Positions 1 through 64,000 of a stretch of 64,000 nt of DNA are shown here, in pieces (position 1 is the stretch's first letter; each line of letters begins with the position of its first letter). This stretch comes from Salinisphaera sp. LB1. GTDB lineage: Bacteria > Pseudomonadota > Gammaproteobacteria > Nevskiales > Salinisphaeraceae. A program made the position numbers and the translations under genes. The notes beneath the pieces are model-generated. The model was not told where the DNA came from, did no database searches, and saw nothing but the letters and a program-made list of their open reading frames with translations. The stretch covers positions 3,850,501 through 3,914,500 of the forward strand of contig NZ_CP029488.1 of the NCBI RefSeq assembly GCF_003177035.1. The letters run 5' to 3'.

Positions 1-318
1 ATTTCGCGAATCCAACGAGACCAAGCAACGTCAATCGCAGATCGAATGCCAACAGATGTCGCCAGCGAGAAATTCGGACGAGTGAACGACCATTTAAAAA
101 CAAATGACGGGCGGATCGGGATACTGCGTGGCGACATCAACGTAAATCGCAATCTAATACAAACGTATATGCTCGACAAAACGTCGGCATATCAATTTGA
201 TGCTCTACCGAATCAATATGATGCAGTTTATCCGCTGACCGATCCGGGCAAGCCTTCGCCGAAACCAGCATGTCCAGATGACACCCGATACGTTCTGAAC
301 TCTCGCGCGAATTATTGA
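1..318 (+). CDS. Hypothetical island protein, 5' end outside window
   Basis: The reading frame is open from the first base of the window, so the first ATG at 46 need not be the true start and the gene probably begins upstream. The visible part (about 105 residues) is polar and Asn/Asp-rich, with no membrane segment or motif I recognise. The stretch before residue 60 looks helical and the C-terminus is Pro/Lys-rich. Base composition is much more AT-rich than the chromosome to the right, in keeping with its place inside the integrated element that ends at 2905. The function is unknown; it may be a phage or island accessory protein. Confidence 0.4.
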   Translation: MSRIQRDQATSIADRMPTDVASEKFGRVNDHLKTNDGRIGILRGDINVNRNLIQTYMLDKTSAYQFDALPNQYDAVYPLTDPGKPSPKPACPDDTRYVLNSRANY

Positions 319-347
319 GTGTAGTATAATTTTTCGCTGAATATTTA

Positions 348-623
348 ATGCTGACAAACGGAATGGCCTTTACAATTCAACTCGGTATCAGCCTTGCGCT
401 TGTTTATATCGCTAGTCGGTCCAAGAGTCGCGGCTTACACGAATATATAACAGCGCTTTTTGGTTACACTACAGCCGTCGCTCTGCTTGTGTTCACAGCA
501 ACATCGCCGTTCCAATTTTTGTCCACTGTCTCGACTACCGCTTTCAGCGTATTTTCATTCTGTCTGATTGTGGTTCTGACTCGCGACTTTGAGCGAGTAT
601 TAAGCGATACTTCTGACGATTAG
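348..623 (+). CDS. Small three-helix membrane protein, island-encoded
   Basis: This 91-residue protein has three likely membrane segments, at about residues 5-24, 33-55 and 60-80, and an acidic C-terminus. It lies 29 bases after the preceding ORF on the same strand, so the two may be co-transcribed. No clear Shine-Dalgarno sits before the ATG at 348; an internal ATG at 363 has GGA next to it but too close to be convincing. Small multi-helix proteins in prophage ends are often holins or superinfection-exclusion proteins, but nothing in the sequence decides between these. The call is only that it is a membrane protein. Confidence 0.4.
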   Translation: MLTNGMAFTIQLGISLALVYIASRSKSRGLHEYITALFGYTTAVALLVFTATSPFQFLSTVSTTAFSVFSFCLIVVLTRDFERVLSDTSDD

Positions 624-638
624 CCGCCACCATATCCG

Positions 639-827
639 TTAGAGATAACGGCGCGCTATCCATTGTTCGGCTTCCTTGACACACCACCCGAGCACGACGC
701 CTAGCGGGACGATGACATCGGCGGGAAGGTGAACGCCGACAAGGTTTAACGACCACACGCCTAGCTCTGCGAGAGCAACACCCACGCTCGGCGCAATGGC
801 CTTCCTACCTGCCTGCTGTAGCTTCAT
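639..827 (-). CDS. Small membrane protein, possible holin
   Basis: A 62-residue protein with one or two hydrophobic stretches (about residues 12-32 and 36-50) and a short charged C-terminus. Its start overlaps the end of the gene at 805-1041 by 23 bases, so the two look translationally linked on the minus strand. The pairing of two overlapping tiny membrane proteins near a phage-type integrase is the usual look of a lysis cassette, with this as the holin candidate. No endolysin is visible inside the window; it could lie to the left. The AGAGG before the ATG is too close to be a good ribosome site, so the start is uncertain. Confidence 0.35.
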   Translation of the reverse strand: MKLQQAGRKAIAPSVGVALAELGVWSLNLVGVHLPADVIVPLGVVLGWCVKEAEQWIARRYL

Positions 828-1041
828 CCTCTGATCCGACTGTGTATATCAGTCGATATTTATTGTCCTGAACAAACCCCTTCACGTTCACCCGTTCGAG
901 TTTTTGCACCTGTGGTGCGGTGTCTGTGGTGTATATGTCATCGATCTGATGCTGTAGATGGATGTTATAGGCCGACTGGCCAATGAATGACCCAGCGAGC
1001 GATAGAACGCTGAATGCGATGAATCGTTTGACGTTTACCAT
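805..1041 (-). CDS. Small protein with N-terminal membrane anchor
   Basis: The start at 1041 is chosen over an upstream ATG at 1068 because it is preceded at a good distance by GGGAA, the same site used by the gene at 1275. The 78-residue product begins with positive residues and a hydrophobic segment (about residues 6-25), which could be a signal anchor. A polar, probably extracytoplasmic tail follows. It overlaps the next gene downstream (639-827). This layout resembles small phage lysis accessory proteins, but the sequence alone does not show that. Confidence 0.35.
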   Translation of the reverse strand: MVNVKRFIAFSVLSLAGSFIGQSAYNIHLQHQIDDIYTTDTAPQVQKLERVNVKGFVQDNKYRLIYTVGSEDEATAGR

Positions 1042-1274
1042 GTGTATTCCCGTTTTTTTGTTGCGCATGTTGAACGAGAATTAGCTTTGTCTGGTGATTT
1101 GAATCGCACCGCCATGCTATCAAGTGCCCAGAAGCAAATTCCCGTTCCTACATATATTTAGAATTTTTCCTTTTTTAACGACACGTCGTTCCCTAAAACT
1201 AAATAATTGCGTCACGTTGACACCGATATTCGATCGTCTAATGTGACGACATAAACAAAAACGGGAATAGAAAA

Positions 1275-1688
1275 ATGAATTGGAAAATTAAGCTAATAAT
1301 CGGCGGTGTCGTTGCGTTCTTCGCTCTTGCGCTGATAAGTAATATAGTGGTTCCTCAGTCGTATATCGACCAACAAAAAAATGAAGCCAAGGCGAAGGCC
1401 GAAAAGATTGCGGCTAAAAAGAAAGCCAAGGCGGATGCAATCGAGAGTAAATGCGAAGGTCTAAAACCTTGGGCTAAAAACGTCGCCACGCTACGCGTTA
1501 AGGGCGTGTCTCGATCGTATGTTGATCGGTACATCGATACCAAGATGCATGACATCAACTATCGACGCGCACACACAATCGTACATTGGGTTTATCTCGA
1601 ACCGCTTCAAATAGTTGCGCAATATCCCGATCGCTTCGCATCCGATTTTATGGACATGGGCAAGCTCGATGTTCATCTAAATGGATGA
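1275..1688 (+). CDS. Membrane-anchored coiled-coil protein, island-encoded
   Basis: The 137-residue product has a basic N-terminus and one membrane helix at about residues 5-25. A Lys/Ala/Glu-rich stretch at 32-60 should form a coiled coil. A globular C-terminal part with many Tyr, His and Asp residues follows. The ATG is preceded by GGGAAT at good spacing. A strong hairpin terminator follows the stop within 25 bases, so the gene is probably a monocistronic unit. Proteins of this build are common in prophages and are usually hypothetical; the function is unknown. Confidence 0.55.
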   Translation: MNWKIKLIIGGVVAFFALALISNIVVPQSYIDQQKNEAKAKAEKIAAKKKAKADAIESKCEGLKPWAKNVATLRVKGVSRSYVDRYIDTKMHDINYRRAHTIVHWVYLEPLQIVAQYPDRFASDFMDMGKLDVHLNG

Positions 1689-1710
1689 CTAGCCCTGTTT
1701 TCCAGCAATA

Positions 1711-1740
1711 AAAAAGCCCGGCATCGACCGGGCTTTATTT
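1711..1740. terminator. Bidirectional hairpin terminator
   Basis: AAAGCCCGG and CCGGGCTTT pair across a 6-base loop, with A and T runs on both outer sides. It can end transcription of the plus-strand gene at 1275-1688 and of the convergent integrase gene that stops at 1758. Confidence 0.85.
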
Positions 1741-1757
1741 CGTCTTGAATCAGTGAA

Positions 1758-2729
1758 TCAATCTAATTCTGATGCGATATCGGACATCGATTTTCGATAA
1801 TAACCTTGCAGTATCTTCAAATCGCGATGGCCTGAAATGCGCGCTAATGTGTTGATCGGCAGTTTATGGGCAAGGTCGGTGATCGCTGTTGCTCGCGAAT
1901 CATGGAATCGAATGTGATTAAGCCCGGCCTCGATTTTCAACCGCATGAACGTCACCGACAGGCTATCGCGATCGACCGGAAACGGCTTTGGGTTTGCACT
2001 CAATCCCTCAAGAACCTGTATCGCCAGCTTGCGGAGCGGCACCTCTCGCGACGAATCGTTTTTCGTGTCCCGCAACCGTGCCACCTTTCGATGTACGTCT
2101 ATGTCGTCCCATTCGAGCCCGATAATCTCGCTCATTCGCATCGCGGATACACAGGCCACCGCCAACGCTGCACACGCATACTGTCGAAGTGTTTTGCAGT
2201 TCTGGCCCGGCTCATACCCGGCTAACTGATTCAGCGTTGCCCGATCGGACGGTGTGATAAGCACGTCCCGTGGCTGCGTGTTCTTCGGCTTCTTCACATC
2301 CGCAATCGGGTTCGTGTCGAGCCATCCCCATTCACGCCGAGCCACGGTGAAGACGCCCGACAACAGATTCATCTCGCGACGCACGGTCGATGTCTTGACC
2401 TTCTCTAGCCGCGTATCCCGCCAGTCGGCGAAGATGAACGGTTGAGCGTCGCATAGCTGCACGTTCGGCAACTCGCGCTTCATCCGCTTCAGGCGCGTTA
2501 TCTCCCATCGACTCCCCTTGTGTTCGGGCGCGACCTTCTCGATATAGCGATCAATCGCATCGTGTAGCGCGTGATCCTCTAATCTCATATTCCCATCGGC
2601 GATTCGCGCTTCTAACTCCCCGGCCCACTTGCGCGCGGCGGTCATATTGCGGAGCGTCTTTCTTCTAGTGACGCCCATTTTTCGGACCTCTGTAAAAATG
2701 CCGCTCTTTCTTTTCCTATAGGTTGCCAT
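1758..2729 (-). CDS. int: Tyrosine-type site-specific integrase
   Basis: Catalyses integration and excision of the element that occupies the left end of the window. The frame is open to 2822, but the ATG at 2729 is preferred because GGAGA lies 8 bases before it; this gives 323 residues. The N-terminal ~60 residues look like an arm-binding domain, residues 60-155 a SAM-like core-binding domain, and 165-323 the catalytic domain. The catalytic set is visible: Arg in the SAMRMSE stretch, Lys in TKND, the HxxR motif HDSR near residue 276, a GH pair, and the Tyr nucleophile in GYYRK near the C-terminus. The gene points inward from the attachment site at 2892, the usual layout for a tRNA-targeted element. 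Confidence 0.93.
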   Translation of the reverse strand: MATYRKRKSGIFTEVRKMGVTRRKTLRNMTAARKWAGELEARIADGNMRLEDHALHDAIDRYIEKVAPEHKGSRWEITRLKRMKRELPNVQLCDAQPFIFADWRDTRLEKVKTSTVRREMNLLSGVFTVARREWGWLDTNPIADVKKPKNTQPRDVLITPSDRATLNQLAGYEPGQNCKTLRQYACAALAVACVSAMRMSEIIGLEWDDIDVHRKVARLRDTKNDSSREVPLRKLAIQVLEGLSANPKPFPVDRDSLSVTFMRLKIEAGLNHIRFHDSRATAITDLAHKLPINTLARISGHRDLKILQGYYRKSMSDIASELD

Positions 2730-2891
2730 TTGCCGTTTCTCCGTGACGCATTCTTGAGACGCACTCGATCGGGAAATACCGACCGATAGCGGGAACATCA
2801 CGGTATTTATGGCGTTTAGCAATGACCCTAAACGACTGTTTTAATGATAATTTGCGTTTTAAGGCACTTAACGGGAAATACTATTAAAGCA

Positions 2892-2905
2892 TCTCCTCGG
2901 CACCA
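2892..2905 (+). other. Attachment-site remnant: tRNA-Leu-type 3' end
   Basis: The bases TCTCCTCGGCACCA match what the last bases of a tRNA would be: acceptor strand CCTCGGC, discriminator A, then CCA. No T-arm or anticodon arm precedes it, so this is only a 3' end. A strong terminator follows at 2917, as after a real tRNA gene. With an integrase ending 160 bases away, this is best read as the right attachment site of the left element. The intact tRNA (5' end GCCGAGG, a Leu-type acceptor) should be at the other end, beyond the window. The recombination identity is inferred. Confidence 0.65.
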
Positions 2906-2916
2906 GATACAAGATC

Positions 2917-2947
2917 AAGCCGCTGATTTTTCAGCGGCTTTTCTTTT
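2917..2947 (+). terminator. Rho-independent terminator, probably of the interrupted tRNA gene
   Basis: A perfect 10-bp stem AAGCCGCTGA/TCAGCGGCTT with a TTTT loop is followed by a T-rich run. It lies 12 bases after the tRNA-like 3' end. From 2948 to 3187 I see no gene with coding support. Confidence 0.85.
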
Positions 2948-3187
2948 GCCCCGCGTCTACGGCCCATGTCTCGGGTGCGCCTTGCGCCTCGCGGTCGGCA
3001 ACAGCCGATACCGATAGCGATGGCCTGCCCGGCAGATCGCGCCGCGCGGATCGCGTGCGCTTGCCCGCAGCTCGAAGCCCTCGCGCCGCAAACCGGCCCC
3101 TTGAATCGGGCCGGTTTGCACGCACTTCAGCGCTATCACTCCTGTGGACGCCGTGCCGATGCTCTCCCGGCCGACCGGAACCCTGTC

Positions 3188-4156
3188 ATGAACCACGGCG
3201 ATCCGGCCCAGGGCGCGCTGGCCTTGCTGTTTGTGAATGTCTTCGCCGAGCAGTTGGGCGTGCCGGTGCCTTCCTACCCGGCGTTGCTCGTGGCCGGATC
3301 GCTGGCGTCACCGACGTTCGGCGACGCCGGCTATCTGGCGATGGTCTGGCTAGTCGCCATGATCGCCTGTGAGCTGGCCGACAGCCTCTGGTACGGCGTC
3401 GGCCGTCGTTACGGGCACTGGTCAATGGCTCAGGTGTGCCGTGTGTCGCTCGAGCCGGATACCTGCATCCGAAAAAACCGCAATCTCTACCTGCGCGTCG
3501 GGCCGAAGCTGCTGATCGTGGCCAAGATCGTGCCCGGGCTGGGGGCCTTGTGCACGCTCATGGCCGGGGCAACGCGCACCCGATATCTGACGTTCCTGTT
3601 GTTCGACGGCATCGGCTCCGCGGTCTGGGTGAGCTCCGGGCTCGTGCTCGGCATCATATTCCAGCGCGCGATCCTGGCGACCCTGGCATGGCTCGAAACC
3701 TATGTGATCCAGGGGGCTTTCATCATCGCCGCGGCACTGTTTGCCTTCATTGCGTGGAAGGTATGGCGACGGCACCGGTTCCTGCAACAGAGCCGTCTGG
3801 TCCCGCGCGTGAATATCGATGAATTGCGGGCGATGCGGGCCGACACGCCGCAGCTGCGGATCGTGGATGTGCGTGAGCCCAGCGTGGTGGCGGACTCCAT
3901 TCCCGGCGCCATCCCGATCCCGGTGGATGCGCCGGTCGGGCGGGCCATGCCCGGCAACACCGACGCCGACACCCCGATCGTGGTGTTCTGCGCTTGTCCC
4001 AACGAAGTATCGGCGGCCCTGGTCGCGCTCAGGCTGCAGGCCGCCGGCTATCACAATACCTACGCCTTGCGGGGCGGATTCGAAGCCTGGCAGGAAAGCG
4101 TCGGCACCACCGAGCCCAAGCGCGCCTGCGCCGAGCAGCAGGCCCCCGCGCATTAG
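3188..4156 (+). CDS. DedA-family membrane protein fused to rhodanese domain
   Basis: The frame extends upstream, but the ATG at 3188 has GGAA 7 bases before it and begins the conserved DedA sequence, giving 322 residues. Residues 1-190 form the DedA (SNARE-associated/VTT) domain, with hydrophobic segments near 8-38, 45-65, 115-150 and 165-190 and the family's re-entrant stretch around residues 18-32. Residues about 205-310 are a rhodanese domain with the DVRE signature and a CxCPNE active-site loop; the family's usual CxxGxRS is replaced. DedA proteins are linked to undecaprenyl-phosphate and phospholipid flipping and to membrane homeostasis. The fusion would place a sulfurtransferase or sulfur/redox sensor on the cytoplasmic face. 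Such fusions are known; the substrate is not. Confidence 0.88.
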   Translation: MNHGDPAQGALALLFVNVFAEQLGVPVPSYPALLVAGSLASPTFGDAGYLAMVWLVAMIACELADSLWYGVGRRYGHWSMAQVCRVSLEPDTCIRKNRNLYLRVGPKLLIVAKIVPGLGALCTLMAGATRTRYLTFLLFDGIGSAVWVSSGLVLGIIFQRAILATLAWLETYVIQGAFIIAAALFAFIAWKVWRRHRFLQQSRLVPRVNIDELRAMRADTPQLRIVDVREPSVVADSIPGAIPIPVDAPVGRAMPGNTDADTPIVVFCACPNEVSAALVALRLQAAGYHNTYALRGGFEAWQESVGTTEPKRACAEQQAPAH

Positions 4157-4462
4157 CGGCTGTGGCCGGTTCGCGCGGCGCCCCATCACGGCCGTGAATG
4201 CCGCCCACAAGGGCGTCGCGCGCGGCCGGACACCGCGGAACAACGCCGCAAACGGTAGGCTGCGGCGGCTTGATCGTTGCGCCCCCCGAGCCGGGCAGCG
4301 TTTACAATCATGTTGTTGTCGCTTCACGCGCACCACATCGACGGCATGAATCGGCAACAGGCCCGACGCGGAATATACGCACAGAAATGGATTGGAAATG
4401 CCCGGGCGACCCACTGCCTTACGACGATCGGTCCAGTCGACGGCCGAACGCTTGGCCCCCCG

Positions 4463-5923
4463 ATGACGGGGGCGGACAATCTGGAGGCGCTCTGTCGCCC
4501 GTTGCTCGATCTGCTGCAACGCATCAGCGGCCTGGATTCGGTCTATCTCACCGAAATCGACTGGGCGCAGCAGCGGCAACGCATCCGCTTCGCCCACAAC
4601 CACGGTAAAAGCCGGGTCACCGAGGGGTTCAACCTGCCCTGGCGGGATACGCTGTGTCGCCGCGCGTTGACTGAGGGCATCCGCCTGGAAACCGACGTAC
4701 CATGGCGTTGGCCCGATTCCGCCGCGGCGCGCGAACTCGGCATCAAGACCTATGTCAGCACGCCGGTGCGTCTCGGCGACGATGTACTCGGCACACTCTG
4801 CGGCATCAGCGCCGAGTCGCACGAGGTGCCGGCGCAGGTTCTCGATCTGATGGCAATGTTCGCACAGCTGCTGGCCGACCAGATCGGGCGCGAACGCGCC
4901 GCCGCTTTGGAATGGAGCCGTGCACGCGCGGCCGAACGTACCGCGACCCTGTTCGCTGCCCTGTCGGACATCGGCCACATCTGTTCCCGCGCCCGCACAC
5001 TCAAGCCCGCCCTGCACCAGAGCGCGGCCCGGTTGCGGGTGCTCGACCCGGGCGCCGAGATCGACGTCATGCTCCCGACCGATGTCGCGGAGCCGACGGC
5101 CCAGGCCATATGCGACTGGGCGCGACGCTGCTGCCACGGCGATCACACCACCGACGGCGCGGGCTGGTGGCGCCGCGGCACCCGGAACTGGGCGGCCTGT
5201 GAGGCCGAGACGTTCATCGACCGGGACTGCGACAGTGTCGGGTTGGCCAGCGCGCTGTATGAAGGTGATTTTCAGGGCGGGCTGTTGATCCGCATGCGCG
5301 ACACCGTCTTCGATGACCACACCATGCGCCAGGCCATGCAGAGCCTCACGCTGCATCTGTCGCTGCTCGCCACGCGCGAGCATCTGGATACCCATCTGCG
5401 TCATGCCTACGAGGAACTCGAGCGACAAAGTCTTTGCGACCCCCTGACCGGCCTGCCGAATCGCCGTTGCCTGGAACGCGACTCGGATCGGCTCGATGCC
5501 GTGGTACGTCGGCGCGGCGGGCACGCCTGCGTGGTGTTCATCGACCTCGACGGGTTCAAGGCACTCAATGATCGGCACGGGCACGACATGGGCGATCGCT
5601 TCCTGATCGATTTCGGACGACGGCTTGCCGAGGCGACGCGTACCGATGAGACCTGTGCCCGTTACGGCGGTGACGAGTTCGTGGTGCTCGCGCATCTCGA
5701 TGCCGCGGACGACGCCGAGCCCATGCGGCAACGGCTGGCGACGCGGCTGGCGGGGCAGTTTCGCCTCAATGGCATCGATATCGACTATCCCGGCCCCAGC
5801 ATCGGCATTGCCGTCCAGCGGGATCGCCACGAATCGGTCGGCGATCTCGTGGCCCGGGCCGATCGATCGATGTATCGGGAAAAAAAGTCGCGTCGGGGCA
5901 GCGGCGGCCCGACCGCTTCGTGA
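4463..5923 (+). CDS. GAF-GGDEF diguanylate cyclase
   Basis: Residues about 10-155 look like a GAF sensor domain. A middle part carries a second, weaker sensor-like region. The C-terminal 165 residues are a GGDEF domain with the catalytic ARYGGDEF near residue 400 and a conserved D-x-D-x-F-K stretch, so the enzyme should make c-di-GMP from two GTP. The inhibitory I-site position reads RTDE rather than RxxD, so product inhibition may be altered. No membrane segment is present, so it should be cytoplasmic. The start is uncertain: the frame is open to 4277, with further ATGs at 4346 and 4310, and none has a strong ribosome site; 4463 is chosen because the GAF homology begins just after it. Confidence 0.85.
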   Translation: MTGADNLEALCRPLLDLLQRISGLDSVYLTEIDWAQQRQRIRFAHNHGKSRVTEGFNLPWRDTLCRRALTEGIRLETDVPWRWPDSAAARELGIKTYVSTPVRLGDDVLGTLCGISAESHEVPAQVLDLMAMFAQLLADQIGRERAAALEWSRARAAERTATLFAALSDIGHICSRARTLKPALHQSAARLRVLDPGAEIDVMLPTDVAEPTAQAICDWARRCCHGDHTTDGAGWWRRGTRNWAACEAETFIDRDCDSVGLASALYEGDFQGGLLIRMRDTVFDDHTMRQAMQSLTLHLSLLATREHLDTHLRHAYEELERQSLCDPLTGLPNRRCLERDSDRLDAVVRRRGGHACVVFIDLDGFKALNDRHGHDMGDRFLIDFGRRLAEATRTDETCARYGGDEFVVLAHLDAADDAEPMRQRLATRLAGQFRLNGIDIDYPGPSIGIAVQRDRHESVGDLVARADRSMYREKKSRRGSGGPTAS

Positions 5924-6086
5924 CCGGTACCGCGATCAACGCGACCCGCGTGACCCGTGCTCGCGCATGGTGCCGGCATCGCGCGCAACCGCCGTTGCGG
6001 CTTCCGCATGACGGGCAGGCGATTGTGCCCGCCGGGGCGATAAAGCAATCGCCGAGTAGGCCGGCCGGTCGTGGCCCGGCATGCGC

Positions 6087-6404
6087 CTACCGGGCGCCGC
6101 GGGTATCAGCGTGGCCCGAAGCGCTCGACTCGAACCGCGCCTTCTGTTCCGCGTTCGCCTCAAGCTGGTAGCGGTCCTTCCACTCGGCGTACGGCATGCC
6201 GTAGACCCGTTCGCGCGCCTGCTCGTAGTCCATGGCCACGCCCCGCCGCTCGGCTTCGGCGCGATACCATTTGGCCAGACAATTGCGGCAGAAGCCGGCC
6301 AGATTCATCAGATCGATATTCTGCACGTCGGTTCGCTCGCCCAGATGCGCGAGCAGATCGCGGAACGCCGCGGCCTCGACTTCAATACGGGTCTGTTCGT
6401 CCAC
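6087..6404 (-). CDS. DUF1244 family protein
   Basis: A 105-residue protein with the family hallmark NLAGFCRNCLAKWY at about residues 34-47 and the GMPYAEWKDRYQ stretch at 69-80. The CRNC pair could bind metal. It starts with GTG; GAGGT lies 6 bases upstream, which supports this start. DUF1244 is a small, widely conserved family in proteobacteria without an established function. The Ser/Ala/Arg tail after residue 90 is not conserved in type. No operon partner is evident, as the flanking sequence is non-coding on this strand. Confidence 0.85.
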   Translation of the reverse strand: MDEQTRIEVEAAAFRDLLAHLGERTDVQNIDLMNLAGFCRNCLAKWYRAEAERRGVAMDYEQARERVYGMPYAEWKDRYQLEANAEQKARFESSASGHADTRGAR

Positions 6405-6775
6405 GAAAACACCTCATTGGTTGGCTGAATGGGCTGAAGACGTGCGCGCAGGCGCAGCCGTGGCACGCAGGCAGCGGCCGACGCTCGTCGCGCCGGACAC
6501 GGGCGGCTGCCTGGCTCGCGAACGCGAGCATATCTGTGACGAACGGCCCGGCCGGCCTCATTGCGCTGAGCATCGCCGGCTCACTATCGTAATCGATATT
6601 TACGTGCACATCGGACAACATAGGCCCGCGTGCCCGCATTCGGCCACAGACGCTGGCGGCGTGTTCCCGGTCGCGCCCGGCCAGATCATCCCGATCAGGG
6701 TCGACCGGCACGCCATCTGCGATCAGCTGATTGCGATCGTTCTGTCGCCAGCCGCCGGCTGTCGGTGCGACCGCC
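6405..6775. other. Intergenic stretch, no gene seen
   Basis: A minus-strand frame covers most of this stretch (6382-6834), but its translation is Arg/Pro/Ala-rich without domain character and it overlaps the end of the DUF3144 gene. I see no RNA gene or strong hairpin. Confidence 0.5.
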
Positions 6776-7078
6776 TCAACTCGTCTGCGAGCCGCTGCCG
6801 GTATAGCGGTCGAAATGCGCCAGGCACTCGTCAAAATGGTCTTCGAACATCTTGCGATACTGCGAGGTGAAGTAGTTCACGGCGTTCTCGCGTTCTGCCT
6901 TCATCTGCTCGGCGTCTTCCGACGTCGCCGCAACCTGAAAGGCATTGAAGCGTGCCGTGGCGTACATCGCCGAGGCACTCACCTGGCCGGTGGGCGCTTC
7001 GTTGGCCTGCCGGTTCAGCAAGTCGATCACGGCGTCGGCGCGCGCGCGAAACGCCGGCGAAAGGCTCTGTCCACTCAT
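6776..7078 (-). CDS. DUF3144 family protein
   Basis: A 100-residue soluble protein with the family pattern: an N-terminal helix with ADAVIDLLNRQANEA, the central VSASAMYATARFNAF stretch at about residues 33-47, and a C-terminal EnAVNYFTSQYRKMFEDH helix. The ATG at 7078 has GGGAT upstream. The family is short, cytoplasmic and of unknown function. It lies 90 bases downstream of the DUF72 gene on the same strand and might be read with it. Confidence 0.85.
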   Translation of the reverse strand: MSGQSLSPAFRARADAVIDLLNRQANEAPTGQVSASAMYATARFNAFQVAATSEDAEQMKAERENAVNYFTSQYRKMFEDHFDECLAHFDRYTGSGSQTS

Positions 7079-7168
7079 GCGGTCATCCCGTTGAATCGGT
7101 TATCGAGCGCGCAGGATATCGAATTCGTCGCTCACGATCCCAGGCCGGGCGGCGCGAGGCCGGCCCGG

Positions 7169-8200
7169 TCACGATCGCGACGCCGCCCGTACCGCTTCGG
7201 CGAGCGCCCGCACCGTCAGCGGCGCACTGCCTTCGGCCTTGTTGTTGATCGTCACATAGGCGGGCTGCCCCGCGCCGATCGTACCGGCGATCACGCGTGC
7301 GAGCGCGGCGCGCGTGTCGGTATCCGGGTCGACCAGCGCGTCGAAGGGCGCGTAGTCGTTGCGCGCCTTCTCATAGCCGAATGCGCCGTGCTTGAGATTC
7401 AGGTTCCAGCGACACACCAGCGGGCCCGGCCACAACGCCCGCAGGATCGGCAGTTGTGCGGCGATCGGGGGCATCTTCGGATGCAGGCCCAGGCAATACG
7501 TCGCCCCCGTATTCTTGAGCACCTCGACGAAGGCCGGCCGCAACCATTCCGGGTTGCGCACCTCCACCGCGACAACCGCACCCGGCGCGTCGTTCGAAGC
7601 CGTTCCGGCGAGTCGCAACATGCCGTCGAGCCGGTCGATGAGGCGCTCGATCCCGCCGAGCCAGCGCCCCGGCAGCGGGCTGATCTGGAACACCAGCACG
7701 CCCAGCTTGTCGCCGAGCCCGCGGCTTGCGGGCGCAATATACGTACGCCAGGCCACATCGGCATCCAGAAAATCCGGATTGGCTGCCCGGCCCTTGCCGT
7801 CGGACGCGCGGATCAATGCATCCGTCACCCGTGCCGGTGCCTTGACCACGAAACGAAACGTATCCGGAACCTGTTCGGCATACGCGGCGTACTGCGCGAC
7901 GGTCAAGGGACGGTAGAAGCCACGATCGAGGCTCACGGTCCGTAACAACGGATGCTGCGCATAAGCGGCCAGCCCCGCCTGCGACAACTGCTTCGCAGTG
8001 TACAGCCGGTCCCACACCTGGCCGGCCCAGCCCGGGAAATGCCAGGACGACGTACCCAATCGCAGCTGTGACGGTAATTCGGCCGCCAGCGCCCGGGTGG
8101 CGGCATCCGGCGCGGCGGGCTGCACGCCCGGTTCGATCGCCATGTCGTCGTCGAACAGCGAGCCACTTCGCGGCCCGGCGCTTTGGGATTCGGCCACCAT
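7169..8200 (-). CDS. DUF72 (YecE-like) family protein
   Basis: 343 residues. From about residue 45 the sequence follows the DUF72 TIM-barrel family: the opening LRLGTSSWHFPGW, then RTVSLDRGFYRPL, the FRFVVKAP stretch near residue 125, an EVRNPEWL strand near 225 and the C-terminal AYVTINNKAEG near 320. The first 44 residues are low in conservation, so an internal start is possible. The family is common and conserved but its reaction is not firmly known; nuclease or glycosidase-like roles have been suggested from the fold. No signal peptide is seen. Confidence 0.88.
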   Translation of the reverse strand: MVAESQSAGPRSGSLFDDDMAIEPGVQPAAPDAATRALAAELPSQLRLGTSSWHFPGWAGQVWDRLYTAKQLSQAGLAAYAQHPLLRTVSLDRGFYRPLTVAQYAAYAEQVPDTFRFVVKAPARVTDALIRASDGKGRAANPDFLDADVAWRTYIAPASRGLGDKLGVLVFQISPLPGRWLGGIERLIDRLDGMLRLAGTASNDAPGAVVAVEVRNPEWLRPAFVEVLKNTGATYCLGLHPKMPPIAAQLPILRALWPGPLVCRWNLNLKHGAFGYEKARNDYAPFDALVDPDTDTRAALARVIAGTIGAGQPAYVTINNKAEGSAPLTVRALAEAVRAASRS

Positions 8201-8368
8201 CGGTCAACCATTCGGGCAAGCGGATCAATCAATTCTGTCGCATCCGGCAAACGAGGTGCAGCGCTTTCGCGTGGCTGAGCTCGAAATACACACCCAGCAA
8301 GCCTGGGAGCGGGCCCATTGCCGGCATTTTCGAATACGCGGCGAGCACCGCCCTGCTGCAACCGGCGC

Positions 8369-8518
8369 TTACATGCGATCCGGCGACTTGAGCGACGCTG
8401 TACCCAACACCTCCGCCGCCTCGCGCAGTCTTTGCCGGCGTTCTTCCAGCGCCCGCCTGGCTTCCCGCAACTGGCACCCTTGCCATGCCGCGCTCCGCCC
8501 CCTGCGATGTCGAGCCAT
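8369..8518 (-). CDS. Small basic protein, 49 residues
   Basis: The frame starts with ATG at 8518, preceded at 8 bases by a strong GGGAGG. It encodes a 49-residue Arg-rich peptide with one long amphipathic helix of Arg/Glu/Leu type at about residues 18-40. No family is recognised. Support comes from the ribosome site and the helix-like composition; there is no homology I can name. The rest of 8201-8642 shows nothing else. Confidence 0.4.
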   Translation of the reverse strand: MARHRRGRSAAWQGCQLREARRALEERRQRLREAAEVLGTASLKSPDRM

Positions 8519-8642
8519 GCTCGTAACCTCCCGCAACACCTACGATTGAATAGGCGCGTTTCGCACCCATGCCGGCCCGGTGCGTGCAGCACACGCCACC
8601 TCGACCCGACGCCTTGGATGTTATCGGCCGGAAGAACGCGAC

Positions 8643-8983
8643 CTAAATGGCGGCTGGACGCGCGTCCAGCCATCGCTCGATATGTCCGGCGACTTCCGTC
8701 GGCGCCTCCAGCGGGAGCAAATGGCCGACGGCGGACAGTTCATGCACCTCCGGCTCCGGCAGAAACGGCACGAGCCGGTCGGCCAGAATGGCCGCGAGGT
8801 CCACAAGGTCGCACTCACCGCCGATAAATATCGTACGCCCCGATGTTCGCCCTCGACGCGCCGTTGGGTGCCGGCCGGCTTGTACCGTTGCTTGATGGCC
8901 ATTGCATGGGCGATCCGGACCTGCAGATCATCTACATCCATTGCCACCATCAACCGGCGCGAGCGCGCGCACTGATCGATCAT
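8643..8983 (-). pseudogene. Remnant of an alpha/beta-hydrolase or thioesterase
   Basis: On the minus strand the bases from about 8830 down to the stop at 8643 read TIFIGGECDL, then an acidic loop and HELSAVGHLLPLEAPTEVA. This is the classic end of an alpha/beta-hydrolase fold, with the Asp after the GGE strand and the catalytic His before the last helix. Upstream of 8830 the continuation is in another frame (VDDLQVRIAHAMAIKQRY), so a frameshift separates the parts, and the N-terminal two-thirds including the nucleophile elbow are missing. It is a decayed 3' fragment. 8984-9277 shows nothing further. Confidence 0.6.
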
Positions 8984-9277
8984 GTGGTGGCCTGTCTTCG
9001 CGATCCGCCGGACGGTCGCGTTCGCGCCGGCTCACGCCCGGCAACCCCAGCTTGCTCCAGGGCATGCGACTGAATTGCATGCCGGGCAAGACGCGGCGAT
9101 GCGCCGGATCAGGCAGGACGGCGAACGGCCACAACGCCGCATGGCGCGACAAAACGCCGGTATAGCGCGGTGTATCGACATGATATGAACATGCCGCGAG
9201 CCACGTCATGCCGTGCTTGCCCACCATACTGCCGAACCTGGCCGCGCGCGGTAGACTAGCCCCATGAATCGCACCCA

Positions 9278-10408
9278 TTGCGCCGTTTGAGCTTCGATTT
9301 CACCGCGCTCCGGGCCATTGGCTGGCCATTCGAAGGCTGGCCGCCATCCGGCGACTGGAAGCCCTTCATCGCCGCGCATCCCGGAAGCCGCCCGGCGCGC
9401 GTGATCGAGCAGCATCGCTCCGGCTACATCGTTGCCGAGCACAGCGGTCGCGGGTTCCGTGTCGAATCGCTGCCCGAGTGGCAGCGGCCACGCCTGGCGC
9501 CGGACGCACGCCCCGCGGTGGGCGATTGGCTGCTGATCGACGGCGAAGCCGAACACAACGCAAAAGCCGTGGCGCTGCTGCCGCGCCGCAGTACGATCAA
9601 GCGCGCGGCGGCCGGTGAGCATTATGGTCAGCAGGTGATTGCCGCCAATATCGATACGGTATTCATCGTCTGCGGCCTGGACGGCGACTTCAACCCGCGC
9701 CGTATCGAGCGTTACCTGTTGTTGGTACGCGGCGGCGCACAGCCGGTTGTCGTGCTGACCAAGGCCGATACCCAGGACGGCCTGGACGGGTCGAACGCCA
9801 CACGGGCACACGCGTTGACCCGCGAACTCGACGCCCAGGGCGTGCCCGTTTACGCCGTCAACGCCAGACAACGCGACAGCGTGGCCGTATTGCAGCGTTG
9901 GCTTACGCCGGGACAAACGGCCGTGGTCGTGGGCAGTTCGGGCGCCGGCAAGTCCACGCTGACCAACACGTTGCTCGAACGCGAATACATGAAGACCGGC
10001 ACGGTCCGGACGCGTGATGCACGGGGTCGCCATACCACGACGCACCGCGCGTTGATCGCCCTGCCTTCGGGCGGCTGCCTCATCGACACGCCGGGGATGC
10101 GCGAACTCAAGCCGACCGGCGACGAAGACCTCGCCGAAACCAGCTTCGCCGACCTGAACGCACTCGCCGAGCAGTGCCGGTTCCGAAATTGCCAGCACCA
10201 GCAGGAGCCCGGCTGCGCCCTGCGTGCGGCAGTAGTCGACGGCACGATCGACCCGGCCCGCCTGGAAAACTATCTAAAGCTGCACGGCGAGATTACCGGC
10301 GCTGCCGATCGGCAATCGCGCCAGGCCAGCACCCAAGCCAACAGCCAAGCCAAGAACCAGGCCAGACCCGCGAAACGCCGACCCAAATCCGTCACCCGCC
10401 GACGTTGA
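9278..10408 (+). CDS. rsgA: Ribosome small-subunit GTPase RsgA
   Basis: A late 30S assembly factor that hydrolyses GTP on the subunit. It is a circularly permuted GTPase: an OB-fold at about residues 40-95, then G4 TKAD near 160, G1 GSSGAGKST near 219 and G3 DTPGMRE near 268. A zinc knuckle follows with C, C, H and C spaced as CRFRNCQH-x5-C near 298-311. The Lys/Arg/Gln-rich tail should touch rRNA. The frame opens with TTG at 9278; the ATG at 9264 is in another frame and stops after 8 codons. No good ribosome site precedes the TTG, so the exact start is uncertain. Confidence 0.93.
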   Translation: MRRLSFDFTALRAIGWPFEGWPPSGDWKPFIAAHPGSRPARVIEQHRSGYIVAEHSGRGFRVESLPEWQRPRLAPDARPAVGDWLLIDGEAEHNAKAVALLPRRSTIKRAAAGEHYGQQVIAANIDTVFIVCGLDGDFNPRRIERYLLLVRGGAQPVVVLTKADTQDGLDGSNATRAHALTRELDAQGVPVYAVNARQRDSVAVLQRWLTPGQTAVVVGSSGAGKSTLTNTLLEREYMKTGTVRTRDARGRHTTTHRALIALPSGGCLIDTPGMRELKPTGDEDLAETSFADLNALAEQCRFRNCQHQQEPGCALRAAVVDGTIDPARLENYLKLHGEITGAADRQSRQASTQANSQAKNQARPAKRRPKSVTRRR

Positions 10409-10721
10409 TCACGGCCCGCGCCTCCGGACGACTGATTGCAAGACAACGCGCGAATGCGTTGCGCGACCACGCGCTTTTCTCGGCTTCAGGACCTGTAGAC
10501 GGGCCTCGGCCAGGATCCATGCCGCGGCAATCCAGCCGATCGATTCGCGAATTTCACCGATGGCACGTTTTTGAAGCCAGACGCCGGTGCATGCCCCGGC
10601 CATTCCATTCATGGCCAGAACGGGTCACCCGAGCCCGCCCGTCCTTGCGGCATGCGCGGCGAAAGCCGCGCTCGTGCCAACCTGCGCGCCATGGCCGCGC
10701 ACGCCACGAAAACTTCCACGT
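10409..10721. other. Intergenic stretch, no convincing gene
   Basis: A 67-codon minus-strand frame (10409-10612) with a helical Ile/Trp/Ala-rich middle exists, but it has no ribosome site and no recognisable family, so it is not called. No hairpin terminator of note follows rsgA. Confidence 0.4.
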
Positions 10722-11225
10722 TTAGCGCGCGGCGCCGGCACAAACACCTGCAAGAAATTCCAGCGGATTGCCATCGCCGGCGCGCAACTGGCCCGGGGAG
10801 CCATCCTCCCGGCACTCGGGGCAATCGCCATCGGCGGTTTCCCCGTAATCGCCGGTCCAGGCGCAATCCAGACAGAACAGGACCTCGTCGGTCGCGCGGT
10901 CTGCATGTCCGGCCGCAACCGCCTGTCGGGCATAGCGATTCATCAGACCGACAGCGCGGCGCCGCGCCATCACTCCATGACTCGGCCGCAACATCTCGAT
11001 GGCGCGTGCGAGCGGGCTTTGCGTACTCAACCGTCCGTTACGCTGCAGTAGGGCGAAATCGACACAACAACAGGCCAGTTCACGCCGGATGAGCTCGCTC
11101 GCCCGACGTTCACCCTCGGTCTGCCCGCCACATTCACGATCGCTTGGGTGCTCTGTATTTTCGATTGTCACGACGGTCCCTCGAGTTGCACCGCGATAAC
11201 GGGCCTGTTCCGGCGTATCCACCAT
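10722..11225 (-). CDS. Hypothetical protein with a zinc-ribbon-like C-terminus
   Basis: 167 residues. The C-terminal part has two Cys pairs, LFCLDCAW and GDCPECRED, about 20 residues apart (near residues 117-140). This spacing suits a zinc ribbon. The N-terminal half is polar, with ELACCCVDFALL near residue 50. The frame starts with ATG at 11225 but has no strong ribosome site. I do not recognise a family; the ordered Cys pairs and the acidic, non-random composition are the reason to call it real. It might be a nucleic-acid-binding or redox protein. Confidence 0.55.
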   Translation of the reverse strand: MVDTPEQARYRGATRGTVVTIENTEHPSDRECGGQTEGERRASELIRRELACCCVDFALLQRNGRLSTQSPLARAIEMLRPSHGVMARRRAVGLMNRYARQAVAAGHADRATDEVLFCLDCAWTGDYGETADGDCPECREDGSPGQLRAGDGNPLEFLAGVCAGAAR

Positions 11226-11651
11226 TTTCGGTTATCCCGCGTCGCGGCGATATTTCCTGCGGCACCGGCCTCGGTGCCCGCAGGCGCTCAATGGCAGACT
11301 AGATCAACAATGTTGGCCAATTATTAGCGCCCATTGCCATTTCACGCGACGCTACGCTGCAACCCGCTTAACAGCGCCGCGACATCGCGGCTTGGGGCCT
11401 GGCTGGCGGCGGCCAGCGTATCCCCGCTGGATGCGGCTACAGGCGCCAAGCCAACTCACCGCCAGTCACCGGACATTGGTCGTTTCTAGCGTCAGCGTCT
11501 ATGTTAACCGTAATTGGTTAAATTTTCGCCTGCTCGCGAATAAGGGCTTGTTCGGAAGCAAACCTGCACGCCAACTGCAACCGATATCAGGCGGCGCGAC
11601 CGATATATTGAGCCATAAGTCGGAGCCGGGAGAAGAATCATCCAGACTTAT
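11226..11651. other. Intergenic stretch with AT-rich patch
   Basis: No gene is supported. The bases around 11490-11540 are more AT-rich than the surroundings and could hold a promoter for the decayed regulator that follows, but I cannot point to a specific -35/-10 pair. Confidence 0.4.
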
Positions 11652-12408
11652 GGCGTTTCGAGCCGGCGCTCGATCGCTCGACCCATCGCTGGGATGGCGA
11701 TGAAGTCCGGTTCACGCGCGCCGAACGGGCGCTGCTCGGGATATTTTTGTCCCGACTGGGGTCGGTGCTCGCGCGCGATACCCTGCTCGATGCGATCTCC
11801 GGCCTGGAGTGCGCGGCTGCCGACCGTGGCGTCTATTTCATCGTCCACTGCCTGCGGCAAAAACTCGCCGACTCCGCGCGTGACCCGCTGTATATCGCCA
11901 CCCGGTATGGCAAAGGCTATGTAGGGATCGGCCCCTCGGCGCCGGCCGAACGCCCTGCCGACGGCGAATTCATCGTTGTCGGTCCGATGCATGGGCTGAA
12001 GTTCGCCGAAGACCTGATGGCACCAGCTTTCATATCGATCTGCTGGTACTCAAGAGCCAGGCCGCGATGGCGCTGCACGCGGGCGGCGCCGCAGTGCTCG
12101 ACGAGCTGTACAGCTTGAAACCGGCCACCCGCGACGAGCTGGAACTGTTCCTCGCACCCACCGCGCGCATCGACTTGAGTCCGCAGATCGAGGCGGCCAT
12201 GGCGGCGATGACTCGAGACCGCGCCCAGGCTTCACTACACTTCGTGCACTATGTCACCGCGCGTCACTTCCGCGACCCGGCCCACAGCCGGCATGTGATG
12301 CGCCGTCCGGTGGCACTCCTGGTCCCACACTTTGGCACCGACATCATCCCGGCGGACGTTCGTAACGACACATCGCTGGCTGGCCCGCCCGGCCCTGGAT
12401 CAACCTGA
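11652..12408 (+). pseudogene. Decayed winged-helix (OmpR/PhoB-type) regulator
   Basis: From 11652 the plus strand reads LWRFEPALDRSTHRWDG, then FTRAERALLGIFLSRLG and RYGKGYVGIG. This is the full pattern of a Trans_reg_C winged helix including the wing hairpin. No ATG, GTG or TTG starts this frame before the domain; the nearest in-frame TTG (11747) is inside it. Around 12020 the sense continues in another frame (FHIDLLVLKSQ, then an Ala/Leu-rich helical region to 12408). With no start and one frameshift it should not give a full protein, unless the sequence has an error here. Confidence 0.6.
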
Positions 12409-12863
12409 GCCCGCTGCAATCGTTTGTATTGACACGGCCGCCGGCAGCCGCAGCAATTCACGGCCGGGCCGCCACGGTGCGCGGCACTCCCCCAATGAGG
12501 ATGGTAGCCCCGGCTGCCCACACCAAGCCGAAGCCCCGGAGTGCGACCTATCCCACGGTCCGATTGATGGTTCGAAGTTGCAGGCAACCCATATTCGCGA
12601 CCACGGCCCGACCGACCTTGTTTCGAACCGGTCCCTGATTAGATGCGACACGCAGCGGGCTTGATCGGCAGGCGTACGTGTCGCGGCCCCGGGGCAGACC
12701 GACGACCAGCCGATTATTGATCCGGCATGAAAACAGCTGACCTCATCAACTTTTTTCAGCGCCTTCAAAAATAAACGCCGGCGCCTGTCCGTCTTTTATT
12801 TTCCAAGGCTTCGCGGCGACCGGCGAAACGGGGCCGTGCATCGATGGCGGTACCGTCCTGGAT
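12409..12863. other. Intergenic stretch, nothing recognised
   Basis: Several short frames cross this stretch but none has domain character. It separates the decayed regulator from the convergent AraC-family gene. A weak GGCGC-rich inverted repeat near 12760-12800 could help end the AraC transcript. Confidence 0.4.
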
Positions 12864-13760
12864 TCATTTTCTGTCGCGCGCGTACCGTGCGGGCGATATG
12901 CCGACATGGCGCGCAAAGGCGACGCTGAAGGTGCTGGCCGAGCTGTAGCCCACGCGCTCGGCAACCTCCGCGATACGGCTATTGTTGCTGGCCAGCATCT
13001 GTTGGGCGAGCGCCATGCGCCACGCGAGCAGATACGCCATCGGAGCAAGCCCCACCGTCCGACGAAAGCGCTCGAAAAACGCCGAACGCGACAGCGCGGC
13101 CTGACTGGCCAGCTCGGCGACCGTCCAGGCGCGTCTGGGTTCGGCGTGCATGGCGCGTATCGCGCCGGCCAGGCGGGCATCCGCGAGCCCGACCGCCAGA
13201 CCCGGCGCGGCGGTCGTTTCGGCTGTGCCGCGCAGGGCTTCGATCAGCAGCACTTCGAGTAGCCGCGACAGCACCATGGCGCGCGCCGGCCGATCGGCGC
13301 GCGCCTCCTCGCCCACGAGCTTGACCAGCATCGCGAGCCGCCGCTGCCCACGCACGTGCACGCGTTGCGGCAACAATGAAACCAGCAGCGCCGCATCCGG
13401 CGATTCAAAATGGCAATGACCGATCAGCATGCGCAGATCCGGCGCGGCATCCGCCGCGCCAAGCCGGAATATCCCTTCGCCTAGCGCCACCGGCCAGTTC
13501 GTGCCATCGAGTAGCGGCGGCGGCTGGCTGGACGCGACGATATCGCGCGCCGACGGCGCCAGCAGGAAATCGCCGCCCATGAGATGAATCGGCGCCCCGC
13601 TGCCGGGCGAAGCCAGACATTCGCCCTCCAGCACAACGCAATAAAACAGATCCCCCAGATCGCTGCGATGCACGCGCCATGGCCCGGCGCCTACGATCAG
13701 CTTGGAAAACCGCATGCTGGGCTGCAGCAGCGATACCACCTCGGCCAGGGGATCGATCAA
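12864..13760 (-). CDS. AraC-family transcription regulator with cupin-type sensor
   Basis: 298 residues. Residues about 5-185 match the AraC N-terminal cupin type found in regulators of short-chain dehydrogenases, with DLFYCVVLEGECLASP and GGDFLLAPS strands. Residues about 195-298 carry two helix-turn-helix units: WTVAELASQAALSRSAFFERFRR, split by a linker from the second unit ending FSVAFARHVGISPARY. It is transcribed divergently from the SDR gene at 13861, with 100 bases between the starts. That layout is typical for a regulator that controls its neighbour. The inducer is unknown. Confidence 0.9.
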   Translation of the reverse strand: MIDPLAEVVSLLQPSMRFSKLIVGAGPWRVHRSDLGDLFYCVVLEGECLASPGSGAPIHLMGGDFLLAPSARDIVASSQPPPLLDGTNWPVALGEGIFRLGAADAAPDLRMLIGHCHFESPDAALLVSLLPQRVHVRGQRRLAMLVKLVGEEARADRPARAMVLSRLLEVLLIEALRGTAETTAAPGLAVGLADARLAGAIRAMHAEPRRAWTVAELASQAALSRSAFFERFRRTVGLAPMAYLLAWRMALAQQMLASNNSRIAEVAERVGYSSASTFSVAFARHVGISPARYARDRK

Positions 13761-13860
13761 GACCGGACGCTCGCGAATGAAATTCGGATTCTGGATTGTA
13801 GCGAGTGCGGACGGTCGCGCCTATCGTGAGCCGCTCAGCGTTTGACTTGCAGGAGTTCTT

Positions 13861-14616
13861 ATGAAGACGGTTCTGATCACCGGTTGTTCGTCCGGTTTCG
13901 GCCTCGAAACCGCACGTTATTTTCTCGACCGCGACTGGCACGTCATCGCCACCATGCGCACGCCGCGCGCCGAGTTGCTGCCGGCATCCCCGCACCTGCA
14001 GGTCATCGCGCTCGACGTGACCGATCCGGCCAGCGTAGCCGTGGCCGTCGAGGCCGCCGGTGCGATCGACGTGCTGGTCAACAACGCTGGCGTGGGCGCC
14101 GCCGCGCCATTCGAGTTGACCGAGCCGGCCCTCGCGCGCGCGTTGTTCGAAACCAACACCATCGGCACCATGGCGATGTGCCAGGCCGTACTGCCGCAGT
14201 TCCGCGCGCGGGGTGCCGGCACTATCGTCAACGTCACCTCGACCGTGACCCTCAAGGCGCTGCCGCTGCTGTCCCTGTATACGGCCAGCAAGGCGGCCGT
14301 GAATGCGTTCACGGCCTGCATGGCTATCGAGCTTGCGCCGTTCGGCATCGCAGTCCGGACCGTGTTGCCCGGCCGTTCGCCCGAGACACGCTTCGGCGAG
14401 AACGCCCATCGCCAAGGCCTGGACAGCGCCGACTACGCCGACCTGATCCAGCGAGCGGTCGCCGATATAACCGACGCAGCCGGTCCGGTAACCCATGCCA
14501 CGGACGTGGCCGAGGCGGTATGGCGAGCGGCGACCGACCCCGCCGCCCCCTCGCGTATACCCGCCGGCAGAGATGCCGTCGAATTGGCCCGGGAGACAGG
14601 CGTCTCAGCCCCCTAA
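13861..14616 (+). CDS. Short-chain dehydrogenase/reductase (SDR)
   Basis: A 251-residue classical SDR. It has the Rossmann motif TGCSSGFG at residues 7-14, NNAGVG at about 77-82, and catalytic Tyr-x3-Lys as YTASK at about 140-144, with Ser upstream in the VTSTV strand. The ATG has GGAG 6 bases upstream. It should use NAD(P)H to reduce a carbonyl or oxidise an alcohol; the substrate cannot be read from sequence. The 100-bp intergenic region shared with the AraC-type gene probably holds both promoters and the regulator's binding site. Confidence 0.9.
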   Translation: MKTVLITGCSSGFGLETARYFLDRDWHVIATMRTPRAELLPASPHLQVIALDVTDPASVAVAVEAAGAIDVLVNNAGVGAAAPFELTEPALARALFETNTIGTMAMCQAVLPQFRARGAGTIVNVTSTVTLKALPLLSLYTASKAAVNAFTACMAIELAPFGIAVRTVLPGRSPETRFGENAHRQGLDSADYADLIQRAVADITDAAGPVTHATDVAEAVWRAATDPAAPSRIPAGRDAVELARETGVSAP

Positions 14617-15134
14617 CGAAGACAGCTCGGTTCAGGCTGGGCCCGCGCAGTCGGTCCCGTGCTGCGCGGGGGGTCTCGCCCGCCTCCGGTGCGGCCCCAT
14701 GCCCGCCGCGACATCCGGTCCTGGTGCACTATCGCGCGCGCAGGCCGCCCTCAGCCATGGTCGGTCGTGCGCATCGGTTGGTCGCGAGCGGACATTACAG
14801 CGTTGCCCGCCACGGCATGAATGGGATTCTCGGCAACGCCGGCGCCCGACGCTCAGGCTGTGCGGCCCGGCCCCAGTCTTTTACTGCGCGCACGACCCAG
14901 GGCCAGACACCGGGATATTCCCCAGATACCAGAACTCCACGCGACGGCCGAACGAAACGCGGCGCTGCCATCCCAAAATATCTTAAAGATCGCAAAGCCG
15001 ATGCCGATAATCGGCTATGGCGCGGTTTTTTCAGGTCGATCGTGCCTTGCTCGGTGTCTCGGCGCCGAGCCGCGTTCAGGAGGAGGGTCCGTGCAATCGG
15101 CCAGGGCATTTCAATTCATTACAGGTAACCCGCC
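14617..15134. other. Intergenic stretch, no gene seen
   Basis: Frames here are Arg/Pro/Ala-rich shadows. The last 100 bases before 15135 should contain the promoter of the chemoreceptor gene; no certain -10 can be named. Confidence 0.4.
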
Positions 15135-16811
15135 GTGTTGAATATTAGAAAAAGCATAAAAGCCAAGCTCGGCTTGGGATTCGGTCTGACATTTGTGCTG
15201 GTCGCGGTACTTGGCGCGGTGTCGATTTGGTCGGTCCAGAGCTTGAGCACCAGTCTGGACAATATCTACGCGAAAAATTTCCAGGGCGTGAGTGCAATCA
15301 CCGACGCCACTGACCAGCTCAAGGAACTGGATCAGGACCACAAGGCGCAATTGCGTTCCGTGGCCGCGGGCAGCATCGAACAACTGGCCCACCAGATGAC
15401 CGCAATCCACGACCGGCTGGATAAGGCGTGGACAGCCTACTACCCGGCGCTGGTCGCCTCGCCCGACCAGGCCCGGATCGCGAAGGCTGCCAATGCGGCG
15501 TACCAGACCGCCGACGCGCAGATGAAGAAATTCATGTCGCTGGCCAATAGCAACAACGCCATCGGCGCGTCGGTGCTGTATTCGAGCAAGCTCGGCAAAA
15601 CACTCGACAGCCTGCAGAAAGACCTGCATCAACTGCGCAGTAGTCAGATGGCCACGGCCTCGCAGGTCTATGATCGCGCCCACCGGTCCGCAATGCAGGC
15701 GCGCTATTTCGGTATCGGCGTGACTGCGTTCGTTCTGTTCGCGGTGCTGCTGACCGCGCTTCTGCTGGGCCGCATGATCCTGCGTCCGCTGGGCGCTGCC
15801 CGCGGTTTCGTCTCCGCGATCGCGCAGGGCTATCTGGGCACGCGAATGCACAACCCGTACCGGGACGAGTTCGGCGCCATGATCGACGGTATCGAAGCCA
15901 TGCGGGAACGCCTGCGCGATGTGGTCGAAGACGTGCACACCAGCGCCGACGCGGTGGCCATGGGCACGGGCGAGATCGCGGCCGGCAACGACGAACTGAG
16001 CAATCGCACGCAGGAACAGGCGGCCAGCCTCGAACAGACCGCCGCCTCAATGGAACAGATGACCTCGACGGTCAAGCAGAACGCCGATAACGCCGCCCAG
16101 GCCGACCAGCTCGCCCGGGACGTAAGCCATCAGGCCGGGGAAGGCCAGGAGGTTGCGGCGAACGCCGTGCAGTCCATGCACGATATCGAAGAATCCAGCC
16201 GAAAGATCAGCGAAATTGTCGGGCTGATCGACGAAATCGCCTTCCAGACCAATCTTCTGGCGCTCAACGCGTCAGTCGAGGCCGCCCGGGCCGGCGAACA
16301 GGGCCGCGGCTTTGCCGTGGTGGCGTCCGAGGTCCGCACGCTTGCCAGTCGTAGCGCCCAGGCGGCCAAGGACATCAAAACACTGGTTGAAGACAGCACC
16401 CAGAAAGTGGCGGGCGGTTCCGAACAGGTCGAACGCTCCGGTCAAGTGCTGGAAGACATCGTGGCCAGCATTCACAAGGTGAGTCGTATCGTTGCCGAGA
16501 TCGCGACCGCGAGCCAGGAGCAATCCAGCGGGATCGAACAAGTCAACCTCGCGATCTCGCAGATGGACGGCGTCACCCAGCAAAACGCGTCGCTGGTCGA
16601 GGAATCGGCGGCGGCCAGCCGCTCGCTGGAAGAACAGGCGCAAGCGCTCAAGACCCGGGTCGCCTTCTTCAAGCTGTACGCGGCCGAAGCGGATGATGAC
16701 GCGCGCGCGCCGGATGCGGCGGCCCCGGTCCCGGGATCGGCGTCGAATGCCAGAGCAACCACGCGCAATACGTCCGTGCCGTCGCCGGCGGTTGAAAGCC
16801 TGCCGGTATAA
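15135..16811 (+). CDS. Methyl-accepting chemotaxis protein
   Basis: 558 residues, GTG start. A membrane helix at about 10-33 and a second at about 192-214 enclose a ~160-residue periplasmic domain of the four-helix-bundle type. A HAMP domain follows at about 215-267. The cytoplasmic signalling hairpin has its conserved tip [21 protein letters not shown] near 370, where CheA and CheW bind. Gln/Glu-rich helices on both sides give methylation sites. The C-terminus is a Pro/Ala/Thr-rich tail without the NWETF-type CheR/CheB tether. No chemotaxis genes lie nearby, so it is an orphan receptor that must feed a pathway encoded elsewhere. The ligand is unknown. Confidence 0.95.
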
Positions 16812-17037
16812 ACGGCCGGCCAGCCGTCATAATTCGGTGGGGACGCTGGGTTTATATCTTGCGGGCGCCCTGTCCTGCCGGCGCCTTGCGAGCATGATCA
16901 GCCGTGATCCGCCTGGCATCAGCCGTGGCTACAACCGGGCGCGGCCTGTACAGCCGATATCCATGACGCCGTAGGGCAAGGTCGAAGAACAAAACGCATG
17001 ATCGATGAGATGCAGGCGCATACCTGGCGCGCCCAGA

Positions 17038-17583
17038 TCAAGAGCCCGCGGGAACGAGCTGGCCACGAATATAGACGATCAGGCGATCGAAGCTCGCCTT
17101 TTCGGCTGCACTCAGAAAGCCCTGCCGACGAATCAGGGACTGCGCGTTCCGCCAGACGCTATCGAGCTGCTGATTGAAACCAGCCGCTCGCGCCTTGCCG
17201 ATGATGCCGCCGTGCCGGGCGGTCGAGATGGCGCTGCGCGTGGCAGCGATCCGGGCCTTGAGCGCATGACGATCGGCTCGGTTGACAGCATATTTTCCGT
17301 TGTCGACATGCACCTCCAGCCCGGTGCCGCGCACCAGTCGCACGAGTGCGTCGGCCGGCGTGTACCGGCCTTTCAGCGCCGACGTTTTCAGGCGGCCGTA
17401 CCGGCCCAGATCGACCCGCACCGGACACCCGCTGGTGTGCGCGAACTGCTGCAATGCGCTATCCAGCCGCTGCGCGGCAAAATCATAGCCGGCCGCATCG
17501 GGCAGGCACGCCGCAACGGCCGGCATCGCCGCGCCGGCCACCACAACGCCGACACCGATTAGAAAACGTCGCAAAAATGACAT
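17038..17583 (-). CDS. Secreted stand-alone STN-domain protein
   Basis: The frame is open to 17697, but the ATG at 17583 begins a typical signal peptide (basic start, hydrophobic core, AMPAVAA cleavage region), giving 181 residues. Residues about 28-105 follow the STN fold (secretin and TonB N-terminus): YDFAAQRLDSALQQFAHTSGC, then VDLGRYGRLKTSALKGRYTP and the end strand VHVDNGKYAVNR. A helical tail of ~75 residues follows. STN domains normally sit before TonB receptors or secretins, or in FecR-type signalling. Here there is no barrel and no partner gene next door. It may work as a periplasmic signalling or adaptor module. Confidence 0.75.
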   Translation of the reverse strand: MSFLRRFLIGVGVVVAGAAMPAVAACLPDAAGYDFAAQRLDSALQQFAHTSGCPVRVDLGRYGRLKTSALKGRYTPADALVRLVRGTGLEVHVDNGKYAVNRADRHALKARIAATRSAISTARHGGIIGKARAAGFNQQLDSVWRNAQSLIRRQGFLSAAEKASFDRLIVYIRGQLVPAGS

Positions 17584-17890
17584 ACAACCACCCACCATTA
17601 AAAAGAAAAATTGTAGCGCATGCCCATACCGGCACATGGCGCCGGATACCGCCCCGCCCTCTTGCGCATCCCCTTTGCGGATGGGCCGCCCCAACAAGGG
17701 TCCGCCCCCGGAGGCCCGTTTTCATACACGCTGCGGCTTGGCTCCGATTCAATTGCCAGCCAAATAGCGCCCTTTTTTAAACATTGCTTGCGATACAATT
17801 TGCGTGGGCCGAGACGCTATCAACCGCCCAGGAATCAAACACAGGGATACTGGCCGCCGCTTTTGCGGTTCGCGCCCATATCCGGCACGC

Positions 17891-20119
17891 ATGGTGCACT
17901 CGCGAATGCGCTTATCCGCTCTTGTTGACACGAGCCTCATCAGCCTGCAAGTGCGGAGTCGCCCGTGGGTCTTTTTTCTGCTGCCGGCGATCCTGATCTG
18001 GATCAGCGCCGACCTGAGCCGCTTTCTGAGCGTGCCGAGTTCGGCCAATACATCGGCGGTCTGGCCGCCGCTGGGTATCGCGCTGGCCGCTGCCTGGGTC
18101 TTTGGCCGGCGTTGGTTGATGGCCTATCCGCTGGTGGTCGGGGCCTGGTTTGCCACGCACGGTTACGCGCCATCGATCTGTCTGTTGTTCATGGCCGAAC
18201 AGGGCTTCGAATTGTTTGCCATGACCGAGCTGCATCGGCGCTATGTCGGCGAGCGCGACTTTCTATCCTCTCTTGCCGGCGCCCTGCGTTTCTACGGATA
18301 CGTCGCGGTGCTGGCGCTGCTGCCGGCGGCCGCCGCGCTGGCTTTTGCCTATCATCAGCTCGGCTATTTCGGCGAACAACCCTATGTCGGCGTATGGCTG
18401 TTTCAGTGGTTGCCCGAGGCGATCGGCGTGATTCTGTTTGCGCCACCGATGCAGCGTTTTTTCGATTGGTGCCAAACGCCGGAGCGGCCGAAGATCGACC
18501 CTTGGGCGGCACTGTTCGCACTGCTATTCGGTCTGGTGCTGCTGGCCAGCCTGGCGTTCGCGGCGCACAACCGCTACAACTACGCCCGCGGCCTGGATTA
18601 CCTGTTCTTCCCGCTCCTGATTGCGATGGCGCTCACCGGCTATGTCCGTAGCGCGCTGCTGGCCCTGCCGATCGCGGTGATCTGCACCCTGCTGGGGGTA
18701 TACCTCGGCACCTGGACAACCAGCCACCAGGCATGGAACGCGCTTGGCGAAGGGCTTTCATTCGCGGGCGTGCTGGCCATCATGACCCAGCTTGTCATGG
18801 CGACGACCATCGAACGTACCGGGCTCATTGCGTCGCTGCGCGACGCCAATCACCATGACGCGCTCACCGGTGAACTCAATCGCGCCGGCCTGGTGGATTA
18901 TGTCCGCCGCACCGATATCGCCGACACTCACCATTACATGTGCCTGACCCTGTGCCTGCGGGATTTTGTTTATTCCCGCGAGTTGTTGCCGGTGGCATTG
19001 GTCGATGCCTGCGAGCGTTGGACACTGGCAATGCTGCGCGATGCCCTGATCCCGGTTGCCGAGTGGGCTGCTCTGGCGCGCCTGGACCAGGGAATCTATA
19101 CCGCCGTCGTCGCCTATACGGATATTCACGCTGTGGACTCGCAGGTGCGCCGGGTTGCGGCCGCGATCAAGGGCAGAATCTTCCGCTCCGAAGACTGGGA
19201 ATATCAGGTCGACGTCACGATCGGGGGGCTGCCCTTTGCCAACAGCGACGCCATCGAGGATGTGATCACGGCCAGCCGCTACACGGCCACGGACATGACG
19301 CGCCGGTCGGTGCAAACGGTTCATTTCGACGCCCACTACCAGGCGCAGCTGGCCGACCAGCGGGCCGAACTCAGGCGGCTGGAGCAGCTCAAGCAGGCCC
19401 TTGAAAACAATCGATTCCAGTTGTTCGGGCAGCAGATCCGGCCGCTCGGCAACCGGGGCGCGCGCCATAAGATCGAACTCCTGCTACGCATGGTCGGCCC
19501 TGGCGGCGACTGGATTTCACCCGGTCAGTTCATGCCGGTGGCCAATCGATTCGACTACATGGTGCCGCTCGATCGCTGGGTCATCCGCCAAGCGTTCACG
19601 GACATCGCTGCGCGGGCCGATCAGGCAGCCCGTTACGATCAATTCAGTATCAATCTATCCGGATCGAGCCTCAGTCATTCGGAAACCAGCGCTTATGTCC
19701 GGAATGAAATCAAACGTAGCGGCTTGCCCGCTTCGTTGTTCTGTTTCGAAGTCACCGAAACCGAGGCGATCCATGATTGGGACGTGGCGCTGACGATTCT
19801 GGAAGAATTGAAGACGGCCGGGTTTGCGATCTCGCTCGACGACTTCGGTACCGGCCTGGCCACCTTCGACTATCTCAACCGGTTCGACTTCGACTACCTG
19901 AAAATCGACGGCAGCTTCATCCGCACGCTGGATACCAACGTCCGCAATCGGGAAGTGGTCGAAGCCATGGTGCTCGTCGCACGTCGGCGCTCGATCCGCA
20001 CGATTGCGGAATTTGTCGAAAACGACGCCATTGCAGCCCAGCTGCGGACACTTGATGTGGATTTCATGCAGGGCTTTGGCCTTCATCGGCCCGAGCCGCT
20101 CTCCGGTCTGCTGGCCTGA
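17891..20119 (+). CDS. MASE1 membrane sensor with degenerate GGDEF and EAL domain
   Basis: About 742 residues from the ATG at 17891; the frame is open to 17804, and ATG 17906 is another option, with no clear ribosome site at any. The first ~300 residues carry eight or so membrane helices of the MASE1 type (WPPLGIALAAAWVFG, then FGRRWLMAYPLVVG). The next ~170 residues align with GGDEF in place, but the signature loop is lost (LARLDQGIYTAVV), so cyclase activity is not expected. The final ~260 residues are an EAL domain: ELLLR in place of EALLR keeps the catalytic Glu, and INLSG, EVTETEA, DDFGTG, YLKIDGSF and AEFVEN are present. It is probably a membrane-bound c-di-GMP phosphodiesterase. Confidence 0.88.
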   Translation: MVHSRMRLSALVDTSLISLQVRSRPWVFFLLPAILIWISADLSRFLSVPSSANTSAVWPPLGIALAAAWVFGRRWLMAYPLVVGAWFATHGYAPSICLLFMAEQGFELFAMTELHRRYVGERDFLSSLAGALRFYGYVAVLALLPAAAALAFAYHQLGYFGEQPYVGVWLFQWLPEAIGVILFAPPMQRFFDWCQTPERPKIDPWAALFALLFGLVLLASLAFAAHNRYNYARGLDYLFFPLLIAMALTGYVRSALLALPIAVICTLLGVYLGTWTTSHQAWNALGEGLSFAGVLAIMTQLVMATTIERTGLIASLRDANHHDALTGELNRAGLVDYVRRTDIADTHHYMCLTLCLRDFVYSRELLPVALVDACERWTLAMLRDALIPVAEWAALARLDQGIYTAVVAYTDIHAVDSQVRRVAAAIKGRIFRSEDWEYQVDVTIGGLPFANSDAIEDVITASRYTATDMTRRSVQTVHFDAHYQAQLADQRAELRRLEQLKQALENNRFQLFGQQIRPLGNRGARHKIELLLRMVGPGGDWISPGQFMPVANRFDYMVPLDRWVIRQAFTDIAARADQAARYDQFSINLSGSSLSHSETSAYVRNEIKRSGLPASLFCFEVTETEAIHDWDVALTILEELKTAGFAISLDDFGTGLATFDYLNRFDFDYLKIDGSFIRTLDTNVRNREVVEAMVLVARRRSIRTIAEFVENDAIAAQLRTLDVDFMQGFGLHRPEPLSGLLA

Positions 20120-20697
20120 GCCGGACGCCGGACTCGAATGTCAGTCAGGCGACGAGGTGATCTCCGAGCAAGATCGTCAGCGCTTCGCTGAAGTCGCTGA
20201 TCAAAATGCCTTTGATATCCAGAGCCGGGGCCGCACACTTCGACCGCGCGTGTGCGGTGCAGCAGTGCCGTGAGCCGACCCGAGGGCCCCGTGTCTGGTC
20301 CGTCGTCGAATCTTTATCCATCGCGTATACTTCACAGCCGCCGGGTCGGCGGCCGTTCCGCGCCAGCCGGATACGCCGGCTGTTGCAATCGCGCCGGCCC
20401 ACCACTGTCGAACATAACTCGAAACCATGGATAAATGGTGGCCGCAGACTCAGTTACTCACACCTTTTGTCGCTGCCGCTCAGATTTGTGCAACGTTCGG
20501 GCTAAAGGCGGCCCGGCGTGCATAATTCCACGCGTCGGCGGATCGCATTCTGATGATCCTTAGGCGTCCGCGCTTATGGGGCCGGAAACTGGCAACTATG
20601 GCGAGCATAGGGCAGGCGTTGAGGACGATTATTCGGGATGGGCCTGGTACCGGCCGGCTGACATTATTAGAGCAACAAGAAATCGAGATATTCCGGT
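20120..20697. other. Intergenic stretch, no gene seen
   Basis: A minus-strand frame at 20145-20405 ends in a plausible helix (DFSEALTILLGDHLVA) but its first 60 codons look random and it lacks a ribosome site. 20610-20697 is more AT-rich and should hold the promoter of the glycan genes that follow. Confidence 0.4.
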
Positions 20698-21948
20698 ATG
20701 CTAATTGCGATTTATACCCCTAATCTTGACGGTGGTGGGGTGTGGTCATTCACACGGGTGTTGGTCACCGCATTGGTTGCCCGTGGCTACGCGGTCGATC
20801 TGGTCGTGGCCCGCGTCGAGTCGAGTCAGCTCGCGCTTGTGCCGCACGGGGTCCATACCTTTCCATTGACCAAGTCGTCATCGGCCCAGGGGTTGGTCAG
20901 TGCATTGCGTGCCTTCCCGAGAGACGCCGGGTGGCTGGCCCGGGCCTGCCTGGAGGGAAAAGGCGCGACGCGCCAGGTACGCTCGGTAGCCAGCCTGGCC
21001 CAGTATCTGCGGCACCGGCAGCCGGACGTGCTGATCGCGAATCTGTGGCAATGTGCCGTGTCGGCTATCCGTGCCCGGGCGCTTGCGAGCACGCATACCG
21101 GTATTGTGACCGTCGCGCATTTGGACAACTGGCAATGCCCTTTCCCGAGCGATGCCTCGCGCGCGGCGAAGCGATCAATTACCGCCCGCATGGTGGGACG
21201 GATTCATGCGCGTGCAGACGCGCGCGTCGCGGTTTCGACCGCTTTGGCCCGGGCGTTCGAAAAGGCCGTCGACCTGCCAACGCATGCGGTTCAGACCATC
21301 CCTAATCCCGTGGTCGATTCGACCCTGCTGGAAAGCATGCGCCGCCCGGTCGACCATCCCTGGTTCCGCGACGCCGACACGCCGGTTATCGTGGCTGTCG
21401 GCCGACTGCATCCGCAGAAGGGCTTCGACGTGCTCATCGATGCCTTCGCGTGCGTACGTCAGCGACGAACCGTACGGCTGGCGATTCTTGGCGATGGGGC
21501 CGAGCGGTCTCGTCTTGAGGCCCGGGCATCGCAGGCCGGGCTGGCCGACGATATCGCTTTCATGGGGTGGGTGGATCATCCGGCCGCTTTCATGGCGCGT
21601 AGCGCAATGCTCGTTTCGGCCTCGCGCTTCGAAGGATTACAGCATGTATTGATCGAAGCGCTGGCCTGCGGTTGCCCGGTGGTGGCCACGGATTGCCCGA
21701 GCGGACCGGCGGAGGTGCTCGGCCATGGCCGCTACGGTCGGCTGGTTGCCGTTGATGATATTGCCGGTCTGAGTGCCGCGATCGAAGAAACGCTGGATTC
21801 GCCCCCGGACAAGGCCCTGATGGAAAAGCGCGCATCGGATTTTTCGGTGGAGAGATCGGTGGATCAATACGAGACACTGATCTCCGGACTGCGGCCTCGG
21901 CACGATCGCCCCGAGCCAGCCGGCGTCGTGGCACCGGGGGCATCGTGA
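20698..21948 (+). CDS. GT4-family glycosyltransferase
   Basis: 416 residues, two Rossmann-like halves (GT-B fold). The N-terminal half opens with a glycosyltransferase-type strand and a GGGVW loop. The C-terminal half has the donor-binding signature: VGRLHPQKGFDVLIDA near 235, then RFEGLQHVLIEALACG near 309-324 with the E-x7-E motif, and PSGPAEVLG. This transfers a sugar from a nucleotide-sugar to a surface glycan or lipid acceptor. It overlaps the next gene (O-antigen-ligase type) by 4 bases (GTGA), so the two act in one polysaccharide pathway. No strong ribosome site is visible before the ATG. Confidence 0.9.
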   Translation: MLIAIYTPNLDGGGVWSFTRVLVTALVARGYAVDLVVARVESSQLALVPHGVHTFPLTKSSSAQGLVSALRAFPRDAGWLARACLEGKGATRQVRSVASLAQYLRHRQPDVLIANLWQCAVSAIRARALASTHTGIVTVAHLDNWQCPFPSDASRAAKRSITARMVGRIHARADARVAVSTALARAFEKAVDLPTHAVQTIPNPVVDSTLLESMRRPVDHPWFRDADTPVIVAVGRLHPQKGFDVLIDAFACVRQRRTVRLAILGDGAERSRLEARASQAGLADDIAFMGWVDHPAAFMARSAMLVSASRFEGLQHVLIEALACGCPVVATDCPSGPAEVLGHGRYGRLVAVDDIAGLSAAIEETLDSPPDKALMEKRASDFSVERSVDQYETLISGLRPRHDRPEPAGVVAPGAS

Positions 21949-23345
21949 GCTTGTTTCGCAACAATCAGTACGCCGCTGCATCCGGGAAATCAGACTTGCT
22001 GCGGCCCGCGCCGGCCCAGTCACTTGGCCAACGTCTTCCAGAGGCTCGGGAGATGGTTGGCGTATTCGGATTGTATCTGCTCGCCTTTTTCCAGATTGCG
22101 AACAAGACGGCGGCGCTGGTGGGCCTGTTGTTGATGCTGCTTGCCGCCATCGGCGGCTGGCGGGGGTTTCGGGCGACGCTGGCGCGTAGCGATGTCGCGT
22201 GGACCACCCTCGTCTTGAGCTTTTATGTGGTGCTCCGAGCGGTGGTAGGCGCTTGGCAGCAGCCCGCACTGGCCGACGCCAACTACCACAGTTTGACGGA
22301 CTGGATGCTTTTGCCGTTGTTCCCGCTGGTGGCCCTGTATAGCCGCGGCGACAGCCGACGCATACGACGGGTACTGGCCGTGGCTATGGTGGGTTCGCTG
22401 CTGGGTATGGCGCTTCGATCGAATTGGCCGGCCATCGCGCAGGCCTGGTTGGACAGCGGACGAGCGCACTGGGGGCTGCCGATCATTTCGTCCGCGCTTT
22501 ATCTCGGCACCCTTTTGATCGGTTGGCTGGCCTTTGCCGGGCAGATGATGCGCCCAGGCCGTTACGGGTGGCTGCGAACGATGGCTTGGCTGGCCCTGGC
22601 AGCAATCATGGGCGAAATGCTGTTCTTGACACAGTCCCGATCCGTGCTATTGTCGCTAGTTATCATTCTGCCCGGCATGGGGCTGATCAAGCTCTGGCGC
22701 ACACCGGATCCGGCGCTTCGCCGGCGCGGTATGGTGATGGCCACGACCATCTTGATCGGCGTCGTCACGCTGGCAATGGCCAATCGCGGGCCGATTGTCG
22801 CTCGGTTTTACAAGACGAGCGAAACAGTTCAGGCCATATCCACTTTCAAAATCAATAAAGTTCCCGAAACCTCGCTCGGGCAACGTGTCTGGCTCTTCCG
22901 GTTCGGCAGCCGGATGTGGCTGAAACACCCGGTGTGGGGGTGGGGCGCCGGTTTCGAGGCGACCACGATGTGGTCGGACGCGCCGCTGTCGCCCGACCCG
23001 AGATTCCGCTACTATCCGCACCTACATGACGGCTATCTGGAAACACTGGTCCGATTCGGCGCCATCGGTTTCGGCGTGGCCGCATTGCTGGCGTTTTTCT
23101 TGGCGCGCGGCCTCTGGCGGGCTTGGCGACGTGGCGATGTACCCGTTGATATCGGTCTGTTCCTGGTTGCTTCCGGCCTGCTTGCGGCACTAACCAACCT
23201 GACGGATTTCCGTCTCACGCATAAGCCTTATGCCTTCTACAGCATCCTGCTCCTGGGATTGATGTACGGCTATACGCTGAAAAGTCTGAAACCGCGGCGC
23301 GCGCCGCCGCCCGACCGATCTCACACCGCGACCACCCCGGGTTAG
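21945..23345 (+). CDS. O-antigen ligase/polymerase family membrane protein
   Basis: 466 residues with about ten membrane helices and a larger periplasmic loop between about residues 290 and 370. That loop has the Wzy_C/WaaL pattern: GQRVWLFRFGSRMWLKHPVWGWG and then HLHDGYLETLVRFG, with the conserved His and Arg. It starts with GTG, whose last two bases are shared with the stop of the glycosyltransferase gene, so translation is coupled. The protein either polymerises O-units or ligates them to lipid A-core; sequence alone does not separate these. The charged Pro-rich tail after residue 445 is cytoplasmic. Confidence 0.9.
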   Translation: MSLFRNNQYAAASGKSDLLRPAPAQSLGQRLPEAREMVGVFGLYLLAFFQIANKTAALVGLLLMLLAAIGGWRGFRATLARSDVAWTTLVLSFYVVLRAVVGAWQQPALADANYHSLTDWMLLPLFPLVALYSRGDSRRIRRVLAVAMVGSLLGMALRSNWPAIAQAWLDSGRAHWGLPIISSALYLGTLLIGWLAFAGQMMRPGRYGWLRTMAWLALAAIMGEMLFLTQSRSVLLSLVIILPGMGLIKLWRTPDPALRRRGMVMATTILIGVVTLAMANRGPIVARFYKTSETVQAISTFKINKVPETSLGQRVWLFRFGSRMWLKHPVWGWGAGFEATTMWSDAPLSPDPRFRYYPHLHDGYLETLVRFGAIGFGVAALLAFFLARGLWRAWRRGDVPVDIGLFLVASGLLAALTNLTDFRLTHKPYAFYSILLLGLMYGYTLKSLKPRRAPPPDRSHTATTPG

Positions 23346-23387
23346 CGCATGACGAGAGGCGGAACGCGTGGGTCGAACGCCCAATGA

Positions 23388-23615
23388 GCGGCGCCCTACC
23401 CGGAAGAAATTCGCCACAATGCGGGCTATCCGATCGCGCAACTGCGGCAGCGCTATGTCTCTGATGACGGGAAACCGATCAAATCGGCTACAGCGGTATT
23501 CGTGAAATCCGGACGTGATGGGTGGCACTCGCTACCACGTACCATGTACGGATCGGAAAAACCCCAGGGGCGAATCACTGTCCGGACCAATCGGCTCATA
23601 TTCCGAAATCGCTGA
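23388..23615 (+). pseudogene. Start-less coding-like fragment of unknown family
   Basis: This frame opens just after a TGA and runs for 75 codons without a usable start. It reads YPEEIRHNAGYPIAQLRQRY, then KSATAVFVKSGRDGWHSLP, which looks like the end of a real protein and not random sequence. I do not recognise the family. It lies between the glycan pair and the Hsp70 remnant and is probably debris of the same rearrangement. Confidence 0.35.
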
Positions 23616-23717
23616 AGCGAAGGTCCAGGCGACCGCAGCCAGTCGGCGACTGTTTCAGCGAGTGGCGTGCGATGCAGCCGCAGGGCTTGATCCACATGCG
23701 CCGTGGCACGATCACGC

Positions 23718-24153
23718 TCACCGGCGGCAAGACAGATCAGCGCCTGCTGAAGCTGGCGCGCCGGCGGCAACGCACAGATCCGGACCGATTTCGCCGCGCG
23801 GCGCGATGCCGAATTCGGCTTCCAGAGGGGCGGCGATGAGCGGTGTCCGCGTGCCCCCACCGACCAGCAGCACATCATCCGGGTCCGAGCTGGTCAATCC
23901 TGCATCGCTCAAGGCGATATGCATGGCTTCCATGGGTTTCGGCAACGTAGGGCTCGATCATGGCCTCGTAGTGATTGCGCGCCAATTCCACCGACAAATT
24001 GACCGGCCGGCCGTCTTTTTTCAGCAGATACTCTTCCTCGATGGTCACGTACGGCTGGTCGGACAGCGCGATCTTGGCGTTCTCCGCGGCGCGTTGCAGA
24101 CGGGCCACGGCCTTGTCGCGAGCCGCGGTCATCGAGAAGACAGGGGCGACATA
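23718..24153 (-). pseudogene. Truncated, frameshifted Hsp70-family gene
   Basis: Two minus-strand frames join into an Hsp70 ATPase-domain piece. The first (24153 down to about 23945) reads KAVARLQRAAENAKIALSDQ and KDGRPVNLSVELARNHYEAMI. The second (23945 to 23718) reads ALSDAGLTSSDPDDVLLVGG, then TRTPLI, the adenosine-binding motif of Hsp70. The break lies near 23945. The N-terminal phosphate loops and the C-terminal substrate domain are absent. The 5' side is cut exactly where the 285-bp repeat begins (24154), so the repeat probably caused the truncation. Confidence 0.75.
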
Positions 24154-24441
24154 GACTATGTCGCGCCAAGGTTTAGGCTGCGGCCGCTCTGCCGGTTCAC
24201 CGCCCGCACGTGCGTGGATGTAACGATGCACCTCGTCGGCATCGCAGCCTACGCCGCCTTCAAACGTCTGTTGGTACGCCAGGGGCCAAGCCTACTCACG
24301 AGCAAAAATGCAACCAAGAAAATGACGCGTGCATAGACTTTCCGGCTAGTACTTCAAGACTAGCGCCTCGATTTCTCTCGGCATCTTGCAAGATGCGAGG
24401 TCTTGCTTCCTTTTTGCGCACAACGCAAGATCTGACCCCGA
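24154..24441. repeat. 285-bp tandem direct repeat, copy 1
   Basis: Begins GACTATGTCGCGCCAAGG and ends near CGCAAGATCTGACCCC. Copy 2 starts at 24451 with the same bases and runs to 24731. The copies differ at scattered sites and by a few short indels. On the minus strand both can be read as EVHRYIHARAGGEPAERPQP followed by KPWRDI, a possible protein tail. The two copies are separated by 9 bases. The origin is unknown; a non-autonomous mobile element or the ends of a lost transposase gene would fit. Confidence 0.85.
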
Positions 24442-24450
24442 GCGCCCGGA

Positions 24451-24731
24451 CTATGTCGCGCCAAGGTTTAGGCTGCGGCCGCTCTGCCGGTTCACCGCCC
24501 GCACGTGCGTGGATGTAACGATGCACCTCGTCGGCATCGCAGCCTACGCCGCCTTCGCACGTCTGCTGGTACGACAGGGGCCACGCCTACTCACGAGCAA
24601 AAATGCAACCAAGAAAATGATGCGTGCATAGACTTTCCGCCTAGTGCTCCAAGACTAGCGCCTCGATTTCTCTCGAAATCTTCAAGATAAAAGGCCTTGC
24701 TTCCTTTTGCGCACAATGCAAGACCTGACCT
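24451..24731. repeat. 285-bp tandem direct repeat, copy 2
   Basis: Same unit as 24154-24441, with changes mostly in the last third (for example AAATCTTCAAGATAAAAGG in place of a GC-rich hairpin-like stretch). It ends at the phrase CAAGACCTGACCT. A third, short relative of this end phrase occurs at 25454. Confidence 0.85.
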
Positions 24732-24755
24732 CGGCCTCCCCGCTGATCGCTCGCA

Positions 24756-25232
24756 TCACCCCAGCAGCAGATCGCCTTCGATGGGGATGAACTCGCTCGC
24801 GGCGTGAATCAGCGAATTCGCGGTCAGCTGAGGTACGCCGTAGACCTCGACACGCTTGCCATGCACCTCGCGGATTTTCTGGGCCAGCAGATCGAAATCG
24901 CCATCGCCTGAGGCCAGCACCACGACGTCCGCCTGCGCCGCAAATTCGATGGCATCGAGCGTTATCCCCACGTCCCAATCGCCTTTGGCGGAGCCATCCG
25001 CGCGCTGGATGAACGGCTTGAGCTTCACGGCAAAGCCGATTGTTCGGAGTGTGTTCTGAAACCCACGCTGCTTGGCGTCGCCCCGGTCGGTGGCATAGCA
25101 GCGTGCGGTCAGCACCTCACGGTTCGCCGTCACCTTCGCCCAGAATCGGCGGTAGTCGAACTGTTTGCCGTAGGCGTCGCGCACGGTGTAGTAGACGTTC
25201 TGCGTGTCGACGAAGATGGCGACGGTGGTCAT
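24756..25232 (-). CDS. NYN-domain (LabA/DUF88-type) putative ribonuclease
   Basis: 158 residues, almost entirely one NYN domain of the PIN-like nuclease group. Acidic residues expected to bind metal are in place: FVDTQN at residues 7-12, GDWDVGITLDA near 90 and ASGDGDFDLL near 107. The protein should be a cytoplasmic RNase or RNA-binding regulator. The ATG at 25232 opens the domain directly. It stands alone between repeat debris and guaA. LabA-type NYN proteins are linked to KaiC clocks in cyanobacteria, and a KaiC-like gene occurs at 60101, but the two are 35 kb apart and no link is shown. Confidence 0.87.
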   Translation of the reverse strand: MTTVAIFVDTQNVYYTVRDAYGKQFDYRRFWAKVTANREVLTARCYATDRGDAKQRGFQNTLRTIGFAVKLKPFIQRADGSAKGDWDVGITLDAIEFAAQADVVVLASGDGDFDLLAQKIREVHGKRVEVYGVPQLTANSLIHAASEFIPIEGDLLLG

Positions 25233-25453
25233 AAAACGGGATCCCTACGCATGCTCGAGCGTTGGCAGTGTAACCGGATGACAACGAGCTTGATGGCGAG
25301 AATTTTCAGCGACGGAACACGCTTCTTTGCGGCAAAACGCTAAACGGGCCCGCCCCTATCATTTCGCATTCGAAGCGTATCCGAGTCGCGGTATCAGCGC
25401 TGCGAAAGGGAACCGGCCTGAGGGGGTGGCATTCTCCGAGCCGACCCAGCTGA

Positions 25454-25479
25454 GCGCACAACACAAGACATGACCCCGA
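25454..25479. repeat. Third copy of the repeat-end phrase
   Basis: GCGCACAACACAAGACATGA followed by CCCC matches the ends of the 285-bp repeats (24419-24441 and 24712-24731) with few changes. It suggests that the end phrase itself is a dispersed motif. The rest of 25233-25520 holds no gene. Confidence 0.6.
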
Positions 25480-25491
25480 CCGCTGTCACGG

Positions 25492-25520
25492 GGCAGCAGT
25501 TGTCAACTGACAACTGCTGC

Positions 25521-25521
<1 letters not shown>
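25492..25521 (-). terminator. Perfect 14-bp hairpin immediately after guaA
   Basis: GGCAGCAGTTGTCA and its exact complement TGACAACTGCTGCC are separated by two bases; the stem reaches the first base of the guaA stop codon. There is no T-run, so intrinsic termination is uncertain. It could protect the mRNA 3' end or be a mobile palindrome. Confidence 0.45.
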
Positions 25522-27098
<1,577 letters not shown>

Positions 27099-27116
27099 CG
27101 TTGTTCCAAGCTCGGT

Positions 27117-27221
27117 GGTGATTCCTGAAGGCGTTTATCCACAGATTTCACAGATTACGCAGATTTATTGGCGGTTAAACGACTGTGCTGTAGATGCTTT
27201 TCGGGCGCTGCCGGGTTGGGC
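27117..27221. repeat. 105-bp intergenic repeat between guaB and guaA, copy 1
   Basis: Contains TTTATCCACAGATTTCACAG, then ATTACGCAGATTTATTGGCG and a tail GATGCTTTTCGGGCGCTGCC. A second copy is at 27383. This is the family of intergenic repeats built on AGATTACGCAGATT and CTGCGTAGATCTGCGG found in various proteobacteria. No protein role is implied. The whole stretch 27099-27855 has no gene that I support. Confidence 0.85.
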
Positions 27222-27324
27222 GTTCGTGAACTGGCGGGATCGGGGCGCTTCATTCATTGACGTGTGCTCCAAGCGCGGGAAGTATCTCGATTTACGACCC
27301 GCCATACCCGACATCCTGTCTTAA

Positions 27325-27353
27325 ATCTGCGTGCATCTGCGTAGATCTGCGGA
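27325..27353. repeat. CTGCGTAGATCTGCGGA repeat, copy 1
   Basis: ATCTGCGTGCATCTGCGTAG followed by ATCTGCGGA. A nearly identical copy is at 27746 and reduced forms lie near 27510 and 27648. Together with the 105-bp units it forms a repeat cluster. Confidence 0.75.
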
Positions 27354-27382
27354 CAAATTTTAGAGAATCTTTCGATATCTTT

Positions 27383-27487
27383 GGTGACTCCTGGAAGCGT
27401 TTATCCGCAGATTTCACAGATTACGCAGATTTATTGGCGGTTAAACGATTGTGCTGTGGATGCTTTTCGGGCGCTGCCCGGTTGGGC
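27383..27487. repeat. 105-bp intergenic repeat, copy 2
   Basis: Matches 27117-27221 with about seven scattered changes and no evident gap; 161 bases lie between the copies. Confidence 0.85.
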
Positions 27488-27745
27488 AGCATGTTCTTTC
27501 TAAAGCATTGTCCGCAGATCGACGCAGATCACGCAGATGGCGGTTGGGCTTTCGTGGCGTTGTGCGATCGTGGCGCGGCGAGGTTTAACGCTTCGCTCGC
27601 TAAATGCCATGGGTCCTTCCCGAGTACCAACCTGGCTGTCTTAGATCTGTGTAATCTGCGGATAAATAAGGAAGCAATCTCCGTACCCATTCGACGCACA
27701 TCGGTGCGCCTACACGACGTCATCTGATCGAACTGCTTGTCTTCG

Positions 27746-27774
27746 ATCTGCGCGCATCTGCGTAGATCTGCGGA
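27746..27774. repeat. CTGCGTAGATCTGCGGA repeat, copy 2
   Basis: Same unit as 27325-27353 with one change, followed by an A-run. Confidence 0.75.
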
Positions 27775-27796
27775 AAAAAACTCTTCTCCAAAACAA

Positions 27797-27830
27797 GAAA
27801 AGCGCAGACCCAACCAGACCTGCGCTTTTC
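27797..27830. terminator. Terminator of guaB, bidirectional
   Basis: GAAAAGCGCAG and CTGCGCTTTTC form an 11-bp stem with a 12-base loop. On the minus strand the stem is followed by a TTGTTTT run, which fits intrinsic termination after guaB, 26 bases beyond its stop. Confidence 0.85.
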
Positions 27831-27855
27831 GTATTCACAGCACGCCGGACACGCT

Positions 27856-29328
27856 CTAGTCGACGCGGTAGTTCGGCGCTTCCTTGGTGATATTCACGTC
27901 GTGCACGTGCGATTCTTTCATGCCCGCGGATGTGATCTGCACGAACGTGGGCTTGGTGCGCATTTCGGTGATGTCGTGGCAGCCGGTGTAGCCCATGGCC
28001 GCGCGCAGGCCGCCGATGAGTTGGTGGACGATGCCGCCGAGCGGGCCCTTGTAGGGCACCCGGCCCTCGATGCCCTCCGGAACCAGCTTCTGGATTTCCT
28101 CGGAAGGGTCCTGGAAGTAGCGGTCGGCGCTGCCCTGGCTGCCACTCATTGCGCCCAGCGAACCCATGCCGCGGTAGGCCTTGAACGAGCGGCCCTGGTA
28201 GAGCTCGATCTCGCCCGGCGCTTCCTCGGTGCCGGCGAACATGCCGCCGATCATCACCGCATCCGCGCCCGCGACGAGCGCTTTGGCCACATCGCCGGAA
28301 AAGCGGATGCCTCCGTCGGCGATGACAGGGACGCCGGTATCGGCCAGCGCGGCCGTGACGTTGGCGACCGCCGAGATCTGGGGCACGCCGATGCCGGCCA
28401 CAATGCGCGTGGTGCAGATCGAGCCCGGGCCGATACCGACCTTGACCGCATCCACGCCGGCCTCGACCAGCGCGTTCGCGCCCTCGGCCGTACCGACGTT
28501 GCCGCCGATGATCTGCAGTTCGGGGAAGCGCGTCTTGAGCTCGCGGATGGTGGCGAGCACGCCGGAGGAATGGCCGTGCGCGGTATCGACCACGACCACG
28601 TCCACACCGGCGTTGACCAGCGCCTGGACGCGCTCGAAGGCATCGGGGCCCGGGCCGACGGCCGCGCCCACGCGCAGGCTGCCGGCGGCGTCCTTGCAGG
28701 CATTGGGAAAATCGCTGGATTTCTGGATATCCTTGACGGTGATCATGCCCCGCAGCACGAAGTCGTCGTTGACCACCAGCACTTTTTCGATGCGATGGGC
28801 ATGGAACAGGCCGAGAATCTCCTCGCGATCGGCGCCCTCGCGCACGGTAACCAGCTTCTCACGCGGCGTCATCACTGAGGTCACAGGGGCGTCGAAGCGC
28901 GTCTCGAAGCGCAGATCGCGGCTGGTGACAATGCCCACCGGTGCGCCGTTATCGACCACCGGCACGCCGGAGATGCCCTGCGCACGCGTGAGATCCAGCA
29001 CTTCGCGGATGGTGGCGTTCGGACCGACGGTGATCGGGTCGGAAATAACGCCGGATTCGTATTTCTTGACCGTCCGCACGTGCTGCGCCTGTTTCTCGCC
29101 CGACATCGACTTGTGGATGATGCCGATGCCGCCCTCCTGCGCCAGTGCGATCGCCAGCCCGGCCTCGGTGACGGTGTCCATGGCGGCGGAGACCAGCGGA
29201 ATATTGAGGGTGATGCCGCGCGTGAGCCGGGTCGACAGATCGACCTGACGCGGCAGCACGTCGGAATAGGCGGGTTGCAGCAGGACGTCGTCGAACGTCA
29301 GCGCTTGCTCACTGATTCTCAGGGTCAT
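27856..29328 (-). CDS. guaB: IMP dehydrogenase
   Basis: Oxidises IMP to XMP with NAD, the committed step to guanine nucleotides. The frame is open to 29403, but the ATG at 29328 begins the canonical [16 protein letters not shown] opening, giving 490 residues. A TIM-barrel holds the catalytic Cys in [10 protein letters not shown] near residue 303, followed by the mobile flap. A Bateman module of two CBS domains is inserted at about 95-205 ([18 protein letters not shown], then [10 protein letters not shown]). It is transcribed away from xseA, whose start lies 170 bases off on the other strand. Confidence 0.98.
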
Positions 29329-29497
29329 AGGCTCGCCAGCGGTGAGCGGCATATTTGCGCCGGATGCGCGTTGTGGCCGCCGCAAAGACCGCGGATTATA
29401 CAAGCTCGCGCCGCAAGGATCACTAAGCGATTGCCACGGCGGGGGCCCACCCGGCCTACCGCCCGCACGTCACGCATACAGACAGGCCAAACCGCAG

Positions 29498-30877
29498 ATG
29501 ACCGCAGCCGATTCCGGGCCGATCGTATTCACCGTCAGCGAACTCAACCGCGCAGCCCGCGACCTGCTGGAGCAGAGTTTCGGCCTGCTGTGGGTGGAAG
29601 GCGAGATTTCCAACCTGGCCCGACCGCGCTCGGGGCATGTGTATTTTTCGCTCAAGGACGGCGAGGCGCAGGTGCGCTGTGCGCTGTTCCGCAACAAGGC
29701 GCGGCTGCTGCGCGTGGCGCTCGACAACGGCGTGCAGATTCGCGTTCGGGCGCGCGTCAGCCTGTATGCCGCACGCGGTGACTACCAGTTGATCGTCGAG
29801 CATGCAGAGGGTGCCGGCGCTGGCGCGCTGCAGCGCGCCTTCGAAGCGCTGCGTGCGCGACTGGACGCCGAGGGACTGTTCGCGGTCGAGCGCAAGCGCG
29901 CCCTGCCCGGCGCCCCCGCGCGCATCGGCGTGATCACCTCGGCCACGGGTGCGGCGATTCGCGACGTGCTGTCGGTAGTGTCGCGGCGTTATCCGCTCGG
30001 CGCGCTGCGCATCTATCCGGTGCCGGTTCAGGGCGAGGCCGCGCCGCCCGCGATCGTGACGGCATTGACCCGCGCCGGGCAACGGGCGGATTGCGACGTG
30101 ATCCTGCTCGTGCGCGGCGGCGGCTCGCTCGAGGATCTGTGGGCGTTCAACGATGAAACCGTCGCCCGCGCGATCGTGGCCTGCCCGATTCCGGTGGTCT
30201 CGGGCGTGGGCCACGAGGTGGATGTGACCATCGCCGATCTCGCCGCCGATGTGCGCGCGGCGACGCCCTCGGCGGCAGCCGAGCTGGTGTGCCCCGACAT
30301 GGCCGCACGCGCGGCGCAATTGCCGCAGGTCAGCGCGCGGCTGAAGCATCGCATCGACGCGCGACTGACCGAGGCGCGCCAGCGCCTGGCCGGTCTGGAG
30401 CAGCGACTGGCGCGCCAGCGCCCGCGCCGGCGGCTGGAAACCGCGGCCCAGCGGCTGGACGAGGCCGAACTCCGGCTTGTGCGCATCGCACAGACGCACA
30501 TGAGCGCCCATCGAAGGCATCTGCAATTAGTCATAGACCGCTTGCATCGGGCCACGCCGGCCCGCCGTCTGGCACAGGCCGAAGACGCGCTCGCCGCCCT
30601 GTCGCAACGTCTTGACCGCGCGGGTATTCGTCGGATCGAGACCGCGCAGCGCCGGCTCGGTTCGGCGGTGCGGGCGCTGCATAGCGTGAGTCCCCTACAG
30701 ACGCTGGAACGTGGTTATGCTATAGCTCGCGACGCGCAGGGCCATGTTCTGCGCGACGCTTCGACCGTGGCCGTAGGCGAAACCGTCGCGATCGATCTGG
30801 CACGGGGGCAACTGGATTGCGAGGTTCGTGCCCGCCATGAGCGGGCCGGCCTGAAGGAATACAACAACCGCGATTGA
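29498..30877 (+). CDS. xseA: Exodeoxyribonuclease VII large subunit
   Basis: 459 residues from the ATG at 29498; the upstream open frame lacks family character. An N-terminal OB-fold (FTVSELNRAARDLLEQSFG, GEISNLARPRSGHVYFSLKD) is followed by the catalytic part with RIGVITSATGAAIRD near 143, LVRGGGSLEDLW near 208 and VVSGVGHEVDVT near 236. Coiled-coil helices rich in Arg/Leu/Gln span about 275-400, and a beta-tail SVSPLQTLERGYAI closes the protein. With XseB it degrades single-stranded DNA in both directions; xseB is not in this window. The divergent neighbour of guaB is the usual position. Confidence 0.97.
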   Translation: MTAADSGPIVFTVSELNRAARDLLEQSFGLLWVEGEISNLARPRSGHVYFSLKDGEAQVRCALFRNKARLLRVALDNGVQIRVRARVSLYAARGDYQLIVEHAEGAGAGALQRAFEALRARLDAEGLFAVERKRALPGAPARIGVITSATGAAIRDVLSVVSRRYPLGALRIYPVPVQGEAAPPAIVTALTRAGQRADCDVILLVRGGGSLEDLWAFNDETVARAIVACPIPVVSGVGHEVDVTIADLAADVRAATPSAAAELVCPDMAARAAQLPQVSARLKHRIDARLTEARQRLAGLEQRLARQRPRRRLETAAQRLDEAELRLVRIAQTHMSAHRRHLQLVIDRLHRATPARRLAQAEDALAALSQRLDRAGIRRIETAQRRLGSAVRALHSVSPLQTLERGYAIARDAQGHVLRDASTVAVGETVAIDLARGQLDCEVRARHERAGLKEYNNRD

Positions 30878-30934
30878 ACGGCGGGTGCATCGCACCCGGT
30901 CGATACGCTGAAACCAAGGGGTTCCGACATCGTT

Positions 30935-32074
30935 ATGACGAGTACGCCGCACCATGCCTGCCTGCGCCTGACATTCGCCGCGACCGCGCTGATCGGCGCG
31001 CTGGCGGCCACCGGCTGCGCGACGGGCCCAAAGCTGGTCACACCGCAGCCGCCGCCAATCCCCAAGCCCGCCGGCGACGTACCGAGCGCCAACAAGGCGG
31101 TACTGAAACCGGGCACGCAGCTGGTGGCCGACACCGCCGAAGGCCATATCAAGATCGAGGCCGGCCCCGGCCGGCGCCGTGTATTCGACTGGGACGGCCT
31201 GCGACGCGGGGTGATCGCCAAGCCACGCCAAAAACGCTTCGCCGGTGAGTCGGCCAAGGGGCTGTACTTCGATGGCACACCCAAGGTCTGGAAGCCGGCC
31301 CATGGCATCTCCAAACTTCGTTATGAAGAAGGCTATCGCAACTTCGATAACATGGACGACGCGATGATCTGGATGCAGATCCGCCGTCTGTACTACACCT
31401 ACAACAACAACGGCCTGGTGGTCGGCTGGAAGCGCAAGGGCGACACCCTCCAGGTGGAAGTCTGGCAGTTCACGATCGATGGCAAGAAGCCCACCACCAT
31501 GCCGGAGGCGCAAAGCAGTCGTATCGCCGAGGCTCCGCTCAAGGTCAAGCCGCAGAAGATGTCGCCGCACCTGGTGTTCGCCGACGGCCATACCGAGCCC
31601 TATACCACCCGGACGGCGTCGGAATATTCCAACATCCATACCGGCGGTACCGCGGGCGGCACGCATGCGAGCCAGTGCAGCTGGTTCAAGAGCGTGTTTG
31701 GCCAATGCGCGAGCGGTTCGGGCGGCAGCGCCAGCAGCAGCGCGGATCACGGCAGCAACACAGCCGTCAAGACGTCCGCGACCACCGCATCGAACAGCAC
31801 GAGCGCGGCGAAGAATACGACGGCGGGCGCCGGCTCCGCCCGTTCGACGACCGCTCAGCAGGCCGCCTCCGGGGCCGACACGGGCGCCCCGCAGGCCAGT
31901 ATCGCGGGCAAGGTGGTCAATATTCGCAGCCGTCCGAGCACGCACTCCAAGGTGCTGTTGCAGGCCAAGCACGGCGACCCGGTCGCGATATTGAAAAAGA
32001 ATCGCGGCTGGCGGTACGTGAAGTTCGACGACGGCCGCAAAGGCTGGGTGGCCAACTTCCTGCTCAAGCATTGA
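30935..32074 (+). CDS. Lipoprotein with C-terminal SH3 domain
   Basis: 379 residues. The N-terminus is a lipoprotein signal with lipobox LAATGC, so residue 28 should be the lipidated Cys. Residues 30-240 are a conserved-looking soluble region (TQLVADTAEGHIKIEAGPG, RRLYYTYNNNGLVVGW) that I cannot assign. A Ser/Thr/Ala/Gly-rich linker runs from about 245 to 310, and a bacterial SH3 domain (VVNIRSRPSTHSKVLLQAKHGD ending GWVANFLLKH) makes up the last 65. SH3b domains bind peptidoglycan or peptides, so a cell-envelope role is likely. It lies 57 bases after xseA and may be read with it. Confidence 0.85.
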   Translation: MTSTPHHACLRLTFAATALIGALAATGCATGPKLVTPQPPPIPKPAGDVPSANKAVLKPGTQLVADTAEGHIKIEAGPGRRRVFDWDGLRRGVIAKPRQKRFAGESAKGLYFDGTPKVWKPAHGISKLRYEEGYRNFDNMDDAMIWMQIRRLYYTYNNNGLVVGWKRKGDTLQVEVWQFTIDGKKPTTMPEAQSSRIAEAPLKVKPQKMSPHLVFADGHTEPYTTRTASEYSNIHTGGTAGGTHASQCSWFKSVFGQCASGSGGSASSSADHGSNTAVKTSATTASNSTSAAKNTTAGAGSARSTTAQQAASGADTGAPQASIAGKVVNIRSRPSTHSKVLLQAKHGDPVAILKKNRGWRYVKFDDGRKGWVANFLLKH

Positions 32075-32215
32075 CATGCCGGGCGCGCGGCGGCGGCCAG
32101 CACATGAATGCCGCCCGCCGCCCGTCCCAGTAGCGTCCGCCGGCTCGACCCGCGCGGGTGCTGCGTCAACGCCACGACGAACACGCCGGGCATCGCGGCT
32201 CGCAGGCCACAGCGC

Positions 32216-33577
32216 TTAGCGGCGTTGCGCGCGCGGCTTGTCGGCGTATGGGTTGTCGCTGTTCTTGAACACGAGTTGTATCGGCGTACCGAACAGGTTG
32301 AAGTGTTCCCGGAAGCGGCGCACCAGATAACGCTTGTACTCCGCCGACAGCCGCTGCGTCTGGTTGCCGTGGATCACGATCTTGGGCGGATTGCGCCCGC
32401 CCTGATGGGCGAAGCGCAGCTTGATGCGGCGCCCGTGGACGGCCGGCGGCGCGTGTGCCGCCACGGCGTCTTCCAGCGCGCGTGAAACCTGTGGCGTGGA
32501 CAGTTCGGCGAAGGATGCCCGGTACGAGGCCTGCACTGCATCGAGCAGATCGCGCAGCCCGGAGCCGTGCAAGGCGGAAACGAACAACAAGGGCAGATAG
32601 TCGAACACGCCCATGCGCTCAACGACTTTCGCATGCAGTTTCGCGCGCTCATCCTGGGACAGGCCGTCCCATTTGTTGAGCACGATCACGGCCGCCCGGC
32701 CACGCTCGATCGCCAGATTAAGCAGGCGGATATCCTGGGTCGACAGCCCGGCCCGCGCATCCAGCATGAGCACCACGACCTGGGCCTGTTCGGCCGCCTG
32801 CATGGCCTTGATCACACTCAGCTTCTCGATGCCGTCGTCGACCTTCGAACGACGCCGCACACCCGCCGTGTCGACGATGACATACGGCTTGTCGTCGAAA
32901 AAGAATTCGCTGGCCACAGCGTCGCGCGTGGTCCCCGGCGCGTCCTGCGTGAGCATGCGCTCGTCGCCCACCAGGCGGTTGACCAGCGTGGACTTGCCGG
33001 CATTCGGCCGGCCCAGCAGCGCGATGCGGATGGCATCGGGGCGGTGGGCGCGCACCGCGGCACGCGGCTCGGGAAGATCGGCGAACACCCGTTCCAGCAG
33101 CAGATTGACGCGATCGCCATGCTCGGCCGAGATCGCCCACGGCTCGCCCAGCCCCAGGGCATGGAACTCGGCGTTGGCCGTGACGTTGGCCTGGCCTTCG
33201 CTCTTGTTCACGACCACGATGACCCGCTGACCGTTGCGCCGCAGGCGCTCGGCGATCGCCTGATCGCCGGCCATCAGCCCCTGGCGGCAATCCACCACCA
33301 GCAGCACCGCATCGGCCTCCGCCAGCGCCGTATCGGTCTGGGCCAGCGCCCGCGTGTCGATATCCTCGTCATCCTGGCCGATGCCGCCGGTATCGACCAC
33401 GATGAAGCGCCGGCCGGCATGCGTGGCGTAGCCGTACTGCCGATCCCGCGTGACCCCGGGCTGGTCCGCCACCAGGGCATCACGGGATCGCGTCAGCCGA
33501 TTGAACAGGGTCGATTTGCCGACGTTCGGTCGGCCGACCAGTGCGATGACCGGGAGAACGGCCCCGCTGTCCGCCAC
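32216..33577 (-). CDS. der: Ribosome biogenesis GTPase Der (EngA)
   Basis: An essential GTPase for 50S assembly. 453 residues, tandem G domains and a KH-like end. G1 of domain 1 is GRPNVGKST near 15, with DTGGIG and NKSE; G1 of domain 2 is GRPNAGKST near 189, with DTAGVRRRS and NKWD. The KH-like domain holds GRRIKLRFAHQGGRNPP near 392. The start codon is GTG at 33577, three bases after the bamB stop, in the standard bamB-der order. It is the last gene of the minus-strand run from rlmN or beyond. Confidence 0.97.
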   Translation of the reverse strand: MADSGAVLPVIALVGRPNVGKSTLFNRLTRSRDALVADQPGVTRDRQYGYATHAGRRFIVVDTGGIGQDDEDIDTRALAQTDTALAEADAVLLVVDCRQGLMAGDQAIAERLRRNGQRVIVVVNKSEGQANVTANAEFHALGLGEPWAISAEHGDRVNLLLERVFADLPEPRAAVRAHRPDAIRIALLGRPNAGKSTLVNRLVGDERMLTQDAPGTTRDAVASEFFFDDKPYVIVDTAGVRRRSKVDDGIEKLSVIKAMQAAEQAQVVVLMLDARAGLSTQDIRLLNLAIERGRAAVIVLNKWDGLSQDERAKLHAKVVERMGVFDYLPLLFVSALHGSGLRDLLDAVQASYRASFAELSTPQVSRALEDAVAAHAPPAVHGRRIKLRFAHQGGRNPPKIVIHGNQTQRLSAEYKRYLVRRFREHFNLFGTPIQLVFKNSDNPYADKPRAQRR

Positions 33578-33580
33578 GGA

Positions 33581-34753
33581 TCAGCTACCGCTGGAGGCGA
33601 AGCGCACTGCGGCGACCTCGCCGCCGGCGCCAAGCACGATCGCCCGGTCTCCGACCACGACCGGCTGCGCGCGGATCGCCTGGTCAAACGGGCGACCGCG
33701 ACCCTCGACGGACCCGTCGCTCGGCGACAGCCAGTGCAGATAGCCCTCATAGTCGCCGACCAGTACATGCCCATCCACGACGGCCGGTGCCGAGAGCTTG
33801 CGGTATTTGAGCGCGTCCTGCTTCCACACCGATTCGCCGTTGGCCTGCGACACGGCCCAGACCACACTGTTCATGTCGGTGGCATAGACGTTGCTGCTGT
33901 CGACCGCCAGATTGTTTTCCGAGGCGATCTTGTGCTTCCAGCGAATCTCGCCGTCACGGATGTTCATGGACACCAGCGCGTCGCCCGCGCTGATCGCGTA
34001 GACGCTGTTGCCGTCGATCAACGGATTGGCGTCGACGTCGACGATACGGTCGAGTTCCGAGCGACCTTTCGGCAGCGCCACGGTCTGCTCCCAACGCTGT
34101 TCGCCGGTGGCCAGATCCAGTGCCTGGACCTTGCCGCTGTCCATGCCCACGTAGACCGTGTTGCCCTGAATGACCGGCGAGGCCGTGCCGCGCATGGTCA
34201 GGTTCGGTACGCTGCCCTCGATGGTCCAGAGCCGGTCGCCGGTGGCCATGTCCAGCGCGGCCACATGCCCGTCGACCGTACGCGCGACCACCACATTGGC
34301 GGTGCCCGCCGGAGCTGCGATCACTTCGCTCGACAGATCGGCGCTCCAGTCCTTGCTGCCGTCATCGGCGGACAGCGCGATGACCTCGCCGTTGCGGGTG
34401 CCGACCAGCAACGTGCCGTCAACCACGGACGGGCCGGAAATGAGGTGTTCATGGGTGTCGACATGCCACACGCGCTGCCCGTTGGCCAGCTTCAGCGCCA
34501 CGACTTCGCCATCGCTGTTCGCTACATAGACCCGGCCGTTCGCCACCGCCGGCACGAAGCCGGCCTCGTACTTGCCGGCGCCGCTGCCGCCGTTGGCATG
34601 CCAGAGCACCTGCATCCGGAACGCCGGGTTCGGCAATTTGGGGAGCGGTTTGGGCTGGTCGATGGTGGCACCGCCGCCACAGGCGGTCAGGCCGACCGTA
34701 ACCGCGATCAACAGCGGCGTCAGGCAGGCGAGCTTGCGTCGATAATTGTTCAT
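33581..34753 (-). CDS. bamB: Outer-membrane assembly lipoprotein BamB
   Basis: 390 residues. A lipoprotein signal with LTACGG places the lipidated Cys at about residue 25. The rest is an eight-bladed PQQ-type beta-propeller, with repeats such as GRVYVANSDGEVVALKLANG and TVYVGMDSGKVQALDLATG. BamB is the accessory lipoprotein of the BAM complex, acting at the periplasmic face of the outer membrane. Its ATG overlaps the yfgM stop (ATGA) and der follows 3 bases later, so translation is coupled through the cluster. Confidence 0.96.
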   Translation of the reverse strand: MNNYRRKLACLTPLLIAVTVGLTACGGGATIDQPKPLPKLPNPAFRMQVLWHANGGSGAGKYEAGFVPAVANGRVYVANSDGEVVALKLANGQRVWHVDTHEHLISGPSVVDGTLLVGTRNGEVIALSADDGSKDWSADLSSEVIAAPAGTANVVVARTVDGHVAALDMATGDRLWTIEGSVPNLTMRGTASPVIQGNTVYVGMDSGKVQALDLATGEQRWEQTVALPKGRSELDRIVDVDANPLIDGNSVYAISAGDALVSMNIRDGEIRWKHKIASENNLAVDSSNVYATDMNSVVWAVSQANGESVWKQDALKYRKLSAPAVVDGHVLVGDYEGYLHWLSPSDGSVEGRGRPFDQAIRAQPVVVGDRAIVLGAGGEVAAVRFASSGS

Positions 34754-35424
34754 GAGTCGGACTTCTTCGAATCGGTCGGCGTATCACCGGCGGCCGACGC
34801 CGGTGCATTCTGATGGAGTTTCTGCTCGAGCATGTGCCGTGACGCGTCGGACGGCAGCTTGGCCAGCGCCTTCTTGTAGGCCGCATATGCCGCCTTGCGA
34901 TCGCCCTGCGCGGCATGAATATCCCCAGCCAGCTCGGCATAGAGCGAATCAAACGATGCCGGATGATCCTGTTTCAACAACTTGAGCGCCGCATCGGGCT
35001 TGTTCTCGGCCCAGAGCACGCGCGCCTTGCGCACCGTTGCGATCTGGCGGATGCCCTGGCCCTTGGCATTGTTCATCGCCCAGTCGAGTTGGGCGGCGGC
35101 CTTGTCGAGCTTGTTCTGGTGGACCTGGTAGGCGGCCATGGCCAGGGCCGCGGCGCCGGCATAGGGCGTGCCGCTGTAATCGTTCTCAAGCGTCGAGACG
35201 AGGTTGTCGACGCCAGCGGTGACATTGTCGGTGCTGATGCCGTGCTGAACCTGGGCGTACATGTCGGCCGCCTGGGCATCCTGACGATTGCTGTACCAGC
35301 CCCAGGCGTACCAGCCACCGATCGCGAGCAGCCCGATGAGCACACCGACGATCGCCGCGGTCCCGTTCCGGGACCACCAGCGCGTCAGGCTCGCCAGCTC
35401 TTCGTTGTTGTCGTAGTCCGCCAT
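34750..35424 (-). CDS. yfgM: YfgM-type ancillary SecYEG/BAM-associated TPR protein
   Basis: The ATG at 35424 is chosen because AAGGACGGGA precedes it; this gives 224 residues, near the family length. A cytoplasmic N-terminus (ELASLTRWWSRNG), one membrane helix at about 22-42 and a periplasmic tetratricopeptide-like domain follow. The C-terminal Ser/Ala/Asp tail is low complexity. In E. coli the homologue binds SecYEG with PpiD and helps periplasmic chaperone networks. Position between hisS and bamB is conserved and supports the assignment. Confidence 0.92.
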   Translation of the reverse strand: MADYDNNEELASLTRWWSRNGTAAIVGVLIGLLAIGGWYAWGWYSNRQDAQAADMYAQVQHGISTDNVTAGVDNLVSTLENDYSGTPYAGAAALAMAAYQVHQNKLDKAAAQLDWAMNNAKGQGIRQIATVRKARVLWAENKPDAALKLLKQDHPASFDSLYAELAGDIHAAQGDRKAAYAAYKKALAKLPSDASRHMLEQKLHQNAPASAAGDTPTDSKKSDS

Positions 35425-35461
35425 TCCCGTCCTTTGTCGTGTCGTTCCGTCGACTGTTCCG

Positions 35462-36745
35462 TCAGCCGCGCGCATCGGCCAGCAACGCGGCAATACGTGC
35501 CGGCGCCTCGGCGAGTCCCACTGTTTCCTGTTCCCGGTCGTCGGTCAGCGGTTTGATCTGGAGTGTATCGTTGGCGGCCTCGTCGTCACCGAACACCAGC
35601 GCCAGGCGGGCCCCGCTCTTGTCCGCCTTCTTGAACTGCGACTTGAAGCTGCCGCCTCCTGCATGCACGCGCAGTCGCAGCCCGGGCAACGCATCGCGCA
35701 GACGTTCGGCCAACGCCGGCACCCGCGCGCTGGCCGCGTCGCCGGTGTGGACCAGATAGGCCTGCGGCGCCACATCGTCGAGCGCAACGCCCTGCGCCTC
35801 CATCAACGCGACCACGCGTTCCACGCCCATGGCAAAACCGGTCGCCGGCGTATCGGAGCCGCCGAGCTGGGCTACCAGACCATCGAAACGACCGCCCGAG
35901 CACACGGCGTTCTGGGCGCCGAGATCATCGGTGATCCACTCGAACACGGTGCGCGTGTAGTAATCCAGGCCGCGGACCAGACGCGGATTGATGCTGTAGT
36001 CGATGCCGAGCGCGGCGATGCCGTCGCACAGCCCCTGGAAATGCGCGGCCGATTCCGGGCCGAGATAATCGGTAAACGCCGGTGCGGCCGCGATGAGCGC
36101 GGCCATCTCCGGGTTCTTGCTGTCGAGGATACGCAGCGGGTTTCGGTCCAGGCGGCGTTTGCTGTCGGCGTCGAGCGTTTCATGATGGGCACTGAAATAC
36201 GCATGCAGCGCGTCGCGATACGCCGCCCGCTCGGCCGGGGTGCCAAGCGTATTGATTTCGAGCCGCAGGCCGGCGATGCCAAGACGGCTGAACAGCCGCG
36301 ACGACATCGCGATCTGCTCGATATCCACGTCCGGCCCGGCCTGGCCGAAGGCCTCCACACCGAACTGATGGAACTGGCGCTGGCGCCCCTTCTGCGGCCG
36401 CTCGTAGCGAAACATCGGCCCGACGTACCACAGGCGCTGCGTGGCATTATGCAGCAGACCGTGCTGGATCCCGGCGCGCACCGCGCCCGCCGTGCCCTCC
36501 GGGCGCAGCGACATCGATTCACCACCGCGGTCGTCGAAGGTATAAAGCTCCTTCTCGACGATGTCGGTCACTTCACCAACACCCCGTTCGAACAGAGCGG
36601 TCCGTTCCATGATCGGCAACCGGATCTGTTCGTAGCCATAGGCCGCGAACACCTCGCCCGCCGTGCGTTCCAGCGTGTGCCACAACGCGTTTTCCGCGGG
36701 CAGGACATCCTGCATGCCGCGGATCGATTGAATACGCTGACTCAT
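35462..36745 (-). CDS. hisS: Histidyl-tRNA synthetase
   Basis: 427 residues, class II synthetase. Motif 2 is seen as [19 protein letters not shown] near 112. The HisA motif [13 protein letters not shown] is near 262, and motif 3 ([14 protein letters not shown]) is near 310. The last ~95 residues are the anticodon-binding domain. The ATG at 36745 has AAGGG 6 bases upstream. It heads hisS-yfgM-bamB-der. The gene ispG, often found between rodZ and hisS in gammaproteobacteria, is absent; the 196 bases upstream are empty. Confidence 0.98.
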
Positions 36746-36941
36746 CGAACCCTTCTATCGTGACTGTGCAGCTCGGGCGCCTGTGTCCCATAGCGCCAAC
36801 TCATCGCCCTGTTCCGGCGCTTTTTGTCGCCATGGGGCGTCGCGGCCATTGGCCGTATTGGCGGATACGCCCGATCAACACGCCTCGCCCGGCGCGAAAA
36901 AATCGCTCGCAATCCATCGCGTGAATCGACGTTACAGCACA

Positions 36942-38144
36942 CTAGCCGTTGCCGTTAGCGTTGTCCGGCGCATTGACCGTCAGGTGCGCGATACCGCCCC
37001 CGCTGGTATGCCCGGCGACGTCCACCGGCTTACCGCCAATGGTCACTTTCACACCCGGCGCATAGCCGAGCGTAATCTTGTACGGCGGCGTGCCGTTGAA
37101 TTCCTTGGTATCACCGGACTGGAAGATGCCCGATGCCATGCGGTCACCGTTGGCATCGGTCACGCGCACCCACGATCGCTTGTTGAACTTGAGCACGAGA
37201 CGGTTGGGCGGCACGGCCGGTGGCGCGTTCTGCTGCGATGGCTCGGCGCCCGACGCGGCCGCATTATGACCCGCCGGGCTCGGCTTGGTGAGGCCAAGCG
37301 ACTGATTGACGTTGCGCCCGCCCGGCTGCTTGCCGGTAAGCGGCGAACCGCTGTTGCCGCCAACCACGCTGGGCGTGACGGTGTTGGCGGCGCCTGTCGC
37401 GACGGCGCCTTGACTGTTCGTGCCGCTGCCGCCTTTACTGGCGTTACTGCTGCCACCACCACTGCTATTGCTGCTGGTGCCCGCGCTGCTGGTCGTGGTA
37501 TCGCTGCTGGACGCGCCACTGCCGCCATTGCTGTTCGATGAACTGGATGAATTGAACTCGAAGGATTTCGTGTTTTGATCGGGCTGGCTGGGCTGAACCG
37601 CATTGCCACTGCTGCTGTTACCGGTGATCGCGCCCGGCACGCCAGTGGACGGCAGCACGAACGCGATCGCCGCGACCACGGCCGCAACGATGAGCACAAG
37701 AATCAACAGACCGCGAAAACGGAAGCCGCCACCCGGCGTGACATCCTGCGGAATGATGCCGGCGCCAACGGAACGATCATCGATCCGCGGCTTCGGCGCT
37801 TCCTCGCCCACCAGCGCCGTATAGGCGGCCATCAGTCGATCGACGTTCAGGTCGAGCACCTTGGCGCACTGGCGATAGTAGCCGCGCGCGAACACCGGTT
37901 GCGACAACGCCTGGAAATCGTTCTCCTCGAGCGCATCGATCGTGTGGCGGCTGAGCCGGGTCTGCGCACAGAGATCCTCGACAGTGTAATCGTGTGCGAG
38001 ACGTCCCTCACGCAGGATTTCGCCTGGTGTGAGGCCCTCGGACTTGTTGCGCGTAAGGCCCGGTGACGCCGCTTCGCCCTCCGCGCGCGGGGGCAGCCCC
38101 GGCTCTTTCGGCTCATCGGATTGATCGTCGTGCGTTGCGTTCAT
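36942..38144 (-). CDS. rodZ: RodZ-type cell-shape protein
   Basis: 400 residues. A cytoplasmic Cro/C1-type helix-turn-helix (HTH_25) at about 38-105 reads TPGEILREGRLAHDYTVEDL, then FARGYYRQCAKVLD. One membrane helix follows at about 143-165. Residues 170-290 are a very Ser/Gly/Asn/Thr-rich linker, and a periplasmic DUF4115 domain (RLVLKFNKRSWVRVTDANG) closes the protein. RodZ links MreB filaments to the elongasome. The gene overlaps pilW upstream (ATGA). The linker is longer and simpler in composition than the E. coli one. Confidence 0.93.
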   Translation of the reverse strand: MNATHDDQSDEPKEPGLPPRAEGEAASPGLTRNKSEGLTPGEILREGRLAHDYTVEDLCAQTRLSRHTIDALEENDFQALSQPVFARGYYRQCAKVLDLNVDRLMAAYTALVGEEAPKPRIDDRSVGAGIIPQDVTPGGGFRFRGLLILVLIVAAVVAAIAFVLPSTGVPGAITGNSSSGNAVQPSQPDQNTKSFEFNSSSSSNSNGGSGASSSDTTTSSAGTSSNSSGGGSSNASKGGSGTNSQGAVATGAANTVTPSVVGGNSGSPLTGKQPGGRNVNQSLGLTKPSPAGHNAAASGAEPSQQNAPPAVPPNRLVLKFNKRSWVRVTDANGDRMASGIFQSGDTKEFNGTPPYKITLGYAPGVKVTIGGKPVDVAGHTSGGGIAHLTVNAPDNANGNG

Positions 38145-38896
38145 TGACGCGATGACTCCAGTTGGCTCAGCGATCGGCTTGCCGTCGGCTTTTTCGCATT
38201 GTGGCGCTTGAGATAGGCCGCCGCAGCGGACCGGTCGTGCAACGCCAGTTCGATACGCGCGGCCAGCAACAGCTGGGCGGCATCAAGCTTGGTCGCAGCG
38301 TCGGCGCGTTCGATGAACGCGCGCGCGCTCAGGTAATTCTGCGCATGGTATTCGATTGAGGCCAGATGCGTCAGGGCTTTGGCCTGTTTCGGATCGGCCT
38401 TGAGTGCGCGACGGAAATATTGGGCCGCCTGTTTCGTGCGCTTCGCCCGGTACAGGCACAGGCCAGCGTTGGCCAGGCTGTCGGCACGATCGCCCGAATT
38501 CCCGGCCTTCAGTGCGCGCTTGAAATTAGCCAGCCCCTGATCGGTCTTGCCTTGCTCGCAGAGAAAGGCAGCGTAGCTGTTGTAAACCTCGGCCGCCGGC
38601 CGTATCGACAGCGTCTTCTTGAAATACCGCTTCGCCTGAGCCGGCTCGTCGAGTCGCTCGCTGACGACTGCCATGCCCCAATTGGCGGTGAAGTTATCAG
38701 AGTCGTAATGCAACGCCTTTTGAAAGGCCTGCCGGGCGCGGTCGTTCTGTCCCTTGTGCAGATAATCGGCGCCCACGTTGGCATTCGCCGCGGCCGCGTC
38801 CTGGCGATTGACACCGCCGTCGGTCGCACAACCGGCGGCCGACAGCAACGCTATCAGCACAACCGGAGCGACCAGCGCAACCAGACGTCGGCTCAT
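38141..38896 (-). CDS. pilW: Type IV pilus biogenesis lipoprotein PilW/PilF
   Basis: 251 residues. A lipoprotein signal with LSAAGC places the lipid at Cys 23. Six or so tetratricopeptide repeats follow, for example [20 protein letters not shown] and [20 protein letters not shown]. PilW (PilF) is the pilotin that brings the PilQ secretin to the outer membrane. It overlaps rlmN upstream and rodZ downstream by ATGA on each side, the usual rlmN-pilW-rodZ order, so all three are translationally coupled. Confidence 0.93.
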
Positions 38897-40080
38897 ACGC
38901 GCGGAGCCGGTCGGGATTCGACGCGAATCGGCACATCGCGGAAATGCCGTTTCTGCTTGCTGCGCACGCGGCCGACGAGCTGTCCGCAGGCGGCGTCGAT
39001 GTCGTCGCCGCGTGTTCGCCGCACGGTGGTGCGCAGCCCCCGCGCGTGCAACGCATCCTGGAAGGCGCGAATGCTCGTCTCGGGCGGGCGCTCGTAGCCC
39101 GAACCGTCGAATGGATTAAAGGGGATAAGGTTGACCTTGGCCTGCCGGTCGCCGAGCAGCCTGACCAGATTGCGAGCATGTTCGGGCTGGTCGTTGACAC
39201 CGGCCAGCAGCACGTATTCATAGACCACGTGGGCCCGGCGCTCCTTACCCTCGACGTAGCGATCGCAGGCCGCCATCAGCTCGTCGAGTGGATACTTGCG
39301 GTTGATCGGCACCAGTTCGTCGCGCAGCGCGTCGGTCGGCGCATGCAACGATACCGCCAGGGCCACGTCCACTTCGGCACGCAGCCGGTCCATGAACGGC
39401 ACCATTCCGGAGGTCGACACCGTCACCCGCCGCTTGGACAGGCCGAAGCCGTAATCGTCGAGCAGGATACGGATTGCCGGCACCACCGCGCGGTAGTTGG
39501 CCAGCGGCTCGCCCATGCCCATGAACACGATGTTCGACAGCGCGCGTTCGCCGTGCACCTTACCCTGGGCGCGCAGGTCATGTTCGGCCATCCAGACCTG
39601 ACCGACGATTTCGGCCGTGGTCAGATTCCGGTTCAATCCCTGCTTGCCGGTGGCGCAGAAGGAACAGTCCAGTGCGCAGCCGATCTGCGACGAAATGCAC
39701 AGCGTGGCGCGATCCGCCTCGGGAATATAGACCGCCTCGATGGCGTTGTCCGGATCCATGTCCTCGGTGACCGCGAGCAGCCATTTGCGCGTACCGTCGC
39801 GGCTGGCCTGTTCGCGAATACGGGCCGGCGGCCGGATCTCGGCGATCTCGGGCAGGCGCTCCCGCAGTTTCTTGGACAGGTCGGTCATCGCCGCAAAATC
39901 GGTCACGCCGCGGGCATAGATCCACTGCATGACCTGCTTCGCCCGGAAGGCCGATTCGCCGTGCCGCTTGAAAAACGCCGACATGGCCTCCCGGTCGAGG
40001 CCAAACAGATTGACACGCGTACCGCTGGCGGTCGCGCTGGTTCGAATCGGGGTCAGGTTGTCGCTGTCGGCATTCGTCAT
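38893..40080 (-). CDS. rlmN: 23S rRNA/tRNA adenine-C2 methyltransferase RlmN
   Basis: A radical-SAM enzyme that methylates A2503 of 23S rRNA and A37 of some tRNAs. The frame is open to 40149; the ATG at 40080 gives 395 residues and starts closer to family length, though its ribosome site is weak. The cluster ligands are in CALDCSFC near residue 135. The SAM-binding GMGEPLANY is near 188, and the methyl-carrying Cys is in DAACGQL near 365. A short N-terminal extension before residue 15 is not conserved in type. Confidence 0.97.
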
Positions 40081-40120
40081 GGCGAATCGGTCCGGATGGG
40101 CTTCGGTTCGGCGTCTGCGC

Positions 40121-40546
40121 CTAGCGCGGGCAGAGGCCGCCCTGGCCAAAGAAGAAATCGATCTCGGTCGCGGCGGTGTCCTGGCCGTCCGAGCCGTGTA
40201 CGGCGTTGGCGTCGATGGACTCGGCGAAATCGCCGCGGATGGTGCCGGCTTCAGCTTCCTTCGGGTTGGTCGCGCCCATCAGGTCGCGGTTCTTGGCGAT
40301 GGCGTTCTCGCCTTCCAGAACCTGGACCATGACCGGGCCGGAGATCATGAACTCGACCAGCGCGTTGAAAAACGGGCGCTCGGAATGCACGGCGTAGAAC
40401 TGCTCGGCGTCTTCACGCGACAACTGCATCATGCGGGCGCCGATGATCTTGAGATCGGCATTCTCGAAACGGCGATAGATCTCACCGATCACGTTCTTGG
40501 CGACTGCGTCGGGTTTGATGATCGACAGGGTGCGCTCGACGGCCAT
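40121..40546 (-). CDS. ndk: Nucleoside diphosphate kinase
   Basis: 141 residues, the usual length. The ATG at 40546 has AGGAGA 6 bases upstream. The catalytic His lies in NAVHGSDG near residue 118. [16 protein letters not shown] and [14 protein letters not shown] are all in place. It balances NTP pools by phosphate transfer. It lies 40 bases upstream of rlmN, the conserved ndk-rlmN order, and so probably starts the long transcript toward der. Confidence 0.98.
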
Positions 40547-40717
40547 GGATTCTCCTACTGAAACAATACGATGGATGATATCCGCCGCACGCATGCGGCA
40601 TGCGCGCACGGATAACCCCGCATTATATCGCGGACAAGCGTGCCCTGTCAGGGTATCGAACGAATCGAATCGATGGCGAACGCCGGACCGCGCAAACGCC
40701 CAGCGCCCGCCCGGCCA

Positions 40718-41065
40718 CTACACCATGAACGACTCGCCGCAGCCACAGGCGTTCTTGGCCCGCGGATTGTCGAACCGGAACATGCGGTTCAAGCCTTCAG
40801 AGCGGAAATCGACGATCGTGCCCGCCAGCACCTGCATGTGCTTGCGGGCCACCACCACGCGCGCCCCATGGTCCTCGAAAACGTCGTCGTCCTCGCCGAT
40901 CTCGTCGGCGTAGTCCATGGTGTACATGTAACCGCTGCAGCCGGACTTGCGGACACCCAGGCGCAGACCCAGACCATGTCCGCGTTTTTCAAGCTGATAC
41001 CGGATCCGCGCCGCGGCGGCTTCGGTCAGCACCAGACCTTCGGTTTGCAGTGTTGTTTCGCTCAT
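40718..41065 (-). CDS. iscA: Iron-sulfur cluster assembly protein IscA
   Basis: 115 residues. The three Cys that bind iron or a cluster are present: Cys43 in KSGCSG, and Cys107 and Cys109 in CGCGESF. The pattern of GLGLRLGVRKSGCSG and FEDHGARVVVARKHMQVLAG, then the FRFDNP strand, matches the A-type carrier family and IscA more than ErpA. It follows the IscU-like gene by 4 bases, in the order iscS-U-A. No hscBA-fdx genes follow; ndk comes next after 170 bases. Confidence 0.9.
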   Translation of the reverse strand: MSETTLQTEGLVLTEAAAARIRYQLEKRGHGLGLRLGVRKSGCSGYMYTMDYADEIGEDDDVFEDHGARVVVARKHMQVLAGTIVDFRSEGLNRMFRFDNPRAKNACGCGESFMV

Positions 41066-41069
41066 AACG

Positions 41070-41438
41070 CTATCGTCCCAGATTGATCATCGCGTTGGCC
41101 AACGCGTCGATCGCCACCAACCCAGCGTATCGCTGTGTCGGGGTCAGAGCCAACGCCTTCTCGACATCGGCCAATGTAAGAATACGCGCAAATTCAGTCG
41201 TCTGGCCAGTCACCCGTTCACAGACCCAGTCGGCACAGGCCACGACCACCGGCGGGCCGAACGCCGCGAACGCCGCGCGCAGCCGGGCGGCGTCGTCGCG
41301 CGCCAGGAACACGCGGCAACGCGCGTCCTCCCCGGGCGTTTCCGCGGCGCCGCTGGCCGGCCAGTCCGCGGCTGTTGCCGGCGCGACGGCCCGGAGCGGG
41401 CACAGAAAACGTGCCATGATCGTTTCGTCGGCCAGCAT
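41070..41438 (-). CDS. IscU/NifU-like scaffold lacking the ligand cysteines
   Basis: 122 residues at the position of iscU, 5 bases after iscS and 4 before iscA. The second half follows the IscU/NifU N-terminal fold: AFGPPVVVACADWVCERVTG stands where IscU has YGCGSAIASSSLVTEWVKG, and ALALTPTQRYAGLVAIDALA where IscU has ALPPVKIHCSVLAEDAIKA. In both places the cluster-ligand Cys is replaced. Cys remain at 13, 41, 68 and 73, which are not the usual ligand positions. It may be a divergent scaffold, a regulator or adaptor of IscS, or a decaying copy. Similarity is judged from memory of IscU, so the family call is moderate. Confidence 0.6.
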   Translation of the reverse strand: MLADETIMARFLCPLRAVAPATAADWPASGAAETPGEDARCRVFLARDDAARLRAAFAAFGPPVVVACADWVCERVTGQTTEFARILTLADVEKALALTPTQRYAGLVAIDALANAMINLGR

Positions 41439-41443
41439 GCAAT

Positions 41444-42610
41444 TCAGACCGCCGCGGCCAGCGCACGCAGCCGCGTCACTTCGTCGGTGAACCGCTGCCC
41501 CGCCGCCGCAATCGCCGCATCATCCACCCCGGGGCCCAGGGAAAACCGAATGGTCGCGGCCGCTTCGCGCGGCGAGCGACCCATGGCACGGACCACATGC
41601 GACGATTCGCCCTTGGCCGCGCTGCAGGCCGCGCCGGCCGATACCGCAAGCTCGGGCTCACCTTCGTTGAGCCCGGCCACCAGCGCCGCGCCGTGCACGC
41701 CGCTCACGCTCACGCTCAGAAACGGCGCCGCGGTGTGTTCCGGGCGCCCATTGCGATGCAGGCCGCCGACGGGCGCGATGGCGTCCCACAATGCGTCGCG
41801 CAGGCGCGCCCATGCCGGCTGTGCCGCCACGCCATGCCGTGCCGCGTGTGCCGCCGCCGCGCCAAAGCCGGCAATCTGGTGTGTGGACAATGTGCCGGCG
41901 CGCAGGCCGCGCTGCTGCCCGCCCCCGATGATCTGAGGGGCGAGCCCGATGCGCGGCATGCGTCGGCGGATATACAGCGCGCCGATGCCCTTCGGGCCGC
42001 CGATCTTGTGCGCCGACAACGACATCAGCGCGATCGGCGTCCGCCTCACGTCGATCGCGAGTCGCGCCAGGCTTTGCGCCGCGTCCACATGCAGAGCGAC
42101 ACCAGCCGCCGCGCATTGCTCGGCGATCGCCGGAATATCGTGGATCACGCCGGTTTCGTTGTTGACGTGCATGATCGAAACCAGATCCGGGCCCTGCGCC
42201 AGGGCGGCCGCCAGCTCGTCCGGGTCGATCGCGCCGCCCTCGTCGACCGGCAGCCAGTCGACTGTCACCCCTTTTTTCGCAAGCACGGCAAGCGTGTCGC
42301 GAGTGGCCGGGTGTTCGGTCACCACGGAAACGATGCGCGCACCGTGGCCCACGAACTCGGCCACGCCGCGTAGCGCCAGATTCGATGATTCAGTCGCACC
42401 GGAGGTCCACACGATCTCGCGCGGTTCGGCGCCGATCAGCGCGGCCAGTGTCTCGCCGGCGGCGTCCACCCGCGCCCGGGCGCGACGCCCGGGCGGGTGC
42501 GGCGACGACGGATTGCCGGCGGCGTCCACCAGCGCCTCGTGCATGACCTCGGCCACGCCCGGCGCCAGCGGCGCAGTGGCCGCATGGTCGAGATAGATCG
42601 AGGCGCGCAT
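41444..42610 (-). CDS. iscS: Cysteine desulfurase, IscS/NifS type
   Basis: 388 residues. This PLP enzyme takes sulfur from cysteine to feed cluster and thio-nucleoside assembly. The PLP Lys is in SLSAHKIGGPKG near 200. HVNNETGVIHDIPAI and the cofactor-binding HVDAAQS are present. The active-site Cys is in SAGAACSAAKGESSHVV near 327. The loop around that Cys is of the group I type, though the sequence is more divergent than a standard IscS. It lies one base after the cysE stop, which puts sulfur assimilation and mobilisation together. Confidence 0.93.
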   Translation of the reverse strand: MRASIYLDHAATAPLAPGVAEVMHEALVDAAGNPSSPHPPGRRARARVDAAGETLAALIGAEPREIVWTSGATESSNLALRGVAEFVGHGARIVSVVTEHPATRDTLAVLAKKGVTVDWLPVDEGGAIDPDELAAALAQGPDLVSIMHVNNETGVIHDIPAIAEQCAAAGVALHVDAAQSLARLAIDVRRTPIALMSLSAHKIGGPKGIGALYIRRRMPRIGLAPQIIGGGQQRGLRAGTLSTHQIAGFGAAAAHAARHGVAAQPAWARLRDALWDAIAPVGGLHRNGRPEHTAAPFLSVSVSGVHGAALVAGLNEGEPELAVSAGAACSAAKGESSHVVRAMGRSPREAAATIRFSLGPGVDDAAIAAAGQRFTDEVTRLRALAAAV

Positions 42611-42611
42611 A

Positions 42612-43343
42612 TCAGACGTGATCGGTTTCCGGCTGCTTTTCGTCGAGGCGCGCGCCGAGCTGCCGGGTCAGTTGTTCCAGCTCGTCCTGCCGCCGCTCCA
42701 GCGCATCGATATGGTCGAGCATGGCGTCGATGCCGCGCGCGACCGGATCGGGCATGTCCTGGGTCACGCCATACATCGAGAAACCGATCCGATCGGCGGT
42801 TTCCTTGCGCCGGTCCTCGGGGGTGCCGTCCTTGCACTTGACCAGCTTGGCCGGCACGCCTACGGCGGTACAGCCGGGCGGGACTTCCTTGACCACGACA
42901 GCGTTCGACCCGATACGTGCGCCCTGGCCCACCGTGAACGGCCCGAGCACCTTGGCGCCGGCACCGACGACCACATCGTTCTCCAGCGTCGGATGACGCT
43001 TGCCCGGGCTCCAGCTGGTGCCGCCCAGGGTCACGCCCTGATAGATCGTGCAATCGTCGCCGATGATGGTGGTCTCGCCGATCGTGACACCGAAACCATG
43101 GTCGATGAAAAACCGACGCCCGATCACGGCACCGGGATGAATCTCGATGCCCGTGACCCAGCGCGACAGATGCGAAATGAATCGCGCGATCCATTTCATG
43201 CCATGGTTCCAGCACCAGTGGGCAACCCGGTGCCACCAGATCGCATGCAGCCCGGGATAGGTAAAGATGACTTCCCATACGCTACGGGCCGCCGGGTCGC
43301 GCTCGAATACCGTGTCCAGATCTTCCTTAAAGCGAGCAAACAT
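42612..43343 (-). CDS. cysE: Serine O-acetyltransferase
   Basis: 243 residues, the short form that lacks the long N-terminal helical domain of E. coli CysE. The left-handed beta-helix starts near residue 65: [19 protein letters not shown] with the catalytic His, then [19 protein letters not shown] and the [10 protein letters not shown] end. A coiled-coil C-terminal tail of ~50 residues follows. It makes O-acetylserine from serine and acetyl-CoA, the precursor of cysteine. It stands between trmJ and iscS where iscR is found in many gammaproteobacteria; iscR is absent here. Confidence 0.95.
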
Positions 43344-43494
43344 CGGCTAACCCCAAACGTGGCGCCGCAGATATGGGCGGCGTGGCCTGTCGCCGGCGCG
43401 CGCCATCGCGCGCATGAACTCAAACGTACACGACTATCTCGGGCCGAAAACGCCAGGATCAAGTGTAGCGCCCACGTCCAGTGGGCGGCACGCG

Positions 43495-44280
43495 CTATCG
43501 GTCGTCACCCGCGCCCGGCTTGCGGTTGGGCAGCCGGCGCGGATCCAGCGCACGCAGCGCGCCGCGCAGGATGTTGGTCTCGATGCGATCCGGCGCCGCG
43601 CGATTGAACAGCCGCCGCAACCGTCGCATGAGGATGCGCGGCTCGTTCGGATCGAGAAATCCCGCCGCGACCAGCACATCGTGCCAGTGCTGGAACAGGC
43701 CTTCCATATCGGCGGCCGGAACCGGCACGTGCGCCTCGCCCGCAGCGATGCCGTGACCGCTGGCCACACGCAACTCATAAGCCACGACCTGCACCGCCGC
43801 CGCCAGATTGAGCGAGCTGTACTCGGGATTGGTCGGCACCTGAAGATGCAGCTGGCAACGATCCAGTTCGGCGTTGTTCAGCCCGGACCGCTCACGCCCG
43901 AATACCAGCGCCACTGGCCCGTTGGCGGTGGCCGCAACCGCGCGCGCGGCCGCGGCGCGCGCATCGATCAACGGCCACTGAGTTCGACGGCTGCGAGCGC
44001 TCGTGCCGATGGTCAGCACACAATCCGCCAGCGCCTGATCCAGCGTGTCGTACCGGCGCGCAGCAGCCAGCACATCATCGGCACCGGAGGCGCGCGCGGT
44101 GGCCTCGGGGTCCGGATAACGCTCGGGCGCGACCAGAGCCAGGTCCGACAAGCCCATAACCTTCATCGCGCGCGCTGCCGCACCGATATTGCCGGGATGC
44201 TGCGCCCCCACAAGCACGATGCGCAGGCGGGATAACACGGCCGCGTCGGGCGTCGGGTTCTGGGGCACGGAATCGCTCAT
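43495..44280 (-). CDS. trmJ: tRNA (Cm32/Um32) methyltransferase TrmJ
   Basis: 261 residues from the ATG at 44280 (a TTG just before it also opens the frame). A SPOUT-family fold with the SAM knot: IVLVGAQHPGNIGAAARAMK near 22, ALVFGRERSGLNNAELDRC near 130 and the end motif LNLAAAVQVVAYEL near 157. A C-terminal helical extension of ~80 residues is typical of TrmJ. It 2'-O-methylates position 32 of several tRNAs. It is divergent from suhB, 69 bases apart, the standard suhB/trmJ arrangement at the head of an isc locus. Confidence 0.95.
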   Translation of the reverse strand: MSDSVPQNPTPDAAVLSRLRIVLVGAQHPGNIGAAARAMKVMGLSDLALVAPERYPDPEATARASGADDVLAAARRYDTLDQALADCVLTIGTSARSRRTQWPLIDARAAAARAVAATANGPVALVFGRERSGLNNAELDRCQLHLQVPTNPEYSSLNLAAAVQVVAYELRVASGHGIAAGEAHVPVPAADMEGLFQHWHDVLVAAGFLDPNEPRILMRRLRRLFNRAAPDRIETNILRGALRALDPRRLPNRKPGAGDDR

Positions 44281-44349
44281 CAAAGGATTTGGCTGCGGGG
44301 AAAAACAGGGCGCTAATGTTACGCTAGCTTCTTTTTAGGCGCCCGATTC

Positions 44350-45144
44350 ATGCAACCCCTGACCAATATCGCAGTCACCGCCGCGCGGCGTGCCGGTGAT
44401 GTCATCCTGTCCTATTACCGCCGTGGCGATACCGGCCAGGTGACCCGGAAAGCCGAGAACGATTTCGTGACCGAGGCCGACCAGCGCGCCGAAGCCACAA
44501 TCATCGACACCATCCGGCGCAACTACCCGGGGCATGCGTTTCTGGCCGAGGAATCGGGCGAGACCGGCGACTCGGACACGGTCTGGGTGATCGACCCGAT
44601 CGACGGCACCATGAACTTCATGCGCGGCATTCCGCATTTCTGCGTGTCGATCGGCTGTCGCGTCAACGGGGTGGTCGAGCACGGCGTGATCTACGACCCG
44701 GTCAAGGACGAGCTGTTCATCGCCGAGCGTGGCAAGGGGGCAAGCGTCGACGGCCACCGGATGCGCGTGTCGAACACGGTGCGCCTGCGCGAATCGATGC
44801 TGTCCACCGGTTTCGCGTACCGCCGTCAGGGCGATATCACGACTTATCTGCCGTTGTACAACCGCATGCTGTCGGCCTGCGGGCACATGCGGCATTCCGG
44901 GTCCGCCGCCCTCGACCTGGCCTATGTGGCGGCCGGCCGTCTCGACGGCTACTGGGAAATCGGCCTGTCGGCCTGGGATCTGGCCGCCGGCATGCTCATG
45001 GTCCGCGCCGCCGGCGGCATCGCATCCGATGCGCACGACAACGACGCCGATCCGCTGGAAACCGGTAATATCCTCGCGACCAACCCCAAACTCTACCCGC
45101 AGATGCTCGACAAGATCGTGAAAACTCCGCGCGGCGGGCGCTGA
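44350..45144 (+). CDS. suhB: Inositol-1-monophosphatase SuhB
   Basis: 264 residues, usual length. Metal-binding motifs are complete: EES near residue 68 and DPIDGTMNF at about 84-92, and WDLAAGMLMVRAAGG near 213. It hydrolyses inositol monophosphate in vitro; in E. coli it also works with the Nus factors in rRNA antitermination. Its ATG lies 69 bases from that of trmJ, so the two share a divergent promoter region. Confidence 0.96.
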   Translation: MQPLTNIAVTAARRAGDVILSYYRRGDTGQVTRKAENDFVTEADQRAEATIIDTIRRNYPGHAFLAEESGETGDSDTVWVIDPIDGTMNFMRGIPHFCVSIGCRVNGVVEHGVIYDPVKDELFIAERGKGASVDGHRMRVSNTVRLRESMLSTGFAYRRQGDITTYLPLYNRMLSACGHMRHSGSAALDLAYVAAGRLDGYWEIGLSAWDLAAGMLMVRAAGGIASDAHDNDADPLETGNILATNPKLYPQMLDKIVKTPRGGR

Positions 45145-45339
45145 TCGCGACGCGTCCTGGCTCAAGCCGCGCCCCGCCGGATGCTGACCGCGTCATTCAG
45201 CATGGCGCGGTCGGCATGCGATTCGGATTTCTCGTCTTTGACCACCTGGACGAGCCTGACCTGCTCGGCCCTTGAGAACTGATCGGCGTTTGGGCCGACC
45301 AGCGCAGGGCCGAGCGAACGCCTGCCGGTCGGCGGGCGC

Positions 45340-45640
45340 GCGGACAGCATCCGTTGCGCCAAGGGTCTCCGGTTGCTGCCGGACGTCGCGCTCGACGATG
45401 CGGGCGCACTCAATGCACTGTTCGCGCGCGGCGACATGGGCAGCCGCAGCGCCACCACCCGCTACGCCTCGCACGCGACTGGCCGGCGATGAGGCCATTC
45501 AGGTCGTCGAGCAACGTGATGTTCGCGACGAGAACATCGGGATTTCCGCCGGCATGGATATGACGCGGCCTATATCGCGGCCACCGCGGACGCCGGCACA
45601 GCCGGGCGCGTCCAGCGCTGGGCCGAGTTACTTACCCCGC
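45340..45640 (+). pseudogene. Debris of a DJ-1/PfpI-family gene
   Basis: In one plus frame the bases near 45353 read KGLRLLPDVALDDAGALNA, the typical middle of a DJ-1/PfpI protein. In another frame near 45505 they read EQRDVRDENIGISAGMDM, its typical end. The parts are in different frames with stops between. No start or full domain remains. The stretch 45145-45768 otherwise has no gene. Confidence 0.45.
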
Positions 45641-45768
45641 TGGCATCCGTCATGGCGACCTGGTCATCCATGCCGACGCACTTCCTATCCCCATAGATAG
45701 CCGAAGGGCCATCGATGACGGACCTTGGTGGCATACCGGCGCGCCGTCCGCCCCGGTCAGCGCGCGGA

Positions 45769-46713
45769 TCAGCGCGTGACCTTGGCGGCCTTCGCGGCGT
45801 CCTCTTCCTTGGGCGGGAACAGATCCTGGGCGCTGAGCTTGAAGTACAGCGCCAGCGCGCTGGCCACGAAGATCGACGAGTAGGTGCCGGTGATGATGCC
45901 CACCAGCAGTGCCGCAGCGAAGCCGTGGATGACCGGGCCGCCGAGGAAGAACAACGCCAGCAACGTCATCAGCGTGGTGCCCGAGGTCATCAGCGTACGC
46001 GCCAGCGTCTGGTTGATGGCGGCATTGGCGACTTCCTTCGGCGTGGCCTTGCGCATGCGCCGGAAGTTCTCGCGGATACGGTCGTAGACCACGATGGTGT
46101 CGTTGAGCGAGTAGCCGAGCACGGCCAGCAGTGCGGCCAGCACGGTCAGATCGAAATCCATGTGCGTGAGCGAAAACACGCCGAGCGTGATCACGATATC
46201 GTGCACCAGGGCGGCTACGGCGCCGGTGGCTAACTTCCAGTGAAAGCGGAAGATCACATAGATGAGAATCGCGATTACGGTATAGAGCAGTGCCAGCCCG
46301 CCCTTGTTGACCAGATCGCTGCCGACCTGCGGACCGACGAACTCGACCGATTGCAGCTTCGCGCCCGGTGGCCCGGACTTGAGCGCATTCATCACCTTGT
46401 CACCCACCGAGGCCGCCTTCTCCTGCCCGGCCGAGGCCGGCAGACGAATCAGCGCGGTCTCGGCGCTGCCGAAGTGTTGAACCGTGGGCTGCGCGTACCC
46501 GGCCGAACTGAGTGCACTGCGCACCTTGTTCAGGCTCACCTCGTGCGGGTATTGAACGTGCACGACGACACCGCCGGTGAAATCGATACCGAACGATAGC
46601 TTGCCGATCCCCAGCGATACGCAGCACACCAGCAGCACGATCGCGGACACGATCACCGCATACCGGCCCTTGCCGATGAAATCGATCGAGGTGTTGGACT
46701 TAATCAGACGCAT
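45769..46713 (-). CDS. secF: Protein translocase subunit SecF
   Basis: 314 residues, usual length. Six membrane helices and a first periplasmic domain at about 40-130 are visible. The family signatures are FGIDFTGGVVVHVQYPHEVS near 43 and GYSLNDTIVVYDRIRENF near 205. With SecD it uses the proton gradient to pull secreted proteins across and release them. It lies 10 bases after secD in the yajC-secD-secF operon. Confidence 0.97.
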   Translation of the reverse strand: MRLIKSNTSIDFIGKGRYAVIVSAIVLLVCCVSLGIGKLSFGIDFTGGVVVHVQYPHEVSLNKVRSALSSAGYAQPTVQHFGSAETALIRLPASAGQEKAASVGDKVMNALKSGPPGAKLQSVEFVGPQVGSDLVNKGGLALLYTVIAILIYVIFRFHWKLATGAVAALVHDIVITLGVFSLTHMDFDLTVLAALLAVLGYSLNDTIVVYDRIRENFRRMRKATPKEVANAAINQTLARTLMTSGTTLMTLLALFFLGGPVIHGFAAALLVGIITGTYSSIFVASALALYFKLSAQDLFPPKEEDAAKAAKVTR

Positions 46714-46723
46714 AGCACGGGTC

Positions 46724-48577
46724 CTAGATCGAGAGCTTTTTGAGCCGCTTGCGGCGGCCGTACGTCAGATTGACGATCGCGCGCGTACCGATGATGGCGG
46801 TGAACATCGAAGTCACGATGCCCAGGCTGAGCGTCACCGCGAAGCCCTTGACCGGGCCGGTGCCGAAGCCGAACAGCATGAGGGCCGCGATCAGCGTCGT
46901 GATATTGGCATCGAAGATCGAACTGAAGGCTTTGTCGTAACCGCTCTTGATCGCCGACTGCGGCGTGTTGCCCGCATCCAGCTCTTCGCGTATGCGCTCG
47001 AAGATCAGCACGTTGGCGTCCACCGCCATGCCGATCGTCAGCACGATACCGGCAATGCCCGGAAGTGTCAGCGTGGCCTGCATGATCGACAGCGCGGCCA
47101 TCACCAGCACCAGATTCATGAACAGCGCCAGATCCGCAATCAACCCGAATATGCCGTAGTAGATCGCCATGAAGGCCACCACCACCAGAAAACCGACCAC
47201 CACCGCGCGTTCGCCCTCGGCAATGTTATCGGCGCCCAGGCTCGGCCCGATGGTGCGCTCGGATACGATGTTAACCGGCGCGGCCAAGGCGCCGGCGCGC
47301 AGCAACAGCGCGAGATCGTGTGCCTCACCCCGTTTCAGTCCCGTGGTCTGGAAGCGCTTGCCGAACGCGCTCTGAATATTGGCCACACTGATCACCCGCT
47401 GATCCTTGTGCTGGGTGGTGACCCGCTTGCCGTTCTTGTAATGGGTCTCCAAGCGAGTCTCCGTGTAGAGCACCGCCATCGGGTCACCGATGTGCGATGA
47501 GGTCACGTTGAACATCTTGCTTGCCGCCTGGCCGTCGAGCGTCACGAAAACGGCCGGCTGATTGGTTTTCTGGTCGAAGCCGGCCGAAGCATCGACGATC
47601 TGGTCGCCCGATGCGATGACGTCATCCTTGAGCAGGATCGGCTGACCGTTTTTGGTGTGGTACAGCTGATCGCCGGACGGAATATTGCCGGTTTTGGCGG
47701 CCTGCTGCGCATTATGCTTCTGATCCACCAGGCGATACTGCAGTGTCGCGGTCTTGCCGAGCAGACGCTTGGCCTGGGCCGTGTCCTGCACGCCCGGCAA
47801 CTCGACCACGATGCGATCCTGCCCCTGACGCTGCACCAGTGGCTGGGACACGCCGAGTTCGTTGACGCGGTTGCGCAGCGTGGTGAGGTTCTGCTCGAGC
47901 GCAAAGTTGCGGATATGCTGGGCGCGGCTATCGGTGAGCGTCGCAACCAGCGTGTTGTCCGCGTTCGGCGCCTGTTTGAACTGCAGGTTATTGAACTGGC
48001 TCGGCAGTGCGTTCTCGGCCTTGTGCATGGCAGCGTCGCTGGGGAACACGAGCTTGACCGAGTCACCGTCGCGATAGGCGCGCTGGTAGCGGATCGAATG
48101 GTTGCGCAGGTAGTGCGGCACGTCGCGGGCATAGCGGTCGTAGGTGTTCTTGAACACCGCATCCATATCCACCTGCAGCAGGAAGTGCACGCCCCCGCGC
48201 AAATCCAGGCCCAGCGACATGGGCTGTGCCTTGATCGCCCGCAGCCAGGCCGGCGTGGAGGGCGCCAGATTGAGCGCCACCGTATAGTTATCGCCCAGCT
48301 TGCGCTTGAGGACACCGGCCGCCTTGAGCTGGGCGTCCGTACCGCCGTAACGCGCCAGCAGGCGGCCGTCGTTGAGCGTGACGGTCTGGGCCGCCATGTC
48401 CGCTTTGGACAGAATGCTCTTGACGCGGCTCTCCAGTTGCCGGGTCGCAGCATTGCCGTTGGCCTTGGAGACCTGCACCGCCGGCTGTTCGCCGAACAGG
48501 TTGGGCAACGCATAGAGTACGCCGACGACCAGCACGACGACGAGCAGAAGATATTTCCACAGCGGATAACGGTTCAT
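46724..48577 (-). CDS. secD: Protein translocase subunit SecD
   Basis: 617 residues, usual length. One N-terminal membrane helix precedes a large periplasmic P1 region with LGLDLRGGVHFLLQVDMD near 120. Five more helices lie in the last 180 residues, with the conserved GMAVDANVLIFERIREEL near 520 and the AFSSIFDANITTLIAA segment. Second gene of yajC-secD-secF. Confidence 0.98.
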   Translation of the reverse strand: MNRYPLWKYLLLVVVLVVGVLYALPNLFGEQPAVQVSKANGNAATRQLESRVKSILSKADMAAQTVTLNDGRLLARYGGTDAQLKAAGVLKRKLGDNYTVALNLAPSTPAWLRAIKAQPMSLGLDLRGGVHFLLQVDMDAVFKNTYDRYARDVPHYLRNHSIRYQRAYRDGDSVKLVFPSDAAMHKAENALPSQFNNLQFKQAPNADNTLVATLTDSRAQHIRNFALEQNLTTLRNRVNELGVSQPLVQRQGQDRIVVELPGVQDTAQAKRLLGKTATLQYRLVDQKHNAQQAAKTGNIPSGDQLYHTKNGQPILLKDDVIASGDQIVDASAGFDQKTNQPAVFVTLDGQAASKMFNVTSSHIGDPMAVLYTETRLETHYKNGKRVTTQHKDQRVISVANIQSAFGKRFQTTGLKRGEAHDLALLLRAGALAAPVNIVSERTIGPSLGADNIAEGERAVVVGFLVVVAFMAIYYGIFGLIADLALFMNLVLVMAALSIMQATLTLPGIAGIVLTIGMAVDANVLIFERIREELDAGNTPQSAIKSGYDKAFSSIFDANITTLIAALMLFGFGTGPVKGFAVTLSLGIVTSMFTAIIGTRAIVNLTYGRRKRLKKLSI

Positions 48578-48622
48578 AGGGCCCCGATCAATCGCAAAAC
48601 GCAGGTCGTTCGCCGCGCGAAC

Positions 48623-48952
48623 TTACAGCGAATCCATCGTGCCCTTGGGCACCACGCTGGTGACGGACGACTTCTGAACACGGATCTCCACATCCTTGGC
48701 CACTTCCACGACCAGGAAATTCTCGCCGACCTCACGAATGCGACCGGCCACGCCGCCAGCGGTGACGATCTCGCTGCCTTTCGACAGACTCTCGATCAGC
48801 TTCTTGTGTTCCTTCTGCCGCTTCATCTGCGGACGGATGACCAGGAAGAACATGATCGCGAAGAAAACCACGATCATGCCGATCGAGTAGATGGCGCTGC
48901 CGCCTTCGGCACCACCGCCTGCGGCGTGTGCAACGGGAATCAGAAAATCCAT
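48623..48952 (-). CDS. yajC: Sec translocon accessory protein YajC
   Basis: 109 residues from the ATG at 48952, preceded by GAGGG; an upstream in-frame ATG lacks family sequence. One membrane helix at about 22-42 is followed by the signature RPQMKRQKEHKKLIESLSKG and a small SH3-like domain EIVTAGGVAGRIREVGENFL. It associates with SecDF. First gene of the operon, downstream of tgt; queA is not in front of tgt, so the usual queA-tgt-yajC-secDF set lacks its first member. Confidence 0.96.
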   Translation of the reverse strand: MDFLIPVAHAAGGGAEGGSAIYSIGMIVVFFAIMFFLVIRPQMKRQKEHKKLIESLSKGSEIVTAGGVAGRIREVGENFLVVEVAKDVEIRVQKSSVTSVVPKGTMDSL

Positions 48953-49059
48953 AATAAAAGCCCTCGTCGTAAGGTTACGCGGACTGCGCCGCAAACAAGC
49001 GGCACAGTATGCCATAGGGTTCGTTGCCGCCCGACGACCCGAGCCGCCGATGCACGGTG

Positions 49060-51880
<2,821 letters not shown>

Positions 51881-51922
51881 CTCGCCCGCGCGACACGCTT
51901 TCCTCGCACCGCCGCTCGCAGG

Positions 51923-51928
51923 TATACT
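51923..51928 (+). promoter_or_regulatory. -10 box for tRNA-Leu
   Basis: TATACT lies 14 bases before the tRNA 5' end, followed by a GC-rich discriminator, as in stable-RNA promoters. The -35 is weak. Confidence 0.5.
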
Positions 51929-51941
51929 CCGCACTCGCTAT

Positions 51942-52028
51942 GCCCGGGTGGCGGAACTGGTAGACGCGTCGGATTCAAAATCCGATTTTGGAAACAAAGT
52001 GCGAGTTCGAGTCTCGCCCCGGGCACCA
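51942..52028 (+). tRNA. tRNA-Leu (anticodon CAA)
   Basis: 87 nucleotides including an encoded CCA. The acceptor stem pairs GCCCGGG with CCCGGGC, discriminator A. The D-arm starts TGGCGGAACTGGTAGACGC. The anticodon stem TCGGA/TCCGA encloses the loop TTCAAAA with anticodon CAA, which reads UUG. A long variable arm of the Leu type and a T-arm with GTTCGAGTC follow. The 3' end is the insertion site of the element to the right, and its last bases are supplied by the left attachment repeat. Confidence 0.96.
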
Positions 52029-52103
52029 TCCCTCCTTCTAGGGATGTACAGAGAGATCCACGAGAAGGCCCGCATACCTTGGTATCGCGGGCTTTTTTGT
52101 GCC
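52016..52103 (+). repeat. Left attachment repeat (attL): tRNA end plus terminator
   Basis: From GCCCCGGGCACCATCCC to the end of the terminator run (TTTTTTGTGCC). It matches 59663-59747 with about eight changes, mostly in the first half; the terminator half is identical. The repeat includes the tRNA 3' end, so insertion leaves the tRNA intact. Confidence 0.9.
52068..52098 (+). terminator. Terminator of tRNA-Leu within the left repeat
   Basis: GCCCGC and GCGGGC close an inner ATACC/GGTAT stem, followed by TTTTTT. It is repeated at 59712-59742. Confidence 0.85.
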
Positions 52104-52133
52104 CATAGCATCCACGAAGGTCTATTGCCATCC

Positions 52134-52192
52134 GGGGGTACATGGGGGTATATCTGGGGGTACAAGCCGCGTGCCTACCAAAATATACCCCC
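52134..52192 (+). promoter_or_regulatory. Left cluster of GGGGGTA motifs, probable integrase arm sites
   Basis: GGGGGTA occurs at 52134, 52144 and 52156, about one helical turn apart, and inverted as TACCCCC at 52186-52192. Two more copies lie near the right end (59577 and 59589). Short repeated motifs near both ends of an integrase element are the usual form of arm-type binding sites. The cluster also overlaps the region before the integrase start, so it may let the integrase control its own gene. Confidence 0.6.
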
Positions 52193-52198
52193 AGCACC

Positions 52199-53407
52199 AT
52201 GCCCCTGACTGCCATAGAAGCCAAACAAGCCAAGCCCAAAGCCAAGCAGTACAAACTCGCTGACGGCGGCGGCCTTTATCTGCTGGTGCTGCCAAGCGGC
52301 GGCAAATACTGGCGCATGAAGTACCGCATCCACGGGAAAGAAAAGACGCTTGCCTTCGGCACGCTGGCCGACGTACCGCTTGCCGACGCACGAAGCCAAC
52401 GCGAGCAGGCGCGCAAGCAGCTAGCCGACGGCCGAGACCCGATGGAAGTAAAGCGGCTGCAAGACGAAGCGGCCAAGGCCAACGCCGCTAATTCGTTCAA
52501 GGCGGTGGCGCTCGAATGGCACGATCACAAGCGCCCACGCTGGAGCGAAAAGCACGCCGCAAAGGTACTGCGCTCGCTGGAGGCCGACGTATTCCCGCAA
52601 ATCGGCAAGCGGCCCATTGCCGAGATCACTGCGCCCGAACTGCTGCGCGTCATTCGCCATATCGAGAAGCGCGACGCCCTCGACTACTCTCATCGGGTGC
52701 TGCAACGCATCGGCATGGTGTTTCGCTATGCCATCGTGACCAGCAAGGCGACCTATAACCCGAGCGCCGATCTGGTGGGCGCCCTCAAGACGCGCAAGGC
52801 GACGCATCACGCCGCCCTATCCCGCGACGACCTGCCGGCTTTCCTGCACGACCTCGACCACTACGACGGCCACCTGCTGACCCGCTACGGCTTGCAGCTT
52901 ATCGGGCTGACGTTCCTGCGCACCGCCGAACTACGCACCGCCGAATGGCACGAGATCGACTTCGACCGGGCCGAATGGCGAGTGCCGGCGCATCGCATGA
53001 AGATGAACCACGAACATATCGTGCCCCTCTCGACCCAGGCCATCGACCTATTGAACGCCCTGCGACCGATCACCGGGCATTACCGCTATATCTTCACCGG
53101 ACGGAACAGCACGGCCCGTCCTATGAGCGAAAACACGCTGCTGTACGCCCTCTACCGGATGGGCTACAAGCGACAGGCGACCGTCCACGGATTCCGCGCG
53201 ACAGCTTCAACAATTCTCAACGAGAGCGGCTTTCACCGCGACGCCATAGAGCGCCAGCTAGCCCACGCCGAACGCGACAAGGTACGCGCTGCCTATCACC
53301 GATCCGAATATCTGGATGAGCGGCGAACCATGATGCAGTGGTGGGCGGATTATCTCGACGGCTTGAAGCGGGGCGCAAACATAACCCTTCTCCACGCAAG
53401 AGCATGA
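52199..53407 (+). CDS. int: P4-type tyrosine integrase
   Basis: 402 residues from the ATG at 52199; an upstream in-frame ATG at 52142 lies inside the arm-site cluster and is unlikely. Residues 1-85 are a DUF4102 arm-binding domain (YKLADGGGLYLLVLPSGGKY, then GTLADVPLADARSQREQAR), 95-190 the core-binding domain, and 205-390 the catalytic domain. Visible catalytic residues are Arg in LTFLRTAELR near 240, HxxR as HGFRATAS near 331, His in QLAHAERDK and Tyr in AAYHRSEYL near 366. This class favours tRNA 3' ends, which fits its place 170 bases from tRNA-Leu. Confidence 0.95.
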   Translation: MPLTAIEAKQAKPKAKQYKLADGGGLYLLVLPSGGKYWRMKYRIHGKEKTLAFGTLADVPLADARSQREQARKQLADGRDPMEVKRLQDEAAKANAANSFKAVALEWHDHKRPRWSEKHAAKVLRSLEADVFPQIGKRPIAEITAPELLRVIRHIEKRDALDYSHRVLQRIGMVFRYAIVTSKATYNPSADLVGALKTRKATHHAALSRDDLPAFLHDLDHYDGHLLTRYGLQLIGLTFLRTAELRTAEWHEIDFDRAEWRVPAHRMKMNHEHIVPLSTQAIDLLNALRPITGHYRYIFTGRNSTARPMSENTLLYALYRMGYKRQATVHGFRATASTILNESGFHRDAIERQLAHAERDKVRAAYHRSEYLDERRTMMQWWADYLDGLKRGANITLLHARA

Positions 53408-53435
53408 AACCTGCTGAATTATGGAATAACCCGCC

Positions 53436-54206
53436 ATGAAGAACGACAAAGCCACAGATGACGCGCCGAACTGGGAAGTAACTCCAGCCTTGGTTGAGTT
53501 CGAAAGCCGCCTAGCAAACAATTACAAGAACAACCTTATAGGTATTAAAGAACTTTTTGGGCGACTCATTTCTCTTGGCTGGGGCGACACTATTGCGCCA
53601 ACTACACACTCGCGAGTCCTACTCGAAGAATTCATAAGCGGCGAAGGATCGATACGCTACCGAGACGCTGCGGACTCTATTTTTCAAGGCATTGCGACCG
53701 ACAAGCCATCAATGAAACTACTTTTAGATACGCAGTTATTGTTAGCTTATCCACTATTGGTTATCGATTCATTGGAGCTCCAAAACGATTATTTTCGGGA
53801 GCTTCGAAACGGGCTGGAATCTATCAAGAAAGCGCTAATCGAAAATCCGATCGCAAACGAAGCAATTAGCGACCGTTTCTCTAATATTACCGAAGCAAAG
53901 ACCGCCTCCTTAGATTCATTACTAGCTGATCTAATAGGCCAACTAGATTTTATTGAAAAGTTCAGAGCACAAACTTTGTCTGTGATTCTCGATAAGCGGC
54001 AAATAAATTCGGGTCGACCCAGGGCGATTAAATCAATGATTACGCTAAGCCTATGGCAATCGCTGCGATCATTCGACGCATCCATGCGGGCAGCAGCCAA
54101 TATGCTGGCGCGTTTTTTTATCCAAAGCGGCATTGAGCTGCGCTCTGAGAAAAAATTGACCGAATCCATTTATCAGAGAATCCGAAATTATGAGCAAATC
54201 CGGTAA
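53436..54206 (+). CDS. AT-rich all-helical cargo protein of unknown function
   Basis: 256 residues, predicted to be almost wholly alpha-helical and soluble, with no membrane segment, Walker motif, Cys pair or nuclease signature that I can see. The DNA is far more AT-rich than the genes on either side, with AT-ending codons, so it has a different history from the rest of the element. It sits right after the integrase, the position where satellites and islands often carry accessory or defence genes. There is no good ribosome site before the ATG. The stretch LITLSLWQSLRSFDASMRAA-type region near residue 205-225 may be a helix bundle core. Function unknown. Confidence 0.7.
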   Translation: MKNDKATDDAPNWEVTPALVEFESRLANNYKNNLIGIKELFGRLISLGWGDTIAPTTHSRVLLEEFISGEGSIRYRDAADSIFQGIATDKPSMKLLLDTQLLLAYPLLVIDSLELQNDYFRELRNGLESIKKALIENPIANEAISDRFSNITEAKTASLDSLLADLIGQLDFIEKFRAQTLSVILDKRQINSGRPRAIKSMITLSLWQSLRSFDASMRAAANMLARFFIQSGIELRSEKKLTESIYQRIRNYEQIR

Positions 54207-54298
54207 ATAAGTCTCTCGACACATGGGGTATTTTTACCTCCGACGCCACTACGCGAGGCTTGCCATGTCGTTCCAAAGCACACCCAAGGAGTGCAGAC

Positions 54299-54493
54299 AT
54301 GGCCCAGCAAAGCCTTCTAAGGCTTCCCACCGTCAAAGCCCGCACCGGGCAGTCGCGTAGCTCAATTTACGCCGCCATCCAGCGCGGCGAGTTTCCTAAG
54401 CCCGTTCCCATCGGCGCCCGCGCCGTCGCGTGGGTTGAATCCGAGATAGACGACTACATCGAGCGCCAGATTCAGCGCCGGGGTGCAGCATGA
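54299..54493 (+). CDS. alpA: AlpA-family transcription regulator/excisionase-like
   Basis: 64 residues. The ATG at 54299 has AAGGAG 7 bases upstream. The protein is one MerR-like winged helix-turn-helix: LLRLPTVKARTGQSRSSIYA, then IQRGEFPKPVPIGARAVAWV and an acidic helix EIDDYIERQI. AlpA proteins activate excision and late genes of P4-like and cryptic elements. Its stop is inside the ATGA that starts the next ORF, so it heads a translationally coupled chain. Confidence 0.9.
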   Translation: MAQQSLLRLPTVKARTGQSRSSIYAAIQRGEFPKPVPIGARAVAWVESEIDDYIERQIQRRGAA

Positions 54494-54639
54494 ACGCCCC
54501 CGCCTGGAAGCTGGAACTGTACGCGCTCGCCTACCGGCACAGCGAAACAGGAGCGCAATACGATCTAGCCGCCATGACCGAAGCCGAGCAGTACGCCACG
54601 CTGACTTGGCTGCGCCGCTATGCGGAGGGCCGGGCATGA
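54490..54639 (+). CDS. 49-residue protein, coupled to alpA
   Basis: Starts inside the alpA stop (ATGA) and ends inside the next start (ATGA). It reads WKLELYALAYRHSETGAQYD, then MTEAEQYATLTWLRRYAEG: two amphipathic helices with an acidic middle. No family is recognised. Position in an unbroken chain of overlaps is the main evidence that it is translated. Confidence 0.55.
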   Translation: MNAPAWKLELYALAYRHSETGAQYDLAAMTEAEQYATLTWLRRYAEGRA

Positions 54640-54887
54640 AATCCCTACGCCAGCCCATCGACGCCAAGTGCAAGGATTGCATCTTCGATCCCGGTAGCGG
54701 TATGGGCACATGGCGCGAGCAAATCGCCCAATGCACCGCGCTCGCCTGCCCGTTATGGCCCGTCCGAACCGGGCCGGAGTCCGGGCCGTACCAACGCCCG
54801 GCTATCGACGACAAACTGCGCCAAGCCGCCGAGAAGCGCCGACGACGGCGAACAGCGTGCAATCGCAGCACGGAGGGCACGCCATGA
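54636..54887 (+). CDS. Small Cys-rich phage-type protein
   Basis: 83 residues. Two Cys pairs arranged as CKDCIFDPGSGMGTWREQIA followed by CTALACPLWPVR suggest a zinc-binding site. This CKDCIyD-GTWREQ-CPLxPVRP pattern is common in small proteins of Pseudomonas-type phages and satellites, where it has no assigned role. The C-terminus is Arg-rich. It overlaps its neighbours by ATGA on both sides. Confidence 0.65.
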   Translation: MKSLRQPIDAKCKDCIFDPGSGMGTWREQIAQCTALACPLWPVRTGPESGPYQRPAIDDKLRQAAEKRRRRRTACNRSTEGTP

Positions 54888-55042
54888 GGACAACACGAAA
54901 AAGCCCCGCCTACGCCAATAGCCGGGGCCGTCACCAAAGCACTTCGATCTGCACCGCCATTAAACCGCAGCCTGTTGTCGGATACAAGCCATCGAATCAT
55001 GGCGCCCGCCAGCCGTATCGGATGCGTGGACGTGTCTACTGA
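54884..55042 (+). CDS. 52-residue basic protein over a hairpin
   Basis: Starts in an ATGA overlap with the upstream ORF and its last base is shared with the next ATG (TGATG). The product is basic, Ser/Gln/Arg-rich and without fold signs. Near its start the DNA forms an inverted repeat (AGCCCCG...CGGGGC) that, on the minus strand, is followed by a T-run and so looks like a terminator for antisense transcription. The ORF may exist mainly to keep translation going across this structure. Confidence 0.45.
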   Translation: MRTTRKSPAYANSRGRHQSTSICTAIKPQPVVGYKPSNHGARQPYRMRGRVY

Positions 55043-55479
55043 TGGGCGCCGTTATCGACTGGTCCGGCGCGGTACTGATCCCGCCGGGCCGGTACACGCT
55101 GGGCTTCGTGGACTACCGAACCGCCGTGTACTTCCAGAAAGCCGCGAAGCTGGTGCTGACGTTTCGGGTACTGGATGCCGGCGAGCATTTCGGCATCGTA
55201 CTGGATCGTTATTACAACGTGCAGCGGTTGACCACGAAGCCGGGCAAACGGGGCGGCTTCAAAATCGGCCCACGGTCGGACTTCCTGCGCGAATACTGCA
55301 CGCTGTTTCCCGAGCGTTGTGCCAGGCGGCTGGATCGCATCCCGATCACCGAGCCCTTCAGCGGTGCCTATGTTGTCGGCGACGTTCAAACTGTTGCGAG
55401 GGACTATGCCCAGCGAACTATTCCCGACCCCGTGCGGTACAGCAAGATCGTGGCGCTTTTGAAAGTAGCCGGACCATGA
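55042..55479 (+). CDS. Phage/satellite hypothetical protein, 145 residues
   Basis: The sequence follows a family seen in prophages and satellites: IDWSGAVLIPPGRYTLGFVD, then FRVLDAGEHFGIVLDRYYNV and GPRSDFLREYCTLF, ending RTIPDPVRYSKIVALL. It is a compact beta-rich fold, soluble, with no catalytic motif that I can name. Family members usually lie near replication or DNA-binding genes. It is coupled to the ORFs on both sides. Role unknown. Confidence 0.75.
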   Translation: MGAVIDWSGAVLIPPGRYTLGFVDYRTAVYFQKAAKLVLTFRVLDAGEHFGIVLDRYYNVQRLTTKPGKRGGFKIGPRSDFLREYCTLFPERCARRLDRIPITEPFSGAYVVGDVQTVARDYAQRTIPDPVRYSKIVALLKVAGP

Positions 55480-55652
55480 ATACCGGGTTTAGCGCAGACG
55501 ACCCTATGCCTTCACCTGCACCTATACCTGACCTACTTGGCATCGTAGGCGAAGCGTTACACAGCAAGGGATGCAGGCGATGGGCTTGGCAGAGCAAAAG
55601 CCGTCGAATCGGCGATGAATTTGCAAAGCGGTGTGCTGTGCGCTATCCATAG
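55476..55652 (+). CDS. 58-residue hypothetical protein in the coupled chain
   Basis: Starts in an ATGA overlap. A Pro-rich first part (MPSPAPIPDLLGIVGEAL) is followed by a basic end with WAWQSKSRRIGDEF. The build suggests a short DNA- or protein-binding peptide. Not recognised. Confidence 0.5.
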   Translation: MNTGFSADDPMPSPAPIPDLLGIVGEALHSKGCRRWAWQSKSRRIGDEFAKRCAVRYP

Positions 55653-55824
55653 AGGCACTTCCTGCCTATCTGACTACGCCGGACGCTGTAGCGAGATCAT
55701 CCCCGATCCCGTGGCGGCGTCCGGTTTTGGGCATCGTCTGGTTCAGCGCCGCCCGGAAAACGCCTGGCAACTCCGAGCGGCGTTGTCTGCATCGTGGGCA
55801 GCTGGCATGTCTAACCATGAGTAA
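55615..55824 (+). CDS. Possible 69-residue ORF overlapping the nuclease start
   Basis: Overlaps the previous ORF by 38 bases and the nuclease start by 8 (ATGAGTAA). It contains a few Cys and His but no clear fold. It bridges what would otherwise be the only gap in the coupled chain (55653-55816), which is the main reason to list it. It may be spurious. Confidence 0.3.
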   Translation: MNLQSGVLCAIHRGTSCLSDYAGRCSEIIPDPVAASGFGHRLVQRRPENAWQLRAALSASWAAGMSNHE

Positions 55825-56191
55825 GCGCAGCCGAGACAAGGGCAAGCGCGGCGAACGCCAGCTAGCGGCTTTGCTGACTGCCGAAGGATTCCCGGCAAGC
55901 CGTGGCGTCCAATATCACGGCGGTACGGATTCGCCCGACGTGCGCTGTCCGGGTCTGCCCGGCATTCATTGGGAAGCCAAGCGCACCGAACGGCTACGAC
56001 TGTATGAAGCGGTCGAACAAGCTGGGCACGATGCCGGCGACAAGCTGCCCGTGGTGGCGCACAAGGCCAATCACCGCGAATGGCTGGCGGTCTTGCCGCT
56101 GTCCGATCTGCTGGCAATTCTGCGTGCATCCGATTATTGCTTAACGCCATCCAGCAACAGCGAGGGCAGCAATGCGTGTGAAGCGAGATAA
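55817..56191 (+). CDS. Putative PDDEXK-type endonuclease (Hjc/VRR-NUC-like)
   Basis: 124 residues from the ATG at 55817; upstream in-frame sequence is unrelated. The N-terminus KRSRDKGKRGERQLAALLTA, then FPASRGVQYHGGTDSPDVRC and IHWEAKRTERLRLYEAVEQA give the elements of a restriction-like fold: a basic helix with Glu, the acidic Asp in DSPDV and the E-x-K strand (WEAKRTE). This pattern is shared by Holliday-junction resolvases and VRR-NUC phage nucleases. A role in resolving or processing the element's DNA is likely but inferred. Confidence 0.72.
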   Translation: MSKRSRDKGKRGERQLAALLTAEGFPASRGVQYHGGTDSPDVRCPGLPGIHWEAKRTERLRLYEAVEQAGHDAGDKLPVVAHKANHREWLAVLPLSDLLAILRASDYCLTPSSNSEGSNACEAR

Positions 56192-56221
56192 AACAGCCCA
56201 GCCGTTACGCGAGCCGACACC

Positions 56222-56851
56222 ATGAGCCGCGACCGCTGGCGGCCGGCTATCGAATCGGCGCATCGCCTGAGTCTGGGCAGGCTGTTCGAGACCGGCGCGT
56301 TAGAAGTGGCTGCCGATACGTCGGGGTGCTGGCATTGGAGTCGCAACGGCGAAAAGGTGGCGGAGGTCCGCTACGAGGCCAGTCTAGGCGAGACCGAGGG
56401 CACGCTAGGCTTGTTCTACAACTGGACGCATGACGGCGAAGTGAAGGCTGTCCGCTGCCATATCCGCCTATCAAGTTTGCCGTTGAACTACGGCGGCCGG
56501 CGCTGGTACATGCATTGCCCGTACACTAACCGGCGCGCGCTCGTGCTCCACAAGTTTGCGGCTATCGAGCAATTCTGCCATCGCACGACGGTACGACCGC
56601 TGCCGACCTATGCCAGTCAGCGAGTCGGTGGTTGTGATCGCGTGATAGAGCAGCGCTGGGCACTACGCCGGAGGATGGGCGACACCATGAGCGATCTGTG
56701 CGGCGAGCCTTACAAGCCCAAGTGGATGCGCTGGCATACCTTCGAGCGCTACGCGGCCCGCGACGCAGAACTGGCCGCGCGTGAGGCCGCTTACATGAAA
56801 CGCATGTTCGGCATCGCGTCAATTTATAACGTGGTTAGCCTATGGATTTAG
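56222..56851 (+). CDS. Satellite/phage hypothetical protein with degenerate Cys motifs
   Basis: 209 residues. It follows a family common in plasmids, prophages and satellites whose usual form is a W-rich beta region, then FGGRRxWFICP with Cys pairs, then CR-x2-Y-x-SQ and a C-terminal basic helix. Here LNYGGRRWYMHCPYTNRRAL keeps the frame but most paired Cys are lost, and YASQRVGGCDRVIEQRWALR and KPKWMRWHTFERYAARDAEL match the rest. A 17-codon ORF (56172-56225) ends in the ATGA that starts this gene and may couple it to the nuclease. Role unknown, possibly DNA binding. Confidence 0.7.
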   Translation: MSRDRWRPAIESAHRLSLGRLFETGALEVAADTSGCWHWSRNGEKVAEVRYEASLGETEGTLGLFYNWTHDGEVKAVRCHIRLSSLPLNYGGRRWYMHCPYTNRRALVLHKFAAIEQFCHRTTVRPLPTYASQRVGGCDRVIEQRWALRRRMGDTMSDLCGEPYKPKWMRWHTFERYAARDAELAAREAAYMKRMFGIASIYNVVSLWI

Positions 56852-56958
56852 GCATGGATCGGATCAAGCGCGGGCGTCGCACGCGTTGGTAATCGAAGGG
56901 AGAGAGGGTGAACTGTCCCGTGCGAACTGGCAAGAAACACTGGAAGCGCAACCTATTG

Positions 56959-57243
56959 CTAGGCGGATGATGCTTGTTTGGTCTGCTTCGCGCGGTCCCG
57001 ACGGTATTGCCAGAACAAAAGTGCCTCGCAAACGAGGGCTGCCAGAACCGGAATTACGTGTGGTGATGGCCCACTGATTTCCCCAAGGGAAATGACAAGA
57101 ACAAGCACCATCGCAATGCCGTGTGAAACTCCTGGCCGGCGTCGCAACGGAGGAATGATCTTCGCGATGATAAGCCAGACCGCAGCAACCATTAGAAATC
57201 CGGCGAATTGGCCAACAAACTCCCCAGTTATTACAGCGGACAT
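56959..57243 (-). CDS. Small three-helix membrane protein
   Basis: 94 residues, with membrane helices at about 8-28, 40-57 and 62-82 and a basic, Gln/Lys-rich end. An AAGGG-like site precedes the ATG at 57243. It is the only gene of the element on the minus strand and faces the coupled chain. Such a separate unit in an integrative element may act in exclusion, lysis or membrane sensing; the sequence does not decide. Confidence 0.6.
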   Translation of the reverse strand: MSAVITGEFVGQFAGFLMVAAVWLIIAKIIPPLRRRPGVSHGIAMVLVLVISLGEISGPSPHVIPVLAALVCEALLFWQYRRDRAKQTKQASSA

Positions 57244-57297
57244 ATACCACCCTTGACTTAACGTCGAAATTCAGCGAGGCGGAAACCGTACGCTGCG

Positions 57298-57564
57298 TTG
57301 ATTGGGATTTTTAACTGGCGCCCCTTGATACGAATTGCGCCTGACATCAACAAGCGGCCAAGTTTGGTTATAGCATTGGGACTTCAGGTCGCCCAGCGAG
57401 ACCTTTGGCTACAAGGTGCACCTTTCGGCCATAGTCTCGGCAGATTCTATGCATTCGCGTGCGGGCGATACAGAAGCATTACGATCACCGCTAAAGAAGT
57501 AATCCGCGATGCAGAAAACGGCCGAGTGCAGGCCGGATCGTGGTGGCCAGCACTCTACCGGTAG
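57298..57564 (+). CDS. Possible 88-residue ORF ending in the palindrome
   Basis: Starts with TTG without a clear ribosome site. The second half (FGHSLGRFYAFACGRYRSIT, then VIRDAENGRVQAGSWWPALYR) is fairly protein-like. Its stop codon lies inside the palindrome TCTACCGGTAGA, exactly as the stop of the RHH gene does at 59380, so both end in Tyr-Arg. It may be a remnant of a paralogue or simply fortuitous. Confidence 0.3.
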   Translation: MIGIFNWRPLIRIAPDINKRPSLVIALGLQVAQRDLWLQGAPFGHSLGRFYAFACGRYRSITITAKEVIRDAENGRVQAGSWWPALYR

Positions 57565-57565
57565 A
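57554..57565. repeat. Palindrome TCTACCGGTAGA, copy 1
   Basis: Perfect 12-bp palindrome, 57 bases before the GTG start of the interrupted RHH gene. One of four copies; likely operator or other protein-binding site. Confidence 0.65.
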
Positions 57566-57647
57566 CAAATACCACGAAGCGGGCTATGCCATAGCTACGA
57601 GTAGAGAATACGGGAGGCATCGTGGCAAGCGCCCAGAATCAGAAGCG

Positions 57648-59008
57648 GGCTCTTCTGCACTGACATGCGCTAGAGAGGGATGACTGCCGCCGACAAATCC
57701 GTTTCAATACAAGCTCCTACACAAATACAGAAGGGGTTTGTAGATGGCGGCAACCATCCCAAGTTGGATTGTTGGTCTGCGCGGGCAGTGCGTCAAGGGC
57801 GTGGCGTGGGACGAAGCTCGTGGCACGCTGGTGTTTCACTGCGACCGCGATCGCCGCTTCGTGCCGGTGGATCACCGGAGCGGCGCACGAGGCACCGTCA
57901 ATCGACGGCTGCGTCGCGAGGTTCAGGATCTGCCGATCTGGGGCCGCTCAGTGACGCTCTCGATCGCGTACTGTCAGCTCAAGATCGGGGCGACGGATCG
58001 CCGTATGGAACGGCTGTCGTTCGTCGAGCCCGGCCATGGCTTCACACGCCGCTATGCGCGGTTTGTCAGCCAACTGGCTCGGCATATCAGCATCGCCGCC
58101 GTCGCGGCTTACACCGGCCTGGCGTGGCGTACGGTCAAGGCTATGGACGAACGGGCGTTGACGCGTGATCTGCCGGCTCTGGATCCTGGCGCACTGACCG
58201 GCCTGCGGCATCTGGGCGTCGACGAGGTCGCCCGCGCCAAGGGCCATGATTATCTGACCATCGTCTACGACCTCGAGTCCGGCGATCTGGTATGGGTCAC
58301 CGAGGGCCGTCGCAAGGCCGGCCTGACGGCGTTTTTCGATCAGCTCGATGAGCCCGTTGCCCAGGGCATCGAGGCCGTAGCCATGGATATGTGGAAGCCC
58401 TTTGAACAGGCGGTGGCCGAGGCGTTGCCGAACGCCGCCATCGTCTTCGATCGCTTCCATGTCATGCAGCAGTATTCGAAGGTGATCGATACCGTCCGCC
58501 GAACCGAGTTCAAGCGGGCAACCCACGCCGACAAGCAGGTCTTGGTTGGCAGCCGTTATCTGCTGCTCAAAAACGCCGAACGCTTGAGCGATAGCCAGGC
58601 CGCGCGACTCGATCGGTTGCTCGCCGTCAATGGCCCGCTCAACGCAGTCTATGCCTTGAAAGAACAGCTCCAGCAACTGTGGCACGCCCCAGCGAGCTTC
58701 ACCGTCATGGGCCAGCGCCTGGATGCCTGGTGTGCCTTGGCCGAGGCCACCGGGCTGGCCCCCATGAAACGCTTCGTGGCGATGCTACAGCGGCATCGCA
58801 CCGGGATCTGCAACTACGCGGCCCACCCCATCACCACCGCCCGACTCGAAGGCGGCCACGTCGCGATCGGGTTGATCCGTAAACGCGCTCGCGGACTGCT
58901 CGATACCGAATACTTCAAACTCAAAATCCGGCAAAGCGCAACGCCCGAACCACCCCTTGGCCTGTACGCTCTGACCGGATGATTGGCTCAAACCATGTCA
59001 CAAGAGCC
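57648..59008 (+). mobile_element. Complete ISL3-family insertion sequence
   Basis: 1361 bp. The ends are inverted repeats that start GGCTCTT (left GGCTCTTCTGCACTGACATG, right complement GGCTCTTGTGACATGG). The element is flanked by the direct duplication CAGAAGCG at 57640-57647 and 59009-59016. Eight bases is the normal target duplication of ISL3. Identical duplications and an intact transposase show a fairly recent insertion. Confidence 0.93.
57744..58982 (+). CDS. tnp: ISL3-family transposase
   Basis: 412 residues. DDE-type transposase of the ISL3 family: HLGVDEVARAKGHDYLTIVYD near 152 has the first Asp, AVAMDMWKPFEQAV near 210 and the NAAIVFDRFHVMQQ strand near 231 the second, and TARLEGGHVAIGLIRKRARG near 368 the Glu. 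The N-terminal zinc-binding region of many ISL3 members is reduced here. The start ATG lies 96 bases inside the left end and the stop 26 bases before the right end, so the gene fills the element. Confidence 0.93.
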   Translation: MAATIPSWIVGLRGQCVKGVAWDEARGTLVFHCDRDRRFVPVDHRSGARGTVNRRLRREVQDLPIWGRSVTLSIAYCQLKIGATDRRMERLSFVEPGHGFTRRYARFVSQLARHISIAAVAAYTGLAWRTVKAMDERALTRDLPALDPGALTGLRHLGVDEVARAKGHDYLTIVYDLESGDLVWVTEGRRKAGLTAFFDQLDEPVAQGIEAVAMDMWKPFEQAVAEALPNAAIVFDRFHVMQQYSKVIDTVRRTEFKRATHADKQVLVGSRYLLLKNAERLSDSQAARLDRLLAVNGPLNAVYALKEQLQQLWHAPASFTVMGQRLDAWCALAEATGLAPMKRFVAMLQRHRTGICNYAAHPITTARLEGGHVAIGLIRKRARGLLDTEYFKLKIRQSATPEPPLGLYALTG

Positions 59009-59053
59009 CAGAAGCGCTGGCGGGAAAACAGCGGCAAGAAACGGATCGAGGTC

Positions 59054-59069
59054 TATCTACCGGTAGATA
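59054..59069. repeat. Palindrome TATCTACCGGTAGATA, copy 2, inside RHH gene
   Basis: Longest copy, 16 bp. It encodes the YLPVD of the ribbon strand of the RHH protein, so site and DNA-binding strand coincide. Confidence 0.65.
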
Positions 59070-59379
59070 CGCTCGCCATGCTGGACGGGCTGGCGTCAGA
59101 GCGTGGCCTATCGCGGGCTGGCGTCATTGCCCAACTTATCAGCGATCAGCGCCAGGCGGCGCCGACAGAGGCCCGGAGCAAAGGCTATAGCTGGCGTAAA
59201 GCCACGAGCAGCGATGACTTCGACTGGCTCGTGATCGTGGACGGCGAGCCCATTGCAGGCGTCAAGCGCGACGACGTGAACGGCTGGCGCGGGAAGTACC
59301 TGCAAGGCTCAATGGCCTACAAGTGGGCGAAGGGCAAGACACGCGACAAGGTGGCATTCGATCTGCTGGACGCGCCTTA

Positions 59380-59394
59380 TATCTACCGGTAGAT
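59380..59394. repeat. Palindrome ATCTACCGGTAGAT, copy 3, at RHH stop codon
   Basis: Contains the stop codon of the RHH gene (reading Ile-Tyr-Arg-stop). Confidence 0.65.
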
Positions 59395-59472
59395 CAATTA
59401 CGCCCGCTAGTTAGAGGTGAGGCCGGCGCCAATCTTAAACGCTACAACGGCGCGCGCACGAGCTACGCGCTA

Positions 59473-59484
59473 TCTACCGGTAGA
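59473..59484. repeat. Palindrome TCTACCGGTAGA, copy 4
   Basis: 81 bases after the RHH stop. 59393-59662 holds no gene; it carries this palindrome and the right GGGGGTA sites. Confidence 0.65.
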
Positions 59485-59576
59485 CCTATCGCGCACTGAA
59501 TCAAGCACACGCAGTTATGCTCGCAGTCTTTCGAGGGGTAACATTGCCCCGCGCCACGTACCCACCACGAAAATTT

Positions 59577-59595
59577 GGGGGTACATTTGGGGGTA
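59577..59595 (+). promoter_or_regulatory. Right pair of GGGGGTA motifs, probable integrase arm sites
   Basis: GGGGGTA at 59577 and 59589, 12 bases apart and in the same orientation as the left cluster at 52134-52162. A weaker AGGGGTA is at 59534. They lie 70 bases inside the right attachment repeat. Confidence 0.6.
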
Positions 59596-59662
59596 TATTG
59601 AAACATGCCATCGAAGTTTTTACTTACTGGTCAACATGATACAAACCAGATGTGGTAGCCGC

Positions 59663-59747
59663 CCCGGCACCATCCCGCCTTCTAGGGATGTGCAAAGAGA
59701 TACACGAGAAGGCCCGCATACCTTGGTATCGCGGGCTTTTTTGTGCC
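59663..59747 (+). repeat. Right attachment repeat (attR) with duplicate terminator
   Basis: Starts GCCCCGGCACCATCCCGCC and contains a second copy of the tRNA terminator (59712-59742: GCCCGC...GCGGGC then TTTTTT). It matches 52016-52103. The CCA end is kept but no tRNA body precedes it. From 59748 to 60100 I see no gene; the last 60 bases hold the promoter of the KaiC-like gene. Confidence 0.88.
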
Positions 59748-60058
59748 GGCCGCACCGGATGCGCCTATTGCCAATCCGAGCTTTGCTGTGCGCTTTGAGC
59801 AGCATCTAGTCGCGCGACCAGAGCGAGAGCCCGCTTCGGATCTCGCCGAAGGCCGCTCGCCCGAAGGGTTGTCCGTTTATTACTCGATGCGACGCCGCCG
59901 ACGCTGATCGTTGCCGGCGCATACCAAGCCGCTTACGCCTCGCCTGCTGCCCCCGCCTATTTTCCAGCATCGGTAGTGCAGACGCGCGCCAGCTGTAAAC
60001 TAGGTATCGGCTCTAGTCGCAACTTAAAGCGAGCGGTCGTCAAACTGTTCGCATCAGT

Positions 60059-60064
60059 TATAAT
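60059..60064 (+). promoter_or_regulatory. Consensus -10 box before the KaiC-like gene
   Basis: A perfect TATAAT lies 37 bases before the GTG start at 60101. The -35 region (about 60036-60041, GTCGTC) is weak, so activation by a regulator is possible. Confidence 0.5.
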
Positions 60065-60100
60065 GGTGCCCTAATGATTTTCGTTGCATAGGCAAACTTC

Positions 60101-61555
60101 GTGGAAAAAGTACGAAGATCGTGCCAAGACAAACAACGGGTATCAAGCGGCATCGAAGGTCTCGACGCCGTGCTTCACGGTGGCTTCGTGCCCCGCCGCG
60201 CTTATCTGGTTTCCGGCGGACCCGGCAGCGGCAAGACCACTCTGGGATTGCATTTCCTGGCTGCGGCCCGAGGCGAACCGGCACTATTGGTCAGCCTTGG
60301 CGAGGCGGCGGACGACATCCGCGCGGACGCCGAAAGCATCGGCCTGGATCTGTCCACAATCACACTGCTTGATCTCACGCCAGGGCGTGCCGACAGCGAC
60401 CACGCCAGTTACAAACTGCTGGAACCGTGGGAGGCCGAGGCGCCGGACCTGCGCGAGCGCATCGATTCGGTCTGTCCTCATGGCGTGCCGCGGCGCGTAT
60501 TCATTGACGCTTTGAGCCAGTTCCGCCATCTGGTGCCGGATGCCTTCCAGTTCCGTAAGCAGGTCATGGCGTTGCTGCAATACCTGACGGCGGCCGGTGC
60601 GACCGTCGTTTTCACGGCCGAACAGGGCTCGGCAGCGGATGACGACCTGCAGTATCTGGGGGACGGTATTCTGAAACTCGAGCAGAGCCCGGACGGGCGG
60701 GCTCTGCATGTCGTCAAGTGTCGCGGCGCGGGGTTTGCCGAAGGCCGGCATGCCGTACGCCTGGGTAGTTGCGGGATGCGGGTCTATCCCCGCTTGATTC
60801 CCGAGGACCACCGGCAGAGCTTTACCCCCGAAGCGATTCCTTTCGGACTGGCCGAACTCGATGCGCTGACCGGAGGCGGGTTGCAACGCGGCACCGTCAC
60901 CCTGATCTCGGGACCATCGGGTGTCGGCAAGACATCGCTCGGGACCCATGTGATGGGCGAGGCGGCACGCCGGGGGGAGCGCTCTGCCATCTTCACCTTC
61001 GAGGAGCGGGTCGGCACCCTCAGCCATCGTTGCGAGCAGATCGGTATCCCGCTAAGCCAAATGATGGACGCCGGTACACTGGCGGTTCGAGAGGTCGAGC
61101 CGTTGCGGTACATGCCCGAGGAGTTCGCCTGCAGCGTCCAGCGCGAGGTGGAAGAGCGCGGCGTGCGAATGGTCATGCTCGACAGTCTCTCGGGCTATCG
61201 CCAGTCTGTGCGCGGCCAGGACATCACGCCGCATATCCATGCGCTTTGCCGGTATCTTTCGAACATGGGCGTCACCGTGCTGCTGATTAACGAGATCAGC
61301 GCCATAGCCGGCGGCGAGGTCCGCGTGAGTGAATACGGTATCAGCTATCTTGCGGACGCCGTGCTCATGCTGCGCTATATCGAGCTTGATGGAGAGTTAC
61401 GCAAGACCATCGGCACGCTTAAAAAGCGTACCGGTGATTTCGAGAAGACGCTGCGCCATTTCGACATCACCCGTAACGGCCTCAGCGTGGGCGACCCCAT
61501 CAAAGGAATGCGCGGCATCATCAGTGGTATGCCTGAATTGCAGGACAACGCGTGA
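60101..61555 (+). CDS. Two-domain KaiC-like RecA-superfamily ATPase
   Basis: 484 residues, GTG start. Two tandem KaiC domains: residues about 12-235 with Walker A GGPGSGKTT near 39 and Walker B VFIDALSQFR, and about 245-470 with Walker A SGPSGVGKTS near 269 and Walker B VMLDSLSGYR. The pair of Glu after the second Walker A (FTFEERVG) marks the catalytic base position. This is the two-domain form found in many non-cyanobacteria without KaiA or KaiB, where it is linked to signalling and stress responses. The next gene follows by 9 bases, so its partner is the GGDEF-EAL protein. No kaiB is seen. Confidence 0.92.
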   Translation: MEKVRRSCQDKQRVSSGIEGLDAVLHGGFVPRRAYLVSGGPGSGKTTLGLHFLAAARGEPALLVSLGEAADDIRADAESIGLDLSTITLLDLTPGRADSDHASYKLLEPWEAEAPDLRERIDSVCPHGVPRRVFIDALSQFRHLVPDAFQFRKQVMALLQYLTAAGATVVFTAEQGSAADDDLQYLGDGILKLEQSPDGRALHVVKCRGAGFAEGRHAVRLGSCGMRVYPRLIPEDHRQSFTPEAIPFGLAELDALTGGGLQRGTVTLISGPSGVGKTSLGTHVMGEAARRGERSAIFTFEERVGTLSHRCEQIGIPLSQMMDAGTLAVREVEPLRYMPEEFACSVQREVEERGVRMVMLDSLSGYRQSVRGQDITPHIHALCRYLSNMGVTVLLINEISAIAGGEVRVSEYGISYLADAVLMLRYIELDGELRKTIGTLKKRTGDFEKTLRHFDITRNGLSVGDPIKGMRGIISGMPELQDNA

Positions 61556-61564
61556 GGTCTGCAG

Positions 61565-63922
61565 ATGACACCAGAGTGTGGCGTAGCGTCGGCGACGGAA
61601 GCCACGAGGGCAAGGATCGGCGCGGCCATCCGCTCGGATGGCGATTTCCGGCTACTTGCGCGGCTGCTGGCACCGGACGACACTCTGACTTTAACCCGTC
61701 TGCAAGATGACGACCTGGATTCGCTCAAGCTGGATCTGCTCATCGCCGATGCGTTATCGTTTCGGCGCCTGCGCGAACCGATCATGCAGCGCCGTGAAGA
61801 CGCCGGATTGGTCGTGCTCCCGGTTCTGGTCCTCGCGCCACAGAATAAAGGGACGACGGGACGGCTACCGGCAGAACTGGGCTCTTCGATAGAAGATATT
61901 CTGCGTCTTCCGACGACCGGCCCTGAACTGCGTGCGCGTATTTCCAATCTGCTGCACCTGCGGGCGCTTTCCCAGCGCCAGTACCTCGCCCACGACGCGA
62001 CGCGCCGGGAGCTCAGCGGACTGAGCCGGGCGCTGCGTACGCTGCACGCCTGCAACGAAATCATGCTGCGCAAGACCACCGAGGAGGGATTGCTCGGGGC
62101 GATCTGCCGCATGATCGCTCAGTCCGAGGGCTATTCCCTGGCCTGGGTCGGTTTTCTGGAGGATGAAACCGGTTCGAAAACCGCCGGCAACATCCGAAAG
62201 GTCGCAATCGCCGGCCCGGCCGCCGAATTTGCCCGGAGCACTCGGGTTGATGTGGGCGACCCCGCTCAGGGACAGGGACCGTCGGGGCGTGCCATTGCCA
62301 CGGGTGAAACCCAGATCGCCGCCGATCTGGCCCTGGACGCCAGCGTTGAACCCTGGCGCGAAGAAATCAGGGCCTGGGGCCTGGGCGCGATGATCGCGCT
62401 ACCGCTCAAACCGAGCGCGGGACCGCCGGGTGTGTTGAGCGTTTTCTCGGCGCACAGCGGCGATTTCGAAGGCGAGGTACGCAAACTGCTCGAACGCCTG
62501 GCCGCGAACCTCACGTTCGGGCTGGACAAGTTGCAGATGCAGCGTGAGCGTGAACGTCAGGCCGATGAGATCCGCCAGCTCGCCTATCAAGATCCACTCA
62601 CGGGGCTGCCCAACCGGCGCTTCCTGCTGCAACAGTTCCACCAGGATCACACGGCTCGAATAGCCCAAGGGGGCAAACCGAAGGCGGCGGCCGTGCTGTT
62701 CATCGATATCAACGATTTCAAGCTGGTCAACGATGCACTGGGGCATGTGGCGGGCGATCGCATGCTGCGCAGCGTCAGTCAGCGTATTCAGGGCACCCTG
62801 CGTAAGAGGGACTGGGTGACGCGCCAGGGTGGCGATGAGTTCATTGCGATCATGATGGACAACCCGCGGCGTGCGCTTGCCGCCGAGGACACTGAACAGA
62901 GCGTGCAACGCCTGGCCGAAGCCGCGGAGACCCTGGCAACACGCATCATCCGAATTCTGCGTCGCCCTTTCGATATCGAGGGATTCAGCCACCGCATCGA
63001 TGCAAGTATCGGCATCAGCCTCTTTCCCTACTACAGCGCAGACCCCGAATCCGTCATAAGTCAGGCCGACACCGCGATGTACCAGGCTAAACAGGCCGGC
63101 AATGGTATCGCCTTCTATTCCCCGGAAACCGCGCAGAGGCGCCAGCGACGTTTCACGCTCGAAGCGCGCTTGCATCACGCGTTGGAGCACGAAGAATTCA
63201 GCCTGCACTATCAGCCGCTGTGGGAGACAACGACCGGACGGGTCGTGGGCGTGGAGGCCCTGCTGCGCTGGCAGGATAGCCAGGGCGCCAGCATATCTCC
63301 GGGCGAATTCATCCCGGTGGCCGAGGAAATCGGCCTGATCGGGCCGATCGGCGATTGGGTTCTGCGGACCGCGGCCCGCCAGATTGCGCAATGGCGGCGC
63401 GATGGCCTGGCGTTGTACATGTCGGTGAATCTTGCCGTCAGTCAATTGCAGGGGCCGGACGCCGCGCGCCATATCGCCGACCTGGCAGCTGCAGGCGGCG
63501 CGGCACCGGAGTGGTGGTCGCTCGAGGTGACCGAGGATATGCTGATGCACGATGTGCAATCGGTCGAGCATTCCATGCGCGAGCTGAGCGCACTCGGGTT
63601 TCGCTTCGCCCTGGATGACTTCGGCCGCGGCTACTCGTCGCTCGGGCGCTTGCAGTCGCTGCCATTGCACACCCTCAAGATCGACAAGTTGTTCGTGGAC
63701 GAACTGGCATCGAACGAGCGGGGCAATTCCATCATCGCCGCCATCACCGATATGGCACGCAATCTATCGATGGAGACCCTGGCGGAAGGCATCGAGACCG
63801 ACGCCCAGCGCATGCGACTGGTTGAGTTGGGCTGCCGCTGGGGACAGGGCTTCTGGCTCAGCGCGGCCCGTCCGCCCGAGGAGATTCCCTCTTTGGTGGA
63901 GGCGAGTCTTGCCGGTTCATGA
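61565..63922 (+). CDS. REC-like/GAF/GGDEF/EAL c-di-GMP protein
   Basis: 785 residues. The ATG has GAGGT 6 bases upstream. Residues 15-130 have a receiver-like fold (DLLIADALSFRRLRE in the place of the phospho-acceptor strand) but the acidic pocket is incomplete, so phosphorylation is uncertain. A GAF domain spans about 155-320 (AICRMIAQSEGYSLAWVGFL). A GGDEF domain with intact TRQGGDEFIAI near 420 and an EAL domain with intact VEALLRWQD near 564, INLAVSQL-type strand MSVNLAVSQL, EVTEDML and DDFGRGYSSLG near 680 follow. Both catalytic motifs are kept, so it may make, degrade or switch c-di-GMP. It is the second gene of the KaiC operon. Confidence 0.93.
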   Translation: MTPECGVASATEATRARIGAAIRSDGDFRLLARLLAPDDTLTLTRLQDDDLDSLKLDLLIADALSFRRLREPIMQRREDAGLVVLPVLVLAPQNKGTTGRLPAELGSSIEDILRLPTTGPELRARISNLLHLRALSQRQYLAHDATRRELSGLSRALRTLHACNEIMLRKTTEEGLLGAICRMIAQSEGYSLAWVGFLEDETGSKTAGNIRKVAIAGPAAEFARSTRVDVGDPAQGQGPSGRAIATGETQIAADLALDASVEPWREEIRAWGLGAMIALPLKPSAGPPGVLSVFSAHSGDFEGEVRKLLERLAANLTFGLDKLQMQRERERQADEIRQLAYQDPLTGLPNRRFLLQQFHQDHTARIAQGGKPKAAAVLFIDINDFKLVNDALGHVAGDRMLRSVSQRIQGTLRKRDWVTRQGGDEFIAIMMDNPRRALAAEDTEQSVQRLAEAAETLATRIIRILRRPFDIEGFSHRIDASIGISLFPYYSADPESVISQADTAMYQAKQAGNGIAFYSPETAQRRQRRFTLEARLHHALEHEEFSLHYQPLWETTTGRVVGVEALLRWQDSQGASISPGEFIPVAEEIGLIGPIGDWVLRTAARQIAQWRRDGLALYMSVNLAVSQLQGPDAARHIADLAAAGGAAPEWWSLEVTEDMLMHDVQSVEHSMRELSALGFRFALDDFGRGYSSLGRLQSLPLHTLKIDKLFVDELASNERGNSIIAAITDMARNLSMETLAEGIETDAQRMRLVELGCRWGQGFWLSAARPPEEIPSLVEASLAGS

Positions 63923-64000
63923 GGATCAACGCACCGTCGTCAAGCACAGCCAGATTGTAGATTCAGCGCTTGCGCTCACCGAGCGCGGCTCACAACGCCC
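63923..64000. other. Window end, no feature seen
   Basis: 78 bases after the EAL gene. No hairpin terminator or gene start is evident. Confidence 0.4.

Follow-up and report, generated by a model that had tools for sequence, protein, structure and literature searches.

Directly behind the gene for a predicted OB-fold protein, p145, lies a conserved DNA site that is linked with p145 across related loci and that overlaps a short reading frame, p58, which is probably not a gene. Both belong to a 7.7-kb integrative element (52018-59747) in the window (the whole stretch of 64,000 nucleotides analysed), which is best read as a small mobile element resembling the phage satellites. We put at about even the chance that it is a satellite-like element in which the module of primase-initiator and origin (pri-rep-ori) has been replaced by the SSB-like p145 and a hexamer-repeat origin. 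The features concerned, all on the plus strand, are:

51942-52028, plus: tRNA-Leu (CAA) gene, the insertion site (ARAGORN)
52018-52103, plus: left attachment repeat, 86 bp, overlapping the final bases of the tRNA gene (direct repeat, 94% identity with 59662-59747)
52142-53407, plus: tyrosine integrase (Phage_integrase, 1.4e-20; Phage_int_M, 4.4e-36; 88.5% identity to L024, an element of the same genus)
53436-54206, plus: 256-aa cargo gene of low GC (0.45) in a variable slot, without family match
54299-54493, plus: alpA, regulator or excisionase (Phage_AlpA, PF05930, 2.7e-18; 92% identity in L024, dN/dS 0.06)
54490-54639, plus: p49, conserved small protein (84% identity in L024, dN/dS 0.19)
54636-54887, plus: p83, small protein and putative zinc binder (Cys4 pattern; dN/dS 0.16)
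54884-55042, plus: p52, probable small protein (homologous start in L024, 53% over 30 aa)
55042-55479, plus: p145, predicted OB-fold protein of single-strand-DNA-binding type (AlphaFold, Foldseek; nine-member family A4)
55476-55652, plus: p58 ORF, probably not a gene (codon score and GC3 not in the range of coding frames; shares sequence with the conserved DNA element)
55501-55535, plus: hexamer array of NNACCT-type repeats, candidate origin or ssDNA loading site (same place behind p145 in relatives)
55502-55623, plus: whole conserved cis element, comprising array, spacer of about 50 nt and TGGCA boxes (profile match)
55817-56191, plus: PDDEXK/RusA-like resolvase-type nuclease (phrog_244, 2.1e-19; PDDEXK_15 of Pfam, 0.0034, below the cut-off)
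56222-56851, plus: p209, accessory protein, without family match
57744-58982, plus: ISL3-family transposase (NF033550, 1.5e-92)
58979-59392, plus: ribbon-helix-helix protein (RHH_5, 2.5e-05, for one member of family A8, presumably this protein, which A8 contains)
59662-59747, plus: right attachment repeat, pairing with the left one

Borders and make-up of the element

The element is bounded by 86-bp repeats at the tRNA-Leu gene, and we regard these borders as established. The slot of the 256-aa cargo gene holds an unrelated 368-aa ORF in L024. None of 10 proteins run through PADLOC had a match (six from the window and four ORFs of L024, L007, L030 and L027 that we take to be slot cargo), and a role in defence was set aside. 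The ISL3 transposase is probably a later insertion. This insertion, together with the finding that no primase, head or packaging family was matched among the element's scanned proteins (Pfam, PHROGs, NCBIfam), would fit an element in decay, with p145 and the array as remnants that no longer function; however, the attachment repeats are still 94% alike, the integrase frame is open, the codon use of p145 is coding-like and the gene chain is uninterrupted, and we consider decay improbable.

The chain of overlapping reading frames

According to the original prediction, tiny ORFs are chained by stop/start overlaps from alpA to the nuclease, and their products are made in fixed amounts and act together with the nuclease and p209. 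All five overlaps are exact (ATGA at 54490, 54636, 54884 and 55476; TGATG at 55042) and form a longest chain of six ATG ORFs of at least 45 aa, which is far above chance expectation: when 54299-55652 was shuffled 2000 times with dinucleotides preserved, the longest such chain was 0 in 25 shuffles, 1 in 1777, 2 in 194 and 3 in four, and never exceeded 3. With 27 long ORFs of the window as training set, a codon score was coding-like for alpA (0.19), p49 (0.34) and p145 (0.28) and marginal for p83 (-0.02) and p52 (-0.10), and it is an imperfect test, because the low-GC 256-aa ORF is also only marginal (-0.01). True 58-codon stretches have a mean score of 0.30 (5th percentile -0.09) and wrong frames one of -0.42; p58 (55476-55649) lies outside the coding range, with an in-frame score of -0.34 and a GC3 of 0.48, and a different plus-strand frame over the same stretch scores higher (0.00). 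As tblastn also found no match for p58 in 13 related loci and p58 overlaps the cis site, it was dismissed as a gene, and the supported chain therefore stops at p145; no overlaps tie the nuclease (55817) and p209 (56222) to it. In the stretch 55653-55816, already called doubtful, all six frames score -0.17 to -0.26. As a caution, tiny ORFs that ATGA overlaps join to the end of an operon can turn out to be cis sites mistaken for genes.

Conservation of the order was found in part: alpA-p49-p83-p52 is kept with its overlaps in one same-genus element, L024 (dN/dS 0.06-0.33), but p145 is replaced there by an ATGA-coupled primase or primase-like gene. Our results establish alpA, p49, p83 and p145 as real genes, and p52 is probably one too; its dN/dS of 0.33 takes in codons past 54972, where DNA homology to L024 stops inside the gene. 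The Cys4 pattern of p83 (C12, C15, C33 and C38) is invariant in an alignment of four sequences; the protein is 83% identical in L024, has further tblastn matches in L008, L025 and, weakly, L026, and 14 phage records match about half of its length. Viral scans with p83 and p209 gave no match, and the predicted model of p83 (pLDDT 56) was left unused. As had been anticipated, the small proteins lack an assigned function: Pfam, PHROGs and NCBIfam gave no match below E 0.05 for p49, p83, p52, p145, p58 or p209.

A compact operon of small proteins is thus supported, whereas the idea of fixed ratios and joint action with the nuclease is not supported. A GGAGG stretch precedes the start of both p83 and p52, so that coupling need not set their ratios. 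Since p52 is followed in the window by p145 (TGATG) and in L024 by an ATGA-coupled primase gene, the overlaps outlast gene swaps. Other p145 elements likewise have ATGA or TAATG joins (L007, L009, L010, L011 and L015; in L008 the start codon adjoins the stop codon), and such tight packing is therefore a habit of these elements rather than the sign of one complex. The nuclease has the residues E13, D38/D41 and E53xK55, read from its translation, which we take to fit the PDDEXK/RusA-like catalytic motif, and its assignment to the RusA-like/PDDEXK class draws on these residues and the family match. Neither the nuclease, which lies outside the chain, nor p209 has a tblastn match in seven p145-bearing loci (L007-L011, L015 and L030); p209 occurs in four of 85 genomes of the order (its own included) and in four plasmid records, and in L027 it is located behind AlpA. 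That all six ORFs encode proteins working in a fixed ratio with the nuclease could appeal to the exact chain and to the conservation of alpA, p49 and p83 with their overlaps; set against the non-coding codons of p58, its lack of matches in the 13 loci, the primase/p145 swap, and the nuclease's position outside the chain and lack of matches in the seven p145 loci, this is very unlikely.

p145 and the conserved site behind it

The AlphaFold model of p145 (pLDDT 86.3) has the strand and helix order of the OB type, and among predicted viral proteins Foldseek returned 47 matches at E<=1e-3, several of which bear the name DUF669 or single-stranded DNA binding protein (TM about 0.45-0.62 by query length). 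Matches in the PDB are weaker, none at E<=0.001: the best by Z is PrgE, an OB-fold ssDNA binder, with a Z of 7.6, and values below 8 may reflect merely a common arrangement. No close solved relative is found among the matches listed. Neither p145 nor any of the nine A4 members significantly matches DUF669 or SSB families in Pfam or PHROGs, one member touching phrog_7778 (SSB) at E 0.067. The predicted fold suggests that p145 resembles the phage DUF669 single-strand-DNA-binding proteins. Phage and plasmid records contained no match to p145, with the window protein or three relatives as query; scans of IMG/VR for further relatives gave only L044 and L015, one genome-collection scan gave nothing and another a Nevskia locus found before (G289), and further whole-genome searches gave no additional p145. 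In both L015 and L044, integrase, an HTH-like gene (recognized by eye), p145 and array stand together with genes for head and packaging on one contig.

An NNACCT array with a TGGCA box is found just downstream of p145 in eight of nine clear homologue loci (six strong, two weak). In the window, TTGGCA boxes lie at 55537 and 55586, and a profile built from six other loci has 55502-55623 as its best match in 64 kb (E 3.1e-13). Leave-one-out profiles, for which the array had first been spotted by eye and the alignment (A5) included the held-out row, placed their best match just downstream of p145 in 7/7 loci, with E<1e-5 in six; without the array they were significant in four of the seven, weak in L011 (0.36) and L015 (0.2) and absent in L007. 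Weak sites by profile are those of L007 (0.15) and L009 (0.042). No site was detected by profile in L008 (best match E 2.5), where an inverted array was first suspected and not borne out by repeat analysis or profile, nor was one found in the distant homologues L025 and L156. In the 4.14-Mb genome the array pattern is found a single time; lag-6 self-identity is modest in the window (p=0.039, a level reached by 132 of 632 other blocks) and in L010 (p=0.071). Across the array, three of seven loci have no plus-strand ORF of at least 30 aa. Taken together, these data establish that the DNA site is conserved and linked with p145.

By itself the array is not specific, because the site profile also matches pattern loci without p145. 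Scanning IMG/VR for the repeat alone gave at least 120 loci, of which one, L044, has a p145 homologue, directly followed by the array. When L044 was left out of training, the profile still ranked it first among those 120 (9e-12; next 4.9e-6), and a profile of only the part after the array did likewise (0.0058; next 4.6). The best match without p145 is L059 (4.9e-6), whose surroundings show no p145 match, followed by others at 4e-4 and weaker.

The neighbourhood in L015 and L044, whose contigs bear terminase, HNH, capsid, protease or portal genes, raises the question of whether the array, instead of being an origin, serves packaging as a cos/pac-like site or is recognized by other phage machinery, with p145 merely adjacent to it. 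The L044 array sits between p145 and a capsid gene, a small terminase follows p145 in L008, and the HGG protein of L010 touches a terminase-small-subunit family at 0.0083. The array nevertheless lies behind p145 and not behind a terminase gene, and packaging families, among the best 25 of 28 matches for 42 neighbour proteins, appear to trace to L008, L011, L015 and L044. A helper-specific site would hardly be kept alike across such distant hosts, and neither profile nor repeat analysis found a hexamer array or cis site in L024, which has no p145. We regard a packaging role as improbable.

All eight arrays share one orientation relative to p145 transcription, as would be expected if p145 bound the repeats in its own transcript and controlled downstream genes. 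TRAP binds triplet repeats, and OB folds also bind RNA. Against such an RNA element, Rfam has no match at the cis site, the relatives named by fold are mostly ssDNA binders, and single-strand folding is in most cases no better than in shuffles (z -2.03 to 0.44 over eight loci), with a double change in one of six consensus pairs of the alignment fold (-0.7 kcal/mol). No structure is therefore claimed, a hairpin as conserved core was dropped, and we hold the RNA reading to be improbable, although a role in packaging or at the RNA level would fit the same data.

A candidate origin and known satellites

For the cis site we consider origin function about evenly balanced. In the proposed model, alpA is the first gene of a tightly packed early operon that its product probably controls, and p145 with the site directly behind it would serve as replication module instead of pri-rep and origin. 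Once the hexamer strand behind the p145 gene is opened, p145 would load on it and recruit primase and helicase from the host or a helper phage, on which the element would depend; the RusA-like nuclease may resolve recombination products. More speculatively, and with perhaps one chance in four, primase-less phage satellites and integrative elements of distant proteobacteria form a class using an OB-fold protein that recognizes a single-stranded hexamer array behind its own gene and starts replication with borrowed primase and helicase. If true, this would be an origin type unlike double-stranded iterons bound by a helix-turn-helix initiator.

According to the excerpted account of PICIs (PMC6092414), these carry a primase/initiator module with the origin immediately 3' of the initiator gene, formed by two iteron sets around an AT-rich stretch. 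The window element resembles Gram-negative PICIs in its integrase with specific attachment site, AlpA regulator, small size, one-directional transcription from int to p209 and a site with repeats directly 3' of a gene of replication type (PMC6092414). It differs in that an OB-fold protein stands in the place of pri-rep, none of the element's scanned proteins matching a primase or initiator (Pfam, PHROGs, NCBIfam), and in having a single period-6 set 3' of p145 without AT-rich centre: AT is 0.42-0.50 around the array, and neither a second repeat set within about 200 nt nor an AT-rich block was found near it. With the PICMIs of Vibrio, as excerpted in PMC10803314, it shares very small size, int, alpA, small unknown genes and an ATGA-joined small gene; PICMIs, in contrast, have a DUF3987-type primase and adjoin fis, whereas the window element has no primase match and lies at tRNA-Leu, although its sister L024 does have a primase-like gene. 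PICIs carry a primase/initiator, and a primase is demanded by the search model for PICMIs (PMC10803314); elements with p145 and array in its place would be missed by such models. The pair offers a compact signature. Capsid-forming PICIs (named in PMC11389934) find their likeness in L015 and L044, which have the head and packaging genes (the terminase large subunit was not seen in L044); the window element has no capsid, portal or terminase match among its scanned proteins. The phage DUF669 single-strand-DNA-binding proteins, such as the SSB of HK620 (PMC5928155), are similar in predicted fold and as small proteins in a setting of replication or recombination, but p145 has no significant sequence similarity to the family and is followed by a hexamer array, none being described for DUF669 genes in the excerpted text. 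A plasmid with p145 and array is a candidate minimal replicon. In favour of an origin, a similar array is found in L096, one of the 120 repeat loci, inside a replication-initiation-type gene adjoining DnaB.

The integrative element and its chain of small ORFs

The ORF chain starting at alpA lies within a small integrative element:

52018-59747 (7.7 kb): integrative element, flanked by two 86-bp repeats that are 94% identical and located where a tRNA-Leu ends

The gene order is integrase, a 256-aa cargo gene, alpA, p49, p83, p52, p145 (ORFs named by length in amino acids), the questionable p58, nuclease, p209, an ISL3 transposase and an RHH protein. The original prediction described a series of tiny ORFs, each starting in the stop of the preceding one, and these overlaps are exact: ATGA at 54490, 54636, 54884 and 55476, and TGATG at 55042. 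The chain of six linked ORFs is non-random, since none of 2000 shuffled sequences gave more than three.

A sister element in the same genus (L024, genome G348) retains identical ATGA joins and is 88.5% identical to the window in the integrase, 92% in AlpA, 84% in p49, 83% in p83 and 53% at the start of p52, with dN/dS values of 0.10 (integrase), 0.06 (alpA), 0.19 (p49), 0.16 (p83) and 0.33 (p52). This conservation and these ratios indicate that purifying selection acts on alpA, p49 and p83, and probably on p52, so that these predicted small genes stand, but p58 does not. The latter was rejected as a gene (codon score -0.34, GC3 0.48, no match in 13 loci); no GGAGG is found upstream of its start, nor of that of p145. 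DNA homology between the two elements ends at 54972, within p52, beyond which L024 has, again with an ATGA join, a 367-aa ORF matching a DNA primase (phrog_10514, 1.3e-15) where the window has p145. The two elements also differ in the slot that follows the integrase and precedes alpA, which contains the 256-aa ORF in the window and an unrelated 368-aa ORF in L024.

The window cargo gene (53436-54206) has a low GC content (0.45), its slot varies in content between sister elements, and no defence match was found for it. GGGGGTA-like repeats, which are likely integrase arm sites, are located close to both element ends (52135-52186 and 59535-59590) and also in L024 (4613-4664 and 9655-9667). The palindrome CTACCGGTAG is present in four copies around the ISL3 insertion and RHH gene (57555, 59057, 59383 and 59474), a number reached in 0 of 100 shuffles; it is absent from the 11 related loci checked, and its copies are possible operators for the RHH protein.

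Distribution and predicted fold of p145

Scans of Pfam, PHROGs and NCBIfam gave no match for p145. In whole-genome searches it was recovered from its own genome and seven others. With its own included, the carrier genomes number 4 of 274 in the class, 3 of 85 in the order and 2 of 398 in the phylum, and 5 of 369 in the class when a profile was used (these sets overlap one another); the one new carrier that the profile added, G762, is distant. Two IMG/VR contigs supply further homologues (L015 and L044). Nine clear members were aligned (A4), and L025 (hmmsearch 7.8e-4) and L156 of G762 (6.1e-6) are distant homologues. The AlphaFold model (pLDDT 86.3) has three strands, two helices and two strands, and Foldseek gave 47 matches at E<=1e-3 to predicted viral structures, several of them annotated as DUF669 or as single-stranded DNA binding protein; matches in the PDB were weaker, the best being PrgE (Foldseek E 0.027, Z 7.6). 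An assay has shown the DUF669 protein of phage HK620 to be an SSB (PMC5928155).

A repeat site behind p145

Directly 3' of p145, the window contains a period-6 array, ACCCTATGCCTTCACCTGCACCTATACCTGACCTA (55501-55535), and a like array follows p145 in L007, L009, L010, L011, L015, L030 and L044. About 50 nt beyond it, TGGCA is invariant in an alignment of seven loci (A5, excluding L008 and L009). When a site profile built from six of these was searched against the held-out seventh, the best match was directly downstream of p145 in all seven cases, with E-values of 3.1e-13 in the window (64 kb), 1.9e-16 (L010), 8.9e-14 (L044), 1.7e-9 (L015), 9.8e-7 (L030), 6.2e-6 (L011) and 0.15 (L007). L009, outside the alignment, matched at the expected position (0.042), and the best E in L008, L024, L025 and L156 was no lower than 2.5. 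When the array columns were taken out of the profile, the rest of the held-out site was still found in the window (0.0015), L010 (5.3e-7), L044 (5.7e-5) and L030 (0.0017). Matches in L015 (0.2) and L011 (0.36) were weak, and it was not found in L007.

Compared with first-order resampling, lag-6 periodicity reached p<=0.01 in six of nine clear loci (window 0.039, L010 0.071, L008 0.284; three controls 0.228-0.895). As 132 of 632 other window blocks reach the lag-6 value of the array, the case in the window rests on the motif and its position and not on periodicity as such. The array pattern, chosen post hoc, occurs once in its own genome (reversed control 0). In three of seven loci no plus-strand ORF of at least 30 aa spans the array, which argues that the conserved thing is DNA rather than protein; a rival reading is an RNA-level element. 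In L009 (7729-7757), the array lies about 100 nt behind p145, beside a hairpin with a 9-bp stem (z -2.03, lowest of eight loci).

Six nucleotides is a short repeat period for binding by helix-turn-helix dimers and would suit an OB fold that binds a single strand. In the proposed mechanism, p145 would coat the hexamer strand once it is opened, or nucleate on it, and the primase and helicase that complete the replisome would be borrowed. No Pfam primase is among the families listed for 42 neighbour proteins of p145 loci; helicase-type matches among them accompany type I restriction genes, located in L030, and the listed PHROG families include one DNA helicase family. Alternatively, p145 and the array may be a remnant.

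In L015 and L044, short contigs ending within or near head and packaging genes, an integrase, an HTH-like gene (by eye), p145 and the array lie beside such genes (TerL, HNH, capsid, protease and portal in L015; capsid, protease, portal, HNH and head-tail adaptor in L044). A small terminase follows p145 in L008 (phrog_51, 3.5e-20), and in L011, which may be a prophage, one capsid gene and one tape-measure gene lie downstream. With such neighbours, the array could also be read as a packaging site rather than the candidate origin proposed here. The p145 element of L030 encodes an HGGxSTG protein (by eye), with type I restriction-modification genes downstream; HGGxSTGP-type proteins (phrog_6177) are also encoded downstream of either the primase gene or p145 (L024:9046-9312, L010:4555-5025).

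By analogy, we propose that the element works like a PICI. Gram-negative PICIs have the order int, AlpA, pri-rep and, immediately 3', an origin with two iteron sets flanking an AT-rich stretch (PMC6092414); the position and repeats of the window site fit this, but pri-rep and the second iteron set are missing, and the element is therefore not filed as a PICI. No satellite with an OB-fold protein and a hexamer origin was found among the titles and abstracts listed for the open PMC literature, so that, as far as searched there, this combination is not in print.

Repeat-only scan of viral contigs

As a less biased test, IMG/VR was scanned with ACCTNNACCTNNACCTNNACCT alone, without using p145, giving at least 120 loci. 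Among the 120 listed, most arrays lie in unrelated ORFs, and the p145 profile found one homologue, L044 (4.1e-48), the array sitting just behind its gene. With L044 left out of training, the site profile ranked it first among these loci (9e-12), followed by L059 (4.9e-6) and then by 4e-4 and weaker; the post-array part alone again placed it first (0.0058; next 4.6), and a column-reversed control gave 1.4 at best. Two phage contigs have an ACCTNN array within a coding frame: in L096 (3108-3980) the gene concerned matches replication initiation proteins (7.5e-9) and has DnaB adjacent, and in L039 (9811-10647) it is an ORF without a family match, followed by DnaB. As a side observation, these agree with the proposed replication role. 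Look-alike genes of this type (by eye), with the array present, are found in L116 and L127.
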